DNA of 64,000 nt from Candidatus Nanohaloarchaea archaeon (GTDB lineage: Archaea > Nanohalarchaeota > Nanosalinia > Nanosalinales > Nanosalinaceae). The notes under the pieces are model-generated. The model did no database searches. It was not told where the DNA came from and worked only from the letters and a program-made list of their open reading frames with translations. The translations under genes and the position numbers were made by a program. Of the stretch, positions 1 to 64,000 are shown piece by piece. The stretch's first letter is position 1, and each line of letters opens with the position of its first letter. The DNA lies in NCBI GenBank assembly GCA_014297435.1, contig JACOQA010000001.1, forward strand, positions 62,001-126,000, in the 5' to 3' direction.

Positions 1-906
1 TCGGAAGTCGTCGGACAGGAAAAAATAGTAGACAGGCTTTCAGCCTTCGAAGACAGAGGTTCAATACCTCACCTAATGTTCACGGGTCCAGCAGGAACAG
101 GAAAGACAACGTGCGCTATTGCATTAGCTAAGGATATCTACGGCGATGAATGGAAGCAAAACTTCATGGAGACAAACGCCTCAGATGAGAGAGGTATTGA
201 TGTCGTAAGGGAGAAGATCAAAGACTTCGCACGTACAAAGGCAGTTAATGCCGAGTTCAAGATAATCTTTCTTGACGAAGCTGACGCACTCACTCAAGAT
301 GCACAGCAAGCTTTGAGGAGAACTATGGAGCAGTTTTCGGAGAACTGCAGATTTATTCTCTCATGCAACTACTCGTCCAAAATTATCGATCCGATACAGT
401 CCCGCTGCTCCGTCTTCCGCTTTAATAGGCTTGAAGAAGAAAAAGTAAAAGAATATATCAAGAGAATAGCAGAAAATGAAGGATTCAAGGTTTCCGAGGA
501 GGCTGTTAACGCTGTCTTACGTGTTTCAGATGGTGATCTTAGAAGAGTTACCAACGTTCTACAGACAGCTTCGATGGAGAACGACAAGGTTGAGGAAGAT
601 GACATTTACGGCGCTGCAGCATCTCTAAGACCTGAGGAAATTAATGAAGTCCTTGAAAAAGCTTTAGATGGGGAATTTATGGATGCACGTGATCAGCTTT
701 CAGGACTTATGATTGATCGAGGGCTTGACGGACAGGACGTTATAAACGCGATCCATAGGGAGGTTCTTGATCTTGAAATCTCAGATGAAGGAAAACTTAG
801 GATCATCGATAACTTGGGAGAGTTCGAGTTCAGAATTGCGGAAGGCGGATCAAGTGATATACAGATCGAAGCACTTCTAGCCAAAATCGCAGATCTCGAT
901 GAGTAA
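1..906 (+). CDS. rfcS: Replication factor C small subunit, 5'-truncated by window edge
   Basis: ATPase subunit of the clamp loader that opens PCNA and places it on primed DNA. The frame is open from base 1, so the start lies upstream; about 301 residues are visible and roughly 20 N-terminal ones are missing (family length about 320-330). Numbered from the window edge, the Walker A motif GPAGTGKT is at residues 29-36. It is followed by a DEAD-type Walker B (FLDEAD) and the RFC box QSRCSVFRF carrying the SRC arginine-finger motif. The C-terminal part is the helical collar domain. rfcL follows after six bases, so the two subunits are probably co-transcribed. An internal ATG at position 76 falls just before Walker A and is not the real start. 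Confidence 0.95.
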   Translation, partial: SEVVGQEKIVDRLSAFEDRGSIPHLMFTGPAGTGKTTCAIALAKDIYGDEWKQNFMETNASDERGIDVVREKIKDFARTKAVNAEFKIIFLDEADALTQDAQQALRRTMEQFSENCRFILSCNYSSKIIDPIQSRCSVFRFNRLEEEKVKEYIKRIAENEGFKVSEEAVNAVLRVSDGDLRRVTNVLQTASMENDKVEEDDIYGAAASLRPEEINEVLEKALDGEFMDARDQLSGLMIDRGLDGQDVINAIHREVLDLEISDEGKLRIIDNLGEFEFRIAEGGSSDIQIEALLAKIADLDE

Positions 907-912
907 CTGACT

Positions 913-2097
913 ATGTGGGTAGAAAAGTATAGACCGGAAAGCCTCGATGAGTATCGAGGAGCGAAGAAAGAAAAGAAGAAGCTGAAAGAATGGGCGGAAG
1001 ACTGGGAAAAAGGCGATGGTCCTGCCATGCTTCACGGTCCGGCAGGAACAGGAAAAACCTCTCTTGTTGAAGCTCTGGCAAACGACCTTGATCTTGAAAT
1101 GGTCGAGACGAACGCCTCTGATGTTAGGACGAAGAAAAAACTGAAGAAGGAGTTGAAAGAGGCAACAAGACAAAAATCATTCTTTGGAGGTCAGAAGCTG
1201 ATTCTGATAGACGAAGTTGATGGAATGGGGTCAACTGACAGAGGCGGTACTCAAGAACTCAATAGAATTGTGGACGAAACACGTTTCCCAGTGGTTATGA
1301 CGGCTAACGATGCCTATGATTCAAAGATCCGTAGTCTAAAGAATAAATCTAAGATGATTGAGATAGGGAAAGTCCATACAAACTCGATTAATGCACATCT
1401 GAAGAAAATACTTGAAAACGAAGGTGTCGAGTATGAAGATGGCGCAGTAAAGCGTATCGCAAGACAGGCGAACGGGCAAATGCGCTCAGCTATAAATGAT
1501 CTTGAGGCGGCTGCTGCAGGACAGGAAGAACTAGCCAAAGATGATTTACAGGCGATAGGTGTAAGAGATAATGAACAGGAGATCTTTGATGCTTTGAAGA
1601 TGGTTTTTAAGACCGATAGCGCTTCTACAGCTAAGAGAGCTACTGATAACCTTGATGAGGACGCAGATACCTTCCTCCAATGGATAAGGGAGAACGTTCC
1701 ACGTGAATATGAAAGATCAGAAGATATCTCTTCTGCATATAACTGGGTTTCAAAAGCAGATATATTTAACGGAAGAATTCATATAAGGCAGAACTGGAAA
1801 CTGCTGAAATACGTCTATCTCTACTCTACAGTCGGAGTAGCGCTTTCGAAGCGGCAGAAATACAAAGGCTGGACTAAGTACCAGTATCCTTCAAAGATCC
1901 GGAAGATGGGCAGTTCGAAAGCAGCACGTAACCAGATGGACTCGGTTTCGAAGAAGATAGGTGAAAAACTACATATCTCCATGAGGGAGTCAAAGTCGAC
2001 AATTCCATTCCTTTCAAAGCTCATAGAACATGAACCAGAGGTGATAGATCAGTTAGAACTTGATGAGGATGATGTCGAGTTTATTGAGGAATTTTAA
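913..2097 (+). CDS. rfcL: Replication factor C large subunit
   Basis: Large subunit of the archaeal clamp loader, partner of the rfcS product just upstream. The N-terminus WVEKYRP is the RFC box, Walker A HGPAGTGKTS is at residues 41-50, and Walker B LIDEVD lies near residue 97. A TNASD segment matches the sensor region of this family. At 394 residues it is shorter than many euryarchaeal homologues (often 450-500). It ends in an acidic stretch (DEDDVEFIEEF), and I see no Gln-containing PCNA-interacting (PIP) box at the C-terminus, unlike many haloarchaeal RfcL proteins. The last bases overlap the convergent pseudopilin gene by four. Confidence 0.93.
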   Translation: MWVEKYRPESLDEYRGAKKEKKKLKEWAEDWEKGDGPAMLHGPAGTGKTSLVEALANDLDLEMVETNASDVRTKKKLKKELKEATRQKSFFGGQKLILIDEVDGMGSTDRGGTQELNRIVDETRFPVVMTANDAYDSKIRSLKNKSKMIEIGKVHTNSINAHLKKILENEGVEYEDGAVKRIARQANGQMRSAINDLEAAAAGQEELAKDDLQAIGVRDNEQEIFDALKMVFKTDSASTAKRATDNLDEDADTFLQWIRENVPREYERSEDISSAYNWVSKADIFNGRIHIRQNWKLLKYVYLYSTVGVALSKRQKYKGWTKYQYPSKIRKMGSSKAARNQMDSVSKKIGEKLHISMRESKSTIPFLSKLIEHEPEVIDQLELDEDDVEFIEEF

Positions 2098-2399
2098 CCT
2101 ATACATGTCATTTCAAGCCGCTCATCCACTTTAAACATAGTTACGTTATAGCAGCTCTTGTCGTCCCAGTACTTAACTGTCGTACTGTAAGACTCGAAGA
2201 AACCTACGGCTTTTTTGAAGTTCTTTCTTGCTTTGGGAGAAGTTCCAGCCTTTGCGGCTTCAGTTTTGACGGATGAGACTACATAAGCGGTATCATCTAT
2301 ACTGTAATCCTGTTTGTTTACCTCCGTGATTGTTGAGGCGACTCCTATAACGACGAGCCCGATTACTATCGAAGATATAAGCATAAACTGACCTTTCAT
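2094..2399 (-). CDS. Prepilin-like small membrane protein (class III signal)
   Basis: A 101-residue protein starting MKGQFML followed by a hydrophobic stretch to about residue 25. The Lys-Gly-Gln start just before the hydrophobic segment is the archaeal class III (prepilin peptidase) signal shared by most neighbours here. The mature part is polar, has two cysteines near the C-terminus, and matches no family I recognise. It is the last gene of the leftward pilus locus and overlaps the gene before it by four bases (ATGA type), indicating translational coupling. A minor pseudopilin role is inferred. Confidence 0.7.
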   Translation of the reverse strand: MKGQFMLISSIVIGLVVIGVASTITEVNKQDYSIDDTAYVVSSVKTEAAKAGTSPKARKNFKKAVGFFESYSTTVKYWDDKSCYNVTMFKVDERLEMTCIG

Positions 2400-4174
2400 C
2401 TAGTCCACCTTAAGGAGACTTTGTATGGAATATAGGTGGTGTCTGAGATCCCGCCCACCACTTTTGTTCCTATTGATGATGATTTTTCGGATCCAAATTG
2501 TTTGTTATGGCCCTCAAGCCAGTAGATCAGAGAGGATATAAGCTTGTAGTCTGCCTCATCGTAGTTCTGATAGTCAATTCTAACCAATTGTCCATTTTGA
2601 TCTTCAAAACTAGTTCTGTAATTAATCAGCTCTGCTTTGCCTTCAGGCATGAAATCAAACATTGCTACATCTCCATCCTCTAAACTCTGTGTGTCCGGGA
2701 AGAAAGCTCTGTAGCTTTTATTTTCGACTTCAAGCGTTTCGCCGTTCAAGTAAGGTCCTTCTCTTTCATCGCCGTAATCTCCATCCCTATCGAAGTCGAT
2801 GCTGAGGGCTCGGGCATTCTCTTCATTACAGACTGTTACTGAATTACCCATCTCCGTATTTATTACGTTATAACTTACGGTGCCAGGCTGCTGGTGGAGA
2901 GGGAACTCGAATGTACCTTCCGTGAATGCATCGGAACCGGTTGAATAGCACGCGGATTCAGGGTGTCCTGGATTAGTTTGGGGGTTGGCGGGTTGCATGT
3001 TCCAGTTTGTCGCGTTCCAATCATCGGTATCGTAGATTCTGTCGCTTGAAGTCATTAGCTGTTTCTGATCAAACATGGTTCCTGAGTTGGAGGCAACAAC
3101 TTTGCCTCCTGTGCGTAGCGAGATTTGGCTCGTATCGCCTTCTAGACCTTTGAAATAAGTCTCTATCTTCTCAGAGTTCCTTGAACCGGTGAATAGAGCG
3201 GAATCAACATTTTTTTCTTTAGACATATCGATCCATTTCAGTCCTGAATCATCCAAAAACCCCGTATTAAGTTCGGATCTCTCTATATCCATTAGAAGCA
3301 TTATTCGACCTCCGTTCTCTAGGTAATCCTTCAGCTTAGATCTGTAATTGTTTAGGTAGTCTTCAGATTCCCTACTGAAAACGAGCACATCATATATACT
3401 CAGGTCGGTGTTCAGTTTGGTCGTATCTACTCTCTGGGTTGTTCTTATGCCGTTAACATCTTCAGCTAAAACTTCTCGAATATCTGTAGGTATGTCCGCT
3501 CTATGGAGCACCATTTGGTTCTGGTCAAGTTTTTTGATGTCAAAGGAACGGTCAGTCGGACCTGTCCATTCGAATATCTCGTCAAGGTAATAAGGTCCTT
3601 CGGATGTAGAGAACTGGCATGTAGACTGGTTGTCAATCCATAGAGAGTCGTAGTCTAGCGTATTATCGAAACCTCCGGTTACATCCGGGTCCGTGTCCGC
3701 AACGTAGATTCTTTCACCGTACTTCCCGGAGTTCTCCTGGACGGTTCTTAGTATCGGCTCCTTTGTCTCGATCTCTTCCAGATCGTCCGAGCACTGATCT
3801 CCATTTTCGACTCTTTCGAGATCAAAAGGTTGAGAGCCAGGAACATTGGAGCTGGTGTTGAACCCTATAGTTGATTCCTTGAGCGGCAGGTTTTCTACTG
3901 TCCCCGATACTTTTAGTTGTTCAGAGCTCAGTTCTTCGACCGCATACTGCAAAGACTCGGTATCATCTCTCTTCATGAAGCTTTGCATATCGCCAGTGAT
4001 CTTCAGGGTCTGACCGAGATCGTTTGCAGTTGTTTCTATCTGAAAGTTCGACCAGTTCTGCGAAGGCTCGGGCGCAGTGTTCCCTAGTGCAAAGATGAAT
4101 AGTGTGATTATCGCAAGCATGGCTTCTATGATGTAGCCCACTCCTTTCCGTTTCTTACCTATCACCATGTCCAC
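2396..4174 (-). CDS. Large prepilin-like surface protein of the pilus locus
   Basis: A 592-residue protein with a prepilin-like start: the basic stretch GKKRKG is followed by VGYIIEAMLA and a hydrophobic helix. The rest should be extracellular and is acidic. Near residues 255-320 a segment (YDVLVFSR, then a helix, then GGRIMLLMD) resembles the alpha/beta core of glutamine-amidotransferase/ThuA-like folds, which also serve as non-catalytic domains in surface proteins. The start overlaps the upstream gene by 13 bases; Met3 is an alternative start. By size it could be a tip or adhesin-type minor pilin. That role is inferred. Confidence 0.6.
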   Translation of the reverse strand: MDMVIGKKRKGVGYIIEAMLAIITLFIFALGNTAPEPSQNWSNFQIETTANDLGQTLKITGDMQSFMKRDDTESLQYAVEELSSEQLKVSGTVENLPLKESTIGFNTSSNVPGSQPFDLERVENGDQCSDDLEEIETKEPILRTVQENSGKYGERIYVADTDPDVTGGFDNTLDYDSLWIDNQSTCQFSTSEGPYYLDEIFEWTGPTDRSFDIKKLDQNQMVLHRADIPTDIREVLAEDVNGIRTTQRVDTTKLNTDLSIYDVLVFSRESEDYLNNYRSKLKDYLENGGRIMLLMDIERSELNTGFLDDSGLKWIDMSKEKNVDSALFTGSRNSEKIETYFKGLEGDTSQISLRTGGKVVASNSGTMFDQKQLMTSSDRIYDTDDWNATNWNMQPANPQTNPGHPESACYSTGSDAFTEGTFEFPLHQQPGTVSYNVINTEMGNSVTVCNEENARALSIDFDRDGDYGDEREGPYLNGETLEVENKSYRAFFPDTQSLEDGDVAMFDFMPEGKAELINYRTSFEDQNGQLVRIDYQNYDEADYKLISSLIYWLEGHNKQFGSEKSSSIGTKVVGGISDTTYIPYKVSLRWTR

Positions 4175-4989
4175 ACCTCGATTCTTATCGGTTCCTCCTC
4201 CAATGAGGCGAATCGTTGGAACTTTACCACCGATGAACTCGTGTCGATTCGGGCTCCGAACGTCTTGAGATGGTCTTCTAACAGTAAAAGCGAACCTTGG
4301 TTGTCTGCTCTGTTTTGAAAGCTTTCAATAGTGTAGCCAGTTTTGTAAATTTCCTGACCTCTCTCGAACCGAGCGGCTGTATCAAAATCCCAATCATCTA
4401 TACTAGCATAAATAGCGTCATAAACCCCATCATGTGCTGTGACAAGGAAGTGATAGTCGACACCTTCTAGGTCTGCGATACCGTACCGAACCTTGTTATC
4501 GGCGCTCGTATAAACAGGGTCGTTAGGTTCGTCAATATCAGGGTTTGATGGAGGATCGCCTCTCGTGAAGCTTCTATTGGTGTCTATAGTCGGTCTCCAG
4601 GTGAACCTGAACCTGAACTGGTTCTTGATACCCATCAAATCCCTGAATGTGGAGTAGTTGAGTCTCTTATCGGTAAAGTTAACTGATGCAAGTCTTCTGA
4701 TCTTTTCTCTTTCCAGTTGAAGGAAGCTATTCGCAAGCCCGAAGCTTTCAATATTTCTTAAGGTCGAGGGGTTTTTCTCCCAGTCGGAGCCTCCTGAACC
4801 GAAGGAGTGGCTTCCCGGTGCTGAAAGTATTACATCCATAACGCTTTTTGCTTCGAGGTTTAAACCTGATTTGTCGGCCTGATCGCTGTAGGAGGGAAGA
4901 AGGGTGGATGCAGATGTTATCAGAACGCCTACAGCTATCAGATAAAGTAATGCCGAGGCGAGAAATTCGATATTTATTTGTCCTTTCAT
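4162..4989 (-). CDS. Prepilin-like protein of the pilus locus
   Basis: A 275-residue protein with a textbook archaeal class III signal: MKGQINIEF followed by a hydrophobic segment of about 20 residues. The Gly-Gln then Glu spacing is the DUF361-type pattern cut by prepilin peptidase. The remainder is a hydrophilic presumed extracellular domain without recognised motifs. It sits directly downstream of the second TadC-like gene with a one-base gap and overlaps the following large prepilin gene. A minor pilin or pseudopilin of the same apparatus is the likely role. Confidence 0.75.
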   Translation of the reverse strand: MKGQINIEFLASALLYLIAVGVLITSASTLLPSYSDQADKSGLNLEAKSVMDVILSAPGSHSFGSGGSDWEKNPSTLRNIESFGLANSFLQLEREKIRRLASVNFTDKRLNYSTFRDLMGIKNQFRFRFTWRPTIDTNRSFTRGDPPSNPDIDEPNDPVYTSADNKVRYGIADLEGVDYHFLVTAHDGVYDAIYASIDDWDFDTAARFERGQEIYKTGYTIESFQNRADNQGSLLLLEDHLKTFGARIDTSSSVVKFQRFASLEEEPIRIEVWTW

Positions 4990-4990
4990 C

Positions 4991-6013
4991 TTAGACCCCC
5001 GAGAGACCTACCATGTACATGAATACTAAGAATGCTATTGGGATCATCACAAGAGCGTGTTTTACGCCTGCGGAGGGACTTCCTTCTCCAATTTGTCCGG
5101 CTACTGCGCCTGTACATATTCCTTGAACCATAAGCATCGCAAAGAGAAGAGATTTGTAGTAAGCCATAGCTCCGTACTTGAATTTTTGCGCTGTCTGACT
5201 CGTGAATGATTCCAGGGTGTTGGGGACGAAGCCGAACACTCTCGCCATCTCGCACATAGGCTGAGCGTAGCTTATGCCGCCGCTACAGTAATTAGGAGAG
5301 CCTCCTGAACCGCCTAGGAACTCTGTGTTCTGTAATGCGCCCTGACCCGGGTTTCCAAGACCTAGAAGCTGCGAAAGCATGTAATAAATACCTACTGTAA
5401 TTCCAATGAACAGGAAGTATATAACGTACATAATGAAAATCTGCTGCTTGATCTTCGAGTTCTTTTCTTGAATAACTTCTTTCAACTGCGCTGAGTCCTC
5501 TGCAATAGACTCTAAAGTCTTTGTGATGTTGCCTCCACTCTTGAAACTCTGTAAAAGAATAGAGATCGACTCCTGGATAACGGCAGATTCATCCATTCTT
5601 TTAGAGAAACGATCCATGACCTCTGGAAAAGGAACTCCCCAGGTAAGTTCGTTATGAATCTGTTCAATTTCTTTGTTCAAACGACCGTAATCTGTTTCTT
5701 TTGCCGAATCAAAGGATTGAATGATTGTCATTCCGCCTCTCTTCGATTCTGCAAGATCCTTAAGGAAAGAAGGGAATTGATCTTCTACTTCTCTGATCGC
5801 CCTGTTTTTGAGGAAAGATATTATGCCGTATGGAAGTATTGAGACGATTAAACCTAGTATAAGTATAGATCCTCCTATCTGTTGAAGTCCAGATATGTAA
5901 GAGATGATTCCGAGAAATACGAGGAAAGCTCCGGCGATTATCGAACCAAGGATTATCTTGTCCTCGGTTGAACGACCCTTCTGCAGTTTTTCCTCCTTGA
6001 AGAATTCTAACAC
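4991..6013 (-). CDS. Type II secretion F-domain membrane protein (TadB/TadC-like)
   Basis: Integral membrane platform protein of a type IV pilus or Tad-like machine (340 residues). Two hydrophobic segments near the N-terminus (about 24-70) are followed by a cytoplasmic T2SSF domain containing DQFPSFLKDLAE and GGNITKTLESIAED, then further membrane segments near residues 195-215 and 285-340. An archaellar FlaJ/ArlJ protein normally carries two such domains in one chain; here they are split between this gene and the next upstream. The ATPase is two genes upstream. Position and domain content support the pilus assembly role strongly; the exact name is less certain. Confidence 0.85.
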   Translation of the reverse strand: MLEFFKEEKLQKGRSTEDKIILGSIIAGAFLVFLGIISYISGLQQIGGSILILGLIVSILPYGIISFLKNRAIREVEDQFPSFLKDLAESKRGGMTIIQSFDSAKETDYGRLNKEIEQIHNELTWGVPFPEVMDRFSKRMDESAVIQESISILLQSFKSGGNITKTLESIAEDSAQLKEVIQEKNSKIKQQIFIMYVIYFLFIGITVGIYYMLSQLLGLGNPGQGALQNTEFLGGSGGSPNYCSGGISYAQPMCEMARVFGFVPNTLESFTSQTAQKFKYGAMAYYKSLLFAMLMVQGICTGAVAGQIGEGSPSAGVKHALVMIPIAFLVFMYMVGLSGV

Positions 6014-6017
6014 GTTA

Positions 6018-6890
6018 TCACCTTATGCCTCCGGGCGCCATACCCTTAACCATCAGTATGAACATGCCTGAGATTATGGGAAGACCGAAAAATATTGCAG
6101 CCATCTGGATAAGGACAATTTTTGAACCGCCAATATTAGTAAATGAGCTCATTACGACGCTCATTGAGGTAAAAACAATAGATCCTACAATTACTACTGT
6201 AATATACATTTCTACGACAAGTGAAAGTTCTTCAGCGAATGACTCAACTCTTCTTTGATAGTCGTTCATTAGAGTCTTGGCTCTTTCCTGTAAGAAAGCT
6301 CTAAGAGATCCTCCGGAGGTAAGTGAGTGGTTGATTCCCCAGAGTAGTTCCTCGAAATCATCGCTCGGTGTTCTATCTGCAGCACGTTCAAGCGCTTCAG
6401 AAACATCCATTCCAAAGTTGTCTATGTCTCTGCTTATCTTCTCAGCTTCCTTCGATACTTCCCCATACTCTCCTGTAGAGGAAAGGATTTTGAAGAGCTC
6501 GGATATGTCTGTACCGGTTCCGGCAAGCGTTGACATGTACATGGTAGCGAAAGGTAGAGTGTCTCTGATCTTTGAAGCTCTCTGTTTCTTAAGCACTGAG
6601 GGGTATAGGTAGAAGAAGACTAAGCTTCCTGCTGAGATTAGTATCGAAAGAACCAGACCTATAATTATGCCAGAAGGTCCTGAAACAAGAGTCAGAGGTA
6701 TGCCAAGCACGAAAAGACTGAATACAAAGCTCATCAGAGTCGAGAAAAACATCATGCTGAGGTACTCTGGCAGCGAAATCTCTATATTAGCCTTGGCTAG
6801 TTGAGGTCTTAATTCCTCAAACGTCTCGACGTAGTCAAGGGTGTAAGTACCTATTTGATCGTAGCAGAAGTTTGCGTACTTCTCTAGCAT
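6018..6890 (-). CDS. Type II secretion F-domain membrane protein (TadC/FlaJ-like)
   Basis: Second platform protein of the pilus machine (290 residues). Hydrophobic segments occur near residues 45-100 and again near 225-285. The T2SSF cytoplasmic domain lies between them (DTLPFATMYMSTLAGTGTD, then a GGSLRAFLQERA segment). Its start codon shares one base with the stop codon of the ATPase gene, so translation is coupled. ATPase plus two single-domain membrane proteins is a Tad-like arrangement rather than an archaellum; no FlaH/ArlH-like gene is seen here. Confidence 0.86.
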   Translation of the reverse strand: MLEKYANFCYDQIGTYTLDYVETFEELRPQLAKANIEISLPEYLSMMFFSTLMSFVFSLFVLGIPLTLVSGPSGIIIGLVLSILISAGSLVFFYLYPSVLKKQRASKIRDTLPFATMYMSTLAGTGTDISELFKILSSTGEYGEVSKEAEKISRDIDNFGMDVSEALERAADRTPSDDFEELLWGINHSLTSGGSLRAFLQERAKTLMNDYQRRVESFAEELSLVVEMYITVVIVGSIVFTSMSVVMSSFTNIGGSKIVLIQMAAIFFGLPIISGMFILMVKGMAPGGIR

Positions 6891-8599
6891 CAGTTTCCAA
6901 TTCCTATTTCGGTATGCTCAGAATTTAAGCTTTCCCCGACCTCTTCTAGAATAGACTGAGGGTCAGAGTAATAACGTGATATAATATCGCCTACATCGCG
7001 ATAATGCTTTTTCTGTTCGTCTTGCATCCATTTGAGCACATGTTGTCTTCTCTTTAGCTCTTCCTGGATTTTTTGTTCATCTCCACCAGTTTCTTCCACA
7101 ATTTCCTCTAGAAGAAGGGAATTGTTTTCTATCTGGTAGGTATCACTCTTAGAGTCCCATCCAAATACTTTGTTAGCATCTATACCAGTTCTCTTGTTGT
7201 ATTCTTCTACTTCATAGATTCCGGTTATTCTTCTGATGTACTTGTTCCCTCTTCTAATACGTTTGATAAGCATGATCGCGTCCAAGGTCTCGATCAGAGA
7301 AGGCGATAGGTTGATCGGGTTAGTAGTAAGACGGTCCATAAGCATGTCAAGAGAGTCGGCGTGGATTGTAGAGAGACCTGTGTGTCCGGTTGCCATCTGC
7401 TGGAATAGGATGTAGGCTTCCTCACCACGGACCTCACCGACAATAATGTATTCGGGTCTCTGACGTAGAGACTCCTTCAATAGGTCGTCCATTGAAACCT
7501 CTCCCCCTTCCTCAACGCTTGAGCCGAATCCTGATCGCGCTACCTCGGGAACCCAGTGGTCGTGTGGAAGTCTTAGCTCCGGTGTGTCCTCGATGGATAC
7601 AATCTTCTTCTCAGGTCTAATGAATAGTGAGAGGGCGTTAAGCTGTGATGTTTTTCCGGCACCTGTGGTTCCACATACTAGAACAGATTTTTCGTGCTCA
7701 ATAAGTGTCCATAGGTAGGACAGCATTCTCGCATTTTCGGTTTCGAAGTCCATCATGTGGATAGGTGTTAATGGATCTTCTGTGAACCGTCTGATAGTGA
7801 AGTTTGAGCCTTTTCTTGCGATGTCGGTGGCTAAAGTTGCCTGAACACGTGAACCGTCTGGTAATGATCCGTCAAGCAATGGTTGGGATACGGAGATTGA
7901 TCTTCCACATCTCTGTGCTAATTTCATAACGAAAGAATCCAGTTTGTCGGTATCTTCCCATACAATATCTGTCTTAACGGATCCGAATTTGGGGTTTCTG
8001 TGGTAGGCGTATACGGGAATGTTTGTACCGTCACAGGAGATATCCTCGACCTCGGTATCATTCATTAGAGGTTGGAGCTTTCCTAGTCCGGCAAAATCTC
8101 TCTTTGCATAGTATCGGATGATTTCTCTCTGCCTGTCGCTCAATGATATCTCATATTTATCGACAATTTGATCCATTCGTTCTTCTAGGTAATCTTCAGC
8201 TTCCTCTGTTTCTAGATCTGTGAAATCTAGATTAAAGCTTCTTTCTAATATTTCCTTTATTTTAGTGAGTATTCTCTCTGTTTCAGGCGTTAGTTCGGGT
8301 TCGATAACCCTGTATATTAGCTCTCCCGCATCATCGTCCCAAGTTATGTGTGCCCAGGCGTATACCATTTCGCCTTCTTCCGGGTCTTCCGGTACGAGAG
8401 GATAGGTTATGTTCACGTCTGAAAGACCTTCCTCGGTTCCTTCTTCATCGTCTTCCATTGATTCCCGAAATCTTCCGGGTGTTGGTACTTCTATTCCTCT
8501 AGAAGGTCCGGTGTCTTTCTCTTCTTCCTCTTCTTCGAACTGTTCGGGGTGTTTTATTTTTCTAAGTTTTTCCGCAAGACTCAGGAACTTGTAACTCAT
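6890..8599 (-). CDS. Type IV pilus/Tad-family secretion ATPase
   Basis: Cytoplasmic hexameric ATPase of the GspE/TadA/FlaI family that powers pilin assembly (569 residues). The acidic N-terminal region (to about residue 110) is variable. The core has Walker A GTTGAGKTS near residue 310, an Asp box (VSIEDTPELRLPHD), Walker B (EYIIVGEVRGEE) and a His box (GHTGLSTIHAD), all intact. The stop codon shares one base with the start of the downstream TadC-like gene, and the short pseudopilin gene upstream ends on this gene's first base. Secretion-ATPase identity is firm; the specific pilus type is inferred from neighbours. Confidence 0.93.
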   Translation of the reverse strand: MSYKFLSLAEKLRKIKHPEQFEEEEEEKDTGPSRGIEVPTPGRFRESMEDDEEGTEEGLSDVNITYPLVPEDPEEGEMVYAWAHITWDDDAGELIYRVIEPELTPETERILTKIKEILERSFNLDFTDLETEEAEDYLEERMDQIVDKYEISLSDRQREIIRYYAKRDFAGLGKLQPLMNDTEVEDISCDGTNIPVYAYHRNPKFGSVKTDIVWEDTDKLDSFVMKLAQRCGRSISVSQPLLDGSLPDGSRVQATLATDIARKGSNFTIRRFTEDPLTPIHMMDFETENARMLSYLWTLIEHEKSVLVCGTTGAGKTSQLNALSLFIRPEKKIVSIEDTPELRLPHDHWVPEVARSGFGSSVEEGGEVSMDDLLKESLRQRPEYIIVGEVRGEEAYILFQQMATGHTGLSTIHADSLDMLMDRLTTNPINLSPSLIETLDAIMLIKRIRRGNKYIRRITGIYEVEEYNKRTGIDANKVFGWDSKSDTYQIENNSLLLEEIVEETGGDEQKIQEELKRRQHVLKWMQDEQKKHYRDVGDIISRYYSDPQSILEEVGESLNSEHTEIGIGN

Positions 8600-8994
8600 T
8601 AGTTAGACCTCAAAGAGATTTTGTTTCCCTGTTTGAAGATTTTTACGCTACCTCCAGGGCTTGATCCCTGAAGATCGTAAATCGCATCTAGACTTTCTAT
8701 ACCTACCGAATAATTTCTGAAGTTAGTGAAGACATATATTTGATCCTTTAAACCAAGTCTGTAAGTCCCTCCGGCTATTCTATCTGGTAAATCAACTGTT
8801 TTTGAGCCATTGGTGTTTTGCAGACTTATCATGGAACGTTTTACGTTGTTTGCGATATTGATTGACTGTTTTTCTCTCGTTGTATCAAAAGCTTCTTTCT
8901 TGTACTGATTGATTATTGTTATGCTTCCGACGGCTATCATAACTCCCATTCCAAATGTCAAAACTGATTCAACTGCAAGATATTGTCCTTTAAT
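8599..8994 (-). CDS. Short pseudopilin, apparent ATT start codon
   Basis: Probable minor pseudopilin of 131 residues. The first standard start codon, TTG at 8961, would begin inside the membrane helix and lose the signal. Eleven codons earlier the frame reads ATT AAA GGA CAA, giving xKGQYLAVES before the helix. This is the class III signal of its neighbours, which start ATG AAA/AAG GG(A/T) CA(A/G). An AGGTGA Shine-Dalgarno sits seven bases before this ATT, and no ATG, GTG or TTG lies between the upstream in-frame stop and it. I therefore place the start at ATT. The mature domain (about 95 residues) is beta-rich and unrecognised. The gene is coupled to the ATPase gene by a one-base overlap. 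Confidence 0.65.
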   Translation of the reverse strand: MKGQYLAVESVLTFGMGVMIAVGSITIINQYKKEAFDTTREKQSINIANNVKRSMISLQNTNGSKTVDLPDRIAGGTYRLGLKDQIYVFTNFRNYSVGIESLDAIYDLQGSSPGGSVKIFKQGNKISLRSN

Positions 8995-9001
8995 GAGTTC
9001 T

Positions 9002-9676
9002 TCACCTGAAGCTTATCCGGATATTTGTATTTTTACGTCTGAGTTTTTCGCCTGAAGGCAGCTCTACTCTCTCGTCGCCCTCTTCCCAGACTGTGCCTTG
9101 GTTTGCTATTCTTATTGTGGCTTCGCCGGCTGAAAAGCTCTGTCCTTGAGAGGTAATATTTACTTTTTCTAGAACTGTAGAGGTTGTTGTTTCAGCCTTC
9201 AGATTTCTGAATTCGATTCTATACTCCATTACAGCGCTTCCAGGACCTCCTGCAGGTTTCACTCCTATAACGCCTGGTCTTTCGTTCCCTTTCAAACCAA
9301 ATGGTCCTGAGCCAAAGCTGAGTCCTTGAAGGCTCTTGCCTTGAATTAAAGTCCAGGTATCAAGTGCGTAAGGCGGGTTATCGGCGTTAGTAGTGATCTG
9401 GATGAAGTTTTCTGATTCGTTTATTGAAATTCTGAAATTCCTAGAGTTAGAGACTGATTCGCCCAAAGTCAATACCTCTGCTGTGCCTGTACCTTCATCA
9501 CTTACTCTGTTAATCTCGCGGTACAGGTCTACTATTTCATTCTCCACGTTATTGAGTTCCGATTCGCTCTGTGATTTCTCAAGGAGTGGTGTGCCCCAAA
9601 CATACGCGGATGCAACTGAGCCTATAACCACAGAAGTTATCAGGACTGCAGTGACTGCTTGGGTCTGTCCCTTCAT
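9002..9676 (-). CDS. Prepilin-like protein
   Basis: A 224-residue protein beginning MKGQTQAVTAV with a single N-terminal hydrophobic helix, i.e. a class III signal with processing expected after Lys-Gly. The rest is predicted extracellular; it begins with an acidic helical stretch and continues beta-rich with Gly-rich turns. It may have its own promoter: a TTTATAT box (9701-9707 on the complement) lies about 28 bases before the ATG, which would give a leaderless mRNA. The next gene starts a few bases after its stop, with the Shine-Dalgarno inside this gene's 3' end. Minor pilin role inferred. Confidence 0.72.
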   Translation of the reverse strand: MKGQTQAVTAVLITSVVIGSVASAYVWGTPLLEKSQSESELNNVENEIVDLYREINRVSDEGTGTAEVLTLGESVSNSRNFRISINESENFIQITTNADNPPYALDTWTLIQGKSLQGLSFGSGPFGLKGNERPGVIGVKPAGGPGSAVMEYRIEFRNLKAETTTSTVLEKVNITSQGQSFSAGEATIRIANQGTVWEEGDERVELPSGEKLRRKNTNIRISFR

Positions 9677-9728
9677 AACTTAATATGCTAAGAAGTTAGA
9701 ATATAAAGGAAAGGGAGTTAGGACCTGT

Positions 9729-10292
9729 CTAGCAGGTCGTTGATCCGGAGCTCTGAGGCGAGCAAGTATGCTCCCAAGTGAATCCGCTGACATCGTCATA
9801 GTTGATTTGGACTGTCAGCTGGCTTGTTGGCTTCGGGAATTTGAAACCTGTGTCACAAGTGTAGGTTTCTGATTCGTTCAGCACACCATTAGTCAGGTCA
9901 TCTGAGCCCATTTGGAAACACTCAGTATCTGTTGTATCTCCTGCCGCCCAGAACTGGCTGTAACCTGAGTCGTCCCGTATCACATCCCATGGTAAGGCGC
10001 TTTGTTCTCCTTCCGGTATCGCGTATAATGAAACTTCTTGTGAAAGGTTAACAGCTCTTGAACCAGTGTTAGCTATGTTTATCTTGATACTTTGGTCGTC
10101 CGAGTCTTCATAAACGGATCTGTATGTCAGACCGGTGTTGCTGGCCTTTTGTCTGGCCTCTAACTGCTGGACGTTGTCTTGTCCCTGTCCTGCAAGTTGT
10201 TGGTAGAGTCCCCACGCTGAGGCTACTGCGCCTACGGTGATTAAAAGTAATAGTACAACTGCGATTACGGGTGTAATACCTTTTCGTTTCAT
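9729..10292 (-). CDS. Archaeal type IV pilin
   Basis: A 187-residue pilin with the N-terminal pattern of archaeal type IV pilins (Pilin_N/DUF1628 type): MKRKGITPVIAVVLLLLI. Arg-Lys-Gly precedes a long hydrophobic helix that forms the pilus core. The mature domain contains four Cys (around Cys125, Cys145 and a C-terminal pair), which could form disulfides outside the cell. A TATA-like box (TATTTAAA on the complement at 10331-10338) and an AGAGGAT Shine-Dalgarno lie upstream, so the gene probably has its own strong promoter within the locus, as expected for a major pilin. Confidence 0.85.
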   Translation of the reverse strand: MKRKGITPVIAVVLLLLITVGAVASAWGLYQQLAGQGQDNVQQLEARQKASNTGLTYRSVYEDSDDQSIKINIANTGSRAVNLSQEVSLYAIPEGEQSALPWDVIRDDSGYSQFWAAGDTTDTECFQMGSDDLTNGVLNESETYTCDTGFKFPKPTSQLTVQINYDDVSGFTWEHTCSPQSSGSTTC

Positions 10293-10340
10293 GATTATTA
10301 TCCTCTTGTCATGAGTTTATGATTAAACTGTTTAAATAAT

Positions 10341-10838
10341 TCAGCAGAAGTTCCCTCCTGAATTGAAGCAGTTCATGGTATCGGACGTTTCATATGTCCC
10401 TGTGATTCTAACAAGTTTAGAGTTTCCATTTGAGGGGAATGGTTCTGTGGTGTTGATCGGAATCATGTTCTTTGGATCTATGTAGACCTGCCCGCTTTTA
10501 GAGTTGAGAAATTCCCATGAGGTAGAATCATCTGACAGAGGTCTTCCCTCAATATAGATGTTCCATAGCCTGTCTCCATTAGGTTGCTGTATTTCTAAAC
10601 TTCTTTCTCCTGTATTTCTTACATTAATAATTATATGTCCTTGAGAGCCTTTGTAGCCGTTCTCTATGTTCATAGAGGATTGGATCTGTCTGCGATCTTC
10701 TGATACCTTGTCTTGTGAATTCTGCTGAACGTTCTCCTGAATGCTCTGTAGAAACACGAAAGCTGAACCTGTAGCTGCAACGCTTATTCCTAGAAGCAGA
10801 ACTGCTCCAATAACAGGGGTTAGTCCTTTTCTATTCAT
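10341..10838 (-). CDS. Archaeal type IV pilin
   Basis: A 165-residue pilin paralogous at its N-terminus to the gene downstream: MNRKGLTPVIGAVLLL, the same Arg-Lys-Gly plus hydrophobic helix. The mature region has a Gln-rich linker (QENVQQNSQ) and a beta-rich domain with two C-terminal cysteines. Its start overlaps the end of the coiled-coil gene by eight bases, so it is likely translated from the operon mRNA. With the 9729-10292 gene it makes a pair of candidate structural pilins next to the assembly ATPase. Confidence 0.83.
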   Translation of the reverse strand: MNRKGLTPVIGAVLLLGISVAATGSAFVFLQSIQENVQQNSQDKVSEDRRQIQSSMNIENGYKGSQGHIIINVRNTGERSLEIQQPNGDRLWNIYIEGRPLSDDSTSWEFLNSKSGQVYIDPKNMIPINTTEPFPSNGNSKLVRITGTYETSDTMNCFNSGGNFC

Positions 10839-11550
10839 CGTTCATTTTGTCAAACTTCTTTCTGAGCTTCCTGATGTTGTCGTTGTTCGAGCCTGAACCC
10901 CTAGAGTTCTGGTTGTTCTGTCTCTGGTTCTGCTGTCGGGAATTCTGATTCTGTTGACCTCTACCTCTCTTCTGTCTTCCTTGACCTCCCTGTTGGTTAC
11001 CTTGATTTCTGTTGACGTTCAGGTCGGGTCCTGAAGATTTGGATCTCTGCTCGTTACCGCCCATCATATTCCCTTTGTTCTTTGAGGTATAGGATCTCTT
11101 GATGCTCTTATTCAATTCTTCTAGGTTAGTAATAACCTGTTCGTTCGACTGTTTGATATCGTCTGCAACACCCTGCATTTCGTTGCCTACCGCCTCAGCA
11201 ACTCTGTTATGTACGTCGTTGATTACTTCTCCTTCTAGATCGGTTTCTGAGGCTTCGTTAAGAAGATCCATGAAAGAATTCATGTTTTCCACCACTTCCT
11301 CCATTCGGTGGGTGAGGTCTTCTACGGAGTTCTTTAGTTCGTGTGTGGACTCGGTCATGTCGTTGACGATCTTCTGGTTTGATTTCATGATATCGAGAAC
11401 GTCTCTTACCAGTTCGTCGTTTCTTCCTCCCTGAGTCTTCTGGGCTTCCATCTCATCGATTCTTCTTTCTAGCTTTCTGATAGGTCCTACGGGAACGACC
11501 TCATAATCGTCCTCTTCTCCTCCACCAAGTTCCACTTCATCATTTGACAT
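10831..11550 (-). CDS. Coiled-coil protein with Gln/Asn-rich tail, pilus locus leader gene
   Basis: First gene of the leftward pilus operon, 239 residues, no family recognised. Residues about 20-150 are heptad-like and rich in Glu, Asn and Met, consistent with a coiled coil (repeated ELVRDVLDIM, ELKNSVEDL, EVVENMNSFM segments). Residues about 165-225 are low-complexity Gln/Asn/Arg/Gly, followed by a short basic helix. No signal peptide or membrane segment is seen, so it is probably cytoplasmic. Coiled-coil FlaC/D/E proteins accompany archaellum ATPases, but I see no sequence match to them; an assembly accessory role is speculation from position. Confidence 0.6.
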   Translation of the reverse strand: MSNDEVELGGGEEDDYEVVPVGPIRKLERRIDEMEAQKTQGGRNDELVRDVLDIMKSNQKIVNDMTESTHELKNSVEDLTHRMEEVVENMNSFMDLLNEASETDLEGEVINDVHNRVAEAVGNEMQGVADDIKQSNEQVITNLEELNKSIKRSYTSKNKGNMMGGNEQRSKSSGPDLNVNRNQGNQQGGQGRQKRGRGQQNQNSRQQNQRQNNQNSRGSGSNNDNIRKLRKKFDKMNDE

Positions 11551-11593
11551 GCTCTATAATCCTCCGTTATACACCAAAAACTTCCCCGAGCCC

Positions 11594-11604
11594 GTATTTA
11601 TAAC
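11594..11604 (-). promoter_or_regulatory. Promoter (BRE/TATA) of the pilus operon
   Basis: On the complement the sequence reads GGTTATAAATAC, a strong archaeal TATA box with a purine-rich BRE-like flank. Transcription would start about 25 bases downstream, leaving a leader of about 20 bases before the ATG at 11550. That leader carries a GGAGG Shine-Dalgarno about ten bases before the start codon. This is the only strong promoter seen for the first gene of the locus. Confidence 0.6.
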
Positions 11605-11804
11605 CTGTCCAAAATCAACGAGAAAAGTTGCAAATTTTGAGTAAAAACAATATTTAGTAGGTTAGAATAAGTCCTAACAGCTTATTTGGGTAATTTAGTG
11701 GAGATTCAGAAAAGTGTGAAGTTATCTGTTTCTCAGAAATCAGTTGGTTGAACGTAGGTTAAACTTCTCAATTGGGAAAAAGAATGAATGGAGGAGGGAG
11801 TTTT

Positions 11805-13475
11805 TCACATCATTCCGCCCATTCCTCCCATACCTCCGCCAGGCATTCCGCCTCCAGGACCTCCGGGCGGTCCGCCGGCTTCGTCGTCTCCGCCCATTCC
11901 GGAAGCAGAGATGACATCGTCTATACGGAGAATCATTTCTGATGCTTCTGAAGCGCTCTGAACTGCCTGTGTCTTCGTCTGCTTAGGCTCTACAACGCCT
12001 TGGTCAAACAGCTTCTGGGATTCGCCTGACGTAACATCGATTCCTGCCCAGGTCTCTCCAGCATCATGCTTGTTTCTCAGGTCGACAAGTGTGTCTATTG
12101 GATCGTAACCTGCATTTTCGGCAAGAGTTCTTGGAATTACTTCCATCGCATCTGCAAATGCGTTTATAGCTAGCTGTTCTCTTCCTCCTACTGAGTCTGC
12201 GTAGTCACGAAGTTCCTTTGCAAGTTCAACTTCTGTGGCTCCGCCGCCTCCGACAACTCTTCCGTTTCTAAGTGCGGAGGATACGCCGCCAATCGCATCT
12301 TCCATAGCTCTCTCGATTTCGTCGACAACGTGTTCTGTTCCGCCTCTGATAAGCAGTGATACGGATTTAGCTTCCGGACAGTCGTTGATAAACGTCATGG
12401 CGTCGCCGCCGATACGTTTTTGTTCGACTGTTCCTGCTTTACCTAGATCGCTTTCCTCGATATCTTCGATAGAGGTGACTATGTTTGCGTTGGTTGCCTT
12501 TGCCAGTTTATCCATGTCTGTCGAGCTGACTCGTCTTACGGCAAGGATTCCTTTCTTAGCTAGGTAGTGCTGTGCTATGTCGTCGATTCCTTTCTGGCAG
12601 AGTACGACATTTGCTCCAGATTCTGCGATTGAATTGACCATATCTTTCAACTGGTCTTCTTCCTGTTCGACAAAACTCTGCATCTGTGAAGGATCTGAGA
12701 TGTTGATCTCGGCGTCAGTTTCTGTCTCCTTGACTTCAATTGCGGAGTCTAGGAGCGCAATTTTTGCATCAGAGATGCTATCGGGCATTCCAGAGTGGGT
12801 TTTCTCCTTGTCTAGAATGACTCCTTCTACGAGTTCTGTCTCTTCGATTGAGCCACCTTGGCTCTTCTCTACTTTGATCATGTCTCTGTCAATAACGAAA
12901 CCGTCATCTGTTTCCTCTGCAACATCTTTAACTGCGTCAACAGCTAACTCTCCGAGGTATTCTCGGGAGGCTTCGGCGCTTTTGCCTGTCATCGCAGTCA
13001 TAGCGACCTTTCTCAAGGTTTCGTTATCGCTTAGTTCTACTTCTTCTGCTATATCGTCTAGTACCTGTGTGGATCTCTGCCGAGCCATCCTGTATCCTTT
13101 CGTTATTACGGTTGGATGGATTTCTTGGTCGAGAAGTTCTTCAGCTTGTTTGAGGAGTTCTCCGGCCAGAACTACGGCGGTTGTGGTTCCGTCTCCAACT
13201 TCTTCTTCCTGTGTCTGTGCTACCTCCACCATCATCTTGGCTGCGGGATGGTCGAGATCCATCTCTTCAAGTATTGTTACGCCGTCGTTTGTCACTACTA
13301 GGTCTCCTACGGAATCGACCATCATCTTGTCCATCCCTTTCGGTCCTAGCGTGGTTCTCACGGCTTTTGAAACACTTTTACATGCTGCAATATTGTTTTC
13401 TTGAGCATCTTCTCCTGTTGTTCTTTCCGCGTCTTCAGACATTATGAAAACTGGTTGTCCGCCTAGTCCTGGCAT
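11805..13475 (-). CDS. thsA: Thermosome (group II chaperonin) subunit
   Basis: ATP-dependent protein-folding chaperonin, 556 residues. Group II signatures are clear: [12 protein letters not shown] near residues 41-52, VTNDGVTIL shortly after, [15 protein letters not shown] near residue 97, and an ATP-site segment near the C-terminus. It ends in the Gly-Gly-Met-rich tail typical of haloarchaeal and other group II chaperonins. The start [11 protein letters not shown] fits the family pattern of a GGQP segment before the first helix. An AGGTGAT Shine-Dalgarno (complement of 13485-13491) and a TTTAAAAT box (13514-13521) lie upstream, so it is probably transcribed alone. Only one thermosome gene is present in the window. 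Confidence 0.97.
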
Positions 13476-13742
13476 AGAAGTTTAATCACCTATTTTTGTT
13501 GATGTATGTTAAAATTTTAAAGATATCTCTAGTTTCAGATTCTAAACTATTCTAGAGATCTATTTTGAAATTTGGTGGTCGGTGATGAAAGGGTTTGATC
13601 TCCTGAAGTTGAAGCTGATCAAGTAATCATTGAATTGCTCAAAGTCCTCAAAGTAATAATATTCTATATAGAAGTTTCTGATCGTTAGAGCTGGACTTAA
13701 CGCAAAATATCCTTGCCAAATATTTCTTCTTTATTCCAGGAA
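13476..13742. promoter_or_regulatory. Intergenic region upstream of the thermosome gene
   Basis: This 267-base AT-rich gap separates the thermosome gene from the 3' end of gatE. Its left edge holds the thermosome promoter: a TTTAAAAT box at 13514-13521 on the complement, then an AGGTGAT ribosome-binding site at 13485-13491. A GTGATGA box at about 13580-13586 with a CTGA 14 bases later recalls half of a box C/D RNA, but the second half is not convincing. I see no open reading frame with a good start here. Confidence 0.4.
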
Positions 13743-15599
13743 TTACTCTGTGAATTCAGTAAGCTCCTCTCTTAGTAACTCTGAGATCGTAGCCCCGTCG
13801 GCATCCACCTTCTTTTGTAGTTCTCCCATTAGAGGTCCTTGAGCGCGCATACCTTGTTCCTCCACCATCTCTTGATTATTATCAATAACCTCTCTCACAG
13901 CATCACGTATTTCTTCATCATCTGCTTTACTTTCTCTAACGTCTTCTATTATCTTGGCGGGATTGGCTTGATAATCTTCTATCATCGATTTCAGAACGTC
14001 CTCTACGTCGCCTTTTTTGATATCCTCTGATTCTAGAGCTGAGAAAAGTGCTTCATAATGTCGTTCCTCTAGTTTATCGATCTCAAATCCTTCAGATTCA
14101 ACGCCTGCCTCTATATTGGTAAATATGTTGGCAGCAAGTTTAGAGTCTATTTTGTCCTTGAAATCTTCGAACAGTGCCAGTTTTCTTGACTTCACTATCT
14201 GACTTGCGAGTTCTTCTCCTATTTCTTCTTTGTAAATCTCTCTTCTTTCTTCTAGAGTTTTGGGCAAGTTCTTGTCGATTTCTTCAACCTTTTCGTTCTC
14301 AACTTTGATTGCAGGGATATCGGTTTCCGGATACATTCTCGCTGCGCCAGGTAGAGGTCTTGAATAACTGGTGGTGAAGTCCTGTTCGGCTGCTCTAGTC
14401 TCTTCCGGTACTTCTCCGGAATAAAGCATTTCGGCACGTCTTTTGACTTCTTGAGCGGCGTTCTTCGCCTGTTCTTTAGGTGCAGCTATAATAGCAAGAA
14501 CATCCCCATCCTTTCTATTGAAAACGTCTTCTAGTTCGTTAAACTCTTTTTCCAGACCGTATCCTTCGATGTCTTCGTCTGTATGGATTATGCCTCTAGG
14601 ACCCTGATTTCTGGCGTAGTCCACAAGTTCTTTCGCTACGTATCGATCTCCAGAAATACTCTGTTTCATCTTGTCAGTCATTCCAGGCATTTTTATCGCG
14701 TAAACTGCTCCATCATTCTCTAAAACAGTTGAGACGATCTGGTTTTCTGTATCCTCAAAGATATGGGTTACATTATCTCCTACAACCTCTGCTTGCGGAA
14801 GTTCTTCCCCAAGTTCCACCAGACTTTTCTGTCGTTCAACCTCAAGTTCAATCAACTTGTCAATATTTTTGACGTCCTGGAATCCCTTTATCTCGACTCT
14901 TGAACCCTCTTCTATAGAAACGTTGACGTCCTGTCTGATTGTTCCAAGCCCTCTCCTTGCCTTTCCTGTAGAACGCAGAAGCATACCTATCTTTTCCGCA
15001 ACTTCACGAGCGTGTTCAGCATTTTTGATAGAGGCATCGGTCCCTACCTCAATCAGAGGAACTCCTAGACGGTTCAAGTCATAAACTGCCTTTTCTTGGT
15101 CTCTTTCATGTATTCCTGCTGACTCTTCCTCAAGTTCAATATCATCTATTTTTACTCTGCCTGATTCGGTCTCTAGTTCGCCGTCAAGTCCGATCATTGC
15201 AGTTCTCTGGAAACCGGAGGTGTTTGAGCCGTCGACAACTATCTTTCTCATGACTTGTATCTCGTCAGGTATATCAGCCTCAATCATTCGGGCAAAGGTT
15301 AGAGCTGTGTTGAGAGCTTCCTCATCCATAGAGTGTGGAGGTTCCTCGTCAAGTTCTACCAGGCAGTTGTTCCTCTTATAGTATTTGTAGATAAACTTGG
15401 TGGATTTCTGGGCTTCTTTCTCTGCAGCTTCATCTGATTCTCCGCTTTCACCTTTAACCGCTCTCAAACGCCTTTGCACTCTCGCATCAGCATTTTCGTC
15501 AACTAAATCCACAGGACAGCTGCAGAAAAGTTTCTCTTCTGTATTAAGCTGCTGATGGATTTCAATCCCACATTTAAACCCTAGACCTTTGTAATCCAT
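13743..15599 (-). CDS. gatE: Glu-tRNA(Gln) amidotransferase subunit E
   Basis: Archaeal-specific subunit of GatDE, which converts Glu-tRNA(Gln) to Gln-tRNA(Gln) using ammonia released by GatD. At 618 residues it has the family's full length. The N-terminal GatB/E core opens with GFKCGIEIHQQLNTEEKLFC, with a CSC that is part of the zinc-site pattern. An inserted AspRS-like domain follows (about 270-410) and the tail is a YqeY-like helical domain ending TISELLREELTEFTE. It is the last gene of the gatD operon and overlaps the preceding small gene by one base. Together with the glutamyl-tRNA synthetase at 31372 it implies indirect Gln-tRNA formation. Confidence 0.97.
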   Translation of the reverse strand: MDYKGLGFKCGIEIHQQLNTEEKLFCSCPVDLVDENADARVQRRLRAVKGESGESDEAAEKEAQKSTKFIYKYYKRNNCLVELDEEPPHSMDEEALNTALTFARMIEADIPDEIQVMRKIVVDGSNTSGFQRTAMIGLDGELETESGRVKIDDIELEEESAGIHERDQEKAVYDLNRLGVPLIEVGTDASIKNAEHAREVAEKIGMLLRSTGKARRGLGTIRQDVNVSIEEGSRVEIKGFQDVKNIDKLIELEVERQKSLVELGEELPQAEVVGDNVTHIFEDTENQIVSTVLENDGAVYAIKMPGMTDKMKQSISGDRYVAKELVDYARNQGPRGIIHTDEDIEGYGLEKEFNELEDVFNRKDGDVLAIIAAPKEQAKNAAQEVKRRAEMLYSGEVPEETRAAEQDFTTSYSRPLPGAARMYPETDIPAIKVENEKVEEIDKNLPKTLEERREIYKEEIGEELASQIVKSRKLALFEDFKDKIDSKLAANIFTNIEAGVESEGFEIDKLEERHYEALFSALESEDIKKGDVEDVLKSMIEDYQANPAKIIEDVRESKADDEEIRDAVREVIDNNQEMVEEQGMRAQGPLMGELQKKVDADGATISELLREELTEFTE

Positions 15600-16162
15600 T
15601 ATTCTATCACCTCTAAGTGCTCTTCTGCATTCTCTCTATCCTCTATTTCTTTATAAGCCATCAGAATATTGTAAGCATCGCTTACGGCTTCATGGTATTT
15701 TTCTTTGTCTGATTCAAGCAATAAGAGTTCTTTATCCACTTCAAAAACTTTTTCTTCTCTTAAATTTCCATTAAGGGCGTCCCGAATCTTATCCGCAGTC
15801 ATGAAATATTCGTCAGATATACGAGAAGCGATTTCAGCAGTTCTCTCGGCTTCATCCTCGTTCTCAAAAAAGTAAAGGTTTCTGTCTTGATACCATCCTT
15901 TTTTCTCGACTTCGAGGTGTTTAAGGGCTTCTTCAGCCGTAAAGGCAGCTATATCATCTAGAGTGTTGATTACTACTTCCTGATCTGAGACTGAATAGAG
16001 CTCTTCTGAAGATGAGGTATTTATGGCGTCGGTGTTGACCTCATCATCAAGCTCTCTTCTTGCTCTATCCACGACTTCTTTAGGTTCTGTATCGTGTTCT
16101 GAGACGTCAAGTTTTCTGCTCTTTATCCCTGTCAGGGACATGTCAACTTTAGCTTTCGACAA
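15599..16162 (-). CDS. Conserved-context protein of unknown function in the gatDE operon
   Basis: A 187-residue acidic protein without signal peptide or membrane helix. I do not recognise a family. The N-terminal half looks alpha/beta, with strand-like segments around residues 55-70 (YSVSDQEVVINTL) and WYQDRNLYFFE, and the C-terminal half is helical. It is sandwiched between the kinase-like gene (14-base overlap) and gatE (one-base overlap), so it is almost certainly translated in coordination with them. A link to tRNA or nucleic-acid metabolism is guesswork from neighbours. Confidence 0.6.
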   Translation of the reverse strand: MSKAKVDMSLTGIKSRKLDVSEHDTEPKEVVDRARRELDDEVNTDAINTSSSEELYSVSDQEVVINTLDDIAAFTAEEALKHLEVEKKGWYQDRNLYFFENEDEAERTAEIASRISDEYFMTADKIRDALNGNLREEKVFEVDKELLLLESDKEKYHEAVSDAYNILMAYKEIEDRENAEEHLEVIE

Positions 16163-16691
16163 TGTTTTTCACCTTTAATTCCAGTTCTTCTAGACTTATT
16201 CCGTCGTTTTTAATTATTATATCGCTTAAAGCCATAAGTTTTCCTACGCCGTTCTCTATCTCTCTAATGTCGCGCTCTTCGAAGTCATCTCCTTTCTTGT
16301 CTTCTTCTCTCTGCCTCTCCTCACGCCTTTCTTTCCTTGTTTTGCGTGGCGCCCAGGTCGCGACCATCTTTATTTCGGATTCTAACTCGTTCTCGAATCT
16401 TTGTTTTTCGTTCCAACCTCTCATTCCGGTGATAACTATTTTTCCCTGCTCTTCAATCATCTCTTCGAGATAAGGAATCGATAGCTGGGCTATCGCATCT
16501 CCGCCATGCTCATCCCTCATTTCGTTGACGAACTCTCCTGTCTTCTCAGTAGGAATATTTCTTTTATTCATCTCGATCCTGACAACTTCGCCCATATCAA
16601 GGACTGTAAAATCAAGTTGTTCCTTCATTATGTCGGCTACGGTTGTTTTTCCGGATAAGGGCATCCCTGTTACTCCGTATATCTCTGTCAT
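16149..16691 (-). CDS. UPF0200-type P-loop nucleotide kinase-like protein
   Basis: A 180-residue P-loop protein resembling archaeal UPF0200, related to dephospho-CoA/adenylate kinase folds. Walker A is GMPLSGKTT at residues 9-17. A DMGEVVRIEM segment and the substrate-lid motif ITGMRGWNE (near residue 90) followed by a basic lid rich in Arg/Lys/Glu match that family. The C-terminus has SDIIIKNDG, the conserved second strand of dephospho-CoA kinase-like enzymes. The substrate of the family is not established. It overlaps both neighbours in the gatD-gatE operon. Confidence 0.78.
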   Translation of the reverse strand: MTEIYGVTGMPLSGKTTVADIMKEQLDFTVLDMGEVVRIEMNKRNIPTEKTGEFVNEMRDEHGGDAIAQLSIPYLEEMIEEQGKIVITGMRGWNEKQRFENELESEIKMVATWAPRKTRKERREERQREEDKKGDDFEERDIREIENGVGKLMALSDIIIKNDGISLEELELKVKNIVES

Positions 16692-16897
16692 TCTGCTATC
16701 AGCTCGTCTATTTCATCTCTGATGTCTTTGCAGTAATTGAAAAAATCATCTTCATCATCTACTTTTTCAGGATAGGACTCAAGTTCCCATGGTTCGATTT
16801 CCGGGTAAATATTTCTTTTCTCCTTCAATGTATCGATGTAGAGGTTGGCGAACTCGTAGACTTGGTGCCCCCAGTCGCCCTTTGGTAGTTTAACCAT
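16688..16897 (-). CDS. Small acidic protein, unknown
   Basis: A 69-residue acidic protein (KGDWGHQVYEFANLY near the start, then a Glu/Asp-rich helix). No motif recognised. Four-base overlap with the kinase-like gene downstream and eight-base overlap with gatD upstream make it a real member of the operon rather than a chance frame. It is short enough to be a helical partner protein, but nothing in the sequence assigns a role. Confidence 0.55.
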   Translation of the reverse strand: MVKLPKGDWGHQVYEFANLYIDTLKEKRNIYPEIEPWELESYPEKVDDEDDFFNYCKDIRDEIDELIAE

Positions 16898-18236
16898 TAA
16901 ACGTTGACCTCCTGTTGATTTCTCCGTTAATATCGGTTTGGAACAGTTCCTTAGCTTCCTCCATCGACTCTGAGTTAGCTAGGCTCCACATCAATTTCAC
17001 ATAAGCCAATTCGGGATGCATATCTCCCGCCTCAATAATTCCAGCCTCCTGTATCTTAATGCCTGCGCTGTAGACGTTCATGTCTGTTCTGCCGTTAATG
17101 CACTGTGAAGACATCGCTACCAAGGACTGATCTGCAAGTTCTTCGAGCTTGTTCAGAATCTTTTTGTGGTGTGATGTTTTTTCGTCGAATGAGTCAACAG
17201 GCATATGTCCTAAGCCGGTTCCCTCTATAATCACTCCGCCATAATCTTGTTCGATCATGAACTCCAGCTCTTCCGGTTTCATTCCGGGTCGTACCTTCAG
17301 CAGTCCTACGTCGGTGGTAAGATCGAATTGAGGATTGTATTCACTTCTTTTTGTCTCAAAGTTCTTTTGGATTTCATCTTCCTCGTAGTTTACTATTCCC
17401 AGTGGTTCGGAGTTTATAGGTTCAAAAGCATCTCTTTTCGAAGTGTGCATCTTTCTGATCTTAGCTGCGTTCATTATCTTGCAATTTGTGTCGCTAGATG
17501 AGCTGTGCATACAAATCCCCACCCCTTTAAAACCTGTTTCGATCAGGAAGTCTGCTGCACAGTGAAGATTCATTACTGCGTCTGTACTCGGTCTGTCGCT
17601 GCTTCTTTGGGAGCCTACTAAGATCACTCCTGTGTCAATATTGTTTAACATAAGAGAGAGTGCTGCTCCTGTGTAGCTCATGGTGTCTGTTCCGTGTCCA
17701 ACGATTATGCCATCGTATTCATCTTTAACTTCATCGATCTTTCTTGCTATCTCCTGCCAATGCTCTGGCTCCATGTTTTCAGAGAGCATTTGTGCAACTA
17801 GTTCAGAATATATGTTGCACTTTTCTGCTAGCTCGGGATACATCTCTACTAGATCTTCAGGGTCAAAGGCGGGTTTTACGCCACCTTCCTCGTATGATAC
17901 TCTTGAGGCGATAGTTCCTCCGGTGTGAAGTACAAGGATGTCTGGTTTGTCTTCGCTATGAGGCACTTCTGGCTTCTCTACTTCTTTTGATTCTCTCTCC
18001 TCCACTAACTCAATTTCTTCAGGTTCTAGACCAATATTGTAGCCTGAGGCTAATTTGAGAACTATTGAATCTGGATCTCCGCTCTCAGGTTTCGGCATCA
18101 ATCTTCCTTCTCTGCCGTTAACCTTTACGAGATCGCCTTTCTCAATATCTTTTTCTTCAAGAAGATCATGGATTTCGTCTGAGTACATAAATTTGGTCGG
18201 GCGTTTAAACCTTAATAAATCAACCCGCGACACCAA
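16890..18236 (-). CDS. gatD: Glu-tRNA(Gln) amidotransferase subunit D
   Basis: Glutaminase subunit of GatDE, an L-asparaginase-family enzyme of 448 residues, which is normal length. An N-terminal beta-barrel domain (about 1-95, GDLVKVNGREGRLMP) precedes the asparaginase domain, which begins LVLHTGGTIAS at residues 102-111 with the first catalytic Thr. The second catalytic box GHGTDTMSYT, near residues 178-187, carries the Thr-Asp pair. It is the first gene of a five-gene leftward operon ending with gatE. Separation of gatD from gatE by three small genes is unusual. No promoter was pinned down beyond an AT-rich upstream stretch. Confidence 0.97.
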   Translation of the reverse strand: MVSRVDLLRFKRPTKFMYSDEIHDLLEEKDIEKGDLVKVNGREGRLMPKPESGDPDSIVLKLASGYNIGLEPEEIELVEERESKEVEKPEVPHSEDKPDILVLHTGGTIASRVSYEEGGVKPAFDPEDLVEMYPELAEKCNIYSELVAQMLSENMEPEHWQEIARKIDEVKDEYDGIIVGHGTDTMSYTGAALSLMLNNIDTGVILVGSQRSSDRPSTDAVMNLHCAADFLIETGFKGVGICMHSSSSDTNCKIMNAAKIRKMHTSKRDAFEPINSEPLGIVNYEEDEIQKNFETKRSEYNPQFDLTTDVGLLKVRPGMKPEELEFMIEQDYGGVIIEGTGLGHMPVDSFDEKTSHHKKILNKLEELADQSLVAMSSQCINGRTDMNVYSAGIKIQEAGIIEAGDMHPELAYVKLMWSLANSESMEEAKELFQTDINGEINRRSTFNG

Positions 18237-18290
18237 ATTGTAATACGAAAATAGGTAAATCGCAAAAATAATGGTTTTTGTAATACAAAT

Positions 18291-19022
18291 TTATCTGAAG
18301 TTCTGGACATCTATCTTCAGGAAGTCCGCGCCAGTAGGAAGCTGGTAAAGAACATCATACTTGAATCCATAATCGCTTGAAACCGTAGCCTTGATTCTCC
18401 CCGTACCTATGTATTCGCCGAGTTGTTCAGCCTCTGTGTATCCTGTTCCATAACTTGAGCTTGGCTCGGCATTAAGCTTAACGGTTATATTGCCATCAAG
18501 ATTCTTATTAGATCCTTCAGAGCTCTTGAACTCGTAAAGAACGACTAGTTTTGAGGTGTTTATGTTTTGAGGGGAGCCACTAGAACCAACATTCTTAATA
18601 CAAGCCTTAATATGATCATTTTTCATCAAATAACAGGGCGTGCCATCTATTGTGGTCTTATTCACCTTCACATTAGCCGAGGAGCTCAGGATTATGTTCC
18701 CATCTCTTTTCGAAGTTTGGGGGGATATCACGCTTGCGTCCGTACGAAGTTCGTAGATGAGAGATTCTGTATCATTGTTGAAGTATAGATCTCCTCTATC
18801 AAAGCTTACATCCATGGTTCTGGTCGAGCCTTCACCTTCTGAGACCACCTCTTGAACATTTGAGTCTACAGTCTGCATGAAGTTCTGGGCTTTCCTTATG
18901 GAGTTGGCATCCTGCATGTTTTCAAGTGCGGGAGCACCAACTGTAATCGCTCCAGAGATCGCAGTTACCGTAACGCCCACATAGATTGCCATGGTCGCGA
19001 TCTCCGAGACTCCTTTCGACAT
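18291..19022 (-). CDS. Prepilin-like surface protein
   Basis: A 243-residue protein with an N-terminal MSKGVSEIATMAIYVGV segment: Lys-Gly, then a Glu five residues on inside a hydrophobic helix, the pattern of a class III prepilin signal. The exported part is Ser/Thr/Asn-rich with several Asn-x-Ser/Thr sites and two cysteines (Cys123 and Cys134) that could pair. It is the last gene of the second prepilin locus, 30 bases after its neighbour. No ATPase or platform gene belongs to this locus, so assembly by the 4991-8599 machinery is inferred. Confidence 0.65.
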   Translation of the reverse strand: MSKGVSEIATMAIYVGVTVTAISGAITVGAPALENMQDANSIRKAQNFMQTVDSNVQEVVSEGEGSTRTMDVSFDRGDLYFNNDTESLIYELRTDASVISPQTSKRDGNIILSSSANVKVNKTTIDGTPCYLMKNDHIKACIKNVGSSGSPQNINTSKLVVLYEFKSSEGSNKNLDGNITVKLNAEPSSSYGTGYTEAEQLGEYIGTGRIKATVSSDYGFKYDVLYQLPTGADFLKIDVQNFR

Positions 19023-19052
19023 AATTAATTGTCATTTTTGCTGTCTTAAATA

Positions 19053-19601
19053 TTAATGGAGCTGACTGTTGATCCAGGTCTCCCCATTATCCCTCATGCG
19101 CGACCATACAAAGATACGGGGATTAGAGAAATTGAACGACTTGTCGATGTCCAGAGAGCTTGCAGTAACCCTTACGTTTGAAACTCCTTCTGGAAGACTA
19201 ATCTCTTTGGATTGTTTTGATTCAAGAGTTAGGTTCGACCATGAGCCATCCAGTTTCACTCCAGGTCGCAACAAAGATTCACCATAGTTTAAAATCATGG
19301 CTTTATCGGCATAGGGCAGCACGGCAAAATCAAATCCTCTATAGTCTATTCCTTTAGTACTGGTCTGTCTCTCTAGAAATCTATGCGTGTTGTAGATTTT
19401 TTTCTCCAAATAAATTACTGAACTATTTTTCTCAAGTCCGCTTCCAAAGGCTTTAGCTGGCTGATCAACCGAATTCGAGAAATAATTTTTGAAATAAGTT
19501 TTTTCTCCGCTTTCGACGAAGTTGCCGAATGAATATACGGTTAGAAGTATGAAGCTTGCAAAAACTATGGCTGAGAGTATGAATATCTGACCTTTCTTCA
19601 C
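19053..19601 (-). CDS. Prepilin-like protein
   Basis: A 182-residue protein starting MKKGQIFILSAIVFASF, a Lys-Gly-Gln class III signal directly before a hydrophobic helix. The exported region has no recognised domain. The start overlaps the stop of the upstream gene by four bases, indicating translational coupling in the leftward unit 22244 to 18291. Several potential N-glycosylation sites (NSS, NLT, NFS) are present, which fits a surface protein in an archaeon. Pseudopilin function is inferred from signal type and neighbours. Confidence 0.66.
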   Translation of the reverse strand: MKKGQIFILSAIVFASFILLTVYSFGNFVESGEKTYFKNYFSNSVDQPAKAFGSGLEKNSSVIYLEKKIYNTHRFLERQTSTKGIDYRGFDFAVLPYADKAMILNYGESLLRPGVKLDGSWSNLTLESKQSKEISLPEGVSNVRVTASSLDIDKSFNFSNPRIFVWSRMRDNGETWINSQLH

Positions 19602-20173
19602 CTGTAGCTCGCCACCCTTATTTCACGGCTTGAATTTTCAAAGTAGGGGAAGTTGACCGTGTAAACGTTTTCCCTACTAGGAATAGAACCTTCTGTCCAA
19701 TATCTGTTGAACGAAAGGGAAACTTCTCCGTTACCTGTAAGATTTAGCCACCCGTGTGTTGGTTCAGGGTTTTTAGAGTAATAGCCGGTTCTGCTAATAT
19801 TTTCCAAGATTTTCTGTCCGTTAAAGCTTAAATTAAGGTTTTCAGCGTTCTTTATCCATATCTGAATATCGGAATTATCAGAACTATCTAAATGGATCTG
19901 ATCTGGAGAATCTAGTTCGTAATAACTTGAATTCATATGAATAATAGACACTGAAGCATTGAAATTAGCAGGCAAGACTTCTTCAACGTCTTTTTCAATT
20001 TTCTGAGGTTTTAAGTCAAGCCTACCTCTTTCTTGAAGTGTTTCGAGTTTTTCTACCACGCCTGTCATTTCAAAGTCGGGCTGTTGGCTGGTCTGAGGCA
20101 GTACAACCAAGATCATGGTAAGTATGAGTGTTGAAGCTATAACTGCCTCTAAGGTATGTATGAAACCTTTCAC
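19598..20173 (-). CDS. Prepilin-like protein
   Basis: A 191-residue protein beginning MKGFIHTLEAVIASTLIL. The Lys-Gly and the Glu at position 9 inside the hydrophobic stretch match the prepilin signal and the conserved Glu5 used in pilin assembly. The remainder is a predicted extracellular domain with many Asn-x-Ser/Thr sequons. Four-base overlaps with the genes on both sides show that this cluster is translated as a coupled unit. It shows no clear similarity to the pilins of the first locus beyond the N-terminus. Confidence 0.68.
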   Translation of the reverse strand: MKGFIHTLEAVIASTLILTMILVVLPQTSQQPDFEMTGVVEKLETLQERGRLDLKPQKIEKDVEEVLPANFNASVSIIHMNSSYYELDSPDQIHLDSSDNSDIQIWIKNAENLNLSFNGQKILENISRTGYYSKNPEPTHGWLNLTGNGEVSLSFNRYWTEGSIPSRENVYTVNFPYFENSSREIRVASYR

Positions 20174-21336
20174 CAGACATTCAACCTCATTTCTAGGTCT
20201 GTCAGGCTTCCGTTTCTGTAGAAACCGGTCAAGAATTTTTGTCTTGAAACGACTTCTTGTAATGGTGTCGGATAGCCCATTGAAGCTAATTTGCCCGAAT
20301 TATCGGAAATAGAAAGATTAAAGTTTTCTGGACTTATATCAAGTGCTTCTTCCAAATCTTGATTCGACTTATTGTTTAAGTTCTTAATTTTATCGACGGA
20401 AACAGTAGAAAAGCTTTCCAAAGGTCCAAAAACTATTCTTCCTTGTTTATAGGAGTTAATTCTTTTTTTACCGTAAGAATGGTCTTTGTCATGAAGCCTT
20501 ATCCTGAGGCGCTCTGAGTCTATTTCGGCTAATACAGTTGAGCTATCTGGTTTTGAAACCTTGGCATTTAGTTTTCCAATGAAGCTAATTCCATAATTGG
20601 AAGCGACAGTAAATCCTGAGGTTTTTCCATCCTTGAATAAACCTGTTCCAGCTAGTTCTGTTGTAGAATCATCTTTCGCCCAGTAGAGTTTTGACATGTT
20701 TTTCAATCTGAAAGATAAACCTGAAGCGTTCTCGATTATAATTTCCTTGGAGTTATTATAGATCTTTAAGCCGGCGTCTTCCAGCTCTGCATGCAAAAGA
20801 TTGTTCTTGATGTCAAAAGTTCCTATGCCGAGGTCGGCAGATGAAGAAAGAACTTCTTTACCGTTTATTCTCATCGATTCCAGTCCGTTTCCACCAGTCA
20901 TTACTGAAATAAATGAGTTGTTCATCCAATCGTTGATCTCGATATCGCTATAGAGATCTCCTGTCAGGTTTTCTGCATAAAGATTTATCTCTCTCGTACT
21001 GTCCGTTTTGTCTAATATCATTATGGTTCTGTTCTCGTGTAGCTCTGCTGCTTGTTCTTTGAGGCTTGCGTTTCTGTAATAATTGTTGAAGAAATGTCTG
21101 CGATCTACGGGTACGTTAGAAATTGAATTTGGAGATTCCATTATTAGGGATTTTCGACCAATCGGGCTGGAAGTTTCTGATATTAGTTGGTTGGATGTTT
21201 CAAGAGCGATGTTTTCCAGGTTCCCTGTGTTTCCTCCGGTCTGGTAACTAGATAGAAAAATAATGCTTGAGAGGAGTGTAACTATCATCAGACCGAGTCC
21301 TATTGACCAGTCGATGTTTACCGTTTGTCCTTTCAA
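20170..21336 (-). CDS. Large prepilin-like surface protein
   Basis: A 388-residue protein starting MKGQTVNIDWSIGLGLMIV, a Lys-Gly-Gln signal plus one membrane helix, then about 350 predicted extracellular residues with beta-strand periodicity and numerous Asn-x-Ser/Thr sites. No catalytic motif or known domain was recognised. It is coupled by four-base overlaps to the Cys-module protein upstream and to the small pseudopilin downstream. Size and context suggest a surface-exposed minor pilin or anchor, on present evidence no more than that. Confidence 0.62.
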   Translation of the reverse strand: MKGQTVNIDWSIGLGLMIVTLLSSIIFLSSYQTGGNTGNLENIALETSNQLISETSSPIGRKSLIMESPNSISNVPVDRRHFFNNYYRNASLKEQAAELHENRTIMILDKTDSTREINLYAENLTGDLYSDIEINDWMNNSFISVMTGGNGLESMRINGKEVLSSSADLGIGTFDIKNNLLHAELEDAGLKIYNNSKEIIIENASGLSFRLKNMSKLYWAKDDSTTELAGTGLFKDGKTSGFTVASNYGISFIGKLNAKVSKPDSSTVLAEIDSERLRIRLHDKDHSYGKKRINSYKQGRIVFGPLESFSTVSVDKIKNLNNKSNQDLEEALDISPENFNLSISDNSGKLASMGYPTPLQEVVSRQKFLTGFYRNGSLTDLEMRLNVW

Positions 21337-22244
21337 TTAATATTCACCTTGTCTGAACCAGTTTTCTCGATGGAAATCGAGTATCTTCCGGATGATAGGT
21401 CCAGATTGGAGGTAATACCGGTTTCAGGTCGATAAATTACTCTAACCAGAGGATTGGTGTATATAGTAAAACCAAAGTTCGGCTTTAGTTTGTTGAGAAG
21501 ATTTCTATTGTTTATGAGCTGCTTTCTATTATTGATGGTGCTGTAACTGCCTTCTGTGAAAGGCAGGATGAAATTTGCCTGGTTATAACTTCTTGTAAGT
21601 CTCAAAACATTGTCTTTACGTATTTTTCGCTCAGCTTTCAAGAAGCTTGGAGCAACTATTCCGGAAATATAGTTTTCTGAATCTGAAACTAAGTAAGGGA
21701 AGTCTGCTGGAGGCATAATACTTTTTTCTGATGAGAGTTGTTGGCTGTCAAAATAGGTTGTGTCGGAAGAGCTCAGATTAAAATTCATCTCCAAAGTTAC
21801 ATTTTCAGGGCTTTGGTAGCTCCCACAAATCTTTGTATCGAAAACTGAAGGTTTAGAAACGTGTGCATTATCTTTCGATGAAACGGAGAAAAGAACGGTT
21901 GAGTTGGATGGACAAGATCCTTTTGAGGTGGTTGTCGCCATCCTGCCAGTACATACGTTCAGATTATACGAATCGAAGACCGAGAAATGTGCTTTCTCTT
22001 CACGTGATGAAAGATAGAATCCGGTATTAGCGTCGCACGATGTACCTATACTTGAGTCTTCTATTCCAGAAATACAGACGTTATTCGAGAAAAAATCAGG
22101 TTCTGCAGGGTGGCTATAGGCTTCACTACTGTCAAAAGAGATAACAGGTTCATAGTTTCCGCAGTCCTCGGCGTACTTCACGTCCAATGCCGCAGAGCTG
22201 GGAAGCAGAAGGCAGACAGCTAGTAAAATTTTATACATTTTCAT
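21333..22244 (-). CDS. Secreted protein with three Cys-His-Cys modules
   Basis: The upstream ATG at 22292 would put a charged tail before the signal. I chose the ATG at 22244, which gives MKMYKILLAVCLLLPSSAAL, a Sec signal peptide with cleavage expected after Ser-Ala-Ala. The mature N-terminal half has three modules of about 32 residues, each starting and ending with Cys and with a His near the middle (for example DNAHVSKPSVFDTKIC). The C-terminal half is unknown but ends with a VRVIYRPETG segment shared with the paralogue at 22427-23344. About 303 residues. First gene of the coupled leftward prepilin unit. Disulfide-bonded surface modules are inferred. Confidence 0.65.
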   Translation of the reverse strand: MKMYKILLAVCLLLPSSAALDVKYAEDCGNYEPVISFDSSEAYSHPAEPDFFSNNVCISGIEDSSIGTSCDANTGFYLSSREEKAHFSVFDSYNLNVCTGRMATTTSKGSCPSNSTVLFSVSSKDNAHVSKPSVFDTKICGSYQSPENVTLEMNFNLSSSDTTYFDSQQLSSEKSIMPPADFPYLVSDSENYISGIVAPSFLKAERKIRKDNVLRLTRSYNQANFILPFTEGSYSTINNRKQLINNRNLLNKLKPNFGFTIYTNPLVRVIYRPETGITSNLDLSSGRYSISIEKTGSDKVNIN

Positions 22245-22426
22245 AAGTAGAAAATTTGTCTTTTCTCCGTTATTAAACCTATACGACCTCATCAGTTCAA
22301 TGACGTTAGGGAAAGATGGCGGGAATACCTCAAGTTATCTAGTTAAACTCTGAACTGTCGAACTAGTTCACACCTTTAAAATTCATAACATAGGAGAAAA
22401 TCGGTTTTAGGCAAGTTCAATCAAAT

Positions 22427-23344
22427 CTAATTAGGATTAATTTTGATAGCAACCTCTGAATTCCGAAGTCCGCTGTTTCCTATTCTGAGACTTCCACGTT
22501 CTCTTATCGTTTCTGTGTTTTCTAAGGTCGTATTAGGTCTATAAATGACTTTTACGAGAGGCAATTTGTTTAAAACATCTCCAAAGCTAGGTTCTACTTG
22601 ATTCATTAATATTCTGTCGTTTATCTCCTTCTGTCGTTCTTCGATATCACTTCTTCCACCATTTGAGAAAGGGACTAGGAAGGTTGACCTATCTTGTAAG
22701 GTCATAGAGATCGTTTCAGTCTCTGGATAAGAGAGTTTTAGGAATTCTCCATATCCGACAATTCCCAGAGGCTGCTCAGAAGTGATGTAGGGATATTCGA
22801 CCGGCGCTTTCAGCTCCTCTCCTGTCGAGATATTTGAATCGCTTGCAGAGATTTTCCCTGAAACTCCTTCAACCTCTAAGGTAACGTTTTCCGGTATTTT
22901 GCTCGTTACGCACAGACTTTGATCGTAGGCGTCATTTTCGAACTGTGGTGAGGCGGCATGCGTGTTGGTCTCCCCTGTGACGGAGAGAGCTTTCGTTCCG
23001 TTCGTGCAACCGGGTTCTATCGATGCTTGAAGCCTTCCTGAGCATAAACTGTACGTATAATGGTTTTCAAATATGCTTAAATGGGAATTTGTCTTGTTTT
23101 CGAGAGAGAAGAGCGGTTCATTGTCTGAGCCACATGACAGACCGATCTCAATCTTGTCGGCGCCTTCAACGCATAACTGGTTCGGGTAATAACCTGGTTC
23201 AGCTACATGCCCTCCATCAGTCTTATTCAGAGATAAGAGGCTTTCAGTTCCGCTTTTACAGCTGTTTTCGACTGAGACATCTATCGCCGAAACGCTGTGA
23301 GTTAGAGCCAATATTAGCCCTAACAAAATATATTTTCTCTTCAC
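22427..23344 (-). CDS. Secreted protein with three Cys-His-Cys modules, paralogue
   Basis: A 305-residue protein with a Sec signal peptide (MKRKYILLGLILALTHSVSA) and no other membrane helix. Three Cys-His-Cys modules follow (GGHVAEPGYYPNQLC, NSHLSIFENHYTYSLC, NTHAASPQFENDAYDQSLC). The C-terminal half then shares with the neighbouring paralogue a PYLVS/PYITS strand, an FLVPF/FILPF strand and LVKVIYRPNT. The two genes are tandem, probably from a local duplication, separated by about 180 bases. Similar Cys-bounded modules with a central Ala-His-Val occur, as far as I recall, in large surface proteins of other DPANN archaea. Function unknown; cell-surface location is well supported. Confidence 0.66.
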   Translation of the reverse strand: MKRKYILLGLILALTHSVSAIDVSVENSCKSGTESLLSLNKTDGGHVAEPGYYPNQLCVEGADKIEIGLSCGSDNEPLFSLENKTNSHLSIFENHYTYSLCSGRLQASIEPGCTNGTKALSVTGETNTHAASPQFENDAYDQSLCVTSKIPENVTLEVEGVSGKISASDSNISTGEELKAPVEYPYITSEQPLGIVGYGEFLKLSYPETETISMTLQDRSTFLVPFSNGGRSDIEERQKEINDRILMNQVEPSFGDVLNKLPLVKVIYRPNTTLENTETIRERGSLRIGNSGLRNSEVAIKINPN

Positions 23345-23381
23345 GTTAACCCTATTGTCTTAAGTCGAATAAAAGATCAAC

Positions 23382-23389
23382 TTTATATC
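23382..23389 (+). promoter_or_regulatory. TATA box of the rightward tail-fibre-like gene pair
   Basis: TTTATATC is centred about 28 bases before the ATG at 23412, the spacing expected for a leaderless archaeal mRNA. It lies in the 67-base divergent gap between the leftward Cys-module gene and the rightward surface-protein genes. Confidence 0.45.
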
Positions 23390-23411
23390 CCATTGATTCT
23401 CAGTCTTTGAT

Positions 23412-23996
23412 ATGGGTTTAGCAAGAGTCGGAGTCATTTCAATATTTGTAATATTTTTGGCTGCTTTTGTGACTGCACCAACTGTACAGCACCATCCTTT
23501 CTCCGAGCTCTTTCCGCCTGACCAGGATTTAAATTTCGGTGAATACGATGCATTCAACTTGACAGAGCTTGATTTGTCTGACGGTTCAATTTTTACAGGT
23601 AATGTGGTAAGAAACCAGGGGAACACTATCGATATAATACGCTTTATTGACAGCGGTCTTATAGAGATTCCTAACGGGGGTATTGAAGTTTCTGGCTCCA
23701 GTAAGTTCCAAAATAACGTTGAGTTTAGAAGCTCCGGTGACACTGTAAAACTGAACGGCACTGGAGGAAACCATACATACATGGAGTTTTACAAAGAATC
23801 CTCAAATCCTGGGGTGAGATCTGCTTGGGTCGGCTATGGAAGTGCTTCACGATCCGCATTCACTATCAAGAATGAACTCGGAGATAAGATCGAACTCAAG
23901 GGAGGAAAGGTTGAAGCCGCGGGAGGAGTAGACCTAAAGGGCAACAATTTAACTTCTTCCACCGGAGGTGAGATTTGTGTCGGAAGATACTGTTGA
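23412..23996 (+). CDS. Anchored surface protein with tail-fibre-like segment
   Basis: A 194-residue protein with one N-terminal hydrophobic segment (about 5-25, VGVISIFVIFLAAFV), a signal anchor or signal peptide, then beta-rich sequence. Residues about 120-165 (MEFYKESSNPGVRSAWVGYG, then FTIKNELGDKIEL) resemble repeats common in phage tail-fibre and related adhesin proteins, where a short strand pattern YIGF..S and a NE.G.I pair recur. The last residues GGEICVGRYC carry a closely spaced Cys pair. The gene overlaps the start of the Tat-targeted protein downstream by 20 bases, so the two are co-translated. A surface attachment role is inferred. Confidence 0.6.
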   Translation: MGLARVGVISIFVIFLAAFVTAPTVQHHPFSELFPPDQDLNFGEYDAFNLTELDLSDGSIFTGNVVRNQGNTIDIIRFIDSGLIEIPNGGIEVSGSSKFQNNVEFRSSGDTVKLNGTGGNHTYMEFYKESSNPGVRSAWVGYGSASRSAFTIKNELGDKIELKGGKVEAAGGVDLKGNNLTSSTGGEICVGRYC

Positions 23997-25167
23997 AATA
24001 AAGAAAGAAGAACTTGAAGAACTAATAGAGAAAAAGGTGGAGGAAAGAGTAGAGGAGCGTGTTAGAGAAGAAATTGAGGATGAGCCTCAGAAAAATGATG
24101 TAGATGAGGGAATATCCCGTAGAGGCTTCTTGAAGAAGCTTGGGGCAGGAGCTTTAGGTTTTGGAGCTATTTCTCTGCCTTCTGTTTCTGCACTTGATAT
24201 CAGAAGTGACGGTCTAAGTTATTATGGAGGTCAAAACAGTAATCTAGATTTCGATATTGATAACTCGGGTAATGTAAATCTATTAGGTTCCTTGAGTCTT
24301 GGAGGCAATCTGAAGGCTAAGGATGGAGAATTGATTTGGGATGAAGCTAAATCGCAGATTCCGTCTTCTGTAGTTGATCTGTCTGGAATCAACCATGATA
24401 ATTTATCCGGTGTTTCCGCTGATGACCACCACCCTGATCCAAGGTATGGCATAAGAAATTTAGAGCTTCAGAACACTGAGATGGATGATTCTTGGGTTTC
24501 CGGACAGTCTGGAGGACAGATTGGGTGGGATGCCTCAGTAGGGTTCTTTGTCCACTACGGCAGTTCTGGCGGTGGTGTTGGGAAAGGTTACGGAACCCTC
24601 TTAGATACAAGCAATCTACAGTTAGGCTCCAACCTGTATTTTAGTGGAGGAGAGTCTGAAGATGTAAGACCCTCTTTAGCAATTGATCAAGGTTCGGGTA
24701 GTGGTCTAGATGCAGATACAATTGACGGCAAACATGCTTCAGAATTAGGGGGGGAATTCAGGTTTGGACACGGTCTCAGAGCTAGAGGCTCATTTAGTGG
24801 GAACACGAATGCTCCTTCGGACAGTGTACAAACTTTGACTCAACCCCATAGATCTTTCTCTGGGGCTGTAAATGCAAAAATAGAGTTGGAAGCTAATGGC
24901 TCACAAAGCGGAACCGCAAGTGCAGATGCAGGAATAGAGGCAACTTTGCAAACTTCTGGAGGTGCAACAATACTCGCTGGAAACACTACAGCTACGGGTA
25001 ACGAGTTCTCATCTACGTTTAAGCAAACCCAAACAAATATTAATTTGACTCCAAATGATGAAATTACGGCCCGGGTCCATGTAACGAATGTTGCTGACGT
25101 ATATGCATCTAAAGATGCCCAGGCGACTGCGAGTGCAAATGGTACTGCTTCATTATGGGTTGAATAA
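23977..25167 (+). CDS. Tat-targeted tail-fibre-like surface protein
   Basis: I place the start at GTG 23977, because GGAGGT at 23964-23969 is seven bases upstream; the earlier GTG at 23968 overlaps that site. The 396-residue product has a charged, coiled-coil-like N-terminus (residues 1-35), then a twin-arginine signal SRRGFLKKLGAGALGFGAI with Arg48-Arg49 and an SVSALD cleavage region. Exported sequence includes SGVSADDHHPDPRYG (about 145-158) and GLDADTIDGKHASELG (about 245-260), both patterns widespread in phage and bacterial tail-fibre proteins. The C-terminus is Ala/Thr/Asn-rich beta sequence. tatA-tatC lie 3 kb downstream. Export of an already folded fibre is the natural reading. Confidence 0.72.
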   Translation: MSEDTVEIKKEELEELIEKKVEERVEERVREEIEDEPQKNDVDEGISRRGFLKKLGAGALGFGAISLPSVSALDIRSDGLSYYGGQNSNLDFDIDNSGNVNLLGSLSLGGNLKAKDGELIWDEAKSQIPSSVVDLSGINHDNLSGVSADDHHPDPRYGIRNLELQNTEMDDSWVSGQSGGQIGWDASVGFFVHYGSSGGGVGKGYGTLLDTSNLQLGSNLYFSGGESEDVRPSLAIDQGSGSGLDADTIDGKHASELGGEFRFGHGLRARGSFSGNTNAPSDSVQTLTQPHRSFSGAVNAKIELEANGSQSGTASADAGIEATLQTSGGATILAGNTTATGNEFSSTFKQTQTNINLTPNDEITARVHVTNVADVYASKDAQATASANGTASLWVE

Positions 25168-25178
25168 AGGTGGGAAAA

Positions 25179-25610
25179 ATGCGAGAGATAAACGATAAGA
25201 TTTTCCATTTTATATCAGGGGAAAGTGTGCAAAATGGGGATATAGAGAGGAATTTGAATGATGAAGGTCAGGACGTTTTGGATCGTCTGTACAGGGGAGG
25301 TCATATGATGGCTGTAAGAGATGGTTCAAACCTCAACAGTATTTGGAATTACAGCTTGGTGAGCGGCGATTTGGAGCTGAAGACGGTTTGGTACAGGCCT
25401 GAAACCAGAGGGGGCTACGGGAAGTGGGATGAGCTTTATATCTTGATGGAGCATGAAAACGTAAGCCTGATTAAATCAGAAACTCCTACAGCCGAGTTTG
25501 CAGATAAACTTGTGTCTAGAGGTGGAGATGATAAATTCTTCAGGAGAATAGGGAAAAAGAAGGTTAAAATAAGGAAAGAAGATCTAGAGGAGGATGTCGA
25601 CATTGCATAG
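25179..25610 (+). CDS. Unknown protein of the surface/Tat block
   Basis: A 143-residue protein; the ATG at 25179 has a well-placed AGGTGG ribosome site, so the GTG nine bases earlier is not used. No signal peptide or membrane helix. The N-terminal part has an HFISGES segment followed by a helical region, the middle an ISLxxGDLELKTVW-like strand, and the end is basic then acidic (KKKVKIRKEDLEED). Not recognised. Close spacing after the Tat substrate and a 17-base overlap with the next gene imply one operon. A dedicated chaperone of the Tat-exported protein is one possibility, unsupported by homology. Confidence 0.55.
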   Translation: MREINDKIFHFISGESVQNGDIERNLNDEGQDVLDRLYRGGHMMAVRDGSNLNSIWNYSLVSGDLELKTVWYRPETRGGYGKWDELYILMEHENVSLIKSETPTAEFADKLVSRGGDDKFFRRIGKKKVKIRKEDLEEDVDIA

Positions 25611-25893
25611 GTTTGAGTCAGAAGTATCGAATAAAATGATTGAGAAAGATGACTTTTTCGCGACAAGATTTGAAATTACGGAGATTGACGAACAGTTTGA
25701 TGAAGCCTATTTTTCAATAGTCTGTAATTCATGTAATCTGGCAGATAATAAGATATTTTTGAGATCTCCGCCTCATACATTGAGGATTACTTGTGATTAT
25801 TGCGGGCAGGCTCATAGAATTCATTTCGAATCATATGACAAGTTTATAGATTATATCAAGTCTGAAACAAGCGTTAGTGTTCACGAAAATTAA
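25594..25893 (+). CDS. Small zinc-finger-like protein
   Basis: A 99-residue cytoplasmic protein with two CxxC pairs, CNSC near residue 44 and CDYC near residue 67, spaced as in a zinc ribbon. The start is uncertain: ATG 25594 directly abuts GAGG, while TTG 25603 has better spacing from the same AGAGGAGG site. It overlaps the gene upstream, so the two are probably translated in tandem. No enzyme motif seen; a zinc-stabilised fold is likely, function unknown. Confidence 0.55.
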   Translation: MSTLHRFESEVSNKMIEKDDFFATRFEITEIDEQFDEAYFSIVCNSCNLADNKIFLRSPPHTLRITCDYCGQAHRIHFESYDKFIDYIKSETSVSVHEN

Positions 25894-25950
25894 TGCAAAT
25901 CTTTGAGGGGCAAAGTATACAAAGTCTTACAATAAATTGTATTGATACCA

Positions 25951-27297
25951 ATGTCTACTGATGTAGTTGTATTTATAGACGCTCTATCTCCGAGAGAGCT
26001 GGAAGGCTTTTTGGAGGAGAATTATCAGGGAAATATGGATGCCGATGTACCCCGTGTAACACCAAGAGTTATGTCAAGTATATATACCGGATTAAGTCCG
26101 GCGGAAAACGGTATGATGTCTATATCCAAAGAGGGTGGAGAAGATGCTACAAGACCCAAGAAGTCCACTTTTATTGATCAGGCTGTAAGGGAGGGAAAGA
26201 AGGTTTTGTCCATGGGAATGCCTTTCAGCGTACCGTTCAAAATTGATTCTGTAGAGGCAGAAGAATTTGAATCTCTACTTCAGGGAGGTGCACTTCAGGG
26301 AGAATCATATACGTTACCTGGACAAGCTTCAGATATATTGAATGTTCCTGCGCCATCCGCTGACATGATTAAGGACCACCCTGATACAACTTATTCAAGT
26401 TTTCTGGATCAGACAAGACAGTTTTTCCTGAGAGCTAAAGAGAATATAAGGAGAGATGATTTCGACGTAGTCTTTCTTGGTTATCGGCTTGTAGACTCTT
26501 ATTGCCACTTTCAGCATACAGAGGAGCGAAATGGGAAGCCTTACAGGCAGCATCTTATTGATAATGTTCAATCGCTTTTGAAGGAGATAGATAATCAGAT
26601 TGACGGCGACTTAATGTTTTTCTCTGATCACGGTCAGACCGAGTTAACAGATACATTCAGGGTAAACAAATGGTTGAAAGAAAATGGCTGGCTGGATTAC
26701 AGAGTTGATTACGACTTTATAGATGATTTAACCAAGTATCAGCAGGGTGAAAAACACCCTGTAAATGAAAGGGTTGAAAACCAGGTAACTTTGAATCAGC
26801 CGGGTGTGAGGTTGGATGAAGAGAACTCGAAAGTTGTATGCTCAGATCCTTTTGACTCATGCTTAACTTTGCTATGTGATAGAGAAGATTTTGATGAAGA
26901 GAAGTTTAGAGAGGAGTTAATGTCGACAGGGATGTATCGTTCCGTCAAGTACAAGTGGGAAATTTACGACGAGGACGCTGACTTTTACGAGACAGTTCCC
27001 GATATAATTCCCGATAGAGCCGAAGGGGTATTTGTCTCCGGCAACCTACACAAGAATCCGATCGGAATGGGGTACTACAGAACCGGTGTACACGACAGAA
27101 CTGCGTGTTTCGGCGCCACCAAAAAGTTGAATATCTCTGATAAGGAAGAAATTAAGCCAGAGGACATGTATGATGTAATAACTGATTTCATTGATCTAGA
27201 GTTGACCGAGCCGCCTTTAGACGAGCAAGATATCAATGGCTGGAACGATGAAGAGGTAAAGCTTGCAAGAAAGAGACTGGAGGGAAATAAGGAATGA
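25951..27297 (+). CDS. Alkaline-phosphatase-superfamily phosphodiesterase/sulfatase-like enzyme
   Basis: Two-metal hydrolase of the alkaline phosphatase superfamily (nucleotide pyrophosphatase, phosphodiesterase or phosphopentomutase-like branch), 448 residues. Metal and nucleophile residues can be followed: Asp10 in VVFIDALSP, a nucleophile Thr37 in PRVTPRVMSSIYTGL, Asp and His in the YRLVDSYCHFQH segment, the Asp-His pair in FFSDHGQTE, and a late His in GVHDRTACFGA. No signal peptide, so cytoplasmic. The ATG at 25951 fits the fold; the TTG three codons earlier is less likely. It overlaps the PAPS-reductase-like gene by four bases, and in halophilic archaea such pairs occur near sulfate-activation genes. 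Substrate unknown. Confidence 0.82.
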   Translation: MSTDVVVFIDALSPRELEGFLEENYQGNMDADVPRVTPRVMSSIYTGLSPAENGMMSISKEGGEDATRPKKSTFIDQAVREGKKVLSMGMPFSVPFKIDSVEAEEFESLLQGGALQGESYTLPGQASDILNVPAPSADMIKDHPDTTYSSFLDQTRQFFLRAKENIRRDDFDVVFLGYRLVDSYCHFQHTEERNGKPYRQHLIDNVQSLLKEIDNQIDGDLMFFSDHGQTELTDTFRVNKWLKENGWLDYRVDYDFIDDLTKYQQGEKHPVNERVENQVTLNQPGVRLDEENSKVVCSDPFDSCLTLLCDREDFDEEKFREELMSTGMYRSVKYKWEIYDEDADFYETVPDIIPDRAEGVFVSGNLHKNPIGMGYYRTGVHDRTACFGATKKLNISDKEEIKPEDMYDVITDFIDLELTEPPLDEQDINGWNDEEVKLARKRLEGNKE

Positions 27298-28232
27298 CCT
27301 GGAATGGAAGAGCCAGCTGGAGGAATGCCAAACCTATTGGAGGATCACAGACTCAAAAAGTAGGAGAAGCAGTTTCTGCCTTAGAAAAAGCCATTGAGGA
27401 AAATGAGAAGGTACTATTCCTTTGGACGGGTGGTAAGGAGGCACAGGTTATTGCAGATTTACTGCTTTATGAGGTCGGTGAAGAAGATGGTGTTTCCCCT
27501 GTACCTTTTGGGGTTATCGATACTGGCAACCAGTTCGAAAGTATGTATGATTTTAGAGAGGAGTTCTTGGCTGCCGATGGCGACAAAGGAGCTAACACTG
27601 TTGGACCGTTCGAGGGTATAGGAAATAAGGTTATAGTTGAGAGACATGACGAGTTTTTGGAGAAAATAATTGAGAATGAAAATGATCCTCGCGGATATCA
27701 TGGAAAACACTCCGGAGAATGGAAATGTCCTGAATGCCGGCAGAAAGCCAAAAGAGATAACACTACTATTATCTGCGAGGGTTGCGGTGAAACAAAACTT
27801 GAATCTGTACAAAGACAGAATCTTTCGCCCGAAGAATGGGGTGTTCCTGAATCGTGTGGCGCACTAAAGGTCGAGCCATTGAAACGTTTCGTTAAAGATC
27901 ATGGTTTCACTACCATGATTACGGGCATTCGAGGTACTGATATGATCGAACAGGGTGACTCCGATTCTAGAATTTTTGAGGAAAAAAACGAACCCGCAAA
28001 TTATTCACGGATTAACCCGTTGATTAATTGGAGTGAGGAGAATGTGTGGGCTTACATTAAAGCTGAATCTGTTTCATATCCGGAGCTTTATGACCAGGGT
28101 TACAGGCATACTGATTCGAAGTGCTGTACATCTAAGGAAGATCGTGGTGGCGCGGATGAATACGGTGAGGGCGGCATAGATGCCGAAAAGGCTGCAGCTA
28201 AGAAAGATCTTCAGGACATGGGGTACGTATAA
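27294..28232 (+). CDS. PAPS-reductase/CysD-like ATP-binding protein with altered PP-loop
   Basis: A 312-residue protein of the adenine nucleotide alpha-hydrolase fold (PAPS reductase, ATP sulfurylase CysD family). The PP-loop, normally SGGKDS, here reads TGGKEA at residues 45-50. Family hallmarks remain: GVIDTGNQFE after the loop, a TMITGIRG strand, and RINPLINWSEENVWAYI, which in CysD contacts the nucleotide. An insert near residues 144-165 has two Cys pairs (CPEC, CEGC) of a zinc ribbon, and a CCTS motif sits near the C-terminus. Translation is coupled to the phosphodiesterase gene. It may activate sulfate or another substrate; the changed loop makes the reaction uncertain. Confidence 0.8.
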   Translation: MTWNGRASWRNAKPIGGSQTQKVGEAVSALEKAIEENEKVLFLWTGGKEAQVIADLLLYEVGEEDGVSPVPFGVIDTGNQFESMYDFREEFLAADGDKGANTVGPFEGIGNKVIVERHDEFLEKIIENENDPRGYHGKHSGEWKCPECRQKAKRDNTTIICEGCGETKLESVQRQNLSPEEWGVPESCGALKVEPLKRFVKDHGFTTMITGIRGTDMIEQGDSDSRIFEEKNEPANYSRINPLINWSEENVWAYIKAESVSYPELYDQGYRHTDSKCCTSKEDRGGADEYGEGGIDAEKAAAKKDLQDMGYV

Positions 28233-28349
28233 TTGTTCAATCTGAGTTAATATAGTGGACTCAAATTTTTGCAGATAATTAGTTTAATCCTTCTGAGAAA
28301 TTGACGCGCAATCAACAGTAAGCTGGTTGCATTGGTTCCTGTGGCAAAG

Positions 28350-28357
28350 TTATATAG
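28350..28357 (+). promoter_or_regulatory. TATA box of tatA-tatC
   Basis: TTATATAG lies about 28 bases before the tatA ATG at 28381, so the mRNA is predicted to be leaderless. The 148-base gap also holds a GGTTCGATTCC stretch that imitates a tRNA T-arm but has no tRNA around it. Confidence 0.5.
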
Positions 28358-28380
28358 GTTCGATTCCCTTACAATCAACT

Positions 28381-28617
28381 ATGGTATTAAGTCCAGGTTT
28401 AGGAGAGATCGTATTGATCGGAGCTGCGGTACTATTCCTCATAATGGGTCCTAAAAAGCTTCCTCAGTTTGCCAGATCTTTAGGTGAATCAAAGAAAGAG
28501 TTCAAGAAGTCTATGAACGAGGCACAGGAAGTAGTTGATGAAGCCGAAGAAGTAGGAGAGGAAATGAGACCTGATGCAGAATCTGAAGTAGAGGATATAA
28601 AGTCTTCAAGTGAATGA
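28381..28617 (+). CDS. tatA: Twin-arginine translocase subunit TatA
   Basis: Small membrane protein that forms the Tat export pore, 78 residues. One N-terminal membrane helix (about 8-22, GEIVLIGAAVLFLIMG) is followed by the hinge and amphipathic helix PKKLPQFARSLGESKKEFKK and an acidic tail. The usual Phe-Gly before the hinge is Met-Gly here. The start at 28381 gives the normal extracellular N-terminus and fits the TATA spacing; a longer TTG-started frame is unlikely. tatC follows after six bases. The Tat route is widely used by salt-in archaea, because folded proteins must cross the membrane. Confidence 0.93.
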   Translation: MVLSPGLGEIVLIGAAVLFLIMGPKKLPQFARSLGESKKEFKKSMNEAQEVVDEAEEVGEEMRPDAESEVEDIKSSSE

Positions 28618-28623
28618 TCGGGG

Positions 28624-29310
28624 ATGCAGCAGTTAGAAGATCATGTAATAGAGCTTAGAAGGCGGCTAATACGTATATCAATATCTCTAGTAATAGCCAC
28701 TGCTTTATCCTTCTATTTCTCGCCTGACATACTTATCTGGCTTCAAAATGATCTTTCAGTAGAGGTACACGCTTTGAAAGCGTTCGAAACTTTCTACACT
28801 GAGTTGATGATAGCCTTGATTCTTGGATTCTTCATAAGTCTTCCATACACGATTTACCAGATAATCAAGTTCATGAAGCCAGGGCTTAAAGAAAGAGAAT
28901 ACAAGGTTATGAGAAACTATCTTCCTTTCTCAATAATACTGTTTCTCGGCGGAGCGGTTTTCGCATACGAATTTGTTATTAAGGCAAGTTTTGCCTTCTT
29001 TGAAGGAGTAGGTCAATCTGCCGGCGTAACCTCGGTATGGGGTCTAAAAAACACTCTAGGTTTTGCGATGAAGATTTCAGGATTTACAGGGGTATTTTTC
29101 CAGTTACCTATAGTTTCAGTAGTTCTCGCTAGGGCAGGAATACTTGAATCCGAGATGATGGTCAAGTACAGGAACTATTTCATTGTGGCTGTGCTTCTAT
29201 TCTCAGCCATGGCAACTCCTCCGGATTTGATTACGCAGATTCTGATAACCTTGCCTGTCATAGGACTCTATCAAGTCAGTATCTTCTTGGTGGGAAAGAT
29301 TCAGAACTGA
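28624..29310 (+). CDS. tatC: Twin-arginine translocase subunit TatC
   Basis: Receptor for twin-arginine signal peptides, six membrane helices, 228 residues, which is typical minimal TatC length. Family motifs: HVIELRRRLI at the N-terminus, KPGLKEREYKV in the first cytoplasmic loop, an FxxGAVFAYE segment in helix 3, and MATPPDLITQ before the last helices. Co-transcribed with tatA. The likely substrates in this window are the tail-fibre-like protein at 23977 and, less surely, the metzincin-like protein at 56668. Confidence 0.96.
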   Translation: MQQLEDHVIELRRRLIRISISLVIATALSFYFSPDILIWLQNDLSVEVHALKAFETFYTELMIALILGFFISLPYTIYQIIKFMKPGLKEREYKVMRNYLPFSIILFLGGAVFAYEFVIKASFAFFEGVGQSAGVTSVWGLKNTLGFAMKISGFTGVFFQLPIVSVVLARAGILESEMMVKYRNYFIVAVLLFSAMATPPDLITQILITLPVIGLYQVSIFLVGKIQN

Positions 29311-29365
29311 GGCTCTTTTAAAAAGTTAGGGTTTCCACTTCCTAATATGCAACGTGATAAACACT

Positions 29366-30682
29366 ATGAAAGTATACACTATAGGCGGTTACGAGGAAGT
29401 CGGCCGCAACATGACAGCAGTGGAAGTTGACGGCGAAGCCGTCATCTTCGACATGGGATTCGAAATGGAAGAAGTAATCAACGCCGATGGCGAAGTCGAC
29501 CAGATGACAACCAACCAGACTTTAGAAACAGGCGCAATCCCGATCGACGAAGTTCTCTACGAAAACGACGTAGAAGTAAAAGCAATCATCATCGGACACG
29601 GGCACCTCGACCACGTAGGAGCAATTCCAAAACTGGCAGGAGCATATGATGCGCCGATTGTTTGCACACCTTACACGAAGAAAATTGTCGAAAACAACAT
29701 CGAAGGTGACAGGAAAAACATCGACAATGATGTGATCGGAGTCGAGAAAGGAGAAGATTACAGTGTCTCCGAGAATCTTGACTTGGAGTTCATGCACGTC
29801 AACCACTCCATCCCTCAGGCAACACTCTCACTTCTTAAAACACCTGAAGGCGGAGTAGTCTACGGAAACGACATGAAAATCGACTACAGCCCTGTAATCG
29901 AGGAAACAACAGACATCGAAAGACTCAAATCCGCGGGAGAAGAAGGTGTCAAACTAATGATCCCCGGAACAACAAACGTATGCGATGAAGGAAGATGTCG
30001 TTCTGAGAAATCTGTTGAACAGGAGCTTGAAGACGTAATGAACTCCTGTTACGCCAACGGCGGCGCGGTAGTAATGTCAACATTCTCCTCACAGATCTCA
30101 AGACTGAACTCGATCATCGACGCAAACAACGGAAGAAGAAGAATCGCGTTCGTGGGAAGAAGCCTGAAGGAGTATACTCAGGCAGCTGAAGAACTAGGTC
30201 TGATCGATCTTTCTGAAGTTGAAGTAGTTTCGTACTTCGACGAGGTTCAAGATCTTATGAACCGTGTTTCCGGAAACAAGGACGAATGGTTGATCGTAGC
30301 AACAGGAAACCAGGGAGAACCTGGAGCACAGATGGACAAGCTTGCTACAGGACAGTACCCATTCGACTTCGAGAAAGGAGACCATGTAATCTTCTCCTCG
30401 AGAACAATCCCAACACCTCCGACAGAGGCAAACAGGTACAACCTTGAGAAGAAGTTGAAAGAGAAAGGAGTAAGAGTTTATCCTGGAGTACACACATCAG
30501 GACACGCGAAGAAAGAAGACCACAGAGACTTCATCAACCACCTACAGCCTGATAACATTGTTCCTTCCCACGGAACAATTCAGAAGCTTGGGGACTACGT
30601 TGAACTAGCAAGACAGGAAGGCTACACTCTAGAAGACGACGTCTTCATCGGAGAGAACGGAAGAGTAATCGAGATCGAGTAA
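29366..30682 (+). CDS. Archaeal RNase J-type metallo-beta-lactamase ribonuclease
   Basis: 5'-3' exoribonuclease/endonuclease of the beta-CASP metallo-beta-lactamase family, about 438 residues from the ATG at 29366 (MKVYTIGGYEEVGRNM). The metal motif HGHLDHVGA is intact. Later beta-CASP motifs include the VVMSTFSSQISR strand, TGNQGEPGAQMDKLA, GDHVIFSSRTIP and a final HTSGHA plus PSHG segment with metal-binding histidines. Role: RNA decay and 5' trimming of transcripts. A GTG twelve bases earlier is an alternative start. It converges with the DUF192 gene; the gap between them is T-rich and may terminate both. Confidence 0.92.
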   Translation: MKVYTIGGYEEVGRNMTAVEVDGEAVIFDMGFEMEEVINADGEVDQMTTNQTLETGAIPIDEVLYENDVEVKAIIIGHGHLDHVGAIPKLAGAYDAPIVCTPYTKKIVENNIEGDRKNIDNDVIGVEKGEDYSVSENLDLEFMHVNHSIPQATLSLLKTPEGGVVYGNDMKIDYSPVIEETTDIERLKSAGEEGVKLMIPGTTNVCDEGRCRSEKSVEQELEDVMNSCYANGGAVVMSTFSSQISRLNSIIDANNGRRRIAFVGRSLKEYTQAAEELGLIDLSEVEVVSYFDEVQDLMNRVSGNKDEWLIVATGNQGEPGAQMDKLATGQYPFDFEKGDHVIFSSRTIPTPPTEANRYNLEKKLKEKGVRVYPGVHTSGHAKKEDHRDFINHLQPDNIVPSHGTIQKLGDYVELARQEGYTLEDDVFIGENGRVIEIE

Positions 30683-30701
30683 ACTTCTTTCTCTCCACTT
30701 T
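30683..30701. terminator. T-rich convergent terminator region
   Basis: The short gap between the aRNase J stop and the convergent DUF192 gene reads through pyrimidine-rich sequence, with T-runs just after the aRNase J stop and CTTTTT inside the 3' end of the opposing gene. T-tracts of this type end archaeal transcripts. No hairpin is evident. Confidence 0.3.
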
Positions 30702-31178
30702 TTATTTCTCTATTCTTAATCTGTCTCCTTTACTAATTGAATGATTCTCGGCAAAGCCCTGATTTAGCTCTACCACATACTGCGCGGGCTCCTCGCTTCT
30801 ATAAGACGCAAGATTTTCCTCAGCTGTGTTCGGTTCAGGTTCAGCTTTCTCGATATTGATTACGGTATAGTTTGAATCGAGGAAGATAATGTCTAGCGGT
30901 ATGTACGTGTTTTTCATCCAGAACCATCTATCATCATCTTCCTGGTATTTGAAAAGCATTCCGTGATTTTTGGTAAGGCTGGTTCTGTTCATGAGTCCCT
31001 TCCGTCTTTCTGAGGAAGTATCCGCAACCTCGAGACTTACTTCTGCTAAAGTATCATTACTTGAGACAAAACTAGCATCAATAGTTTCATCGTTTAGCAG
31101 GTAGTTAGTAATGCCCATGCCTATCAGGGCGGCTGCAAACCCTACAGAAACCAGTTTAAAGATTTCTGATTTTTCCAT
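30702..31178 (-). CDS. Membrane-anchored DUF192 protein
   Basis: A 158-residue protein with an N-terminal membrane helix (about 8-28) followed by a DUF192 domain outside the cell. DUF192 hallmarks: the start of the domain RRKGLMNRTSL, HGMLFKY, then WFWMKNTYIPLDIIFLD, and the terminal basic KGDRLRI. The biochemical role of the family is not established. It is a single gene, converging with the RNase J gene and divergent from gltX. Confidence 0.85.
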   Translation of the reverse strand: MEKSEIFKLVSVGFAAALIGMGITNYLLNDETIDASFVSSNDTLAEVSLEVADTSSERRKGLMNRTSLTKNHGMLFKYQEDDDRWFWMKNTYIPLDIIFLDSNYTVINIEKAEPEPNTAEENLASYRSEEPAQYVVELNQGFAENHSISKGDRLRIEK

Positions 31179-31340
31179 AAAACTTACCTATCTTTGAAGA
31201 TAACTTTGGAAGGATTTGAGGTGTGAAGAAAATTGTCAGTATAATTGATATGAATAGTGCCTCCCCGAATCCAAGACTGAAGGGGAGCGGTATAAACAAC
31301 ATAGAAAGCTCTTGTCTCCGCTCCGTTAAATCTTCGTTGG

Positions 31341-31348
31341 TTATAAAG
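31341..31348 (+). promoter_or_regulatory. TATA box of gltX
   Basis: TTATAAAG preceded by GG lies about 27 bases before the gltX ATG, predicting a leaderless transcript. The upstream gap also has a weak CTCCCC/GGGGAG inverted repeat (31261-31287). Confidence 0.5.
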
Positions 31349-31371
31349 AGGTTTTTCTCAATTTTTTTATC

Positions 31372-33054
31372 ATGGAACTTGAAGAACTCGCCCGCAAATA
31401 TGCCTTAAAGAATGCCTCCGAGTACGGAGGGGAATGCAACCCTGGAGCAGTAATCGGACAGATCATGAGCGAGGAAGACTTCGATCCTCAAAAGGTCCAG
31501 CAAGTTGCAGGAAAAGTATGTGGTGAAGTTAACCAGCTTTCTGTAGAAGAAATTGAAGAAGAGCTGGAAAACTACGATTATGAGGAGAAAACGCATGAAC
31601 ATGATCCAATACCTGATCTGGATGTCGATGAGGATGAAGAGGTGGTTGTGCGTTTCGCTCCGAATCCGAATGGTCCTCCCCACATAGGTCACGCCAGAGG
31701 CATGGTTATCAACGGTGAGCTTAAGCAGAAGTATGAAGGAAAGCTTATACTAAGATTTGATGACACCGATCCAAGGAACAAGAGACCTCTGAAGACCGAG
31801 AGCGCCGACGCATATAAGATGTATCAGGAGGATTACGACTGGCTTGGTTACGAGGTCGATGAGGTTCGTTATAGTTCGAAAAACTTTGACAAGTATATCG
31901 AGTACGCTGAAAAATTGATAGAGAAAGAGAAAGCCTACGTATGCTTCTGTTCTCAGGAAGAAGGCAGCAAGTACCGCAGAGAAGGAGAGGCATGTCCTCA
32001 CAGAGGTAAGTCAGTTGAGGAAAACATGGCTGACTGGGAAGAGATGAAGAACGGTGAAATAAATGAAGGAGAAGCCGTCCTCAAAGTTAAGACAGATCTT
32101 GATCACAAGAACCCAGCTGTACGAGACTTCGCAGCTTTCCGGATTATAGAGGATCCAGACCATCCAATAACTGGTGACAAATACCGTGTGTGGCCGATGC
32201 TAGATCTCGCAGGAGCATTGGAAGACCATTTCATGGGAACTACTCATATCGTACGTGGAAAAGACCTTAGAGCCTCAACAAAGAGACAGAAGTACATTTA
32301 CGACTACTTCGACTGGGAATACCCAGACATTCGTTACTGGGGTAATATTCAGATCTCCGGTTTCGACGCTCCTGTATCTGGCTCCACTCTTGGAAACATG
32401 ATTGAACAAGGAGAGCTCGATGGATGGGATGATGCACGTGCTCCAACGTTGAGAGCGTTGATGAAGAGAGGTTTCCAGCCTGAAGCAATCCAAGAATTCT
32501 TTATAGATCTTGGCGTAACGGAGAAAGATATTGAGGCTTCAGCAGAAACACTGGAATCGGAGAACAGAGATATAGTCGATGAGAAAGCAGCCAGATACTT
32601 CTTCGTAAGTGATCCTATCGAATTAACAATTGAGGATGTCCCAAACGATGTACAACCGGAAATGCAGGTACATCCAGACTTCCCCGAAAGAGGCACCAGA
32701 AAACCTGAGATAGAGAGGCAGGGCAAGGAGATCAAGTTACTGGTCGAAAAGAATGATCTTGAGGAGGGATTTCTCAGGTTGAAAGGTCTCTGTAACTTAG
32801 AAATAACTGATGTTGAGAAAGGCAGGGCAGTATACCGTGAAGGAGACCACAAACTAGCTCTTGAAAAAGAAGCGGATATAGTTCACTGGTGTCCTAGAGA
32901 TTCTGAAGAAGCAAAAGTATCTATGCCTAATGGTTCTATCGTTGAAGGTGTTTTAGAGCCCTCGAATATCGACAACGGCGAGGTAGTACAATTCGAGAGG
33001 TTTGGATTCGTTCGGCGTGAGCGAAATTCGGAGTTCTACTTCGCTCACCAATAA
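31372..33054 (+). CDS. gltX: Glutamyl-tRNA synthetase, archaeal type
   Basis: Class I synthetase charging tRNA(Glu), and by inference also tRNA(Gln) for the GatDE pathway encoded at 13743-18236. 560 residues, archaeal GlnRS-like branch. The HIGH motif appears as FAPNPNGPPHIGHARG near residues 97-112. The second ATP motif is degenerate, in the region APVSGSTLGN, as is usual for archaeal GluRS. It is followed by the family strings GWDDARAPTLRALMKRGF and a beta-barrel anticodon-binding domain to the C-terminus. A zinc-type CFCSQEE...CPH insert occurs at about 188-205. Start is set by leaderless TATA spacing. Confidence 0.96.
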   Translation: MELEELARKYALKNASEYGGECNPGAVIGQIMSEEDFDPQKVQQVAGKVCGEVNQLSVEEIEEELENYDYEEKTHEHDPIPDLDVDEDEEVVVRFAPNPNGPPHIGHARGMVINGELKQKYEGKLILRFDDTDPRNKRPLKTESADAYKMYQEDYDWLGYEVDEVRYSSKNFDKYIEYAEKLIEKEKAYVCFCSQEEGSKYRREGEACPHRGKSVEENMADWEEMKNGEINEGEAVLKVKTDLDHKNPAVRDFAAFRIIEDPDHPITGDKYRVWPMLDLAGALEDHFMGTTHIVRGKDLRASTKRQKYIYDYFDWEYPDIRYWGNIQISGFDAPVSGSTLGNMIEQGELDGWDDARAPTLRALMKRGFQPEAIQEFFIDLGVTEKDIEASAETLESENRDIVDEKAARYFFVSDPIELTIEDVPNDVQPEMQVHPDFPERGTRKPEIERQGKEIKLLVEKNDLEEGFLRLKGLCNLEITDVEKGRAVYREGDHKLALEKEADIVHWCPRDSEEAKVSMPNGSIVEGVLEPSNIDNGEVVQFERFGFVRRERNSEFYFAHQ

Positions 33055-33065
33055 CCTTCTACATT

Positions 33066-33085
33066 ACCCCATAATTGGGTTTTCT
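33066..33085 (+). terminator. Possible terminator after gltX
   Basis: A short inverted repeat CCCA-TAAT-TGGG (33068-33079) is followed by TTTTC and a T-rich tract. The stem is only four pairs, so the T-rich tract itself is probably the signal. Confidence 0.3.
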
Positions 33086-33107
33086 TTCAATTGTCTGTTT
33101 GTATCAG

Positions 33108-33115
33108 TATTTAAG
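33108..33115 (+). promoter_or_regulatory. TATA box upstream of a 53-residue gene
   Basis: TATTTAAG sits about 40 bases before the ATG at 33152. Initiation some 25 bases downstream would leave a short leader containing GGTGAG (33141-33146), five bases before the ATG. Promoter and ribosome site together support the small gene. Confidence 0.45.
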
Positions 33116-33151
33116 TGGTGGCGCGGTCAGTGTAATCCCCGGTGAGCGCCC

Positions 33152-33313
33152 ATGAAGCCCGAGAACACGGAGAAGAGCAGATCAAGATCGATCGCTAGAA
33201 AAGCAGAAAAGCTAGGTCGTGACGTTATAACCGGTGAAAGAATCTTTACAAACGATTCATATGTTAAGACCAATGAGGGGTACTGTCTAAGAAAGAATCT
33301 TTCCGGTATTTAG
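33152..33313 (+). CDS. Small basic protein, unknown
   Basis: A 53-residue frame with a TATA box and a GGTGAG ribosome-binding site in front. The N-terminal half is basic (KSRSRSIARKAEKLGRD) and the C-terminal half reads ITGERIFTNDSYVKT then GYCLRKNL. Its basic charge stands out against the acidic proteome and suggests binding to nucleic acid or the ribosome, which is inference. No homologous family recognised. It fills the gap between gltX and tRNA-Met; 33314-33394 after it holds nothing further that I can see. Confidence 0.45.
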   Translation: MKPENTEKSRSRSIARKAEKLGRDVITGERIFTNDSYVKTNEGYCLRKNLSGI

Positions 33314-33394
33314 ACCCTTCAAACACATCCTCCTTCATTTCTTCAACCCTTCATAAGCCAATTGAAACAATCTTTATCTTACAGAAGGAGGGTT

Positions 33395-33548
33395 TGGGAA
33401 TGCCGGGGTTCGAACCCGGGACCTCTGCGTATCTCACACTTCTGGAAACCTGTTTAATCATTGGAAGACCGGCTATCCAGAATCGCCGGAACTCCTCATC
33501 GCTCATAGATGTTATGAGCGCAGCGCTCTACCACTGAGCCACATTCCC
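33395..33548 (-). tRNA. trnM: tRNA-Met(CAU), elongator, with an 82-base intron
   Basis: Read on the complement: acceptor GGGAATG/CATTCCC with A73, D-arm GCTC/GAGC, anticodon stem CTGCG/CGCAG, T-arm CCGGG-TTCGAAC-CCCGG. The loop CTCATAA gives anticodon CAT, interrupted after position 37 by an intron at 33431-33512. The junction forms a canonical bulge-helix-bulge: exon CTCA pairs with intron TGAG, and the 3-base bulges are TA^A and AT^A. The stem lacks the three G-C pairs of initiators, so it is elongator Met or tRNA-Ile2. Since an Ile(UAU) gene occurs at 63776, Met is preferred. Confidence 0.88.
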
Positions 33549-33596
33549 TCGTAAATATAGGATGACACTAAACCTTTTTTAATTCCAACAGAACTT

Positions 33597-33908
33597 CTAG
33601 AGGTCTTTAGCCTGCCTGTAAATATCCCAGTTAATATTGCTTAGATCAGACTTCTCGTACTCTGTCATGACGCCACATTCTTCGCAACCGACGTAGTCTG
33701 GTGGTTCTTCAGGGTTATCTTCTTTCGACTCCCAGACAAGCACAACGGGATAATCTTCACTCGCCCATTCACATTTGTAGTGAGAAACCGGTCTGTCAAG
33801 AACCAGTTTGTCTATCTTATTCCACGTTTCAATTGATTCTTCTTCCTCTTCCAGAATCCGAGTTGCGATTCCGTGTTCTTCAGAACCTCGCAGATTTTCG
33901 GTAGACAT
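33597..33908 (-). CDS. Small acidic protein with a Cys pair, unknown
   Basis: A 103-residue acidic protein; the ATG at 33908 (MSTENLRG) is preferred over one seven codons upstream, because that part looks like leader sequence. It contains a CEEC pair near residue 74 and an earlier Cys in SHYKCEW, possibly a zinc site. No family recognised. It lies between two leftward tRNA genes and may be transcribed with them or alone. Confidence 0.5.
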   Translation of the reverse strand: MSTENLRGSEEHGIATRILEEEEESIETWNKIDKLVLDRPVSHYKCEWASEDYPVVLVWESKEDNPEEPPDYVGCEECGVMTEYEKSDLSNINWDIYRQAKDL

Positions 33909-33948
33909 TACTAAACAAATGGAGAACAAACTATATTATGGTGGCGAG

Positions 33949-34022
33949 TGGGTTCGCCCGGATTCGAACCGGGGATCTCCGCCATGTCAAGGCGGTGTCA
34001 TAACCAACTAGACCACGAACCC
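33949..34022 (-). tRNA. trnV: tRNA-Val(GAC)
   Basis: Complement strand: acceptor GGGTTCG/CGAACCC with A73, D-stem GTCT/TGAC (imperfect), anticodon stem CCGCC/GGCGG with loop TTGACAT giving anticodon GAC, and T-arm CCCGG-TTCGAAT-CCGGG. The product reads Val codon GUC. No intron. CCA is not encoded. Confidence 0.93.
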
Positions 34023-34094
34023 TCTATATTTTCGGTACTTAACTTACTTTTTTGTACCTTGTAGTACCTATGTTTCCGGATGGTCAGGTTACGC

Positions 34095-34102
34095 TTAAAT
34101 AA
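34095..34102 (+). promoter_or_regulatory. TATA box upstream of the zinc-ribbon gene
   Basis: TTAAATAA is centred about 40 bases before the ATG at 34139, leaving a predicted leader of about 15 bases with a G-rich GTGGGG ribosome-site candidate. Confidence 0.35.
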
Positions 34103-34138
34103 CTCGGAGAATACAAGTACATAGAGTGCGTGGGGAAA

Positions 34139-34288
34139 ATGGTAAAATGCGACAACTGTGAACGAGACCTGAACGTTGATCCCGTGGACAAACCAGAAGT
34201 CGACTGGGTAAAAGTAGTATGCAGCGAATGCGGAGAAGTCAAAGACATCTCCATGATTAGATTATCTGCCACCACCTCACGGAAGTAG
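34139..34288 (+). CDS. Small zinc-ribbon protein
   Basis: A 49-residue protein with two CxxC knuckles: CDNC at residues 4-7 and CSEC at 28-31, separated by an acidic stretch (DVDPVDKPEVDW), the layout of a zinc ribbon. A TATA box lies upstream. Zinc binding is a good inference; function is unknown, though such mini-ribbons in archaea are often transcription or ribosome-associated. It is followed 16 bases later by a two-helix membrane protein. Confidence 0.6.
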   Translation: MVKCDNCERDLNVDPVDKPEVDWVKVVCSECGEVKDISMIRLSATTSRK

Positions 34289-34304
34289 CCCCGGCTATGG
34301 AAAA

Positions 34305-34655
34305 ATGGAAGGTTTAAAATACATTCTACGCTCAAAGAGTACTGTGGCAGATGAAAGCAGCGGATTTAGGATAATACAGTTAACGGTGAAGGCACTTTTA
34401 GTTGAAGTTATAGCTATCTTCGGTGCGGTTGCCGCTGTGTTTATGCAACTCTCATTTCTGACGGCGCAATCCCTCTCAAAAATCGTGAATATAGCTATAC
34501 CTCTAGTAATTTTGACATACGCAGCTATGTGGCATGGTTACAAGAAAGACAAAGAATACCTAAAACAGAAATACGGGAAAACGCCTTCTGCAAAGCCCAT
34601 TAAAGGGATTGGCCTATTCCTCTACTCAAGGCAAAGAGCGAAAATAGTAGAGTAG
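34305..34655 (+). CDS. Small membrane protein with two helices, unknown
   Basis: A 116-residue protein with a basic cytoplasmic N-terminus, two hydrophobic helices (about 30-50 and 58-76) and a basic C-terminal tail (KKDKEYLKQKYGK). No family recognised. The basic tails on both sides of the helix pair predict both ends inside. It lies between the zinc-ribbon gene and pyrophosphatase, each of which seems to have its own promoter. Confidence 0.55.
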   Translation: MEGLKYILRSKSTVADESSGFRIIQLTVKALLVEVIAIFGAVAAVFMQLSFLTAQSLSKIVNIAIPLVILTYAAMWHGYKKDKEYLKQKYGKTPSAKPIKGIGLFLYSRQRAKIVE

Positions 34656-34706
34656 TAGATGCCAGAACGGTTTTAAGCTTCTTACATCAAACTTTTCTTG
34701 GTAAAT

Positions 34707-35240
34707 ATGGTTAACAAGTGGCAGGACTACGAAACAGGTCCGGAAGCACCGGATGTAATTAACGCAGTAATCGAAAACCCTTCAGGCGAACAAAATAAAT
34801 ATGAGTATGACAAGGAAAAAGAATCCGTTGTTCTAGATAGAGTGCTTTACTCTTCGATTCAGTATCCGGGCGACTACGGTTTCATCCCGCAAGCCTATTA
34901 CGAAGACGAAGATCCGATGGACATCCTAGTCTTGACAACACATTCAACATTCCCTGGATGCGTTATCGAGGTAAGACCTGTAGGAATTCTTTACATGGAC
35001 GATGGCGGAGAGCAGGACGACAACATCATCGCCGTACCCACTGAAGACCCGAGATGGAACAACGTAACCGATCTTGACGACGTAAACGAGCACAAGAAGA
35101 AGGAGATCAAGGAGTTCTTCAAGACCTACAAGAACCTCGAACCCAAGAAAGAGGTCAAGATCGAGGGATGGGGCGGAAAAGAAGAAGCTAAGGAAGCAAT
35201 AGAAAGAAGTCAAGAACTTTACGAAGATAAGTTCGAGTAA
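34707..35240 (+). CDS. ppa: Inorganic pyrophosphatase (family I)
   Basis: Soluble Mg-dependent enzyme that hydrolyses pyrophosphate to phosphate, 177 residues. The family I signature DEDPMDILVL (near residue 72), with its metal-binding aspartates, is preceded by the conserved substrate-site string YPGDYGFIPQAYYEDEDP. Further along come the VGILYMDDGGEQDDNIIAVP box and the TYKNLEPKK lysines. The ATG at 34707 is preferred over the TTG three codons upstream. TTTTAAGC near 34670 is a probable TATA element. It supports DNA, RNA and protein synthesis by removing pyrophosphate. Confidence 0.96.
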   Translation: MVNKWQDYETGPEAPDVINAVIENPSGEQNKYEYDKEKESVVLDRVLYSSIQYPGDYGFIPQAYYEDEDPMDILVLTTHSTFPGCVIEVRPVGILYMDDGGEQDDNIIAVPTEDPRWNNVTDLDDVNEHKKKEIKEFFKTYKNLEPKKEVKIEGWGGKEEAKEAIERSQELYEDKFE

Positions 35241-35270
35241 AATTGAGGTGAAAGCCCTCTTCGCTTTCTA

Positions 35271-35522
35271 TTATTCTAATCTTCCTCTTATGACTTCAGT
35301 AACTTCCTCCAGATCATAGATTAGGGCTCTCTCTACACTAATATTTCCGTTAAGCTTCCTGACCTCATCAACGTAAAAATTATCCTCGTTCTCGAAAATA
35401 ACATACTTGTGTTTTACAGCGCTCAAACTAGGATTATCTCCCTCCCAGTATTTCTCAAAGACTTCATCAGCCAGTTCATCTTCAAGGTCTGAGTAGTATT
35501 CAAGTCTAGAGTGTGCTGCCAC
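35271..35522 (-). CDS. Small acidic protein, unknown
   Basis: An 83-residue acidic protein with predicted alpha and beta elements (VIFENEDNFYVDEV then RALIYDLEEVTEVI). It converges with the pyrophosphatase gene and is the last leftward frame before the ABC exporter genes. No homologous family recognised, no membrane or metal motif. Confidence 0.5.
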   Translation of the reverse strand: MAAHSRLEYYSDLEDELADEVFEKYWEGDNPSLSAVKHKYVIFENEDNFYVDEVRKLNGNISVERALIYDLEEVTEVIRGRLE

Positions 35523-35549
35523 TTCGCAAATATGGTTGCCAAAATTATT

Positions 35550-36353
35550 TTAGCTACCGGTACTCGAATACCTTGAAACCCCGAAACTCCAGAAACGGTA
35601 TGCCAAGAGATAGAAGAAAGGTCCGGCAAATAGCGAGACCAACTGCATGGCACCCCAAGAGCCTTTCTCAAGGAAAACTGTTGCAGGGAAGAACGTTGCG
35701 AATGCGAAAGGAATCAACGTAACCAGAAGGATCTGAATCCCCGAGCTATAGATGCCGTAGGGGTACTTCCGGAAATCACTTAGGTTGAATAATATCCAGA
35801 CGATTTGCTGGCTTTTCCCAAGCCAGAAAGCGGATGTTGAAGCAACCAGATATATAGCGCCGAATATTAGAACTCCTGAAACAATAGCTGGTATGGCGTA
35901 CAGCAGTTTCAGAGCTGTTACCTCAATTCCTAACTGTGTTCCTGAGTAAACCACCATCGCGATACTCCCAATTAGCTTGGCTATATTGCTGTCGTTAACG
36001 CCATCGGCGTAAACCTGGAAGAGAGGATTTAACGGTCTTACAAGAAATCTGTCGAAGTCTCCCGTAATAACGTAATTTTCTCCGAATCTGTAAGTGTTGA
36101 GGAAGAATATGTGGTGGAGGTTCATCACTATTCCTCCGAAACCTGCCAGGAAGAGCATCTCGTCGAAGCTCCAGCCGTAGATAGTCTCTACCTGTGTAAA
36201 GAGGAGTCCGAGGAATGCGACAGATATACCTATCTCGATAAATCTCCCTAATAGGCTGAGATAGGTGTCTCCGTGGTAGATAAGTCTTGTCTTTACGTAT
36301 TGCTTGAAATACAGAGCATAGATTCTCAAGTATCTCTTAATCATCTCTTTCAT
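35550..36353 (-). CDS. ABC-2 type exporter permease (COG3694-like)
   Basis: Membrane subunit of an ABC exporter, 267 residues from the ATG at 36353, whose ATGA overlaps the stop of the partner permease gene; a start 25 codons upstream would extend into that gene. Six hydrophobic segments are visible. The amphipathic N-terminus with the motif YHGDTYLSLLGRFIEIGI and the later FGENYVITGDFDRFLVRPLNP segment resemble the DUF990/COG3694 family. It pairs with the permease at 36350 and the ATPase at 37142. Substrate unknown; related systems export drugs or lipids. Confidence 0.87.
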   Translation of the reverse strand: MKEMIKRYLRIYALYFKQYVKTRLIYHGDTYLSLLGRFIEIGISVAFLGLLFTQVETIYGWSFDEMLFLAGFGGIVMNLHHIFFLNTYRFGENYVITGDFDRFLVRPLNPLFQVYADGVNDSNIAKLIGSIAMVVYSGTQLGIEVTALKLLYAIPAIVSGVLIFGAIYLVASTSAFWLGKSQQIVWILFNLSDFRKYPYGIYSSGIQILLVTLIPFAFATFFPATVFLEKGSWGAMQLVSLFAGPFFYLLAYRFWSFGVSRYSSTGS

Positions 36354-37138
36354 CCGCCTTGCACCGTTAACTGTTTTCTGGCTTTCCGCCAGAGGAAAGC
36401 GCCTACGATCAGAAGGATCGCTGTCCATGTGATTTGGTGTAGCATAAGTTTTAGGGCTTCAGTGCCGGTTGCCGAGCCCATGAAGATCCTGACTGGTGTG
36501 TCAGTCATTCCCTTAAAAGGCAGGATATTGAATATTGGGGCTATTGATGCAGGAAGTAGGTATAGAGGAAACATTTTGCCGGAGAAAAGGCTTATAGCAA
36601 GATTCCTCATCATCCTGATACTCCATCCTACCTTCGTCCAAAATACCATTACTGATGTTATGAATGCTAGGCTGAAAACAAGGTTGAAAGCTAGGAACAG
36701 GCTTACAAGGAATAATAGTAGTTGAGAGACTGAAGGTACTGCGACATTAAAGAAAAGCCCTCCTGCAACTAGTATAGGAGCAGCAATAACTATTGATTCG
36801 AAGATCTTCCAGCCTGCTTCATGAGTATACGTGTAACCTCTTATGGACATAGGTCTCTTTAATTCGTCTGTTATAGAACCGTCTCTGATCTTATTTCCTA
36901 GAAACATTTCTGTCTGGAGATTGGTCGCTCTTCCAACGGCCTGACCAATCGCTAAGTAGCTCATGACCTGTACAAGCCCACCCTCTATACTTCCTGATGA
37001 GGCGATAGCGCTCCAGATGGCGTAGTAAAGCACAAGAGTCAATAGAGAGTTGATTACGTTGACGAAAGCTACTGTCTTGTAGGCTGCTGCTTCCTTTAAT
37101 GCGATTTTCAGCGACTGGAAGTATTTTCCCCAGTACAT
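36350..37138 (-). CDS. ABC-2 type exporter permease (COG4587-like)
   Basis: Second membrane subunit, 262 residues, six hydrophobic segments, with the cytoplasmic FLGNKIRDGSITDELKRPMS loop that in this family precedes the third helix. It starts three bases after the ATPase gene stop and overlaps the next permease by four bases, so the three form one transcription unit. The combination COG4586-COG4587-COG3694 is a recurrent exporter operon in bacteria and archaea. Confidence 0.87.
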   Translation of the reverse strand: MYWGKYFQSLKIALKEAAAYKTVAFVNVINSLLTLVLYYAIWSAIASSGSIEGGLVQVMSYLAIGQAVGRATNLQTEMFLGNKIRDGSITDELKRPMSIRGYTYTHEAGWKIFESIVIAAPILVAGGLFFNVAVPSVSQLLLFLVSLFLAFNLVFSLAFITSVMVFWTKVGWSIRMMRNLAISLFSGKMFPLYLLPASIAPIFNILPFKGMTDTPVRIFMGSATGTEALKLMLHQITWTAILLIVGAFLWRKARKQLTVQGG

Positions 37139-37141
37139 AGA

Positions 37142-38122
37142 TTACAGTCCCTCGTTGTAGATCTTCCTGACAACTGAATCGATATCAGGCTCTTTTATCT
37201 TGAAGTCGATAACCTCGTAATCTTGAAGTATTTCCGACATCAAGTCGGCTGCAGAAACTTTTTCTCTGTTAAAAACAACCTCTGTCTCGCCATTTTCTTT
37301 TTCCACACTTTCAACACCCTCTATGGTAAGTTTAAACTCTTCAGGGTTCTTAACATCCATCACTAATCTCCTAGATGTAAAGCGGTCGATCAGGGAGTCA
37401 AGTTGACCGTCATAGATCTTTTTGCCTCCGTCCAGCACGACCACTCTTTCACATAGATCTTCTATATCGTCCATATCGTGTGTTGTCAACATTACTGTAG
37501 TATCTTTCTCTCGGTTCATCTTTCTGATAAAGTCACGGATTCTCTCTTTTACAGCGATATCAAGACCGATTGTCGGCTCATCCAGATAGACAATTTTTGG
37601 GTGGTGGAGGAATGCTGCAGCCAGTTCACACCGCATCTTCTGTCCAAGACTTAACTTTCTGACAGGTTGGTCCCAAAATTCGGAGAGCTGTAGTACTTCG
37701 TCAAACTCTTCTATCCTTTTGTCATAGTCTTCATCTGTAACTTCGTAGATTTCTTTAAGAAGACGGAAAGATTCTTTGACGGGTAGATCCCACCATAGCT
37801 GAGTTTTTTGGCCGAAGACAACGCCTATGTCCATCGCGTTCTTCTTTCTCTCTTCGTAGGGATTGCGACCATTTACTTCGATCTCACCTTCTGAGGGTTT
37901 GAGGATTCCGGTCAGCATTTTGACTGTGGTAGATTTTCCTGCGCCGTTTGAACCAATATAACCTACTATCTCTCCCTCATTGATCTCGAGGTTTAGGTCT
38001 TCTACGGCTTTCACTTCTTCGTATTCTCGTTTGAAGAAGTTTTTCAGGTATCCTTTGACACCCTCTCCCTGCTGGTAGATCTTGAATGTCTTCGAAAGGT
38101 TTTCAGCCCTGATTAATGTCAT
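37142..38122 (-). CDS. ABC exporter ATPase subunit
   Basis: ATP-binding subunit that drives the two permeases downstream, 326 residues from the ATG at 38122 (MTLIRAENLSKTF). Walker A GSNGAGKST is at 57-65, the Q-loop GQKTQLWWDLP near 105-115, signature LSLGQK near residue 155, and Walker B IVYLDEPTIGLD near 175. The C-terminal extension (about 230-326) with a beta-alpha-beta pattern is typical of the COG4586 branch. A longer frame with an upstream ATG adds a Cys-containing tail that does not fit the family. Confidence 0.95.
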   Translation of the reverse strand: MTLIRAENLSKTFKIYQQGEGVKGYLKNFFKREYEEVKAVEDLNLEINEGEIVGYIGSNGAGKSTTVKMLTGILKPSEGEIEVNGRNPYEERKKNAMDIGVVFGQKTQLWWDLPVKESFRLLKEIYEVTDEDYDKRIEEFDEVLQLSEFWDQPVRKLSLGQKMRCELAAAFLHHPKIVYLDEPTIGLDIAVKERIRDFIRKMNREKDTTVMLTTHDMDDIEDLCERVVVLDGGKKIYDGQLDSLIDRFTSRRLVMDVKNPEEFKLTIEGVESVEKENGETEVVFNREKVSAADLMSEILQDYEVIDFKIKEPDIDSVVRKIYNEGL

Positions 38123-38375
38123 AGTCCATTCTTTTTGAGAATGCTTTTTAATCGCTCCTAAACATCCAAAAAACATTATATGTTACTATTATCTAATAAT
38201 AATTATGTCTTCTTTGGATCCCCGCTCTCCAAAAGACGCCCATCAAAGACTTCACCTCGACCTTGCATACAATGAGAGCGGCGAATACAGTACTGAAACC
38301 GTGGAATAAGACTTCCAGGGACTACGGGTTGACTTTTGAGATCTCGAGCTAAATCAGTAAAGTGAAGGTAAGTTT
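38123..38375. other. Intergenic region upstream of the ABC exporter
   Basis: An AT-rich stretch just upstream of the ABC operon should hold its promoter on the complement. Going right, it includes a short rightward frame (38205-38309). A leftward 60-codon frame here is Cys/Arg-rich and unlike the acidic proteome, so I do not call it. The rest of the 515-base gap to the helicase is taken up by the orphan frame listed separately. Confidence 0.4.
38205..38309 (+). CDS. Possible 34-residue small protein
   Basis: ATG at 38205 about 28 bases after an ATTATATG stretch; the product opens MSSLDPRSPKDAHQRLHLDL and continues acidic to a TAA at 38307-38309. Composition matches the acidic proteome better than overlapping frames, but nothing else supports it. 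It could equally be chance or the remnant of a longer gene. Confidence 0.25.
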   Translation: MSSLDPRSPKDAHQRLHLDLAYNESGEYSTETVE

Positions 38376-38645
38376 TCAGGCACATTCATGTGTTGTCATG
38401 GCTTTATTACCGATCAAATCGATTCCTTCAGGTCTATCGAAGATATATACTGCGAAAGCGTCCGTATTAAACCTTTGTAGCGGTTCGAGTAAATAGTCTC
38501 CCTCGAAACACTCATCAGGTTGTCTCTGTGAACAATGGTAGTCGGAGAGAATTTTTTTGGTCTCCGAAACTATTCCTTCGTAATTAAACAGGTTTTCACT
38601 GATAATAGGGTGTTTTCGAAATAGTGGTAAGTCTCCACTACTCTT
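38376..38645 (-). pseudogene. Orphan coding-like frame without a normal start codon
   Basis: Directly after the helicase gene on the same strand, an 89-codon frame is open with protein-like composition. Segments such as LFNYEGIVSETKKILSDYHC, QPDECFEGDYLLEPLQRF and AFAVYIFDRPEGIDLIGNK read as a real soluble domain. No ATG or GTG occurs before a late TTG; the candidates are ATT, ATC or CTG. The frame starts inside the last codons of the helicase gene in a different register. It may be a 5'-deleted gene remnant, a domain reached by frameshifting from the helicase, or a gene with a rare start. No family recognised. Confidence 0.45.
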
Positions 38646-40311
38646 CTACCGTCACCGGAACGCCTTTCTCTTTTAGGTGCTCGACCTGTCTTTTCACAAA
38701 GTCTTCCTCGTTCGAGCCCTTGGTCGCGATGATGTAGACTTGGGCGTCGCCGAAAGGACGCATAACTCTTCCAGCTCTCTGTGTTGCCTGTCTTCTTGAA
38801 CCTCCCTGTCCTGAGGCAATAATACCTACCTCGGCGTCAGGGAGATCAAGTCCTTCATCTCCGATCCTTGAAACGATCACGGTATCGATCTCATCGTTCC
38901 TGAACTTCTCGAAGTAATCTTCTCTATCCTCGAAATCTGTCTCTCCCGAGATGAATGGGATGTCGAACTCTTCGGAAAGCTCTTCGCCCTGTTCAATCCA
39001 GTCGCAGAAAAGAATTGTTTTATCGTTCTCGTGTTTTTCGAGTAAGTCTTCGATGTACTGTGTCTTTCTCGGGTTCTTCGAGGCAATAATCGCCTTCTTG
39101 AAACCTGAGGCTTGGTTGTACTTGTTTCTGTAGAAGTCGCTTTCCCACTCAACGAGCTGGATCTCGACATCCGGCTTCAACACATAATTATCCTGGAAGA
39201 AGCGAGCCCAGTCGGCACCTATCTCTCTTCCGATCAAGGCGAAGATTTCCTTCTCCTTCGAGTCCTCTCTTACAGGCGAGGCTGAAAGACCGATTCTTCT
39301 AGTAGATTGAAGGGATGCTGTTTTTCTGAAAAGCTTCGAAGGAATGTGGTGAACCTCATCGAAGATGATGAGACCCCAGTCGTTCCTGAATAGCGAGGTT
39401 TTCTCCCCGGCCATGTGGTAAGTTGCGATTGTAACGTCGTTCATCTGTTTCTCGTCGCCGTGGTACTCTCCGATCTGATCCTCGGTCAAAGTAGTTTTGT
39501 CCAATAGTTCGCGTTTCCACTGACCGACAAGAGAACGCTGAGGTACTAAAACCAGAGTTGGTGCGTCAACCTTCGCCATCAAACCAATAGAGGTGACTGT
39601 CTTTCCTGAACCTGCAGGGTTCGCAAGAACGGCCGCCTTCTTCTCATAAGCTCTTTCAACATACTCTTTTTGGTAGTCCCTGAGTTCAATTCCATCGAGG
39701 TCTGCGCCGATCTTTTCATCGACTTCTCTAAATTTAGAATTGTCCTCGACAGGATAACCTTTCTTCAGTAGGACCTCTTTAATCTTCGCTCTGCTTTTAG
39801 CACCCATCGCAATTCTTGAGGCTTCGTCAGTGAGATCAACTACAAGGTTCTCTCTTACATCTTCGATGGAACGAGCCCACTCCATTCTCTCCTTGTTTGA
39901 AGCTTCAAGAGTGTGGTAGGTCCCTCTGTGTTCGATTGAGAACACTTCCTGTCTCTCGTAAGTTCTTTCAAGCCAGGAAAGAAAGTTGGGGTAGCTTCCA
40001 AGAATTCTAGTATATTTCTCCTTCATCTCTTCGAGCGATAGATCGGAGTTCCAGATATCCATCTGTTTAACTTTGTACTTGTAGTGGTCGCCGCTCGATG
40101 TGTCCATGTGAGCGATCTCCGACATCTCATTCAAGGTCTCATCATCAGGATTCGAAAGAATGATTTCTCTCTGGGGCTCAAAGAAAACAACGTTCTCTTC
40201 CGAGCTCTCCTCTACGGAATCGGATTCGCCGGTTTCTTGATTTCTTAACTGTTTAATTTCGTCGATAAGTTCCTCGCGCGAAAGGTCTTCAAGCGCCTTT
40301 TCGTTGGTCAT
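38638..40311 (-). CDS. XPB/Rad25-like superfamily 2 DNA helicase
   Basis: SF2 helicase of the XPB (Rad25/Ssl2) type found across archaea, about 557 residues from the ATG at 40311, which is preceded by AGGTGTGG. An N-terminal acidic region of about 190 residues is variable. The motor has Walker A NPAGSGKT, motif Ia LVPQRSLVGQW, DExH as FDEVHH, motif III GLSASPVRED, and motif VI QATQRAGRVMRP. Likely function: DNA unwinding in repair or transcription; archaeal XPB roles are not settled. The frame following the stop codon (38376-38645) is anomalous. Confidence 0.92.
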   Translation of the reverse strand: MTNEKALEDLSREELIDEIKQLRNQETGESDSVEESSEENVVFFEPQREIILSNPDDETLNEMSEIAHMDTSSGDHYKYKVKQMDIWNSDLSLEEMKEKYTRILGSYPNFLSWLERTYERQEVFSIEHRGTYHTLEASNKERMEWARSIEDVRENLVVDLTDEASRIAMGAKSRAKIKEVLLKKGYPVEDNSKFREVDEKIGADLDGIELRDYQKEYVERAYEKKAAVLANPAGSGKTVTSIGLMAKVDAPTLVLVPQRSLVGQWKRELLDKTTLTEDQIGEYHGDEKQMNDVTIATYHMAGEKTSLFRNDWGLIIFDEVHHIPSKLFRKTASLQSTRRIGLSASPVREDSKEKEIFALIGREIGADWARFFQDNYVLKPDVEIQLVEWESDFYRNKYNQASGFKKAIIASKNPRKTQYIEDLLEKHENDKTILFCDWIEQGEELSEEFDIPFISGETDFEDREDYFEKFRNDEIDTVIVSRIGDEGLDLPDAEVGIIASGQGGSRRQATQRAGRVMRPFGDAQVYIIATKGSNEEDFVKRQVEHLKEKGVPVTVEE

Positions 40312-40387
40312 GCCACACCTTCTGTAACACAAACCTTAAATCCTTGATCAAGGTCAGATTCTCTCAAAAAGCAAATTTTGTCAACGG

Positions 40388-40394
40388 TTTAAAT
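40388..40394 (+). promoter_or_regulatory. TATA box of the methyltransferase-rpoL pair
   Basis: GG-TTTAAAT is centred 26 bases before the GTG at 40417, supporting both a leaderless transcript and the GTG as the true start. Confidence 0.5.
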
Positions 40395-40416
40395 CTGGCG
40401 CATACCTATATTAGAT

Positions 40417-41016
40417 GTGAAATCGGAGCTTATCCAGAAACTATCAAAGATTGAAGACTTCGAGGAGCCAAAGGTCTCACTCGAGCAGTATTTAACCCCT
40501 CCAGAACTGGCGGCAGATATACTTCATACAGCATTCATGCAGGAAGATATAGAAGGTAAAGAGGTACTGGATCTTGGTACGGGGACGGGAATTCTCGGTA
40601 TAGGTGCAGCTCTTCTAGGTGCGGATGTTAAAGCTGTGGACAAGGATAAGGATGCGCTTGAGATCGCTGAACAGAACGCTGAGAAACTTGGTATGTCGGA
40701 GTTCATTAGTTTTGAACACTTGGATATCGAAGAAGTTGAGGGAGAATATGATACGGTGGTGATGAACCCTCCTTTCTCTGTGCATTCAGAGATAGGTATT
40801 GACTTCCTGAAGAAGGCTGTAGACGTTTCTAACGTGGTTTACACGGTTTCTCATCCTGGTCGCAGAAAGGCTATAAAAGGTTTTCTCGAGAACTCAAACC
40901 ATAGCTTGGAAGCGCTGGAGCAGTACACGGTTAAACTGCCGGCGACCTATGGCTTCCACACAGAGGAAGCCCGCGAAACCGAGATCGACGTTATCATAAC
41001 GAGGCGAAACAAATAA
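40417..41016 (+). CDS. METTL5-type RNA N6-adenine methyltransferase
   Basis: SAM-dependent methyltransferase of the METTL5/COG2263 family, which in eukaryotes makes an m6A in small-subunit rRNA; an archaeal rRNA target is probable. 199 residues with a GTG start set by the promoter. An N-terminal EQYLTPPELAADIL leads into motif I DLGTGTGILGIGAALLGA (52-69), the acidic VDKD at the end of strand 2, and the catalytic NPPF at 117-120. Translation is coupled to rpoL by a TAATG junction. Confidence 0.93.
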   Translation: MKSELIQKLSKIEDFEEPKVSLEQYLTPPELAADILHTAFMQEDIEGKEVLDLGTGTGILGIGAALLGADVKAVDKDKDALEIAEQNAEKLGMSEFISFEHLDIEEVEGEYDTVVMNPPFSVHSEIGIDFLKKAVDVSNVVYTVSHPGRRKAIKGFLENSNHSLEALEQYTVKLPATYGFHTEEARETEIDVIITRRNK

Positions 41017-41258
41017 TGGAGCTTTCGACAATCGATAAGGAAGGACGAATCATCATCGACATGCAGCAAAACCATACTCTAGGCAATCTTATCAGGAAAG
41101 CTGTCTGGGCGCAGAATGAAGAAGCAGCATACGACAAAGGTCACCCTCTAGGAGACGAATCCAACCTGATCATCGAGTCCGACGAACCTGAAGAAGTTCT
41201 TGAGGACGCGATTGAACAGGCAAGAGAGTGGATGGACGGAGTAGAGTCCGCTTTCTAA
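41016..41258 (+). CDS. rpoL: RNA polymerase subunit L (Rpb11 family)
   Basis: Small assembly subunit of archaeal RNA polymerase, 80 residues, which pairs with subunit D in the alpha-like heterodimer. The Rpb11/RpoL signature NHTLGNLIRKAVW is at residues 19-31, and the C-terminal helix EVLEDAIEQAREWMDGVESAF completes the fold. The gene starts on the stop codon of the methyltransferase. Confidence 0.96.
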   Translation: MELSTIDKEGRIIIDMQQNHTLGNLIRKAVWAQNEEAAYDKGHPLGDESNLIIESDEPEEVLEDAIEQAREWMDGVESAF

Positions 41259-41347
41259 CACTATTTCTGCTACTTCTAGCTTACTCCTGTTTTTATGCAG
41301 CGATTCTCTAAGAAGATTGAAAAGGTATCCTATCCAATTTCGAAACA

Positions 41348-42070
41348 GTGAATACTGAGGATATAGTTGAGAAACTTTCAGCAGTTAAAAGTAGCCGCGA
41401 GTTCAAGGAGTACTACTTTTTTGCCATCGCGTTAATACTCGCATTCGGAACTCTACAGACTGCAGGATCGGTAACGAATACCGATAGACCTGTGGTTACG
41501 GTTGTTTCATGTTCTATGTATCCTGATTACGACGTCGGAGATATAATCGGGGTTCAAGGAACCGGTTACGAGAACATAGAGGTTGGTGACGTTATCGTCT
41601 ACGATGTTCCTAAAAAGGTCGAATTTACTGTTGGTGGAGAGAGACACGTCCTTAATGATTCTAACGCTGCCGACTATACTGAGGCGGGAGCTGTTAAGCT
41701 TCTTCAGGTTGAAGGCGATAGTAAGGCTGCAATAGTCAGTATAGACGGTCAGAACGTTAAGATGATTGAAGGAAAGAGCTTTGATTACGGAGGGCAGTCA
41801 TTCGAGGTAAACAGTATTTCGGGAATGGATATACCGGTTATTCACAGGGTTATCAGGAAGAACTCTGATCATCTGGAAACACAGGGAGATAACACTTTAG
41901 GTCAACACGAGTTTGAGAAAAATATTGAGCCGGAACAGATCTATGGTGAGGCCGTTTTCAAGATTCCGCGCATAGGTCTGGTTAAGATACTGGCTATAGA
42001 CATTCTAGGCATCGGTAATAACGCACCTCTAACTATTGATTCTACTCCGGACTGTCAGGTCAGACCTTGA
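41348..42070 (+). CDS. Signal peptidase I, archaeal type
   Basis: Membrane protease removing Sec signal peptides, 240 residues, GTG start. One N-terminal membrane helix (about 22-40) precedes the catalytic Ser56 in SCSMYPDYDVGDII. The general base is His166 in IPVIHRV, as in archaeal and ER Sec11-type enzymes rather than the bacterial Lys. An Asp in QGDNT near residue 181 completes the site. A second hydrophobic patch near the C-terminus (ILAIDILGIG) could be a short membrane contact. It would process the Sec-type surface proteins at 21333-23344. Confidence 0.93.
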   Translation: MNTEDIVEKLSAVKSSREFKEYYFFAIALILAFGTLQTAGSVTNTDRPVVTVVSCSMYPDYDVGDIIGVQGTGYENIEVGDVIVYDVPKKVEFTVGGERHVLNDSNAADYTEAGAVKLLQVEGDSKAAIVSIDGQNVKMIEGKSFDYGGQSFEVNSISGMDIPVIHRVIRKNSDHLETQGDNTLGQHEFEKNIEPEQIYGEAVFKIPRIGLVKILAIDILGIGNNAPLTIDSTPDCQVRP

Positions 42071-42077
42071 CCCATAC

Positions 42078-42086
42078 TATTTAAAG
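42078..42086 (+). promoter_or_regulatory. TATA box of the TFS gene
   Basis: TATTTAAAG is centred 29 bases before the ATG at 42111, predicting a leaderless mRNA and arguing against the longer upstream frame. Confidence 0.5.
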
Positions 42087-42110
42087 TTAAAGCCGGTAAA
42101 CCCTACAGAT

Positions 42111-42458
42111 ATGGAATTTTGTGACGAATGCGGAGGAATGCTTGTTTCGACAGGTGATGAAGAAAACGCCTCTATGAAATGCAGGAACTGTGGGGAAGCA
42201 CAGTCAGTTGACGGTGAAGAGATGAAGGTCACCGAGGAAAAAGAAGAAGATCCTATGGACAGACTGAATGTTTCTTCTGAAGAAGATCAGGAAACAACTA
42301 GACCTACTACAATGAGGGAATGTCCTTCATGTTCAGAGAATAAACAGGACGAGAAAGAGCACGAATGGTGGATGGAGCAGACAAGAGCTTCAGATGAACC
42401 TGCAACAAGATTTTACGAATGTACTGAATGCGGGAACGTGCACAAGGAGTACGACTAG
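42111..42458 (+). CDS. tfs: Transcription factor S (TFIIS-like cleavage factor)
   Basis: Stimulates RNA cleavage by stalled archaeal RNA polymerase; 115 residues. The N-terminal zinc ribbon has CDEC and CRNC knuckles (4-7, 26-29). An acidic linker follows, then the C-terminal ribbon CPSC...CTEC enclosing the conserved QTRASDEPATRFYEC, where the Asp-Glu tip enters the polymerase active site. The start is chosen by homology and by the TATA box 29 bases upstream; the longer frame that overlaps the signal peptidase gene is rejected. Confidence 0.95.
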   Translation: MEFCDECGGMLVSTGDEENASMKCRNCGEAQSVDGEEMKVTEEKEEDPMDRLNVSSEEDQETTRPTTMRECPSCSENKQDEKEHEWWMEQTRASDEPATRFYECTECGNVHKEYD

Positions 42459-42460
42459 AG

Positions 42461-43042
42461 TTATTCTATCTCTATTTCGTTTCCTTTATCCATCTGTTCG
42501 GCTAGAAAGTTAACTGAAGCTCTCAAGTTCTTAATTTGGCGCTGCATATCTTTTTTCTCCTCGTCAAAATCGCGTTTATTCAGTTTCTTATCAAAGTCAA
42601 ACTCCATATTGTTTTCCTTGACTATCATGCGATCCTCCAGGTCATTTACTTGTTCTTCTAGGTCTTGGATTCTCTTGTTGGCAGAGCTCATGAACTTCCG
42701 GGTTCCTTTAATATCTTTGACCAGTTCCTCAATGTTTTTCTCTAGATCGGAGTTCAGGAAGTCCTCTAGCTCTCGCTGCTTTTTCTCTACTCTTCTCAAA
42801 CGTTCATCCAGTTCTTCTATCTCCGAATCGTTCGACCCTTCTTCAATTAGATTTCTCTTTAACTGTTGGATCTCGTGTTCCTGGTAATCTAGCTCGTCTT
42901 CCAGAAAACGGGAGTAGTTGTCGACAAAGTCCTGTAAAGCTGAGTCTACAGCGTTGACATGGGATTCTATCTGGTCGAGTCTTTGTTCGACGGTTCCAAG
43001 TTCTTCTACTGCTTTCTCGCCTTTCTCCCCGAAGAGATCCAT
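42461..43042 (-). CDS. Coiled-coil protein, unknown
   Basis: A 193-residue, highly charged protein that is predicted coiled coil almost throughout (heptad segments such as LGTVEQRLDQIESHVNAVD, ELDERLRRVEKKQRELEDFL, RIQDLEEQVNDLEDRM). No signal or membrane segment. It is the only leftward gene in an otherwise rightward information-processing block. Prefoldin-like length but without prefoldin beta-hairpin features. Function not inferable; short coiled-coil genes also occur at 10831, 52825 and 53756. Confidence 0.6.
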   Translation of the reverse strand: MDLFGEKGEKAVEELGTVEQRLDQIESHVNAVDSALQDFVDNYSRFLEDELDYQEHEIQQLKRNLIEEGSNDSEIEELDERLRRVEKKQRELEDFLNSDLEKNIEELVKDIKGTRKFMSSANKRIQDLEEQVNDLEDRMIVKENNMEFDFDKKLNKRDFDEEKKDMQRQIKNLRASVNFLAEQMDKGNEIEIE

Positions 43043-43140
43043 AACCTGTTTTTAGGTCAGCCTGTATTTGAAACATCTTCATCGGTTACGTGTCTCGGGA
43101 TATAGGTATAGTTAAAACATTTGGACTGGAAAATCGGTGT

Positions 43141-43473
43141 ATGCCAGATCAACAGCAGAGAAGAGCCGCAGCAAAGCCTAAAACTATAGACGAGGTAGAT
43201 TCACAAAGAGACATCCGTGTCCGTATAACCGGCACTGTTATCGATTTAGAGGAGGAGTCAGTCACTCTGGATGATGGTACAGGTTCTGTAGAAATATTCA
43301 TGCAGGAAGATGATATAGCCGAAGTTGAGGAGAGTCAGAAAGTAAGAGTGCTTGGAAGGGTTCTTCCGACGCCAGACGGCTTTGAGGTACAGGCCGAAGT
43401 TGTTCACGACCTTTCGAACGTTGATTTCGATAAATTCAGTAAGGTTAAAAAAATTGTTAACACTTCCGAATAA
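43141..43473 (+). CDS. OB-fold nucleic-acid-binding protein
   Basis: A 110-residue protein; the ATG at 43141 follows AT-rich promoter-like sequence (43103-43118), and a longer ATG-started frame lacks support. The basic N-terminus (QQQRRAAAKPKT) precedes an OB-fold: VRITGTVIDLEEESVTLDDG, then GSVEIFMQED, then VRVLGRVLPTPDGFEVQAEVV. This five-strand pattern resembles small RPA-type OB proteins. Located next to PCNA, so single-stranded DNA binding at the replication fork is a reasonable inference. Confidence 0.7.
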   Translation: MPDQQQRRAAAKPKTIDEVDSQRDIRVRITGTVIDLEEESVTLDDGTGSVEIFMQEDDIAEVEESQKVRVLGRVLPTPDGFEVQAEVVHDLSNVDFDKFSKVKKIVNTSE

Positions 43474-43490
43474 CAAGGTGTAGTAAAATT

Positions 43491-44246
43491 ATGTTTAAAG
43501 CAGAGCTAGAGGAAGTAGGTCTGATTCAGGACTCCATGAAAACCATCTCCGATCTTATCAGCGAGGGTCTTTTCCAGTTGACAGAAGACGGACTAAAGCT
43601 TGTCGCAGCCGATCCAGCGATGGTAGCACTTGTCGACTTCAAGATAGAGAAAGACGTATTCGAAACATACGAACTCGACGAAGAAGAAAAAGTAGGTCTC
43701 AATCTCGAGAACCTTTACTCAATTCTCAGAAGAGCAAACTCCGGCGACACAATCACGCTAGAACTAGAAGAGGACGAATCAAAGTTCCACATAAAGATGC
43801 AGAACGGAAGCACCAGGAACTTCTCACTGCCGATCCTGAACCTTTCCGAAGACGATATACCGGACACTGAATCGCTTAACCAGTTCAACGTTGACGCTGA
43901 CCTTGAAACGAAAGTTCTCGAATCCGCTATCAAGGACGCTATGGTTGTAGGCGACTCAGTAACTGTTTCTGCTGATGATTCAAGCATTAACATCGTTGCG
44001 GAGGGCGACCAATCCAACGTAGACTTTACGATCACGGAAGGATCAGAAGGAGTAATGGAGATCGATGGATCAGAGGCATCCTCGATGTTCTCACTCGACT
44101 ACCTCTCCTCTATGGTCAAGGCTAAGAAGCTTTCCGACACCGTAGAGCTAAGATTGGGAGATGACTTCCCTATGCGGCTCAATTTCGAAGTACCTGAGAA
44201 GGCAAGACTGAGCTTTGTATTGGCTCCAAGAATCGAAGAGGAATAA
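43491..44246 (+). CDS. pcn: PCNA sliding clamp
   Basis: Trimeric DNA sliding clamp that tethers polymerases and ligase, loaded by the RfcS/RfcL complex encoded at 1-2097. 251 residues, normal length. Family features: the DGLKLVAADPAMVALVDFKI segment, a central linker (NLSEDDIPDTESLNQFNVDAD), and the C-terminal MRLNFEVPEKARLSFVLAPRIE strand that receives PIP-box partners. A weak AGGTG ribosome site precedes the ATG. The protein is very acidic except for inner-ring lysines. Confidence 0.96.
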   Translation: MFKAELEEVGLIQDSMKTISDLISEGLFQLTEDGLKLVAADPAMVALVDFKIEKDVFETYELDEEEKVGLNLENLYSILRRANSGDTITLELEEDESKFHIKMQNGSTRNFSLPILNLSEDDIPDTESLNQFNVDADLETKVLESAIKDAMVVGDSVTVSADDSSINIVAEGDQSNVDFTITEGSEGVMEIDGSEASSMFSLDYLSSMVKAKKLSDTVELRLGDDFPMRLNFEVPEKARLSFVLAPRIEEE

Positions 44247-44312
44247 CTTCCTCTATCAATATTTTCTTCCTTACAAACAACTTCTTACTTACCGGAATAC
44301 AAATTCTCTTCT

Positions 44313-44702
44313 ATGGCTCTAGATGAAGATCTAAAGGAACAGCTTACGGAAAAAGAATATGAAGTACTTAGAAATAGAGGTACAGAACGCGCAGGAACAG
44401 GCGAATACTTGAAGAAAGATGACGAAGGATTTTACCGATGTAAGGTCTGCGGAAACAAGATATTCTCGAGCGATACCAAGTTTAGTTCGGGTTCGGGCTG
44501 GCCTAGTTTCTATGACGCTATCGAAGATTCTGTTGACCTCAGAGAAGATGAGAGAGGTGGCATGAAAAGAACCGAGGTAATCTGCGCTGAATGCGATTCT
44601 CATTTAGGTCATGTGTTTGATGATGGTCCTGAACCTACCGGAAAACGGTATTGCATTAACTCGGTAGCACTGGATTTCGAAGAAGACAAAAACAACGAGT
44701 AA
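44313..44702 (+). CDS. msrB: Peptide methionine (R)-S-oxide reductase
   Basis: Repairs oxidised methionine (R-sulfoxide) in proteins, 129 residues. Zinc knuckles CKVC (about 43-46) and CAEC (about 92-95) are intact. FSSGSGWPSFYDAI and SHLGHVFDDGPEPTGKRYCINSVAL carry the substrate site, with the catalytic Cys in RYC. The following Nudix gene starts 12 bases later. Such repair fits life under strong light and oxidation, which is inference. Confidence 0.96.
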   Translation: MALDEDLKEQLTEKEYEVLRNRGTERAGTGEYLKKDDEGFYRCKVCGNKIFSSDTKFSSGSGWPSFYDAIEDSVDLREDERGGMKRTEVICAECDSHLGHVFDDGPEPTGKRYCINSVALDFEEDKNNE

Positions 44703-44714
44703 TTGGTTTATCTT

Positions 44715-45137
44715 ATGACCGAGTATGCTGTTCCGGCCACAGGCGCGCTAATTCTAAACGATGAAGATCAAATATTCTTGATGAAATCTCCTAAATGGGA
44801 GAATCAGTGGCTGGTTCCGGGAGGCAAAGTTGAGAAAGGCGATTCGATGCATGAAACAGTAAGGAAGGAGATCAAGGAAGAGACTAACCTAGATCTAGAA
44901 GATGTAAAGTTCATGGAAGCGGTTGATGGCGGAAATCCCGATGATTTCGAGAGAGATACGCACTTCATATTCCTTAACTTTGTCTGTAGAGCTGCGACAA
45001 ACGAAGTTGAACTAGATCAAAGAGAAGCTGTCGAATATGTCTGGATAGAACCTGAAAAAGCCTTAGAAGAACTTAAGTTGAATGATGGCACGGCGGATTT
45101 CATCGAGACATACCTTGAAGTGAACCCAGACTTTTAG
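44715..45137 (+). CDS. Nudix hydrolase
   Basis: A 140-residue Nudix-fold hydrolase acting on a nucleoside diphosphate linked to another group; the substrate is unknown. The Nudix box is complete: GGKVEKGDSMHETVRKEIKEET, with the metal-binding REIKEE core. N-terminal ATGALILNDEDQIFLM and WLVPGG match the family. ATG at 44715 is preferred over a TTG four codons upstream that overlaps the msrB end. Possibly co-transcribed with msrB, suggesting nucleotide-pool or damage clean-up. Confidence 0.88.
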   Translation: MTEYAVPATGALILNDEDQIFLMKSPKWENQWLVPGGKVEKGDSMHETVRKEIKEETNLDLEDVKFMEAVDGGNPDDFERDTHFIFLNFVCRAATNEVELDQREAVEYVWIEPEKALEELKLNDGTADFIETYLEVNPDF

Positions 45138-45160
45138 CTTTTCCTTTCCCACAAATCTGT

Positions 45161-46546
45161 ATGGGGGAGCAGGAGGGAGAAAAGCCACAGGACTGGAAAA
45201 TAAGGCAGTACTACGAACAGGAAGAGTTGGTAGAGCGTGTAGTAGAACTGGCTGAGTACAGAGAGGTTGCACCGACTTATCCGCACGGCTACGGCAAAAG
45301 ACCAGACGCAGTTAACTTCCCTGGCGATTTTGAACATTTTGTAGGTCAAGGCGCTGTAGCTTTCCACCTGTCGGTCGAGAAATGGCGCAACCCTCTTCTA
45401 ATAGATAAAGTAGACAACCAAGATAACCTAAGGACAGGCTGGGATCTGGTAATAGACATAGACTGTGATTATTCTTTTGAACTTGCAAAAGATACGGCAG
45501 ATTTAGTTGTTAAGGAGCTCGAACAGCACGGAATCGAAAATATCGGAGTGAAGTTCTCTGGAAACCGTGGATTCCATATAGGTCTAAGGGGAGAAGCTTT
45601 TCCAAAGAAGCTGGACGAAAGGGACATTTCAGAGCTCTATCCAAGGCTGCCTAGAGGTATAGTAAATTATATACGCTATAATCTTGAAGATGAGCTGAAG
45701 AAAAAGGTAGTGGAACATGGTTTTGCTGATGAAATGACTAAAGATGATGGAGATCAGAATCCTTTCCTCGTTGCCGACATAGAGAACGACTGGGGTTCCC
45801 GCCACCTTTTCAGGATGCCTTATTCCCTACATGATGGTTCTTGGTTGGTATCTCTTCCAATAGAGCCGGATGAGATTCAGGAATTTGAGAAAGAAGATGC
45901 TGAGATGGGAAACATAGATTTTGATACTGAGTTCCTGGGAAGCTTCGAGGAAGGAGAAGCTACTAACCTCGCAGTTCAAGCTATGGACTTTTTAGCTGAA
46001 AGAGAGACTGAAAAGGAAAAGGAGAGAAGGAAGAGAAAGGAAAGAGATTTTGACAGGCCTGACGAAGCTATACCTGAGGAATACTTTCCTCCGACAATTG
46101 AGAACGTTCTGGACGGACTGAAGGACGGTAGGAAACGAGGTCTCTTTATTCTGATTAATTTCTTTCACTGTCTCGGCTATTCTTGGGAGCAGATTGAGAC
46201 AAAGATCTGGAACTGGAATGATGAGAACCATGAGCCGCTTAGAGACAGCTATGTAAAGACGCAGCTGAGGTGGCATAGGCAGAGAGATGAGGAGGTTCCT
46301 CCGCCCAACTACGATTCGAATGGCTACTACATGGACATGCAAGTTTATGAGGGCGATAATTTGGAGCAAAAGGTTTCAAATCCTGTAAGCTATTCTTTCA
46401 GAAAGTATAATGGCGGTGAAGCCGAGGAAAATGAGGAAGAGGACGATAAATTTGAGTGTCCGTACTGTGGGAAGGATTACAAGCAGGAGGGCTACTTCAA
46501 GAAGCATGTGCAGAAGTGTCAGGGAGAAGAAGTGAAGAAACTTTGA
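45161..46546 (+). CDS. priS: Single-chain archaeal DNA primase with C2H2 finger
   Basis: Makes RNA/DNA primers for replication; 461 residues, about 100 more than a usual PriS. Residues 1-230 are the catalytic small-subunit domain: metal aspartates in DLVIDIDCD (95-103), nucleotide site SGNRGFH (133-139), then DWGSRHLFRMPYSLH. A charged linker (280-300) leads to residues 309-395, which resemble the PriL C-terminal domain (YFPPTI, DGRKRGLFILINFF, LRWH...VPPPNY). The positions that are usually iron-sulfur cysteines are Thr and Tyr here. The tail has a C2H2 zinc finger (CPYC..., H449/C453 region). GINS follows. Fused single-chain primases are, as I recall, known in Nanoarchaeum. Confidence 0.85.
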   Translation: MGEQEGEKPQDWKIRQYYEQEELVERVVELAEYREVAPTYPHGYGKRPDAVNFPGDFEHFVGQGAVAFHLSVEKWRNPLLIDKVDNQDNLRTGWDLVIDIDCDYSFELAKDTADLVVKELEQHGIENIGVKFSGNRGFHIGLRGEAFPKKLDERDISELYPRLPRGIVNYIRYNLEDELKKKVVEHGFADEMTKDDGDQNPFLVADIENDWGSRHLFRMPYSLHDGSWLVSLPIEPDEIQEFEKEDAEMGNIDFDTEFLGSFEEGEATNLAVQAMDFLAERETEKEKERRKRKERDFDRPDEAIPEEYFPPTIENVLDGLKDGRKRGLFILINFFHCLGYSWEQIETKIWNWNDENHEPLRDSYVKTQLRWHRQRDEEVPPPNYDSNGYYMDMQVYEGDNLEQKVSNPVSYSFRKYNGGEAEENEEEDDKFECPYCGKDYKQEGYFKKHVQKCQGEEVKKL

Positions 46547-46586
46547 AAGAACAATAAAAAGCTTTGAGCCAGAAGCCATTTACAGA

Positions 46587-47177
46587 ATGTCGGAGGATGC
46601 ACTGACCTTCAGCGAACTTAGAAAAATAGAGAAAAAGGAGAAAAGACAGGAAGAACTCTCCGTACTCGACGACAGCTTCTTTCTAAAGGTTTCACAGTAC
46701 CTAGATCTGAAGGATGGTGTGGATGAAAGAGAGTACAGGAATGCAAAACGTGTATTTGACAAGATAATAGGTCTTCGACAGGAAAAGATAGTTAAGAATG
46801 CAAGAATCTCTGTTAAAACCGGCGTGAAAGCTTCCGAGCTGAACCTTCTTCCGAGAGAACAGTCCCTCTTCCTAGATCTGAAAGAAATGTTTGAAGACTA
46901 TTCGGAAGAAGTGGATGAAGTGCTGGAAGGCGGTACTGTTGAAACTCCGGATATCGAGGAGGAGCCGGAGACGGAACCAGAACCTGAGTCGGAACCTGAA
47001 CCAGAAGTTGAAGAAGATGAAGGTGGTGTAGAGATCAAGATAGTCTCGCAGGTACCTGAATTTATGGGAACTGATCTCGAATCTTATGGTCCTTTCGAGG
47101 AAGGAGATCAGGTAAATGTCCCGGAAGAGAACGCGGAGATACTTGTAAACCGTGGAAATGCTGAAATGGTAGAATAA
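46587..47177 (+). CDS. GINS complex subunit (Gins51/Gins15)
   Basis: Subunit of the CMG-type replicative helicase complex with MCM and Cdc45/RecJ, 196 residues. The helical A domain spans about 1-115 (FSELRKIEKKEKRQEEL, LLPREQSLFLDLKEMFEDY). An acidic Pro-Glu linker follows, then a beta-rich B domain at the C-terminus (EIKIVSQVPEFMGTDLESYG, then EGDQVNVPEENAEILV), the order of Gins51-type proteins. Neighbour to primase, a common archaeal gene pairing. Confidence 0.87.
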   Translation: MSEDALTFSELRKIEKKEKRQEELSVLDDSFFLKVSQYLDLKDGVDEREYRNAKRVFDKIIGLRQEKIVKNARISVKTGVKASELNLLPREQSLFLDLKEMFEDYSEEVDEVLEGGTVETPDIEEEPETEPEPESEPEPEVEEDEGGVEIKIVSQVPEFMGTDLESYGPFEEGDQVNVPEENAEILVNRGNAEMVE

Positions 47178-47178
47178 T

Positions 47179-47811
47179 ATGACAAAAGTCTTTGCCCTAG
47201 GTGGATCAGTATTTACAGAAAACCTTGACAAACTGGAAGAATACGTTGAAGCATTCGAGGGCTTTGACGAACAGATCGCAATCGTAACTGGCGCAGGCTC
47301 ATTGAAAACACACATCAACGCAGTAGATGCAGCCAACCAGGGAGAGCAAGACCTTATAGGTATCAAAGCAACCCGTTTGAACGCCCAGACCTTGAAGACA
47401 GCGATGGACTGCCATCCAAAAGTTCCGGAAAAACCGGAGGAGATACAGGAGATAGCTTCTACAGGAAAAGACTTCGTTATGGGCGGTATGGTTCCAGGTT
47501 ACTCGACTGATGCTGTTGCTGCGACAGTAGCGGAACTTCTCGACGGTGAACTAATAATCGCCACTTCGGTCGACGGAGTTTACACCGCGGATCCAGAAAG
47601 AGAAGATGCTGAAAAGCTGGATGAGGTTTCTATAGACGAGTTAAGGCAAATTATTTCGGGTAATAACGAGGCAGGAGGACACGAACTCGTAGACTTCGTT
47701 GCTTTAGAAATCATAGAAAGATCGAAGATCGAAACTACGGTAATGGAAGGACTGCCTCAGAACGTTGAAAGCCTTGAAACCATTGAATCGACGAGGATCA
47801 AGTCCTTGTAA
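47179..47811 (+). CDS. pyrH: UMP kinase, archaeal type
   Basis: Phosphorylates UMP to UDP in pyrimidine synthesis; amino-acid-kinase fold, 210 residues. The N-terminal phosphate loop reads LGGSVFTEN, then VTGAGSLKTH, and the nucleotide-site GGMVPGYSTDAVAATVAELL is characteristic of archaeal PyrH. A one-base gap from the GINS gene suggests co-transcription. Confidence 0.93.
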   Translation: MTKVFALGGSVFTENLDKLEEYVEAFEGFDEQIAIVTGAGSLKTHINAVDAANQGEQDLIGIKATRLNAQTLKTAMDCHPKVPEKPEEIQEIASTGKDFVMGGMVPGYSTDAVAATVAELLDGELIIATSVDGVYTADPEREDAEKLDEVSIDELRQIISGNNEAGGHELVDFVALEIIERSKIETTVMEGLPQNVESLETIESTRIKSL

Positions 47812-47846
47812 AAGCCCTTTTAAAGTTTAGTAGGGAGGTTTAGTCT

Positions 47847-48149
47847 ATGGTAAAGATCCCAAAAGAACAGAACCGTTACTGTCCGCACTGCGACACACAT
47901 ACAGAACAGACCGTTAAGGAAGTAACTAACGTGAGTGCTTCCCCTATGTCGAAGAAGCACAGGAAGCGACAGAGAAAGATCGACCACGGATATGGATCAT
48001 TCCCGTACGAGAACCCGGCAATCCGGTCGAGAGGAAGAAAGAACCCGACATCCGAGAAGAAAGACCTTAGATATACTTGCAAGGAATGTGGGAAAGGACA
48101 TATGCCTAAAAACCCTATCAGGACCTCAAAGCTTGAGATTGAGAGGTAA
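47847..48149 (+). CDS. rpl44e: Ribosomal protein eL42 (L44e)
   Basis: Large-subunit protein near the tRNA exit site, 100 residues, basic. Zinc knuckles CPHC (12-15) and CKEC (about 78-81) flank the MSKKHRKRQRKIDHGYGSFP segment typical of eL42. GGGAGGT upstream is a strong ribosome-binding site. It forms an operon with eS27 directly downstream, a common archaeal pairing also seen with eIF2-alpha and Nop10. Confidence 0.97.
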   Translation: MVKIPKEQNRYCPHCDTHTEQTVKEVTNVSASPMSKKHRKRQRKIDHGYGSFPYENPAIRSRGRKNPTSEKKDLRYTCKECGKGHMPKNPIRTSKLEIER

Positions 48150-48155
48150 GATAGG

Positions 48156-48329
48156 ATGGCAAACAACTTCTTCAAGGTAAGCTGCGGAGAATGCGGAAAC
48201 GAACAGAGAATTTTCTCCAGAGCTTCCAGCGAAGTAGAATGCCTCGTCTGCAGTTCAACGATCGCTAAGCCTACCGGCGGCAAAGCCGAGATCAACGGTG
48301 AGATCGTAGAAGAGCTCGCAGTAGAGTAA
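48156..48329 (+). CDS. rps27e: Ribosomal protein eS27 (S27e)
   Basis: Small-subunit zinc-ribbon protein of 57 residues, too short for many gene callers. CGEC (10-13) and CLVC (29-32) bind zinc; NEQRIFSRAS and AKPTGGKAEI match the family. It lies six bases after eL42 and begins at an ATG preceded by GATAGG. Confidence 0.96.
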   Translation: MANNFFKVSCGECGNEQRIFSRASSEVECLVCSSTIAKPTGGKAEINGEIVEELAVE

Positions 48330-48411
48330 TTCCTTCTCTAATTTCTATCCTTTTAATCTAAATTCGTTCTAAGCCACTGTCTTTTAAAGTTCGGTTTTCG
48401 TTTTTTGGAAT

Positions 48412-49167
48412 ATGAAATGGTACAAAGACAGGCCTGACGTCGGAGACTTCGTCGTCATAACAATTACAGATGTTGACAAGAACTCGGCTTACGCAGACCT
48501 CGACGAATACGAGGACGTAACCGGACTGATCCACATCTCAGAGGTCTCACGTTCATGGGTTCAAGATATAAGAAAAGAAGTAGATGAAGGCGAAAAAACC
48601 GTTGCACAGGTAGTAGAAGACGATGACGGAACACTGGATCTTTCTCTCAAACGTGTTAACGATTCCCAGAAACGGAACGCGATGTCCCGCTGGAAGAAAG
48701 AACAGAAGGCCGAAAAATTCATCGAAGACCTAGCCGAGAAGATCGGAGAAGACAAGGAAGAGATGTACGAAAGGGTTGTCTTCCCACTACAGAGAGAGTT
48801 CGGCTCCGCATTCCACGGCTTCGAGATAGCTGTAGGAGAGGAAGAAAAACTCGAAGAAATGTTTGATTCTGAAGTTGTCGACGGAATTCAGGAGGTTGCG
48901 AGAAACAACATCAACCTTCGACAGGAAAAGCTTGAGGGCGAGATCGAACTCTCATTTACTGAAGGTGATGGAGTTGCCAAGATCAAGGAAGTGTTCGAAG
49001 ATGTTGGTGATGGTGTAGAGGTAAAGTATGTTTCCGCTCCTAAGTACTCGATTACTGCCTGGGGTAGAAATCAAGAGCTTGCGAAGAACAGGATGGACTC
49101 CGCAGTAAAACAGTTCAGGCAGAAAGCCGATGAGCTGGACGGAGAGTTCGAGTTCTCGAAGGCATAG
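48412..49167 (+). CDS. eif2a: Translation initiation factor aIF2 alpha subunit
   Basis: Part of the heterotrimer bringing initiator tRNA to the ribosome, 251 residues. The S1-type OB domain at the N-terminus (DRPDVGDFVVITITDVDKNS, then GLIHISEVSRSWVQDIR) is followed by a helical domain and a C-terminal alpha-beta domain ending in the ITAWGRNQELAKNRMDSAV segment. A TTTTAAAG box at 48382-48389 is centred 27 bases before the ATG, indicating its own leaderless promoter despite the ribosomal genes upstream. Confidence 0.95.
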   Translation: MKWYKDRPDVGDFVVITITDVDKNSAYADLDEYEDVTGLIHISEVSRSWVQDIRKEVDEGEKTVAQVVEDDDGTLDLSLKRVNDSQKRNAMSRWKKEQKAEKFIEDLAEKIGEDKEEMYERVVFPLQREFGSAFHGFEIAVGEEEKLEEMFDSEVVDGIQEVARNNINLRQEKLEGEIELSFTEGDGVAKIKEVFEDVGDGVEVKYVSAPKYSITAWGRNQELAKNRMDSAVKQFRQKADELDGEFEFSKA

Positions 49168-49172
49168 ATACC

Positions 49173-49322
49173 ATGATTAAAAAATGCCCCGAGTGTAATT
49201 CATACACGTTAAAGGACAACCACTGTGGTGCTGATACGGAGACATCGAGACCTCCAAAATTCTCTTTCCCCGATAGGATGGGAAAATACCGCAGGAAAAC
49301 TAAACGAGAGGAGATAGAATGA
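49173..49322 (+). CDS. nop10: H/ACA RNP protein Nop10
   Basis: Small zinc-binding component of the archaeal pseudouridylation complex (Cbf5, Gar1, L7Ae, Nop10), 49 residues. It has CPEC at 5-8, DNHCG with a third cysteine, and the core RPPKFSFPDRMGKYRR that wraps Cbf5. Next to eIF2-alpha as in many archaea; its stop overlaps the next start (ATGA). Confidence 0.96.
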   Translation: MIKKCPECNSYTLKDNHCGADTETSRPPKFSFPDRMGKYRRKTKREEIE

Positions 49323-50080
49323 CAACAAGGCTACAACTTGACAAAGAATTAGACGTAGAAAACCCTGTATTCATCGAAGGGCTTGCAGGAATAGGGCATA
49401 TAGGAAAAACCACGGTATCTTACTTAGTGCATCATCTGAATGCAGAAAAGGTCGGCGAACTGTACTCACACCACTTCCCTCCATACACGATCGTAAACGA
49501 CAACAAGACAGTGGATCTCCTCAAGAACGATATCTACCAAGTTCAGAGAGAAGACGACAGGGACATGGTCATAATTGAAGGAAACGCACAGGCATCAACT
49601 CCTGAAGGACATTACGAGGTCGCAGAAAAGATAATGTCTTTAGTGGACGATGTAGGTTCTTCGGAGATCCTGACTATAGGAGGATACGGAACAGGAGACG
49701 TTGTAGAAGAACCCGATGTATTCGGAGCAGTAACCACAGAGAAAGTCAAAAACGAATACACGGAATGCGGAGTAGAGTTTGACCATGATGTAGGTCAGAT
49801 TGTTGGTGCGTCCGGTCTAATCCTTGCGTTAAGCAGGGAAAGAGAGATACCGGGTATCTGTCTTCTAGGTGAAACACCGGGATTCCTGCTCTCAGATCCT
49901 AAAGCCACAGAATCAGTACTTCAAGCCATTGAGAATATCCTCGGACTCGATATCGATTACTCCGATCTTGATAAAAAAGTCGAAGAGAGCCAAGAAGTAC
50001 TTAAAAAACTTCAGAACCTTCAACAGAAACAGAGCCAGGACTCCGGCGAATCACAGCAGGACCTGGGATACATAGGTTGA
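49319..50080 (+). CDS. PAC2-family protein (proteasome assembly chaperone-like)
   Basis: A 253-residue soluble protein of the PAC2/COG2047 family, homologous to the eukaryotic proteasome assembly chaperone PAC2. FIEGLAGIGHIGKTTVSYLV opens the fold, followed by DMVIIEGNAQASTPEGHYE, ILTIGGYGTGD and GICLLGETPGF. Coupled to nop10 by a four-base overlap. Direct function in archaea is not established. A Gln/Ser-rich tail ends the protein. Confidence 0.88.
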   Translation: MTTRLQLDKELDVENPVFIEGLAGIGHIGKTTVSYLVHHLNAEKVGELYSHHFPPYTIVNDNKTVDLLKNDIYQVQREDDRDMVIIEGNAQASTPEGHYEVAEKIMSLVDDVGSSEILTIGGYGTGDVVEEPDVFGAVTTEKVKNEYTECGVEFDHDVGQIVGASGLILALSREREIPGICLLGETPGFLLSDPKATESVLQAIENILGLDIDYSDLDKKVEESQEVLKKLQNLQQKQSQDSGESQQDLGYIG

Positions 50081-50084
50081 TAAA

Positions 50085-50249
50085 ATGAACATGACACGTT
50101 ACGAAAGAGCAAGAGTTCTGGGCGCCAGATCGCTCCAAATCTCGAAAGGAGCACCAACATTCGTCGAAGCAGACCCAGAGGAAGAACCTATAGAGGTAGC
50201 GAAGAGAGAGCTTGAGAAAGGAAAGCTTCCGATCACAGTCAAACACTGA
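50085..50249 (+). CDS. rpoK: RNA polymerase subunit K (Rpb6 family)
   Basis: Assembly subunit of RNA polymerase that clamps the largest subunit, 54 residues. TRYERARVLGARSLQISKGA is the Rpb6/omega core, and IEVAKRELEKGKLPITV completes it. Four bases after the PAC2 gene. The second ATG (codon 3) is an alternative start. Confidence 0.95.
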   Translation: MNMTRYERARVLGARSLQISKGAPTFVEADPEEEPIEVAKRELEKGKLPITVKH

Positions 50250-50359
50250 CTTCTCTATCTACTTTTCAATATCTCTAATTAAGACCGATATTTTCTCTAG
50301 ATCCAAATTAGTGCAGATTACTTCCAGTTTCTTAAACCAGTTGATCGAACTTATCTTAC

Positions 50360-51484
50360 ATGAAGATAGACTCAATCGAATTGAGAAAAATAATCGATTC
50401 TAGAACCCGTGAAACAGTCGAAGCCGAAGTTAATGGCGTCTCAGGCAAAGCGCCTTCAGGTGCATCAACAGGGTCCCACGAAGCAAAAGCTTTCGTTCCT
50501 GACGGTCTTGAAAACATGGAAGACCTCCTGAAAGAGATGGAGGGGCAGGATCTAACACAGGAAGAATTCGATGCCAAGCTGCGCAAAATAGATGGTACGG
50601 ATGATTTCTCTAGACTCGGTTCGGTTGCTATCGCCGCAAGCTTAGCTTTCAAGAACGCATCAGGTTTTAATCATTCAAACAGCTTCCCGCTACCTTTAAG
50701 TAATGTTATAGGTGGAGGCGAGCATGGAGGTAACACAAGCATACAGGAGTTTTTGGTTCTGCCTGTTGAGGCAGAAACATTTTCTGAAGCCGTTAAGATA
50801 AACACGGAGATCTATCAAGATCTTCAGGAACGTTATTCGAGAAAGATTATGGGTATTAACGATGAAGGGGCTTTAATTACTTCCATGGATGATGAGCAAA
50901 CTTTGAAGGCGTTGAAGAAGGTTGCAGATGAGCATGGTGCTAGGATAGGATTGGATATTGCAGCTACAGAGTTTTATGAGAATGGTAGGTATAAAATGAG
51001 CTCTATTAATCAAAGGCTGGAGCCAAAAGAGCACTTGGCTTTTGTGCAGCACTTGATCGATGAGTTTGACTTAGTTTATGTCGAAGATCCTTTCCACGAA
51101 GACGATTTCAACAGACATGCAAAATTGGCGTCTCAAAACCCCGAGGTTATGATCTGTGGTGACGACGTATTCGTAACCCAGAAAGAAAGATTGCAGGAAG
51201 GTATCGACAATCGAGCCTGTAACTCACTGATTGTTAAACCTAACCAGGTTGGAACAGTATCGGACACAAGGGAAACTGTCGAGCTAGCGAAGGAAAACGG
51301 TTACACGCCTGTAATTTCCCACAGATCGGGAGAGACGTGTGACCACACGATATCAGATCTTTCACTTGAACTAGAATGTCCGGTGATTAAAGCAGGTATC
51401 GCAGATATAAGGATAGCAAAATTGAATCGCCTGATCAAGCTTTGGGATAAACAAAAATCTCCTGTTGTGAATAACAGGTTGTAG
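50360..51484 (+). CDS. eno: Enolase
   Basis: Glycolytic/gluconeogenic enzyme converting 2-phosphoglycerate to phosphoenolpyruvate, 374 residues, shorter than the usual 400-430. Key segments are present: SGKAPSGASTGSHEA near the N-terminus, GGEHGGNTSIQEFLVLP, Asp/Glu metal ligands in LVYVEDPFHEDD and ICGDDVFVT, Lys in LIVKPNQVGT, and SHRSGETCDHTISDL. The missing length is at the N-terminal domain loops and C-terminus. The active site looks intact. Confidence 0.95.
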   Translation: MKIDSIELRKIIDSRTRETVEAEVNGVSGKAPSGASTGSHEAKAFVPDGLENMEDLLKEMEGQDLTQEEFDAKLRKIDGTDDFSRLGSVAIAASLAFKNASGFNHSNSFPLPLSNVIGGGEHGGNTSIQEFLVLPVEAETFSEAVKINTEIYQDLQERYSRKIMGINDEGALITSMDDEQTLKALKKVADEHGARIGLDIAATEFYENGRYKMSSINQRLEPKEHLAFVQHLIDEFDLVYVEDPFHEDDFNRHAKLASQNPEVMICGDDVFVTQKERLQEGIDNRACNSLIVKPNQVGTVSDTRETVELAKENGYTPVISHRSGETCDHTISDLSLELECPVIKAGIADIRIAKLNRLIKLWDKQKSPVVNNRL

Positions 51485-51556
51485 ATCAGGGAAAGAAGGG
51501 GGCGGCAGAGGCGGCTTCCGACTTCTTATTTAACTTTTATTATTTAAACCGGGTGT

Positions 51557-52165
51557 ATGAGCGAAGAAGAACTTCTAGTCGATCGCGACAAATACTTGAA
51601 GCACGGTGTACATATCGGAACGAAGTCGAAGCACACCGACATGGAGCCATACATCTTCCACGTAAAGAAGAACCAGCTAGCAGTACTAGACCTAAATACT
51701 ACAGACGAAAAGATCAGAGAAGTCGGAAACTTCCTATCCGAATACGACCCAAATGAAATTCTGGTTGTAGGAAGAAAAGAACTTGCAAGAAAGCCTATCA
51801 ACGCTTTCTCAGAAGCACTGGGGACCAAGCTTATCGCAGGACGCTTCATGCCAGGAACACTAACCAATCCTGAGTCCGACGACTTCATGGAGCCTGAAGT
51901 TGTAATCGTTACAGACCCTGAAGAAGATTTCCAAGCTATCAAAGAAGCAGCACAGTCGAACATTCCCGTGGTTGCGATCGCTGACTCCGGGAACGAACTG
52001 GAAAACATCGACCATGTTATCCCAGGGAACAACAAGGCAGAGAACTCGATCGGTCTTATCTACTACCTACTAGCTGAACAGGTAAAAGAAGCTAGAGGAG
52101 ACGACTTCGATTACGAGCTGATCGACTTCAGACCTGAACTAGAAATGGAAGACGAAGAGGAATAA
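51557..52165 (+). CDS. rps2: Ribosomal protein uS2
   Basis: Small-subunit protein, 202 residues, archaeal form without the bacterial coiled-coil insert. It has YLKHGVHIGTKSKHTDMEPYIF at the N-terminus, then AGRFMPGTLTNP and NSIGLIYYLLAEQV. The start is at ATG 51557, preceded by TTATTTAAAC about 15 bases away and another AT-rich TATA candidate at about 51524. In many archaea enolase and uS2 are adjacent with rpoK, as here. Confidence 0.96.
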   Translation: MSEEELLVDRDKYLKHGVHIGTKSKHTDMEPYIFHVKKNQLAVLDLNTTDEKIREVGNFLSEYDPNEILVVGRKELARKPINAFSEALGTKLIAGRFMPGTLTNPESDDFMEPEVVIVTDPEEDFQAIKEAAQSNIPVVAIADSGNELENIDHVIPGNNKAENSIGLIYYLLAEQVKEARGDDFDYELIDFRPELEMEDEEE

Positions 52166-52239
52166 AGTCTCTTCATTTCTTCTCTACCAAATTTTAACTT
52201 CTTACCGTCGAAATGTTCCTCTAGAGGTTCTTGAGATAC

Positions 52240-52779
52240 ATGAACATTCTTTTGATTGTGGGAACAACCAGAGATGGAAGGAAGACTATCAGGGCGGCTG
52301 AAGCCGCAAGAAACCGTTTTGAACAAGAAGGTCATGAAGTAGAGTTCTTCGACCTTAAACAGAAGGAAATACCTTTCTTAGGGAACAGAACTTACATAGA
52401 AGAAGGACAAGTTCCGGAAGATATTCAGGATTTAAGTAACAAGGTCGAAGAGACGGACTGCCTGTTGATCATAACCCCTGAGTACAACCACTCTATTCCC
52501 GGCGCTTTGAAGAACGCTTTAGACTATCTTTACCCTGAGTACAACGATCTTCCGTTTGCTTACATAACTGACTCTGCTGGAGGTTTTGGAGGCGTAAGAG
52601 CTATGTCTCACCTTAATGATATCACGTTAGCTTTAGGTGGATATCCGGGACCATCCCTACAGATATCCAACATAAGTGAAGTACTTTCGAAGACAGGTGA
52701 AATAACTGAAGACGACTTTGAAGAACGACTTGATTCATTTGTAGAAGATGTTGAAAGTCAGGTTGCCAAACTCGGATAG
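52240..52779 (+). CDS. NADPH-dependent FMN reductase family protein
   Basis: Flavodoxin-fold oxidoreductase, 179 residues from ATG 52240. MNILLIVGTTRDGRKTIRAA binds the FMN phosphate, ITPEYNHSIPGALKNALDYLYP contains the family motif PEYN, and ITDSAGGFGGVRAM follows. The substrate could be quinones, azo compounds or flavin; it is cytoplasmic. It appears to stand alone between uS2 and the coiled-coil genes. Confidence 0.9.
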   Translation: MNILLIVGTTRDGRKTIRAAEAARNRFEQEGHEVEFFDLKQKEIPFLGNRTYIEEGQVPEDIQDLSNKVEETDCLLIITPEYNHSIPGALKNALDYLYPEYNDLPFAYITDSAGGFGGVRAMSHLNDITLALGGYPGPSLQISNISEVLSKTGEITEDDFEERLDSFVEDVESQVAKLG

Positions 52780-52824
52780 ACCCGAATATTTAAACTCGGG
52801 CTTTCACCAGTAGTTACTAGGATA

Positions 52825-53754
52825 ATGTTTGGATTCGGGGACAAAGACAAGGACAAGCTTGAGGAGAATATGGAGGAAATCAAGAATCTTATCAACCAGG
52901 ACGATTCAGCTGGACAGCAGAAGTCTCAGTCCGGTGAAGACTTTGAACAAGCCTTCGACTCGCCCGGATCTATGGAAACAGAGAGTCCGGATCAAGGGTT
53001 TGAACCTGTAAAAGATTCTCAACCACAAAATTCAGGTTCTCAAGAAGATCTTGAAGAGAACATACAAGAAGAGGTCGAGAAGTTCTCTGAAACCGTGGAA
53101 GATGAAACAGAAACAGCCCAAAACCAGCAATCTCAAGCCCCGCCTCAACAAAACGCGCCTCAAAAGAATCAAGAAACACAAAGCTTTGATCAACAACCTG
53201 TAAATCCTCAGCCACAGCCAAGTGGAGCTCAAGAAACCAGCAATCAGGTGCCAGAACCGAATACACAGAGCTTTGAGGATTCAGAAAAGCAAAAACCTGC
53301 TCCGAATACTCAACAGAGGGCTCAGTCTGATTTCGATGAAGAGTTCCAGAGCCAGAAAGGTCAGGAACAACCTACTAAACAGAGAGCACAGAGAACTCAA
53401 GAGCCAGAAAAGAACCAGCAGCGCCAAAAACAGGCGAGAAACAGATCCAGAAAAAATAACCAAGATTCCAGAAACCTTGATGAAAAGATTCCGGAACCTC
53501 CGAAAACGAAAGAGCTTGATGTCCCTGAGATCGAGAAAGGTCCGTTATTCATAAAGAGGCAGAAGTTCGAGAACGCACAGAGAATGATACAAGAGATGAG
53601 GTATCTTTCCGATGAGATCCAGAGTGTTATTAACATGCTTGAACAGGGTCTTGAAGAGGACAGAAAGACGGAGAAAGAGGCTCGAGAACTACTCCACAAC
53701 TTCGATGAGAACCGGAGAAATGTGGAACAAATTATACATCCCGGTGAAGAGTAG
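52825..53754 (+). CDS. Gln-rich disordered protein with a helical C-terminus
   Basis: A 309-residue protein, no family recognised. The N-terminus (FGFGDKDKDKLEENMEEI) is helical and acidic; residues about 40-225 are low-complexity Gln/Pro/Ser/Glu/Asn sequence. A helical segment follows (about 230-305, FIKRQKFENAQRMIQEMRYL, then LEQGLEEDRKTEKEARELL). No signal peptide or membrane span, so cytoplasmic scaffold-like behaviour is the best guess. The adjacent 58-residue coiled-coil gene starts two bases later. A similar Gln/Asn tail occurs in the first pilus-locus gene (10831). Confidence 0.6.
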   Translation: MFGFGDKDKDKLEENMEEIKNLINQDDSAGQQKSQSGEDFEQAFDSPGSMETESPDQGFEPVKDSQPQNSGSQEDLEENIQEEVEKFSETVEDETETAQNQQSQAPPQQNAPQKNQETQSFDQQPVNPQPQPSGAQETSNQVPEPNTQSFEDSEKQKPAPNTQQRAQSDFDEEFQSQKGQEQPTKQRAQRTQEPEKNQQRQKQARNRSRKNNQDSRNLDEKIPEPPKTKELDVPEIEKGPLFIKRQKFENAQRMIQEMRYLSDEIQSVINMLEQGLEEDRKTEKEARELLHNFDENRRNVEQIIHPGEE

Positions 53755-53755
53755 A

Positions 53756-53932
53756 ATGGGTATTGAAGAAGCCAGAAACCTCAAACAACAGCTTGTAGAA
53801 GAGCTGGAAGCCATTCAACCGGAAACTGAGTCAAGGAAACATGAGCTAAATCTTCTTATCCGTGATCTTGAGGAAGAACTAGACTATATAGAATCGAGTA
53901 AATTAGCTGAGTTCGATCCGGAAAGAACCTAG
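53756..53932 (+). CDS. Small coiled-coil protein
   Basis: A 58-residue, fully helical acidic protein (EEARNLKQQLVEELEAIQ, then HELNLLIRDLEEELDYIE) with a two-helix hairpin pattern around a Pro-Glu turn. It starts two bases after the Gln-rich protein and probably pairs with its helical C-terminus. Function unknown. Confidence 0.5.
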   Translation: MGIEEARNLKQQLVEELEAIQPETESRKHELNLLIRDLEEELDYIESSKLAEFDPERT

Positions 53933-54021
53933 AAAGGAACGTTTTTCTTCTCGTTAAGGAAGGGGGAAAAATTTTATTAGCAGGATTGTCTTTGTCTATC
54001 TGAGCCACTCCCTCTTGATTC

Positions 54022-54095
54022 CATATAAAAAACTTTGATTCTAGTTTGGATACAAGCCTTGATGATCCAAGGTTGTGAAAGGTGTTTAACCAATA
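54022..54095 (+). promoter_or_regulatory. Promoter and structured leader of the L7Ae operon
   Basis: CATATAAAA (54022-54030) is a good TATA box. It predicts a transcript start near 54050 and so, unusually for this window, a leader of roughly 45 bases. The leader region contains TTGGAT (54046-54051) and its reverse complement ATCCAA (54065-54070), with UGAUGA-like bases at 54059-54065, then GGTG before the ATG. L7Ae binds kink-turns with such GA-containing elements and is known to autoregulate in some archaea. Autoregulation here is a hypothesis. Confidence 0.4.
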
Positions 54096-54470
54096 ATGGC
54101 ATACCAGAAATTTGAACCATCGGATACTCTAGCAGAACAAACCTACAACGCAATCGAAAAAGCTGACGACTCAGGGAAGGTCGTTGTCGGAACCAACGAA
54201 GTAACAAAGGCTATTGAAAGAAATGAAGCTGAGCTTGTTGTTATCGCAAACGATGTTTCTCCTGAAGAGATCGTTATGCATCTTCCTGCACTTGCAGACG
54301 AGAAAGACACAGCATTCACTTTCGTACCTGAGAAAGAAGAGCTTGGTCTTGCTGCAGGAATCGGTGTACAGTCGGCAGCTATCGCAGTCACTTCTGTCGG
54401 ACAGGCAGAGGACGAGATTGACGACGTAAAGCTAAAATCCCGTGAACTGCTTGAAAAAGACGAGGAATAA
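54096..54470 (+). CDS. rpl7ae: Ribosomal protein L7Ae / kink-turn-binding protein
   Basis: RNA-binding protein of the large subunit and of C/D and H/ACA guide RNPs and RNase P, 124 residues. VVVGTNEVTKAIERNEAELVVIANDVSP and LGLAAGIGVQSAAIAV contain the kink-turn-binding loop, with EELG next to the family VASAAI-like strand. First gene of a cluster followed by eS28 and eL24, then aIF5B; the spacing of a few bases indicates an operon. Confidence 0.97.
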   Translation: MAYQKFEPSDTLAEQTYNAIEKADDSGKVVVGTNEVTKAIERNEAELVVIANDVSPEEIVMHLPALADEKDTAFTFVPEKEELGLAAGIGVQSAAIAVTSVGQAEDEIDDVKLKSRELLEKDEE

Positions 54471-54476
54471 CGTATA

Positions 54477-54653
54477 ATGGTCGCAGCAAAAGTCGTAGAG
54501 GTAATGGGGGATCAGGGTCACAGAACGGTCCGAAAGCTCCGATGCCGAATCCTTGAAGGAGACGAGGAAGGAAAGATCCTCGTAAGAAACGTAAGAGGAC
54601 CTATCAGGGAAGACGACGTTGTCCACATTAAAGAGACGGAGATGGAGGGATAA
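54477..54653 (+). CDS. rps28e: Ribosomal protein eS28
   Basis: Small-subunit protein of 58 residues, a beta-barrel with the eS28 core GDQGHRTVRKLRCRIL and the terminal NVRGPIREDDVVHI. It lies between L7Ae and eL24, the standard archaeal order. Confidence 0.97.
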   Translation: MVAAKVVEVMGDQGHRTVRKLRCRILEGDEEGKILVRNVRGPIREDDVVHIKETEMEG

Positions 54654-54656
54654 AAG

Positions 54657-54809
54657 ATGGAATGTGCATACTGTGGAGAAGAACTCAAGAAGACTGAAGG
54701 AAAGATGTTGGTTCTTTCCTCAGGTGAGAAAGTTCACTTCTGCTCCGGTAAATGTGAGAAGAACTTCAAGAAGGGCAGAAGCCACACTTACGGAAACAAG
54801 GACGAGTAA
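54657..54809 (+). CDS. rpl24e: Ribosomal protein eL24
   Basis: Large-subunit zinc protein, 50 residues: CAYC (3-6) and CSGKC with the second pair (29-33), then the KNFKKGRSHTYG tail. It starts a few bases after eS28. In some archaea ndk follows; here aIF5B is next. Confidence 0.96.
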   Translation: MECAYCGEELKKTEGKMLVLSSGEKVHFCSGKCEKNFKKGRSHTYGNKDE

Positions 54810-54858
54810 AGTCCTTCCGTTTTTACCATTTTAATTTCTCTCAACTTCACGCCTCTCA

Positions 54859-54867
54859 ATTTATAAC
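54859..54867 (+). promoter_or_regulatory. TATA box of the aIF5B gene
   Basis: ATTTATAAC followed by a second CTTTAAAG box precedes the gene. A strong AGGAGGG ribosome-binding site at 54890-54896 lies seven bases before the ATG, so this gene is likely transcribed with a leader. Confidence 0.4.
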
Positions 54868-54903
54868 TTTAAAGTTCTCTCAGTTACTAGGAGGGAACCC
54901 TCG

Positions 54904-56658
54904 ATGCCTCGACAACCGATTCTATCAGTTCTAGGACATGTTGATTCAGGAAAGACAACCTTACTTGACAGAATTAGAGAGTCAAAGATTACTGAAGGCG
55001 AGGCAGGCGGAATCACCCAAATGATAGGTGCTACAGAGGTACCTCTCGAAACAGTTGACGATGTATGTGGTCCACTTCTAGACCAACTGGATACGGAATT
55101 AACAATACCAGGAATACTCTTCATCGATACTCCAGGTCACGCAGCCTTTTCATCCCTAAGAAAACGTGGAGGCTCCATAAGCGACATCGCAGTACTTGTA
55201 ATAGACATCCGGCAGGGAATTCAGCCCCAGACAGAGGAAGCGATACGGATTCTCAAGGACTCAGGCACGCCTTTCGTAATAGCTTTGAACAAGATCGATA
55301 CTCTTCACGGCTGGCAAAGCGAAGATCAGATCTTCTCAAAAAACATCAAGAACCAGAACGACAGGAACAAGAATGCATTAGACGAGAAAGTCTACGAGAT
55401 AATGGGCGAGCTTCATGAAAACTACGAAATAACGGCGGACAGGTTCGACCGTGTCGATTCATTCCAGGAGAAGGTAGCGATGGTTCCTATCTCAGCTATG
55501 ACTGGTGAAGGGATACCTGAACTACTGATGGTTCTTGCTGGACTCTCACAGAACTACCTGGCGGACAGACTAGAAGTGCACGAAGGTGTTGGCAGAGGCA
55601 CAGTACTCGAAGTATCACAGGAAAAAGGTCTCGGAACAACAATCGACGTAATTCATTATGACGGTCTAATTTCCAAGGAGGACAATCTTGTATATGGTAC
55701 TTCTGATGGTGTTGAAGTCACGGAGATAAGAGCTTTACTAGAACCTAAACCGCTACAGGAAATACGTGTTGATAAACACTATGATCGTGTTGATGAGGTT
55801 CACCCTGCTTCAGGTATAAAGATTGCAGGGAAAGAACTTGAGAACGTTATTTCAGGCGCACCCGTAAGAACTGCTTCTGATGAAGAACTTGAAGAAGCAA
55901 AAGAAGAAGTTGAGGAAGAGCTTGAATCGGTTGACTTCGAAACCCAGAAACATGGGGTTGTAGTAAAGGCTGACTCTCTCGGCTCTCTTGAAGCAGTGAT
56001 GAGGGAAATAGGAGATATATCGGTTCAGAAAGCAGACGTCGGTCCTATAACAAAGAGCGATGTAATTAATGTACAGAACGAGGAGCCTGAGGAAAGAGCT
56101 ATACTGGCTTTCAACGTTAAGATGACCGATCAAGGCGAAAAAGCTATCGAAGACGAAGGAATCCAGGTTTTCTCGAGCGAAGTTATCTATGAAATTGTCG
56201 AAAACTACGAGGAATGGAAAGAAGAGCTTAAGGAAAAGAACAGGGAGGAAAGACTTAACTCGATATCAAGACCAGCTAAGATAAGGTCGATGCCTGATCA
56301 CGTCTTCAACCAGTCAAAACCAGCCGTTGTAGGTGTGAAAGTTGTTGAAGGTGTCTTGACTCCGGGAAGCGTTTTGATGTCAATGGATGGCGACAGGATC
56401 GGACGTGTAAAATCGGTTCAAGCCGAAAACGATTCCCTGGATAAGGCAGAAAGAGGTACAGAAGTAGCAGTTTCGATCTCCGGCGCAACAGTCGGAAGAA
56501 GCTTTGAAGAAGGAGACACAATGATTGTAGATGTTTCGGGCGACGATTACCGTGAATTAAGGCAGCTTGACGATCTTTTAGAGGAAGGAGAGAAAAATGT
56601 TTTAGAAGAGATTGTCGAGATAAAGGATAGTAAGGATCCTCACTGGAAAATCGGATAA
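54904..56658 (+). CDS. infB: Translation initiation factor aIF5B (IF-2 homologue)
   Basis: GTPase that promotes ribosomal subunit joining, 584 residues, the compact archaeal form without a long N-terminal extension. G1 is GHVDSGKTTLLDRI (11-24), G3 DTPGH near residue 76, and G4 NKID near 130. Domain II (about 225-330), the domain III/IV linker, and the C-terminal IRSMPDHVFNQSKPAVVGVKV beta-barrel follow. It is the last gene of the rightward block. Confidence 0.96.
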   Translation: MPRQPILSVLGHVDSGKTTLLDRIRESKITEGEAGGITQMIGATEVPLETVDDVCGPLLDQLDTELTIPGILFIDTPGHAAFSSLRKRGGSISDIAVLVIDIRQGIQPQTEEAIRILKDSGTPFVIALNKIDTLHGWQSEDQIFSKNIKNQNDRNKNALDEKVYEIMGELHENYEITADRFDRVDSFQEKVAMVPISAMTGEGIPELLMVLAGLSQNYLADRLEVHEGVGRGTVLEVSQEKGLGTTIDVIHYDGLISKEDNLVYGTSDGVEVTEIRALLEPKPLQEIRVDKHYDRVDEVHPASGIKIAGKELENVISGAPVRTASDEELEEAKEEVEEELESVDFETQKHGVVVKADSLGSLEAVMREIGDISVQKADVGPITKSDVINVQNEEPEERAILAFNVKMTDQGEKAIEDEGIQVFSSEVIYEIVENYEEWKEELKEKNREERLNSISRPAKIRSMPDHVFNQSKPAVVGVKVVEGVLTPGSVLMSMDGDRIGRVKSVQAENDSLDKAERGTEVAVSISGATVGRSFEEGDTMIVDVSGDDYRELRQLDDLLEEGEKNVLEEIVEIKDSKDPHWKIG

Positions 56659-56667
56659 AAAAATTTT

Positions 56668-57459
56668 CTATTCTGTTTTTGATCTGAACTTCTGACGTGT
56701 TTCAGGTCCGAAGTGCATTAATTCGTAATGAGCTCTAAATTCTTTTGATAGACCCCAACTCATAGGATGATAATAAGGTCCTAAAACTGCGTGCTGTGCT
56801 CCGGCAACATGACCCCAATTATGGATAAGCTGGTTGCCTACGTACTCCCAAGAACGAGTATTAGATACAGCGAAAACATCTTCCTCAACCTTTGTGCCTT
56901 TGTAATCTCCGAACTCGGTGTCAAAAGGTCCCGCTAAACCAGTATACCCATTCTCCATAGTGGATCCTAGCATCCTCTTAATCTCTTTGTAGGCTTCGTT
57001 ATCTTCGTTGTCAAGTTGTTTCACTCCTGATGACTTGATTTTCTCCATGACTTCCTCATCGGGTTCGAGCCTGTAGAAATTGAGATCTACCTCTATGTCT
57101 CCCAGAGATTCGAAGTAGGGCTCAAGTTCAGTAGCTGCATCTTCAAGACCTTTCGGCTCCATGCTTATTCCGACCATTTCGGGATTAAACGGTAGATCGG
57201 ATCTCTGTCCTCCAACTGCTTCATCAAAAACGTAGATATTAACCTGGTTCTCTCCTTTCATCACTTCCTGTGCTTCTTCAGTACCGTGTTTGCTTGAGAG
57301 ACCTAATTCATCGACACCTATCTGTCTATAGGCATTGATAGCGGTATCGGAAGAATGGAATCCGGTCCAGTACTTTAGACCTATACCTGTCTTGCCGAAA
57401 AACTCTCTACGACTCATCGAGGTCAGAGGATTAAACGAACCACGTTCATCGTCTTTCAT
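56668..57459 (-). CDS. Metzincin-like protein lacking the catalytic Glu
   Basis: A 263-residue protein. Near the N-terminus MSRREFFGKTGIG (15-27) is twin-arginine-like, but no strong hydrophobic region follows, so Tat export is uncertain. Residues 213-223 read HNWGHVAGAQH, matching the metzincin zinc motif HExxHxxGxxH with the catalytic Glu replaced by Asn. Ten residues on comes HPMSW, like the Met-turn. The three zinc histidines are intact, so metal binding is plausible but peptidase activity is doubtful. The central region is acidic alpha/beta. No family recognised. An inverted repeat is present upstream at 57550-57574. Converges with aIF5B. Confidence 0.55.
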   Translation of the reverse strand: MKDDERGSFNPLTSMSRREFFGKTGIGLKYWTGFHSSDTAINAYRQIGVDELGLSSKHGTEEAQEVMKGENQVNIYVFDEAVGGQRSDLPFNPEMVGISMEPKGLEDAATELEPYFESLGDIEVDLNFYRLEPDEEVMEKIKSSGVKQLDNEDNEAYKEIKRMLGSTMENGYTGLAGPFDTEFGDYKGTKVEEDVFAVSNTRSWEYVGNQLIHNWGHVAGAQHAVLGPYYHPMSWGLSKEFRAHYELMHFGPETRQKFRSKTE

Positions 57460-57549
57460 CCTTCAGAGAATATGGTTAGAAACCTTTAGAATCTTTGGAT
57501 GGACTCCTTGCCTTTTCACTCCCCGAACACCGTTAGAGGCATTACAGCC

Positions 57550-57595
57550 AACACTCTATATGTTTTACAGTGTTAAACAACGTTTAAATAATTAG
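57550..57595 (-). promoter_or_regulatory. Promoter-proximal inverted repeat upstream of the metzincin-like gene
   Basis: AACACT (57550-57555) and AGTGTT (57569-57574) form a 6-base inverted repeat with a 13-base spacer, just downstream of a TTTAAATAAT-type TATA box (complement of 57581-57590). Placement over the expected transcription start suggests an operator for a dimeric regulator. This is pattern reading only. Confidence 0.3.
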
Positions 57596-57635
57596 AATTT
57601 TCCAACTCACCACTCTTTTCGAGATAGGAACACTA

Positions 57636-58193
57636 TTAAGAATTACTTCTTACATATCGGTTGACCATTTCCTGCATCTTCTCAATATTCTCGTCGCTGT
57701 AGGAACGCATCAACAAATCAAGTTCAGTTTCTTCGGAATTAACCTGCTCTAAATCATATTCTAATTCCATAGACAATCCTGAACCTGAATAAACGCCGTC
57801 TTCCGTCTCCTCTAAACCAAAGCTTCCTGTAGCAAACTTCATAAACTGGTCAACAGCCTCAGTCGTTCCAGGAACAGTTTCTTGATATCTAACTTCTCTA
57901 ATATCTGCCACCTCATTAACATCAATAGCATCAGCTTTCCAAACAGTTAGATTTGAAGGAGGAATATCTGCTTCTACCATATCTTCTACCATTTCATCTA
58001 TATTATCTGTTCTTACTGCTCTAACGCTTCCTGGAATAACAGTTTGCTCTTCCGAATGAGATTCTACGTGATACTCAAATCTCTTTCTCTCATCCTCGCT
58101 ATCATAGGCATCAACAACTACAAATTCATCTGCACCTTCATCTCCTTCTTCAAGCCACTCCTCAAAAGATTCTCTCCTATTTTCCTTAGGCAT
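57636..58193 (-). CDS. Acidic protein, unknown
   Basis: A 185-residue, strongly acidic soluble protein with alternating strand/helix pattern (DEFVVVDAYDSEDERKRF, then SVRAVRTDNIDEMVEDM, then a helical C-terminus). No Cys or membrane segment. A TATTTAAAT box (58215-58223 on the complement) is centred 26 bases before the ATG, so the gene has its own leaderless promoter. No family recognised. Confidence 0.55.
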   Translation of the reverse strand: MPKENRRESFEEWLEEGDEGADEFVVVDAYDSEDERKRFEYHVESHSEEQTVIPGSVRAVRTDNIDEMVEDMVEADIPPSNLTVWKADAIDVNEVADIREVRYQETVPGTTEAVDQFMKFATGSFGLEETEDGVYSGSGLSMELEYDLEQVNSEETELDLLMRSYSDENIEKMQEMVNRYVRSNS

Positions 58194-58294
58194 ATGTTAC
58201 TTTCAGATAACAAAATTTAAATACATTTGGCGAGTGGCTGATAACATCAACACCAAACCAGAGAAGAGGAAGAAATCCGAATACGGGGTAAGTT

Positions 58295-58369
58295 TGGACT
58301 CTCTGGGATTTGAACCCAGGGCCTTCTCCGTGCCAGGGAGACGTTCTCGCCAGACTGAACTAAGAGCCC
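58295..58369 (-). tRNA. trnA: tRNA-Ala(GGC)
   Basis: Complement strand: acceptor GGGCTCT/AGAGTCC with the G3-U70 wobble that identifies tRNA-Ala, and A73. D-stem GTTC/GAAC, anticodon stem TCTCC/GGAGA with loop CTGGCAC giving anticodon GGC, and T-arm CTGGG-TTCAAAT-CCCAG. No intron and no encoded CCA. Confidence 0.94.
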
Positions 58370-58444
58370 TTACTCTGTATTAAACCAAATATTGAGGTAA
58401 AGCCTAAATAACCCATGAACTCTCAGAGTATATTAAGTGTTTAA

Positions 58445-59179
58445 TCAGGAAGAAATATTCTTGGTTTCACTGACGTATTTATCGGCGAGTCTTGTAGGTT
58501 CAGGAAGCTTATATCCGTCACATAATTCTTGAACTATATCTACAGAGGTTTCAGCGGAGACTCTGTGACCGGGAGATATGTAGAGTGGGTTGATTCTTTT
58601 TGATTTAGGATACTGGCGTGATTGGAAAGAATATCCAATAGTTGATTCATTCGCTGTCTCTACTTTGCTATCTGCCTGAATCGGCACACGTTCTCCCTGT
58701 TCAAGATTATCTACTTTTCCTGTTGTTCGACCACAGAGAAGGTTTTTGGCTACTCCGATACTCGGTTTATCGTAAAGAACTCCTACATGTGTGGCGATAC
58801 CGGCTTCTCGGAAATGTATGTGTCCGGAGCCGTCAAGCATCAAGAGATCAGGTTCAATATGCAATTTGTCAAGTGCCGCGACCATTGAAGGCATCTCTCG
58901 AAAAGCCAACAAGCCAGGGATGTAAGGCATTTTCAGTTCTGATACTCCGTGAACCTTCTCAATTACTTCACCGTCTTTCATGGCGACAGCAGCACTGAAA
59001 GCTTTTTCGTCCAGAAATGCCTGATCTATACCGACAACCATTTTGTCTCTAACATTTTCTGCGTTAAAACATTTGCTGTCCTTGGAAAGTGCCTTGCTGC
59101 TTATTTTTCTCTGAAGCTCTTCCATCTCCTCTCTGTTGGATGCTTTTTCTGGAAGGAACTTTTCGTTCGTAATTCTCAT
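58445..59179 (-). CDS. nfi: Endonuclease V
   Basis: Repair nuclease that cuts DNA (or RNA) next to deoxyinosine/inosine, 244 residues. VVGIDQAFLDEKAFSAAVAM has the first catalytic Asp, YIPGLLAFREMPSM the wedge/substrate-recognition PYIP motif with a Glu, LMLDGSGHIHFREAGIATHVGV the second Asp and the conserved His, and a Lys in IGVAKNLL completes the site. An extra C-terminal helix of about 25 residues is present. It stands alone, divergent from the aldolase gene. Confidence 0.95.
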   Translation of the reverse strand: MRITNEKFLPEKASNREEMEELQRKISSKALSKDSKCFNAENVRDKMVVGIDQAFLDEKAFSAAVAMKDGEVIEKVHGVSELKMPYIPGLLAFREMPSMVAALDKLHIEPDLLMLDGSGHIHFREAGIATHVGVLYDKPSIGVAKNLLCGRTTGKVDNLEQGERVPIQADSKVETANESTIGYSFQSRQYPKSKRINPLYISPGHRVSAETSVDIVQELCDGYKLPEPTRLADKYVSETKNISS

Positions 59180-59445
59180 AATTAGGTCTGTCGCCCGTAG
59201 TGAACACCTACGACTTCTATAGTTCTCAGGTTTTCAGTTCTTCTCGTACATTCTTCGACGTTTAAAACATCCACCTTGCATTCGTAACAACTCGTTATTT
59301 CGAATATGTAAGAAAATCTTTAAGTATAATTCGAAATGTTAGAATAGAATTGTTTTAATGTTTGTATTTCGATATAAAATTACGAGTTTCGAAGTTAATT
59401 TAAAGATTCGGCAAACACTGTACGAATACTGGTGAAATCGAAAAA
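59180..59445. promoter_or_regulatory. AT-rich divergent region with TTCGAA palindromes
   Basis: This 266-base gap between endonuclease V and the DapA-like gene has perfect TTCGAA palindromes at 59299-59304, 59330-59335 and 59388-59393 and a related TTCGAT at about 59368. AATTTAAAG near 59398-59406 is a TATA candidate for the rightward gene. Two more TTCGAA copies lie upstream of the convergent Lrp-type regulator. The repeats may be binding sites for that regulator; TTCGAA also occurs by chance inside genes. Confidence 0.35.
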
Positions 59446-60387
59446 ATGACAGAATTTGAACCTACGGGTATCTACCCTGCGGTACCTACCGCAATAGACG
59501 ATGATGGGTCTATAAATTACGATGCACAGCAAAACCATCTAGACTATCTAGAACGAAACGGTGTGCAAGGCGCTGTATTGGCAGGTTGTACGGGTCATGC
59601 AGCAACTCTAGGCGATAGACCGGGCGAAGACTTCTACGATGAACACGTTGAGTTTGTCGCGAAAAATACTGAGGCAACCGATCTTCCAATAATCGCCGGG
59701 GACGGTATGAATTCGACAGCACAGACTATAGAGCTGGCGCAGAGGATTGAGGAAGAAGCGGATATCGAAGCACACTTAATGATATCGCCTTACCAGAACT
59801 GTCCTCCACAAGACCTGAACGTGAGGCATTACGAAGAGGTTGCGTCGGAGCTTGACGAACCTATCATAGCTTACAACGTGCCGGGAAGAACAGGCAGAAA
59901 CCTTGAGCCGGACACTATTATGGAACTTGCAGATACTCCGGGAGTTATCGGAGTAAAGGAAGCATCAAACGATCCTGAACAGATAAGAGAGATCGGTAGA
60001 AGGCTGGAAGAGATTGGTAATGAAGACTTCTTCTTTGGTTCTGGAGATGACGCCAGAAACCACTTGGTATATGATGTCGGAGGTAGCTTCGCCATCAGTG
60101 TATCTGGGAACATCGCTCCAGAGGAAACAGTAGAGGTATGGGAAAAAGGCTACCGGAATAATGATTCTGAAATAGCAGAACAGCTCAACAATGACATGGA
60201 TGATATCCACGAGGCTATGTTCCAGGAGGGGGAGAAGAACCCGATATCTGTTCAGTATGCGGTCAATCAGTTAGGTTTCGACTTCGGAACCCCAAGAATG
60301 CCGCTTGACAGAGAGCCTAGAGAAGATGAAGAGTTCAACAATAGAACAGAGATAGAGGATGTTATGGCGAGTCACGACCTTATCTAA
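59446..60387 (+). CDS. DapA-family class I aldolase
   Basis: Dihydrodipicolinate synthase or a related Schiff-base aldolase, 313 residues, TIM barrel. YNVPGRTG has the catalytic Tyr and the Arg, and GVIGVKEAS the Schiff-base Lys. The loop usually reading GTTGE is GCTGH here, so one of the two substrate Thr residues is Cys and the Glu is His. The reaction could differ from lysine biosynthesis (for example a 2-keto-3-deoxy sugar acid aldolase). The stop overlaps that of the convergent Lrp regulator by four bases. Confidence 0.85.
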   Translation: MTEFEPTGIYPAVPTAIDDDGSINYDAQQNHLDYLERNGVQGAVLAGCTGHAATLGDRPGEDFYDEHVEFVAKNTEATDLPIIAGDGMNSTAQTIELAQRIEEEADIEAHLMISPYQNCPPQDLNVRHYEEVASELDEPIIAYNVPGRTGRNLEPDTIMELADTPGVIGVKEASNDPEQIREIGRRLEEIGNEDFFFGSGDDARNHLVYDVGGSFAISVSGNIAPEETVEVWEKGYRNNDSEIAEQLNNDMDDIHEAMFQEGEKNPISVQYAVNQLGFDFGTPRMPLDREPREDEEFNNRTEIEDVMASHDLI

Positions 60388-60794
60388 TCTATCTCTCTCT
60401 TCTTCATTATCATAAAGGTCCTTGTGGACTTTACGTCTTCGAGTTCTCTTATTCTGTCTACGACCTCGTTTATCTTCTCTGAAGAAGATCTTGACAGCTC
60501 TATCGAAAGATCATATTCTCCAGCAAGTTCCTTAATTTTTAGCTTAGACGGAAAGTTCTCGATGAGTTCATCGATGTCAGCTTGTGTTGAAAGCTCAACC
60601 ATAACTTCGGCAGATACTTCTGAGTCTGATGAAACCTCAACGGTAAACTTCTCAATCACACTTTTCTCCTGCAATCTTTCGACACGGTTCCTTACTGTTC
60701 CCTCTGAAACACCTATTTTTTCAGCGACTCTGGTGTACGAAGCTCTTCCGTCTTCTTCAAGTATTTCCAGGATTTTCCTGTCGGTCTCGTCCAT
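60384..60794 (-). CDS. Lrp/AsnC family transcription regulator
   Basis: A 136-residue feast/famine regulator. The N-terminal helix-turn-helix (about 5-50) includes KILEILEEDGRASYTRVAEK and SEGTVRNRVERL. The C-terminal ligand-binding RAM domain has the usual alternating strands (VEVSSDSEVSAEVMVEL, then DVKSTRTFMIMK). It converges with the aldolase gene. The upstream region has two adjacent TTCGAA boxes (60831-60843), a candidate autoregulatory site. The effector is unknown; amino acids are typical for the family. Confidence 0.9.
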   Translation of the reverse strand: MDETDRKILEILEEDGRASYTRVAEKIGVSEGTVRNRVERLQEKSVIEKFTVEVSSDSEVSAEVMVELSTQADIDELIENFPSKLKIKELAGEYDLSIELSRSSSEKINEVVDRIRELEDVKSTRTFMIMKKREID

Positions 60795-60830
60795 AAAAAT
60801 ACTTTTTGTGTAGGAAATTGTTAAAGTTTC

Positions 60831-60844
60831 TTCGAACTTCGAAG
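60831..60844. promoter_or_regulatory. Paired TTCGAA boxes upstream of the Lrp gene
   Basis: Two TTCGAA palindromes separated by a single base (60831-60836, 60838-60843) sit about 37 bases upstream of the regulator's start codon. They are the same hexamer seen three times upstream of the DapA-like gene. This could be an operator; statistical testing is needed to exclude chance. Confidence 0.3.
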
Positions 60845-60845
60845 T

Positions 60846-61478
60846 CTAGTAGTCGACAAGTGTTACTTCCTCGACTTCTTCGACTCCGCCCTCATCGCCT
60901 ATAGTCACTGAGTATGCTTTTCCTGTCTCCTCTCCCGCAGCGTTCAAGACCTCGGTTCCCAGAAGCGAGTTTTGACCAAAGTCTTCGTGTACGTGACCGT
61001 TCATCCACAATGCGGGACGTTCTTTCAGTATCATTTCACGGAACTGTTCGAAACCGATTCTTCGTCCTGAATGGATTCTGTCGCCTAGCTTGTGTGGAGG
61101 GTAGTGTGAACCTACTATGACTTTGTCGGCATCATGATCCTCCACGAGTTCTTCGAACTGTTGCTTAACGTCGTCAGGGAAGTCGCCGCCAATCAAGACC
61201 AGAAGGTACTTGTCGTCGATATCTGCTTCCAGAAAGTCGTATACTGGTACGTCGTCGCCTTGAATAAAGTCCTCGGAGAACATCATGTCTCTGTTTCCTG
61301 TTGTGCCTAGTCCAGGAATTTCTATCTCTTTGAATAGTTCTTCGGCGTAGTCTTCGTCCATGTAGTCGCCTAGGTTTAGGAAAAGATCGTATTCTCCGGA
61401 GTTTGCTTCTTCTATAGCTGCTTCTTTTAGGTCTTCCTTCGCGTGGAAGTCGCTGGTGACGAGGATTTTAAGCGCCAT
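60846..61478 (-). CDS. Calcineurin-like metallophosphoesterase
   Basis: A 210-residue two-metal phosphoesterase. Motifs are complete: TSDFHA (Asp/His), LNLGDYMD, GNRDMM in place of GNHD, VGSHYPPH, and MNGHVHED with the final histidines. The GNRD variation still provides Asn. The substrate could be nucleotides or a small phosphodiester; it is a soluble protein. It is divergent from the unknown gene at 61535. Confidence 0.9.
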   Translation of the reverse strand: MALKILVTSDFHAKEDLKEAAIEEANSGEYDLFLNLGDYMDEDYAEELFKEIEIPGLGTTGNRDMMFSEDFIQGDDVPVYDFLEADIDDKYLLVLIGGDFPDDVKQQFEELVEDHDADKVIVGSHYPPHKLGDRIHSGRRIGFEQFREMILKERPALWMNGHVHEDFGQNSLLGTEVLNAAGEETGKAYSVTIGDEGGVEEVEEVTLVDY

Positions 61479-61534
61479 AAAACTAAAGTTGAGCCAATAT
61501 TTTTAACTCCACTTCACGTCTCTTCGAACAGAGA

Positions 61535-62119
61535 ATGAAACAAAAATTCTTCCTCGAAAAGCTTCCCGAACGTTTTACGTGGCGTGAGTGCTATGAACTA
61601 TATCTTCTTGTTGAAGGAGAGCGACCGGGCGCGCTTGTGATGGATCCGGACTCGAAGGATGTAGAACTGCTTAAGGATTTCTCGCACAAATTCGGTCTTC
61701 ACTTCTCGGTCGAATCTTCCGACCGCGGTCTTTCGAAACAAGGTTTTTTCGCTTCCCGTGAAAAAGAAAGATTGGAGATTTTGAAATCTGAGGGAAGGTT
61801 TTACGGTCTTTCCGACCGTGCGGTAGGAAGGTTTCTGGGTTATCCGGAAACATCTATAGAATATTTCGAGGAGAATATAGGAGGGAAACCTATCGAACAA
61901 GAGGTTAGGGAAAAGCTATCTGAAATGATTGAAGACGAAAGTGTTGACAAGAAGGATGCTGAACTTCTCGAACTTGTCTGTTTCGTTCCAGCACCTACCA
62001 GGGAATCAGTGAATGAAGCTTTGAAGGTGGCTGAAAGCAGGAAAGAACGTTTGAATAAGAAAGAAACTGGAACGAAATTGTTAGAAAAACTGATGCAGAA
62101 CTGTATCTATAGCGTTTAG
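61535..62119 (+). CDS. Unknown protein with helical C-terminal half
   Basis: A 194-residue soluble protein without recognised family. The first half is alpha/beta (FLEKLPERFTWRECYELYLL, then ALVMDPDSKDVELL), with a GRFLGYPETSIEYFEENIG segment near residues 95-113. The second half is helical and charged, with two Cys. The stop overlaps the convergent repeat-protein gene by four bases. No membrane or metal motif. Confidence 0.5.
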   Translation: MKQKFFLEKLPERFTWRECYELYLLVEGERPGALVMDPDSKDVELLKDFSHKFGLHFSVESSDRGLSKQGFFASREKERLEILKSEGRFYGLSDRAVGRFLGYPETSIEYFEENIGGKPIEQEVREKLSEMIEDESVDKKDAELLELVCFVPAPTRESVNEALKVAESRKERLNKKETGTKLLEKLMQNCIYSV

Positions 62120-62946
62120 TCGTCAGAACCAGCTTTGCTCTGGGTTTCGCTTTTGTCAATCTCTACCGATTCATCGAAGTAGTCTTCTTCGTAAACATCT
62201 CTCAACATTTTCATCCTCGCTAAATAATCGGTTTTGAGACCGGAATCTTCCAGAAAATCGTTCAGAGAGTCGCATTTATCTCTTATCTTACTTTTCGTTA
62301 CAGCGTACTCGCTTTCATGTAATTCTCCTGCTGTTGGAGCTTTCCCTGTTTCGTAAAGCCTTTCTCGTCCGATATGTTCGATTATGTCTTTACCATATTC
62401 TTTCCTGTTCGGCTCGAAGCCAGCCATTATCAGGGCGTTATTCATGTGTCCAAAGTATTCTTGGTAGGTCATTCGGCATCCTAGATCGTTATCTTTTAGA
62501 TATTCGCCGGTTGGTGTTCCGTTCGTTAGTTCGCCGACAGCTTTTAGGATACCCACAAGTTTCTGTCGATCCTGCCACTTACTATCCTGTTTCTCGAGTC
62601 TTTCCTCGAACTTTGAAAGCATTAAAGGCGGCGCGTGTCTTTCTACAGTATATTCATTTACTTTGGCGATTCTGCTGGTTTCCAGCAAGCCAAGTTTGTC
62701 CTCGTTTTCTCCCCAGAAAAGATGTTTCTGTTCTCCCTCTATTTCTACTTCTTTGAGTCTTTCAAGTGCTTCGAGCAGTTTGTCGTCTATCCCATCTTTC
62801 TGTATATCGAACTTTGCGACTAATTTGGCGTACTCGTCACCGATTTGGATATTAAACTTTTCTTTCGCCACTTCCAGTAACGAGAACAGAAGATTTAATA
62901 CTTTTTGGTAGTTACTCTTCGCTGTGTTCGAGGGATTCCAGTCCAT
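62116..62946 (-). CDS. Protein with homing-endonuclease-associated repeats
   Basis: A 276-residue protein. The centre and C-terminal region hold two units resembling the homing-endonuclease-associated (HNH-linked) repeats common in haloarchaea: GTPTGEYLKDNDLGCRMTYQ with FGHMNNALIMAGF (about 145-185), and APTAGELHESEYAVTKSKI with CDSLNDFLEDSGL. These repeats are thought to bind DNA. No nuclease motif is present here. The ATG at 62946 overlaps the AhpD-like gene by 35 bases, so it may be translationally coupled to it. Confidence 0.55.
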   Translation of the reverse strand: MDWNPSNTAKSNYQKVLNLLFSLLEVAKEKFNIQIGDEYAKLVAKFDIQKDGIDDKLLEALERLKEVEIEGEQKHLFWGENEDKLGLLETSRIAKVNEYTVERHAPPLMLSKFEERLEKQDSKWQDRQKLVGILKAVGELTNGTPTGEYLKDNDLGCRMTYQEYFGHMNNALIMAGFEPNRKEYGKDIIEHIGRERLYETGKAPTAGELHESEYAVTKSKIRDKCDSLNDFLEDSGLKTDYLARMKMLRDVYEEDYFDESVEIDKSETQSKAGSDD

Positions 62947-63235
62947 AACTCATAGTTGCGCCAGCTCTTACTTGTGCAGCTATCTGGATTGTGTGTGCGA
63001 TCTCTTCGTCTGTAGCTCCGTATTTGATAGCTTTCTGACCGTGCGTATGTACACAGTACTGGCATTGTGTGGCTGCAGCTGCTGCTAAACCTAACAGCTC
63101 TCTCGTTTTGTCGTCAAATACTGTCTCATCAGCGATTGAACTTTTCCAGTCCTTATAGTAGTCCATCATTTCTTCGGAGTTTTCTCTAAACTTCTTCGCC
63201 GCGTCCATGTGGTCCTGGTTGAATGGTGAACTCAT
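62912..63235 (-). CDS. AhpD/carboxymuconolactone decarboxylase-like protein
   Basis: A 107-residue all-helical protein from ATG 63235; a longer frame to 63355 is not needed. The redox motif CQYCVHTHG with Cys-x-x-Cys and a downstream His matches AhpD-like peroxidase/disulfide-relay proteins. LGLAAAAATQCQYC and AIKYGATDEEIAHTIQIAA are typical. It probably protects against peroxide or carries electrons; no partner is adjacent. Confidence 0.9.
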   Translation of the reverse strand: MSSPFNQDHMDAAKKFRENSEEMMDYYKDWKSSIADETVFDDKTRELLGLAAAAATQCQYCVHTHGQKAIKYGATDEEIAHTIQIAAQVRAGATMSYGLESLEHSEE

Positions 63236-63432
63236 TGAAGAGGTGTGCGATCTCTTAGAATAAAAAGCAGTATCGAGCTGAACATCTTCGATAGAAAATC
63301 TAATTATTCTGTCGATAAACTGGTTCAAACGGGCTGATAATCTATTGACTACCAACCAGGAATGTGGTCAGGCTTTTTGAGATTATAAGGAGATTGAGTA
63401 ACAGCTTGTCTCGGAAAAACTAAAATTCTGGC

Positions 63433-63753
63433 TTATTCGATGGATATTCTGTAGTAAGCGGGTTTATGACCTTTTGATTTTCGGTCAGATACGTTTCCGC
63501 CTAGAGACCTCCCTTGATATTTTTTCTCTGGTTTTATTATCCATTCCCATCCTGGAATATCTCCCTCTTCCCTTGCATTCTCAAGCTGCTCTCTCAGATT
63601 TCTAGAAATCTTACGAAGGTCGCCTTTGATCTCTTCGGTCTCGGAGCCCTTGAGTTCACGGGAGAAAAGCTCGACCTTCAGAACAGGTCCTGACTGCTTC
63701 CTGACATTCTTAACGCCTTCGATCGTTCTTATACTCTTGATAAGCTCTTTCAT
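63433..63753 (-). CDS. Small basic protein, unknown
   Basis: A 106-residue protein from ATG 63753; the longer upstream frame would run into the tRNA and is rejected. The N-terminal half has an alpha/beta pattern (KSIRTIEGVKNVRKQSG, VLKVELFSRELKG) with an amphipathic helix, and the tail is basic with Lys/Arg/Ser and Tyr. No family recognised. It lies immediately downstream of the tRNA-Ile gene on the same strand. Confidence 0.5.
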   Translation of the reverse strand: MKELIKSIRTIEGVKNVRKQSGPVLKVELFSRELKGSETEEIKGDLRKISRNLREQLENAREEGDIPGWEWIIKPEKKYQGRSLGGNVSDRKSKGHKPAYYRISIE

Positions 63754-63775
63754 AGGAACTGCTCTTCCAAAGAAT

Positions 63776-63926
63776 TGCTCCACCCGGGATTCGAACCCGG
63801 GACCGCCGCCTAACTTAAGACTCCAGCCGAGCTGGTAATCTAGGCAACGCACAGGCTTTCTCAAGCAACTGTTTTCTGTGCGAGGTCCGTATAAGGACGG
63901 TGCTCTAACCCCTGAGCTAGTGGAGC
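63776..63926 (-). tRNA. trnI: tRNA-Ile(UAU) with a 78-base intron
   Basis: Complement strand: acceptor GCTCCAC/GTGGAGC with A73, D-stem GCTC/GAGC, anticodon stem CCGTC/GGCGG (one wobble), T-arm CCGGG-TTCGAAT-CCCGG. The loop CTTATAA gives anticodon TAT, interrupted after position 37 by an intron at 63812-63889. The splice site is a standard bulge-helix-bulge: CTTA pairs with TAAG, and the bulges are TA^C and TT^A. It reads AUA directly. Most archaea instead read AUA with an agmatidine-modified CAU tRNA, so this gene is notable. Confidence 0.88.
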
Positions 63927-64000
63927 TGTTTATGTAGTCGGCCGCTATCCGGCTCTCATCCTACAGAATGGCTTGAGTCCTGTAATCTAAAAAAGGCTTC

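What the first reader, a model, noticed from the sequence alone, without database searches (positions are those of the whole stretch)
23412..29310. Tail-fibre-like surface proteins, one sent through Tat, encoded in the block that holds tatA-tatC
Two overlapping genes encode an anchored protein and a 396-residue protein with a twin-arginine signal; both carry patterns typical of phage tail fibres (SADDHH, DADTIDGKHAS, a FTIKNELGD segment). The Tat-targeted one has an unusual 45-residue charged coiled-coil-like extension before the RR motif. Two unknown cytoplasmic proteins, a phosphodiesterase-like and a CysD-like enzyme, then tatA-tatC follow on the same strand. A folded, Tat-exported fibre could mediate contact with a host cell in an ectosymbiotic archaeon. 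The patterns are seen; the joint function is inference.
Basis: partly seen in the sequence, partly recalled or inferred. Interest (0 to 1): 0.66.

Follow-up and report, generated by a model that had tools for sequence, protein, structure and literature searches.

The report
Tat-exported virus-like fibres in nanohaloarchaea
In these tiny parasitic archaea the machine that exports already folded proteins appears to be kept mainly to push virus-derived sticky fibres to the cell surface, probably for grabbing the host; sequence comparison supports the fibres, the export signal and the gene partnership, but no experiment yet shows export or host binding.

Summary
P1 (23412-23996, Sec-type) overlaps P2 (23977-25167, Tat-type), with tatA-tatC 3.2 kb downstream on the same strand. 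P2 passes NCBI's Tat-signal cut-off, and its residues 160-257 are 57% identical to a Salinibacter phage tail protein.

P2 belongs to a family seen in 7 of 297 genomes searched, all nanohaloarchaeal. Of 28 nanohaloarchaeal genomes, six of the seven with strong family hits have tatC (Fisher p=5e-4). In all six family-f1 genomes with intact tatA-tatC, a member lies within 4 kb. This genome shows only three canonical Tat signals, all on family members.

New: several members are short 'carriers' (70-226 aa) followed by signal-less genes with extracellular domains (LamG, fn3, Gly-rich) or homologous to haloviral tail proteins. One such cassette recurs in two genera.

Best reading: Tat is kept mainly as an exporter of pre-folded, partly virus-derived surface fibres, some probably carried as hitchhikers. 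This contradicts a published inference that Tat is inactive in Ca. Nanohalococcus occultus: tatA lies beside tatC there.

The coiled coil is unproven for P2 itself, and structure prediction was uninformative. Host attachment remains inference.

The parts
23412..23996 (+). P1: 194-aa Sec-type surface protein with an N-terminal hydrophobic segment, conserved 'P-[FL]-S...D.DL' start and C-terminal GEICVGRYC; head of the operon
   Evidence: relatives at four places on own contig C11 and in G026, G015, G018, G025; same C-terminal motif in other P1-like genes directly upstream of Tat carriers
23382..23388 (+). TATA-like TTTATAT about 24 nt before the P1 start (possible leaderless promoter)
   Evidence: read by eye; inference only
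23977..25167 (+). P2: 396-aa Tat-targeted fibre
23977..24117 (+). P2 n-region, residues 1-47: charged amphipathic helix before the RR pair
   Evidence: conserved in paralogues; helix 10-34 in AlphaFold model; heptad test not significant here
24112..24192 (+). P2 Tat signal, residues 46-72: SRRGFLKKLGAGALGFGAISLPSVSA, likely cleavage after VSA
   Evidence: TIGR01409 over cut-off; R48, R49, K53, G58, S71 invariant in 19 family members; cleavage site is inference
24454..24747 (+). P2 residues 160-257: phage-tail-protein homologous segment ending in DADTIDGKHAS
   Evidence: 57% identity, E 1e-12 to Salinibacter phage tail protein
24772..25164 (+). P2 residues 266-396: beta-rich C-terminal region, no relative found
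   Evidence: strands; low-confidence models only
25170..25610 (+). signal-less 146-aa protein, 2 nt after P2, unknown
25594..25893 (+). 99-aa protein with two CxxC pairs, overlaps previous gene
25942..27297 (+). type I phosphodiesterase-like protein (PF01663); not found at the other tat loci
27294..28232 (+). PAPS-reductase/CysD-like protein (PF01507) with an inserted zinc ribbon; not found at the other tat loci
28381..28617 (+). tatA, likely start ATG 28381 (the listed ORF begins at 28327)
   Evidence: PF02416 47 bits, cut-off 21; start chosen by length of other TatA proteins and a TATA-like box near 28350
28624..29310 (+). tatC
   Evidence: PF00902 192 bits; aligns over its length with TatC structure 4b4a, with acidic residues kept in the regions known to bind the signal (role from general knowledge)

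Best explanation
The block is one copy of a nanohaloarchaeal surface-fibre export system. A two-component TatAC translocase is kept mainly to export a family of fibre proteins, several of them pieced together from tail proteins of halophilic tailed viruses. P1 is made through Sec and sits on the outside. P2 folds, and probably oligomerises, in the cytoplasm and is then passed folded through TatAC; its long helical n-region is removed with the signal peptide, so that region should act before export (holding subunits together or delaying export). At sister loci the same kind of Tat protein is cut down to a short carrier, and a signal-less adhesin or viral tail protein encoded just downstream is probably carried along as a hitchhiker. 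The exposed fibres most likely attach the cell to its haloarchaeal host. Shown by sequence: the Tat signal, the family, its association with tatC, the viral homology, and the carrier-partner gene order. Inferred: export itself, hitchhiking, the role of the n-region, and host binding.
For: Tat signal over curated cut-off. Viral homology of P2. Family in 7 of 297 genomes, all nanohaloarchaeal. Of 28 nanohaloarchaeal genomes, 6 of the 8 with tatC and 1 of the 20 without have strong family hits, the exception being 77% complete (Fisher 5e-4). All six f1 genomes with intact tatA-tatC have a carrier within 4 kb. Own genome: 14 RRx[FLI]K-type matches, only three followed by a hydrophobic stretch, all family members. 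Signal-less partners right after carriers have LamG (E 3e-64), fn3 and Gly-rich domains and no N-terminal hydrophobic stretch. Among 31 readable LamG genes in the order, 28 have their own N-terminal hydrophobic stretch; of the three without, two follow carriers (p 0.0065). A P1 / 70-75-aa carrier / partner cassette recurs in two genera, partners 50% identical over 581 aa. That partner matches Halorubrum virus Humcor1 (40%, E 9e-89) and CGphi46, with a C-terminal module also in HGTV-1; another matches a virion structural protein.
Against: No export, localisation or binding data. The largest partner (1402 aa) would be near or beyond the largest complexes known to pass Tat (PaoABC, 135 kDa, PMC4273604), more so as an oligomer. 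The window's own cassette has no obvious adhesin partner after P2. A signal-less relative of one partner domain sits in a tatC-lacking draft genome (G023), and one LamG gene in G021 lacks a clear signal. G009 has Tat members but none near its tat genes, and other Tat substrates. Heptad periodicity is absent in P2.
Confidence: 0.6

Rival explanations
1. Ordinary haloarchaeal-style Tat use: halophiles send many secreted proteins through Tat because of salt, and these fibres are simply some of them. Adjacency to tatAC is incidental and the signal-less genes are unrelated.
For: PMC9765267 links TatC in nanohaloarchaea to salt adaptation. G009 uses Tat for beta-helix proteins and its tat genes are not beside them.
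Against: In this genome only three canonical Tat signals were found, all on the family, while P1-like and most LamG proteins use Sec-type signals. Carriers lie within 4 kb of tatA-tatC in all six f1 genomes examined. 70-75-aa carriers have almost no mature protein of their own.
Confidence: 0.25
2. Proviral debris: the fibre and partner genes are remnants of integrated halovirus tails that make no surface structure.
For: Partners and part of P2 are homologous to haloviral or phage tail proteins. A virus-like contig binned with G021 carries signal-less fibres that resemble by eye a signal-less gene near tatA in G017.
Against: Open frames throughout, a repeated cassette in two genera, an added Tat or Sec signal on carriers and P1, neighbours such as RNase J and glutamyl-tRNA synthetase, and no capsid, portal or terminase-like gene recognised by eye in the loci read.
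Confidence: 0.1
3. The signal-less partners are not co-exported but stay inside, or leave by another route (for example a type IV-like channel or cell lysis); the carrier works alone.
For: No direct evidence of a complex; partner size up to 1402 aa; known Tat hitchhikers are mostly compact enzymes. A VirB4-type giant-protein system is proposed in these cells (PMC10266531).
Against: LamG and fn3 are typical of extracellular proteins. Signal-less LamG genes with a clear call occur only after carriers. Beta-propeller and Gly-rich modules occur fused to the Tat signal in relatives (L047, L061) and as separate downstream genes (L060, L044).
Confidence: 0.3
4. Tat is inactive in nanohaloarchaea, as stated for Ca. 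Nanohalococcus occultus SVXNc.
For: PMC10266531 reports a single TatC (SVXNc_0793), hence 'likely inactive'.
Against: G018 has exactly the SVXNc chromosome length, 948,351 bp, and encodes TatA next to TatC (L045 6563-6886, minus), with two family carriers beside them. In the window genome TatC aligns with solved TatC over its whole length.
Confidence: 0.05

Closest known systems
Tat hitchhiker export (E. coli HybOC, PaoABC; PMC4273604)
   Same: One subunit carries the Tat signal; signal-less partner genes lie next to it.
   Different: Here the partners are adhesins and viral tail proteins, not cofactor enzymes; carriers can be only 70-75 aa; co-export is not shown.
Tail-region proteins of halophilic tailed viruses (Halorubrum virus Humcor1 HrrHm1_100, CGphi46 HALG_00046, HGTV-1; Salinibacter phage M8CC-19 gp26)
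   Same: Clear sequence homology of carrier partners and of P2 residues 160-257.
   Different: In the archaeon they are combined with a Tat signal or Tat carrier; viral tails assemble in the cytoplasm and need no export.
SVXNc adhesin operon of Ca. Nanohalococcus occultus (PMC10266531)
   Same: Same locus type: fibre and LamG genes beside TatC; G018 is this genome.
   Different: The paper did not note TatA or the Tat carriers and considered Tat inactive.
SPEARE / giant surface proteins of nanohaloarchaea
   Same: Proposed host attachment.
   Different: Giant membrane-anchored proteins with a VirB4-like ATPase (PMC10266531); a different protein type and export route.
Trimeric autotransporter adhesins (YadA head)
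   Same: The Sec-type fibre before the Tat carriers in G026 has YadA-head repeats.
   Different: No outer membrane or translocator barrel; P1 and P2 themselves do not match.

Membership tests
Tat substrate | S-R-R-x-F-L-K motif, hydrophobic stretch, small-residue cleavage site | tested here: met
   TIGR01409 over cut-off; alignment
Tat substrate | RR-dependent, Sec-independent export | not testable with these tools
   needs RR-to-KK export assay
Tat translocase | TatA and TatC present and intact | tested here: met
   tatA beside tatC in seven genomes
Phage tail fibre protein | sequence homology to a tail protein | tested here: met
   residues 160-257 only; PHROG tail fibre E 0.0013
Phage tail fibre protein | trimeric beta fibre fold | tested here: inconclusive
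   mean pLDDT 37.6 and 36.8; Foldseek top hit lambda central tail fibre but TM 0.21
Phage tail fibre protein | encoded in a virus or provirus | tested here: not met
   cellular neighbours (RNase J, GltX, tatAC) in the window
Tat hitchhiker complex | signal-less partner gene next to Tat gene | tested here: met
   in sister loci; for the window only an unknown 146-aa signal-less gene follows P2
Tat hitchhiker complex | physical complex; partner export depends on carrier | not testable with these tools
   needs co-expression
Coiled-coil oligomerisation domain (n-region) | heptad periodicity | tested here: not met
   P2 p 0.43; met in two G025 and three G009 relatives
Trimeric autotransporter adhesin | YadA head/stalk plus membrane barrel | tested here: not met
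   no Pfam match for P1 or P2

The most novel reading that the evidence does not exclude
Nanohaloarchaea took host-recognition tail proteins from viruses of halophiles, including viruses of haloarchaea like their own hosts, and put them on their surface by giving them a Tat signal, either fused or supplied in trans by a tiny carrier protein, with a helical n-region that assembles the subunits before export.
Probability: 0.35. Interest if true: 0.85.

Novelty: new variant of a known kind. Interest (0 to 1): 0.7.

Why it matters
How nanohaloarchaea and other DPANN archaea recognise and hold their hosts is an open question. This gives concrete candidate proteins, an export route and a viral source for them, and it revises a published statement that Tat is inactive in a cultivated species. 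If co-export by minimal carriers is true, it extends Tat hitchhiking from cofactor enzymes to surface adhesins and explains how a cell can display viral tail proteins, which normally carry no export signal. The cultivated co-cultures make it testable.

Tried and rejected
Pfam, PHROGs and PDB sequence searches of P1 gave nothing useful. AlphaFold2 of P2 and of its C-terminal part was of low confidence, so the Foldseek list (lambda central tail fibre first, jelly rolls after) is not used as evidence. The A1 profile had no stretch conserved enough for contig scanning; a subset (A3) found only PL-Br10_U2g16 contigs and one unrelated Tat protein, L136. No viral contig carries the Tat family. Programmed frameshift or readthrough between carrier and partner was considered and rejected because the reading-frame relation differs from locus to locus. 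Coiled coil in P2 itself: not supported by the heptad test. Sigma-70-type promoter scan: counts at chance, not informative for archaea.
Full report
Observation. The window is part of contig C1 of a 1.0 Mb, 99% complete nanohaloarchaeal genome, G000. P1 and P2 overlap by 20 nt, and the next two genes follow at +2 and -17 nt, so 23412-25893 is a tight four-gene unit. A 48-nt gap precedes the phosphodiesterase/CysD-like pair and 94 nt precede the tatA ORF. P1 has an N-terminal hydrophobic segment and no Tat motif. P2 has 47 residues before the RR pair of SRRGFLKKLGAGALGFGAISLPSVSA, over NCBI's Tat-signal cut-off.

Viral homology. P2 residues 160-257 match the tail protein of Salinibacter phages at 57% identity, E 1e-12. 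The DADTIDGKHAS stretch recurs in tail fibres of viral contigs, placed directly after baseplate-type genes in L139 and L140. P1 has no phage match, but residues 120-180 match a Sec-type fibre with YadA-head repeats in G026.

A family tied to tatC. Relatives of P2 share the n-region, the signal and the first mature residues. A profile (A1) finds 28 members in 7 of 297 genomes at E 1e-8 or better, all in this phylum. tatC is present in 8 of 28 nanohaloarchaeal genomes. Six of these have strong family hits; the other two are draft genomes, one of them (G027) cut at a contig edge inside what is evidently the end of a member (L051). Of 20 genomes without a tatC hit only G025 (PL-Br10_U2g16, 77% complete) has the family. 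Fisher's exact test gives p 5e-4; the genomes are related, so this is not an independent-samples probability. In the window genome and in G017, G018, G022, G026 and G027 a member lies 0.06 to 4 kb from tatA or tatC. RNase J follows tatC in the window, G018, G026 and G027. In the own genome, the profile finds three signals and a DNA pattern for RRx[FLI]K-type motifs finds 14 places, of which only the same three precede a hydrophobic stretch.

Carriers and signal-less partners. Beside self-contained fibres, there are short members: 70 and 226 aa on own contig C11, 75, 108 and 209 aa in G017, 111 aa in G018, 111 and 121 aa in G022. Several end in a tail such as QSSQPSNPSNGDIWVDTS. Most are followed closely (0 to 11 nt in the junctions measured; the 121-aa one overlaps its neighbour) by a gene without any N-terminal hydrophobic stretch (KD maxima in the first 60 residues at most 0.61, against 1.85-2.82 for seven Sec controls). 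The 111-aa carrier of G022 is instead followed directly by tatA. Partners have LamG, fn3 or Gly-rich domains. As a control, LamG genes were collected across the order: of 31 with a readable 5' end, 28 have their own hydrophobic N-terminus; of three without, two follow carriers and one (G021) is ambiguous. In a relative (G026) three tandem members have the Tat signal, the same linker and a beta-propeller in one chain, whereas in G025 the propeller is a separate signal-less gene after a 249-aa carrier.

A recurring cassette of viral origin. G017 (contig 973,463 bp, probably Ca. Nanohalobium constans LC1Nh; not confirmed from a paper here) and the own genome share: a P1-like Sec gene ending in a DKRDC..QxVYCTN.D tail, a 75- or 70-aa Tat carrier, and a signal-less 755- or 1402-aa protein, partners 50% identical over 581 aa; in the own genome a 243-aa CxxC protein lies between carrier and partner. 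The partner family is found at full scale only in these two places in the order, with a 69-aa partial match in G023. The 755-aa partner is 40% identical (81% coverage, E 9e-89) to a Humcor1 protein encoded two genes after the tape-measure gene, and 42% to one of CGphi46, both Halorubrum viruses; its C-terminal module also matches HGTV-1 just downstream of baseplate genes. The partner after the 121-aa carrier of G022 matches a virion structural family (E 9e-18) and HGTV-1 gp10. Viral tail proteins have no signal because they assemble inside the cell, which would explain both the missing signals and the need for a carrier; this last step is inference.

Mechanism. Most likely (0.6): TatAC exports folded fibres, P1-like proteins go through Sec, and both meet outside. 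The n-region lies before the signal and should be lost on cleavage, so its function should be before export; true heptads in five relatives suggest oligomerisation, and YadA-head and beta-helix bodies in relatives point to trimeric or fibrous cargo. Hitchhiking of partners is judged about 0.45 likely, the n-region as an oligomerisation device about 0.35.

Against known work. G018 has exactly the SVXNc chromosome length. The published account lists one TatC and calls Tat probably inactive; tatA lies beside it, and the published adhesin operon sits next to the Tat carriers. PMC9765267 noted patchy TatC and explained it by salinity. Two-component Tat, Tat hitchhiking and viral fibres are each known; the combination is what appears new.

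Limits. No experiment; draft genomes; small numbers; eye-called gene starts; hydrophobicity used in place of a trained signal predictor; structure prediction uninformative.

Noticed in passing
L045 (G018 = SVXNc) 6563-6886 minus: tatA beside tatC in Ca. Nanohalococcus occultus, which a 2023 paper reports as having TatC alone and hence an inactive Tat system.
   Followed up: yes
window 22427-23344 (minus) and L048, L142, L185, L205: A secreted Cys-containing protein is encoded divergently from a P1-like gene in the window, on own contig C11, in G018 and twice in G015, often with pilin-like genes behind it; a conserved surface-protein locus independent of Tat.
   Followed up: partly
L048 3231-3962 and 10518-11249; window 25594-25893: Cytoplasmic proteins with CxxC pairs sit inside carrier cassettes (two 52%-identical 243-aa paralogues on C11); possibly assembly factors. 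No sequence link to the window's 99-aa CxxC protein was found.
   Followed up: partly
window 25942-28232; L220 1004-1765: Phosphodiesterase-like and CysD/PAPS-reductase-like genes lie between the fibre genes and tatA only in this genome; a phosphodiesterase-like gene (by eye) also sits by a signal-less fibre gene in G023.
   Followed up: no
L218-L219 (G021:C2, 111.8 kb contig): Looks like a large virus or virus-like element binned with a nanohaloarchaeon: polymerase-like, fibre and Gly-rich tail genes. Fibre N-termini resemble by eye a signal-less gene near tatA in G017 (L044 9063).
   Followed up: partly
G009 (L143, L145, L146): Tat proteins with beta-helix/pectate-lyase-like bodies and clear heptad coiled coils before the RR pair; tat genes lie elsewhere, near ribosomal protein genes.
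   Followed up: partly
L047 12098-15167 (G026): Several toxin-antitoxin-like small gene pairs inserted between the Tat beta-propeller genes and tatA.
   Followed up: no
many P1-like C-termini (e.g. window 23964-23993): Conserved C-terminal motif [IL]C.G..C on Sec and pilin-like proteins just upstream of carriers; a thioredoxin-like gene (by eye) lies near it in G018 and G026.
   Followed up: no
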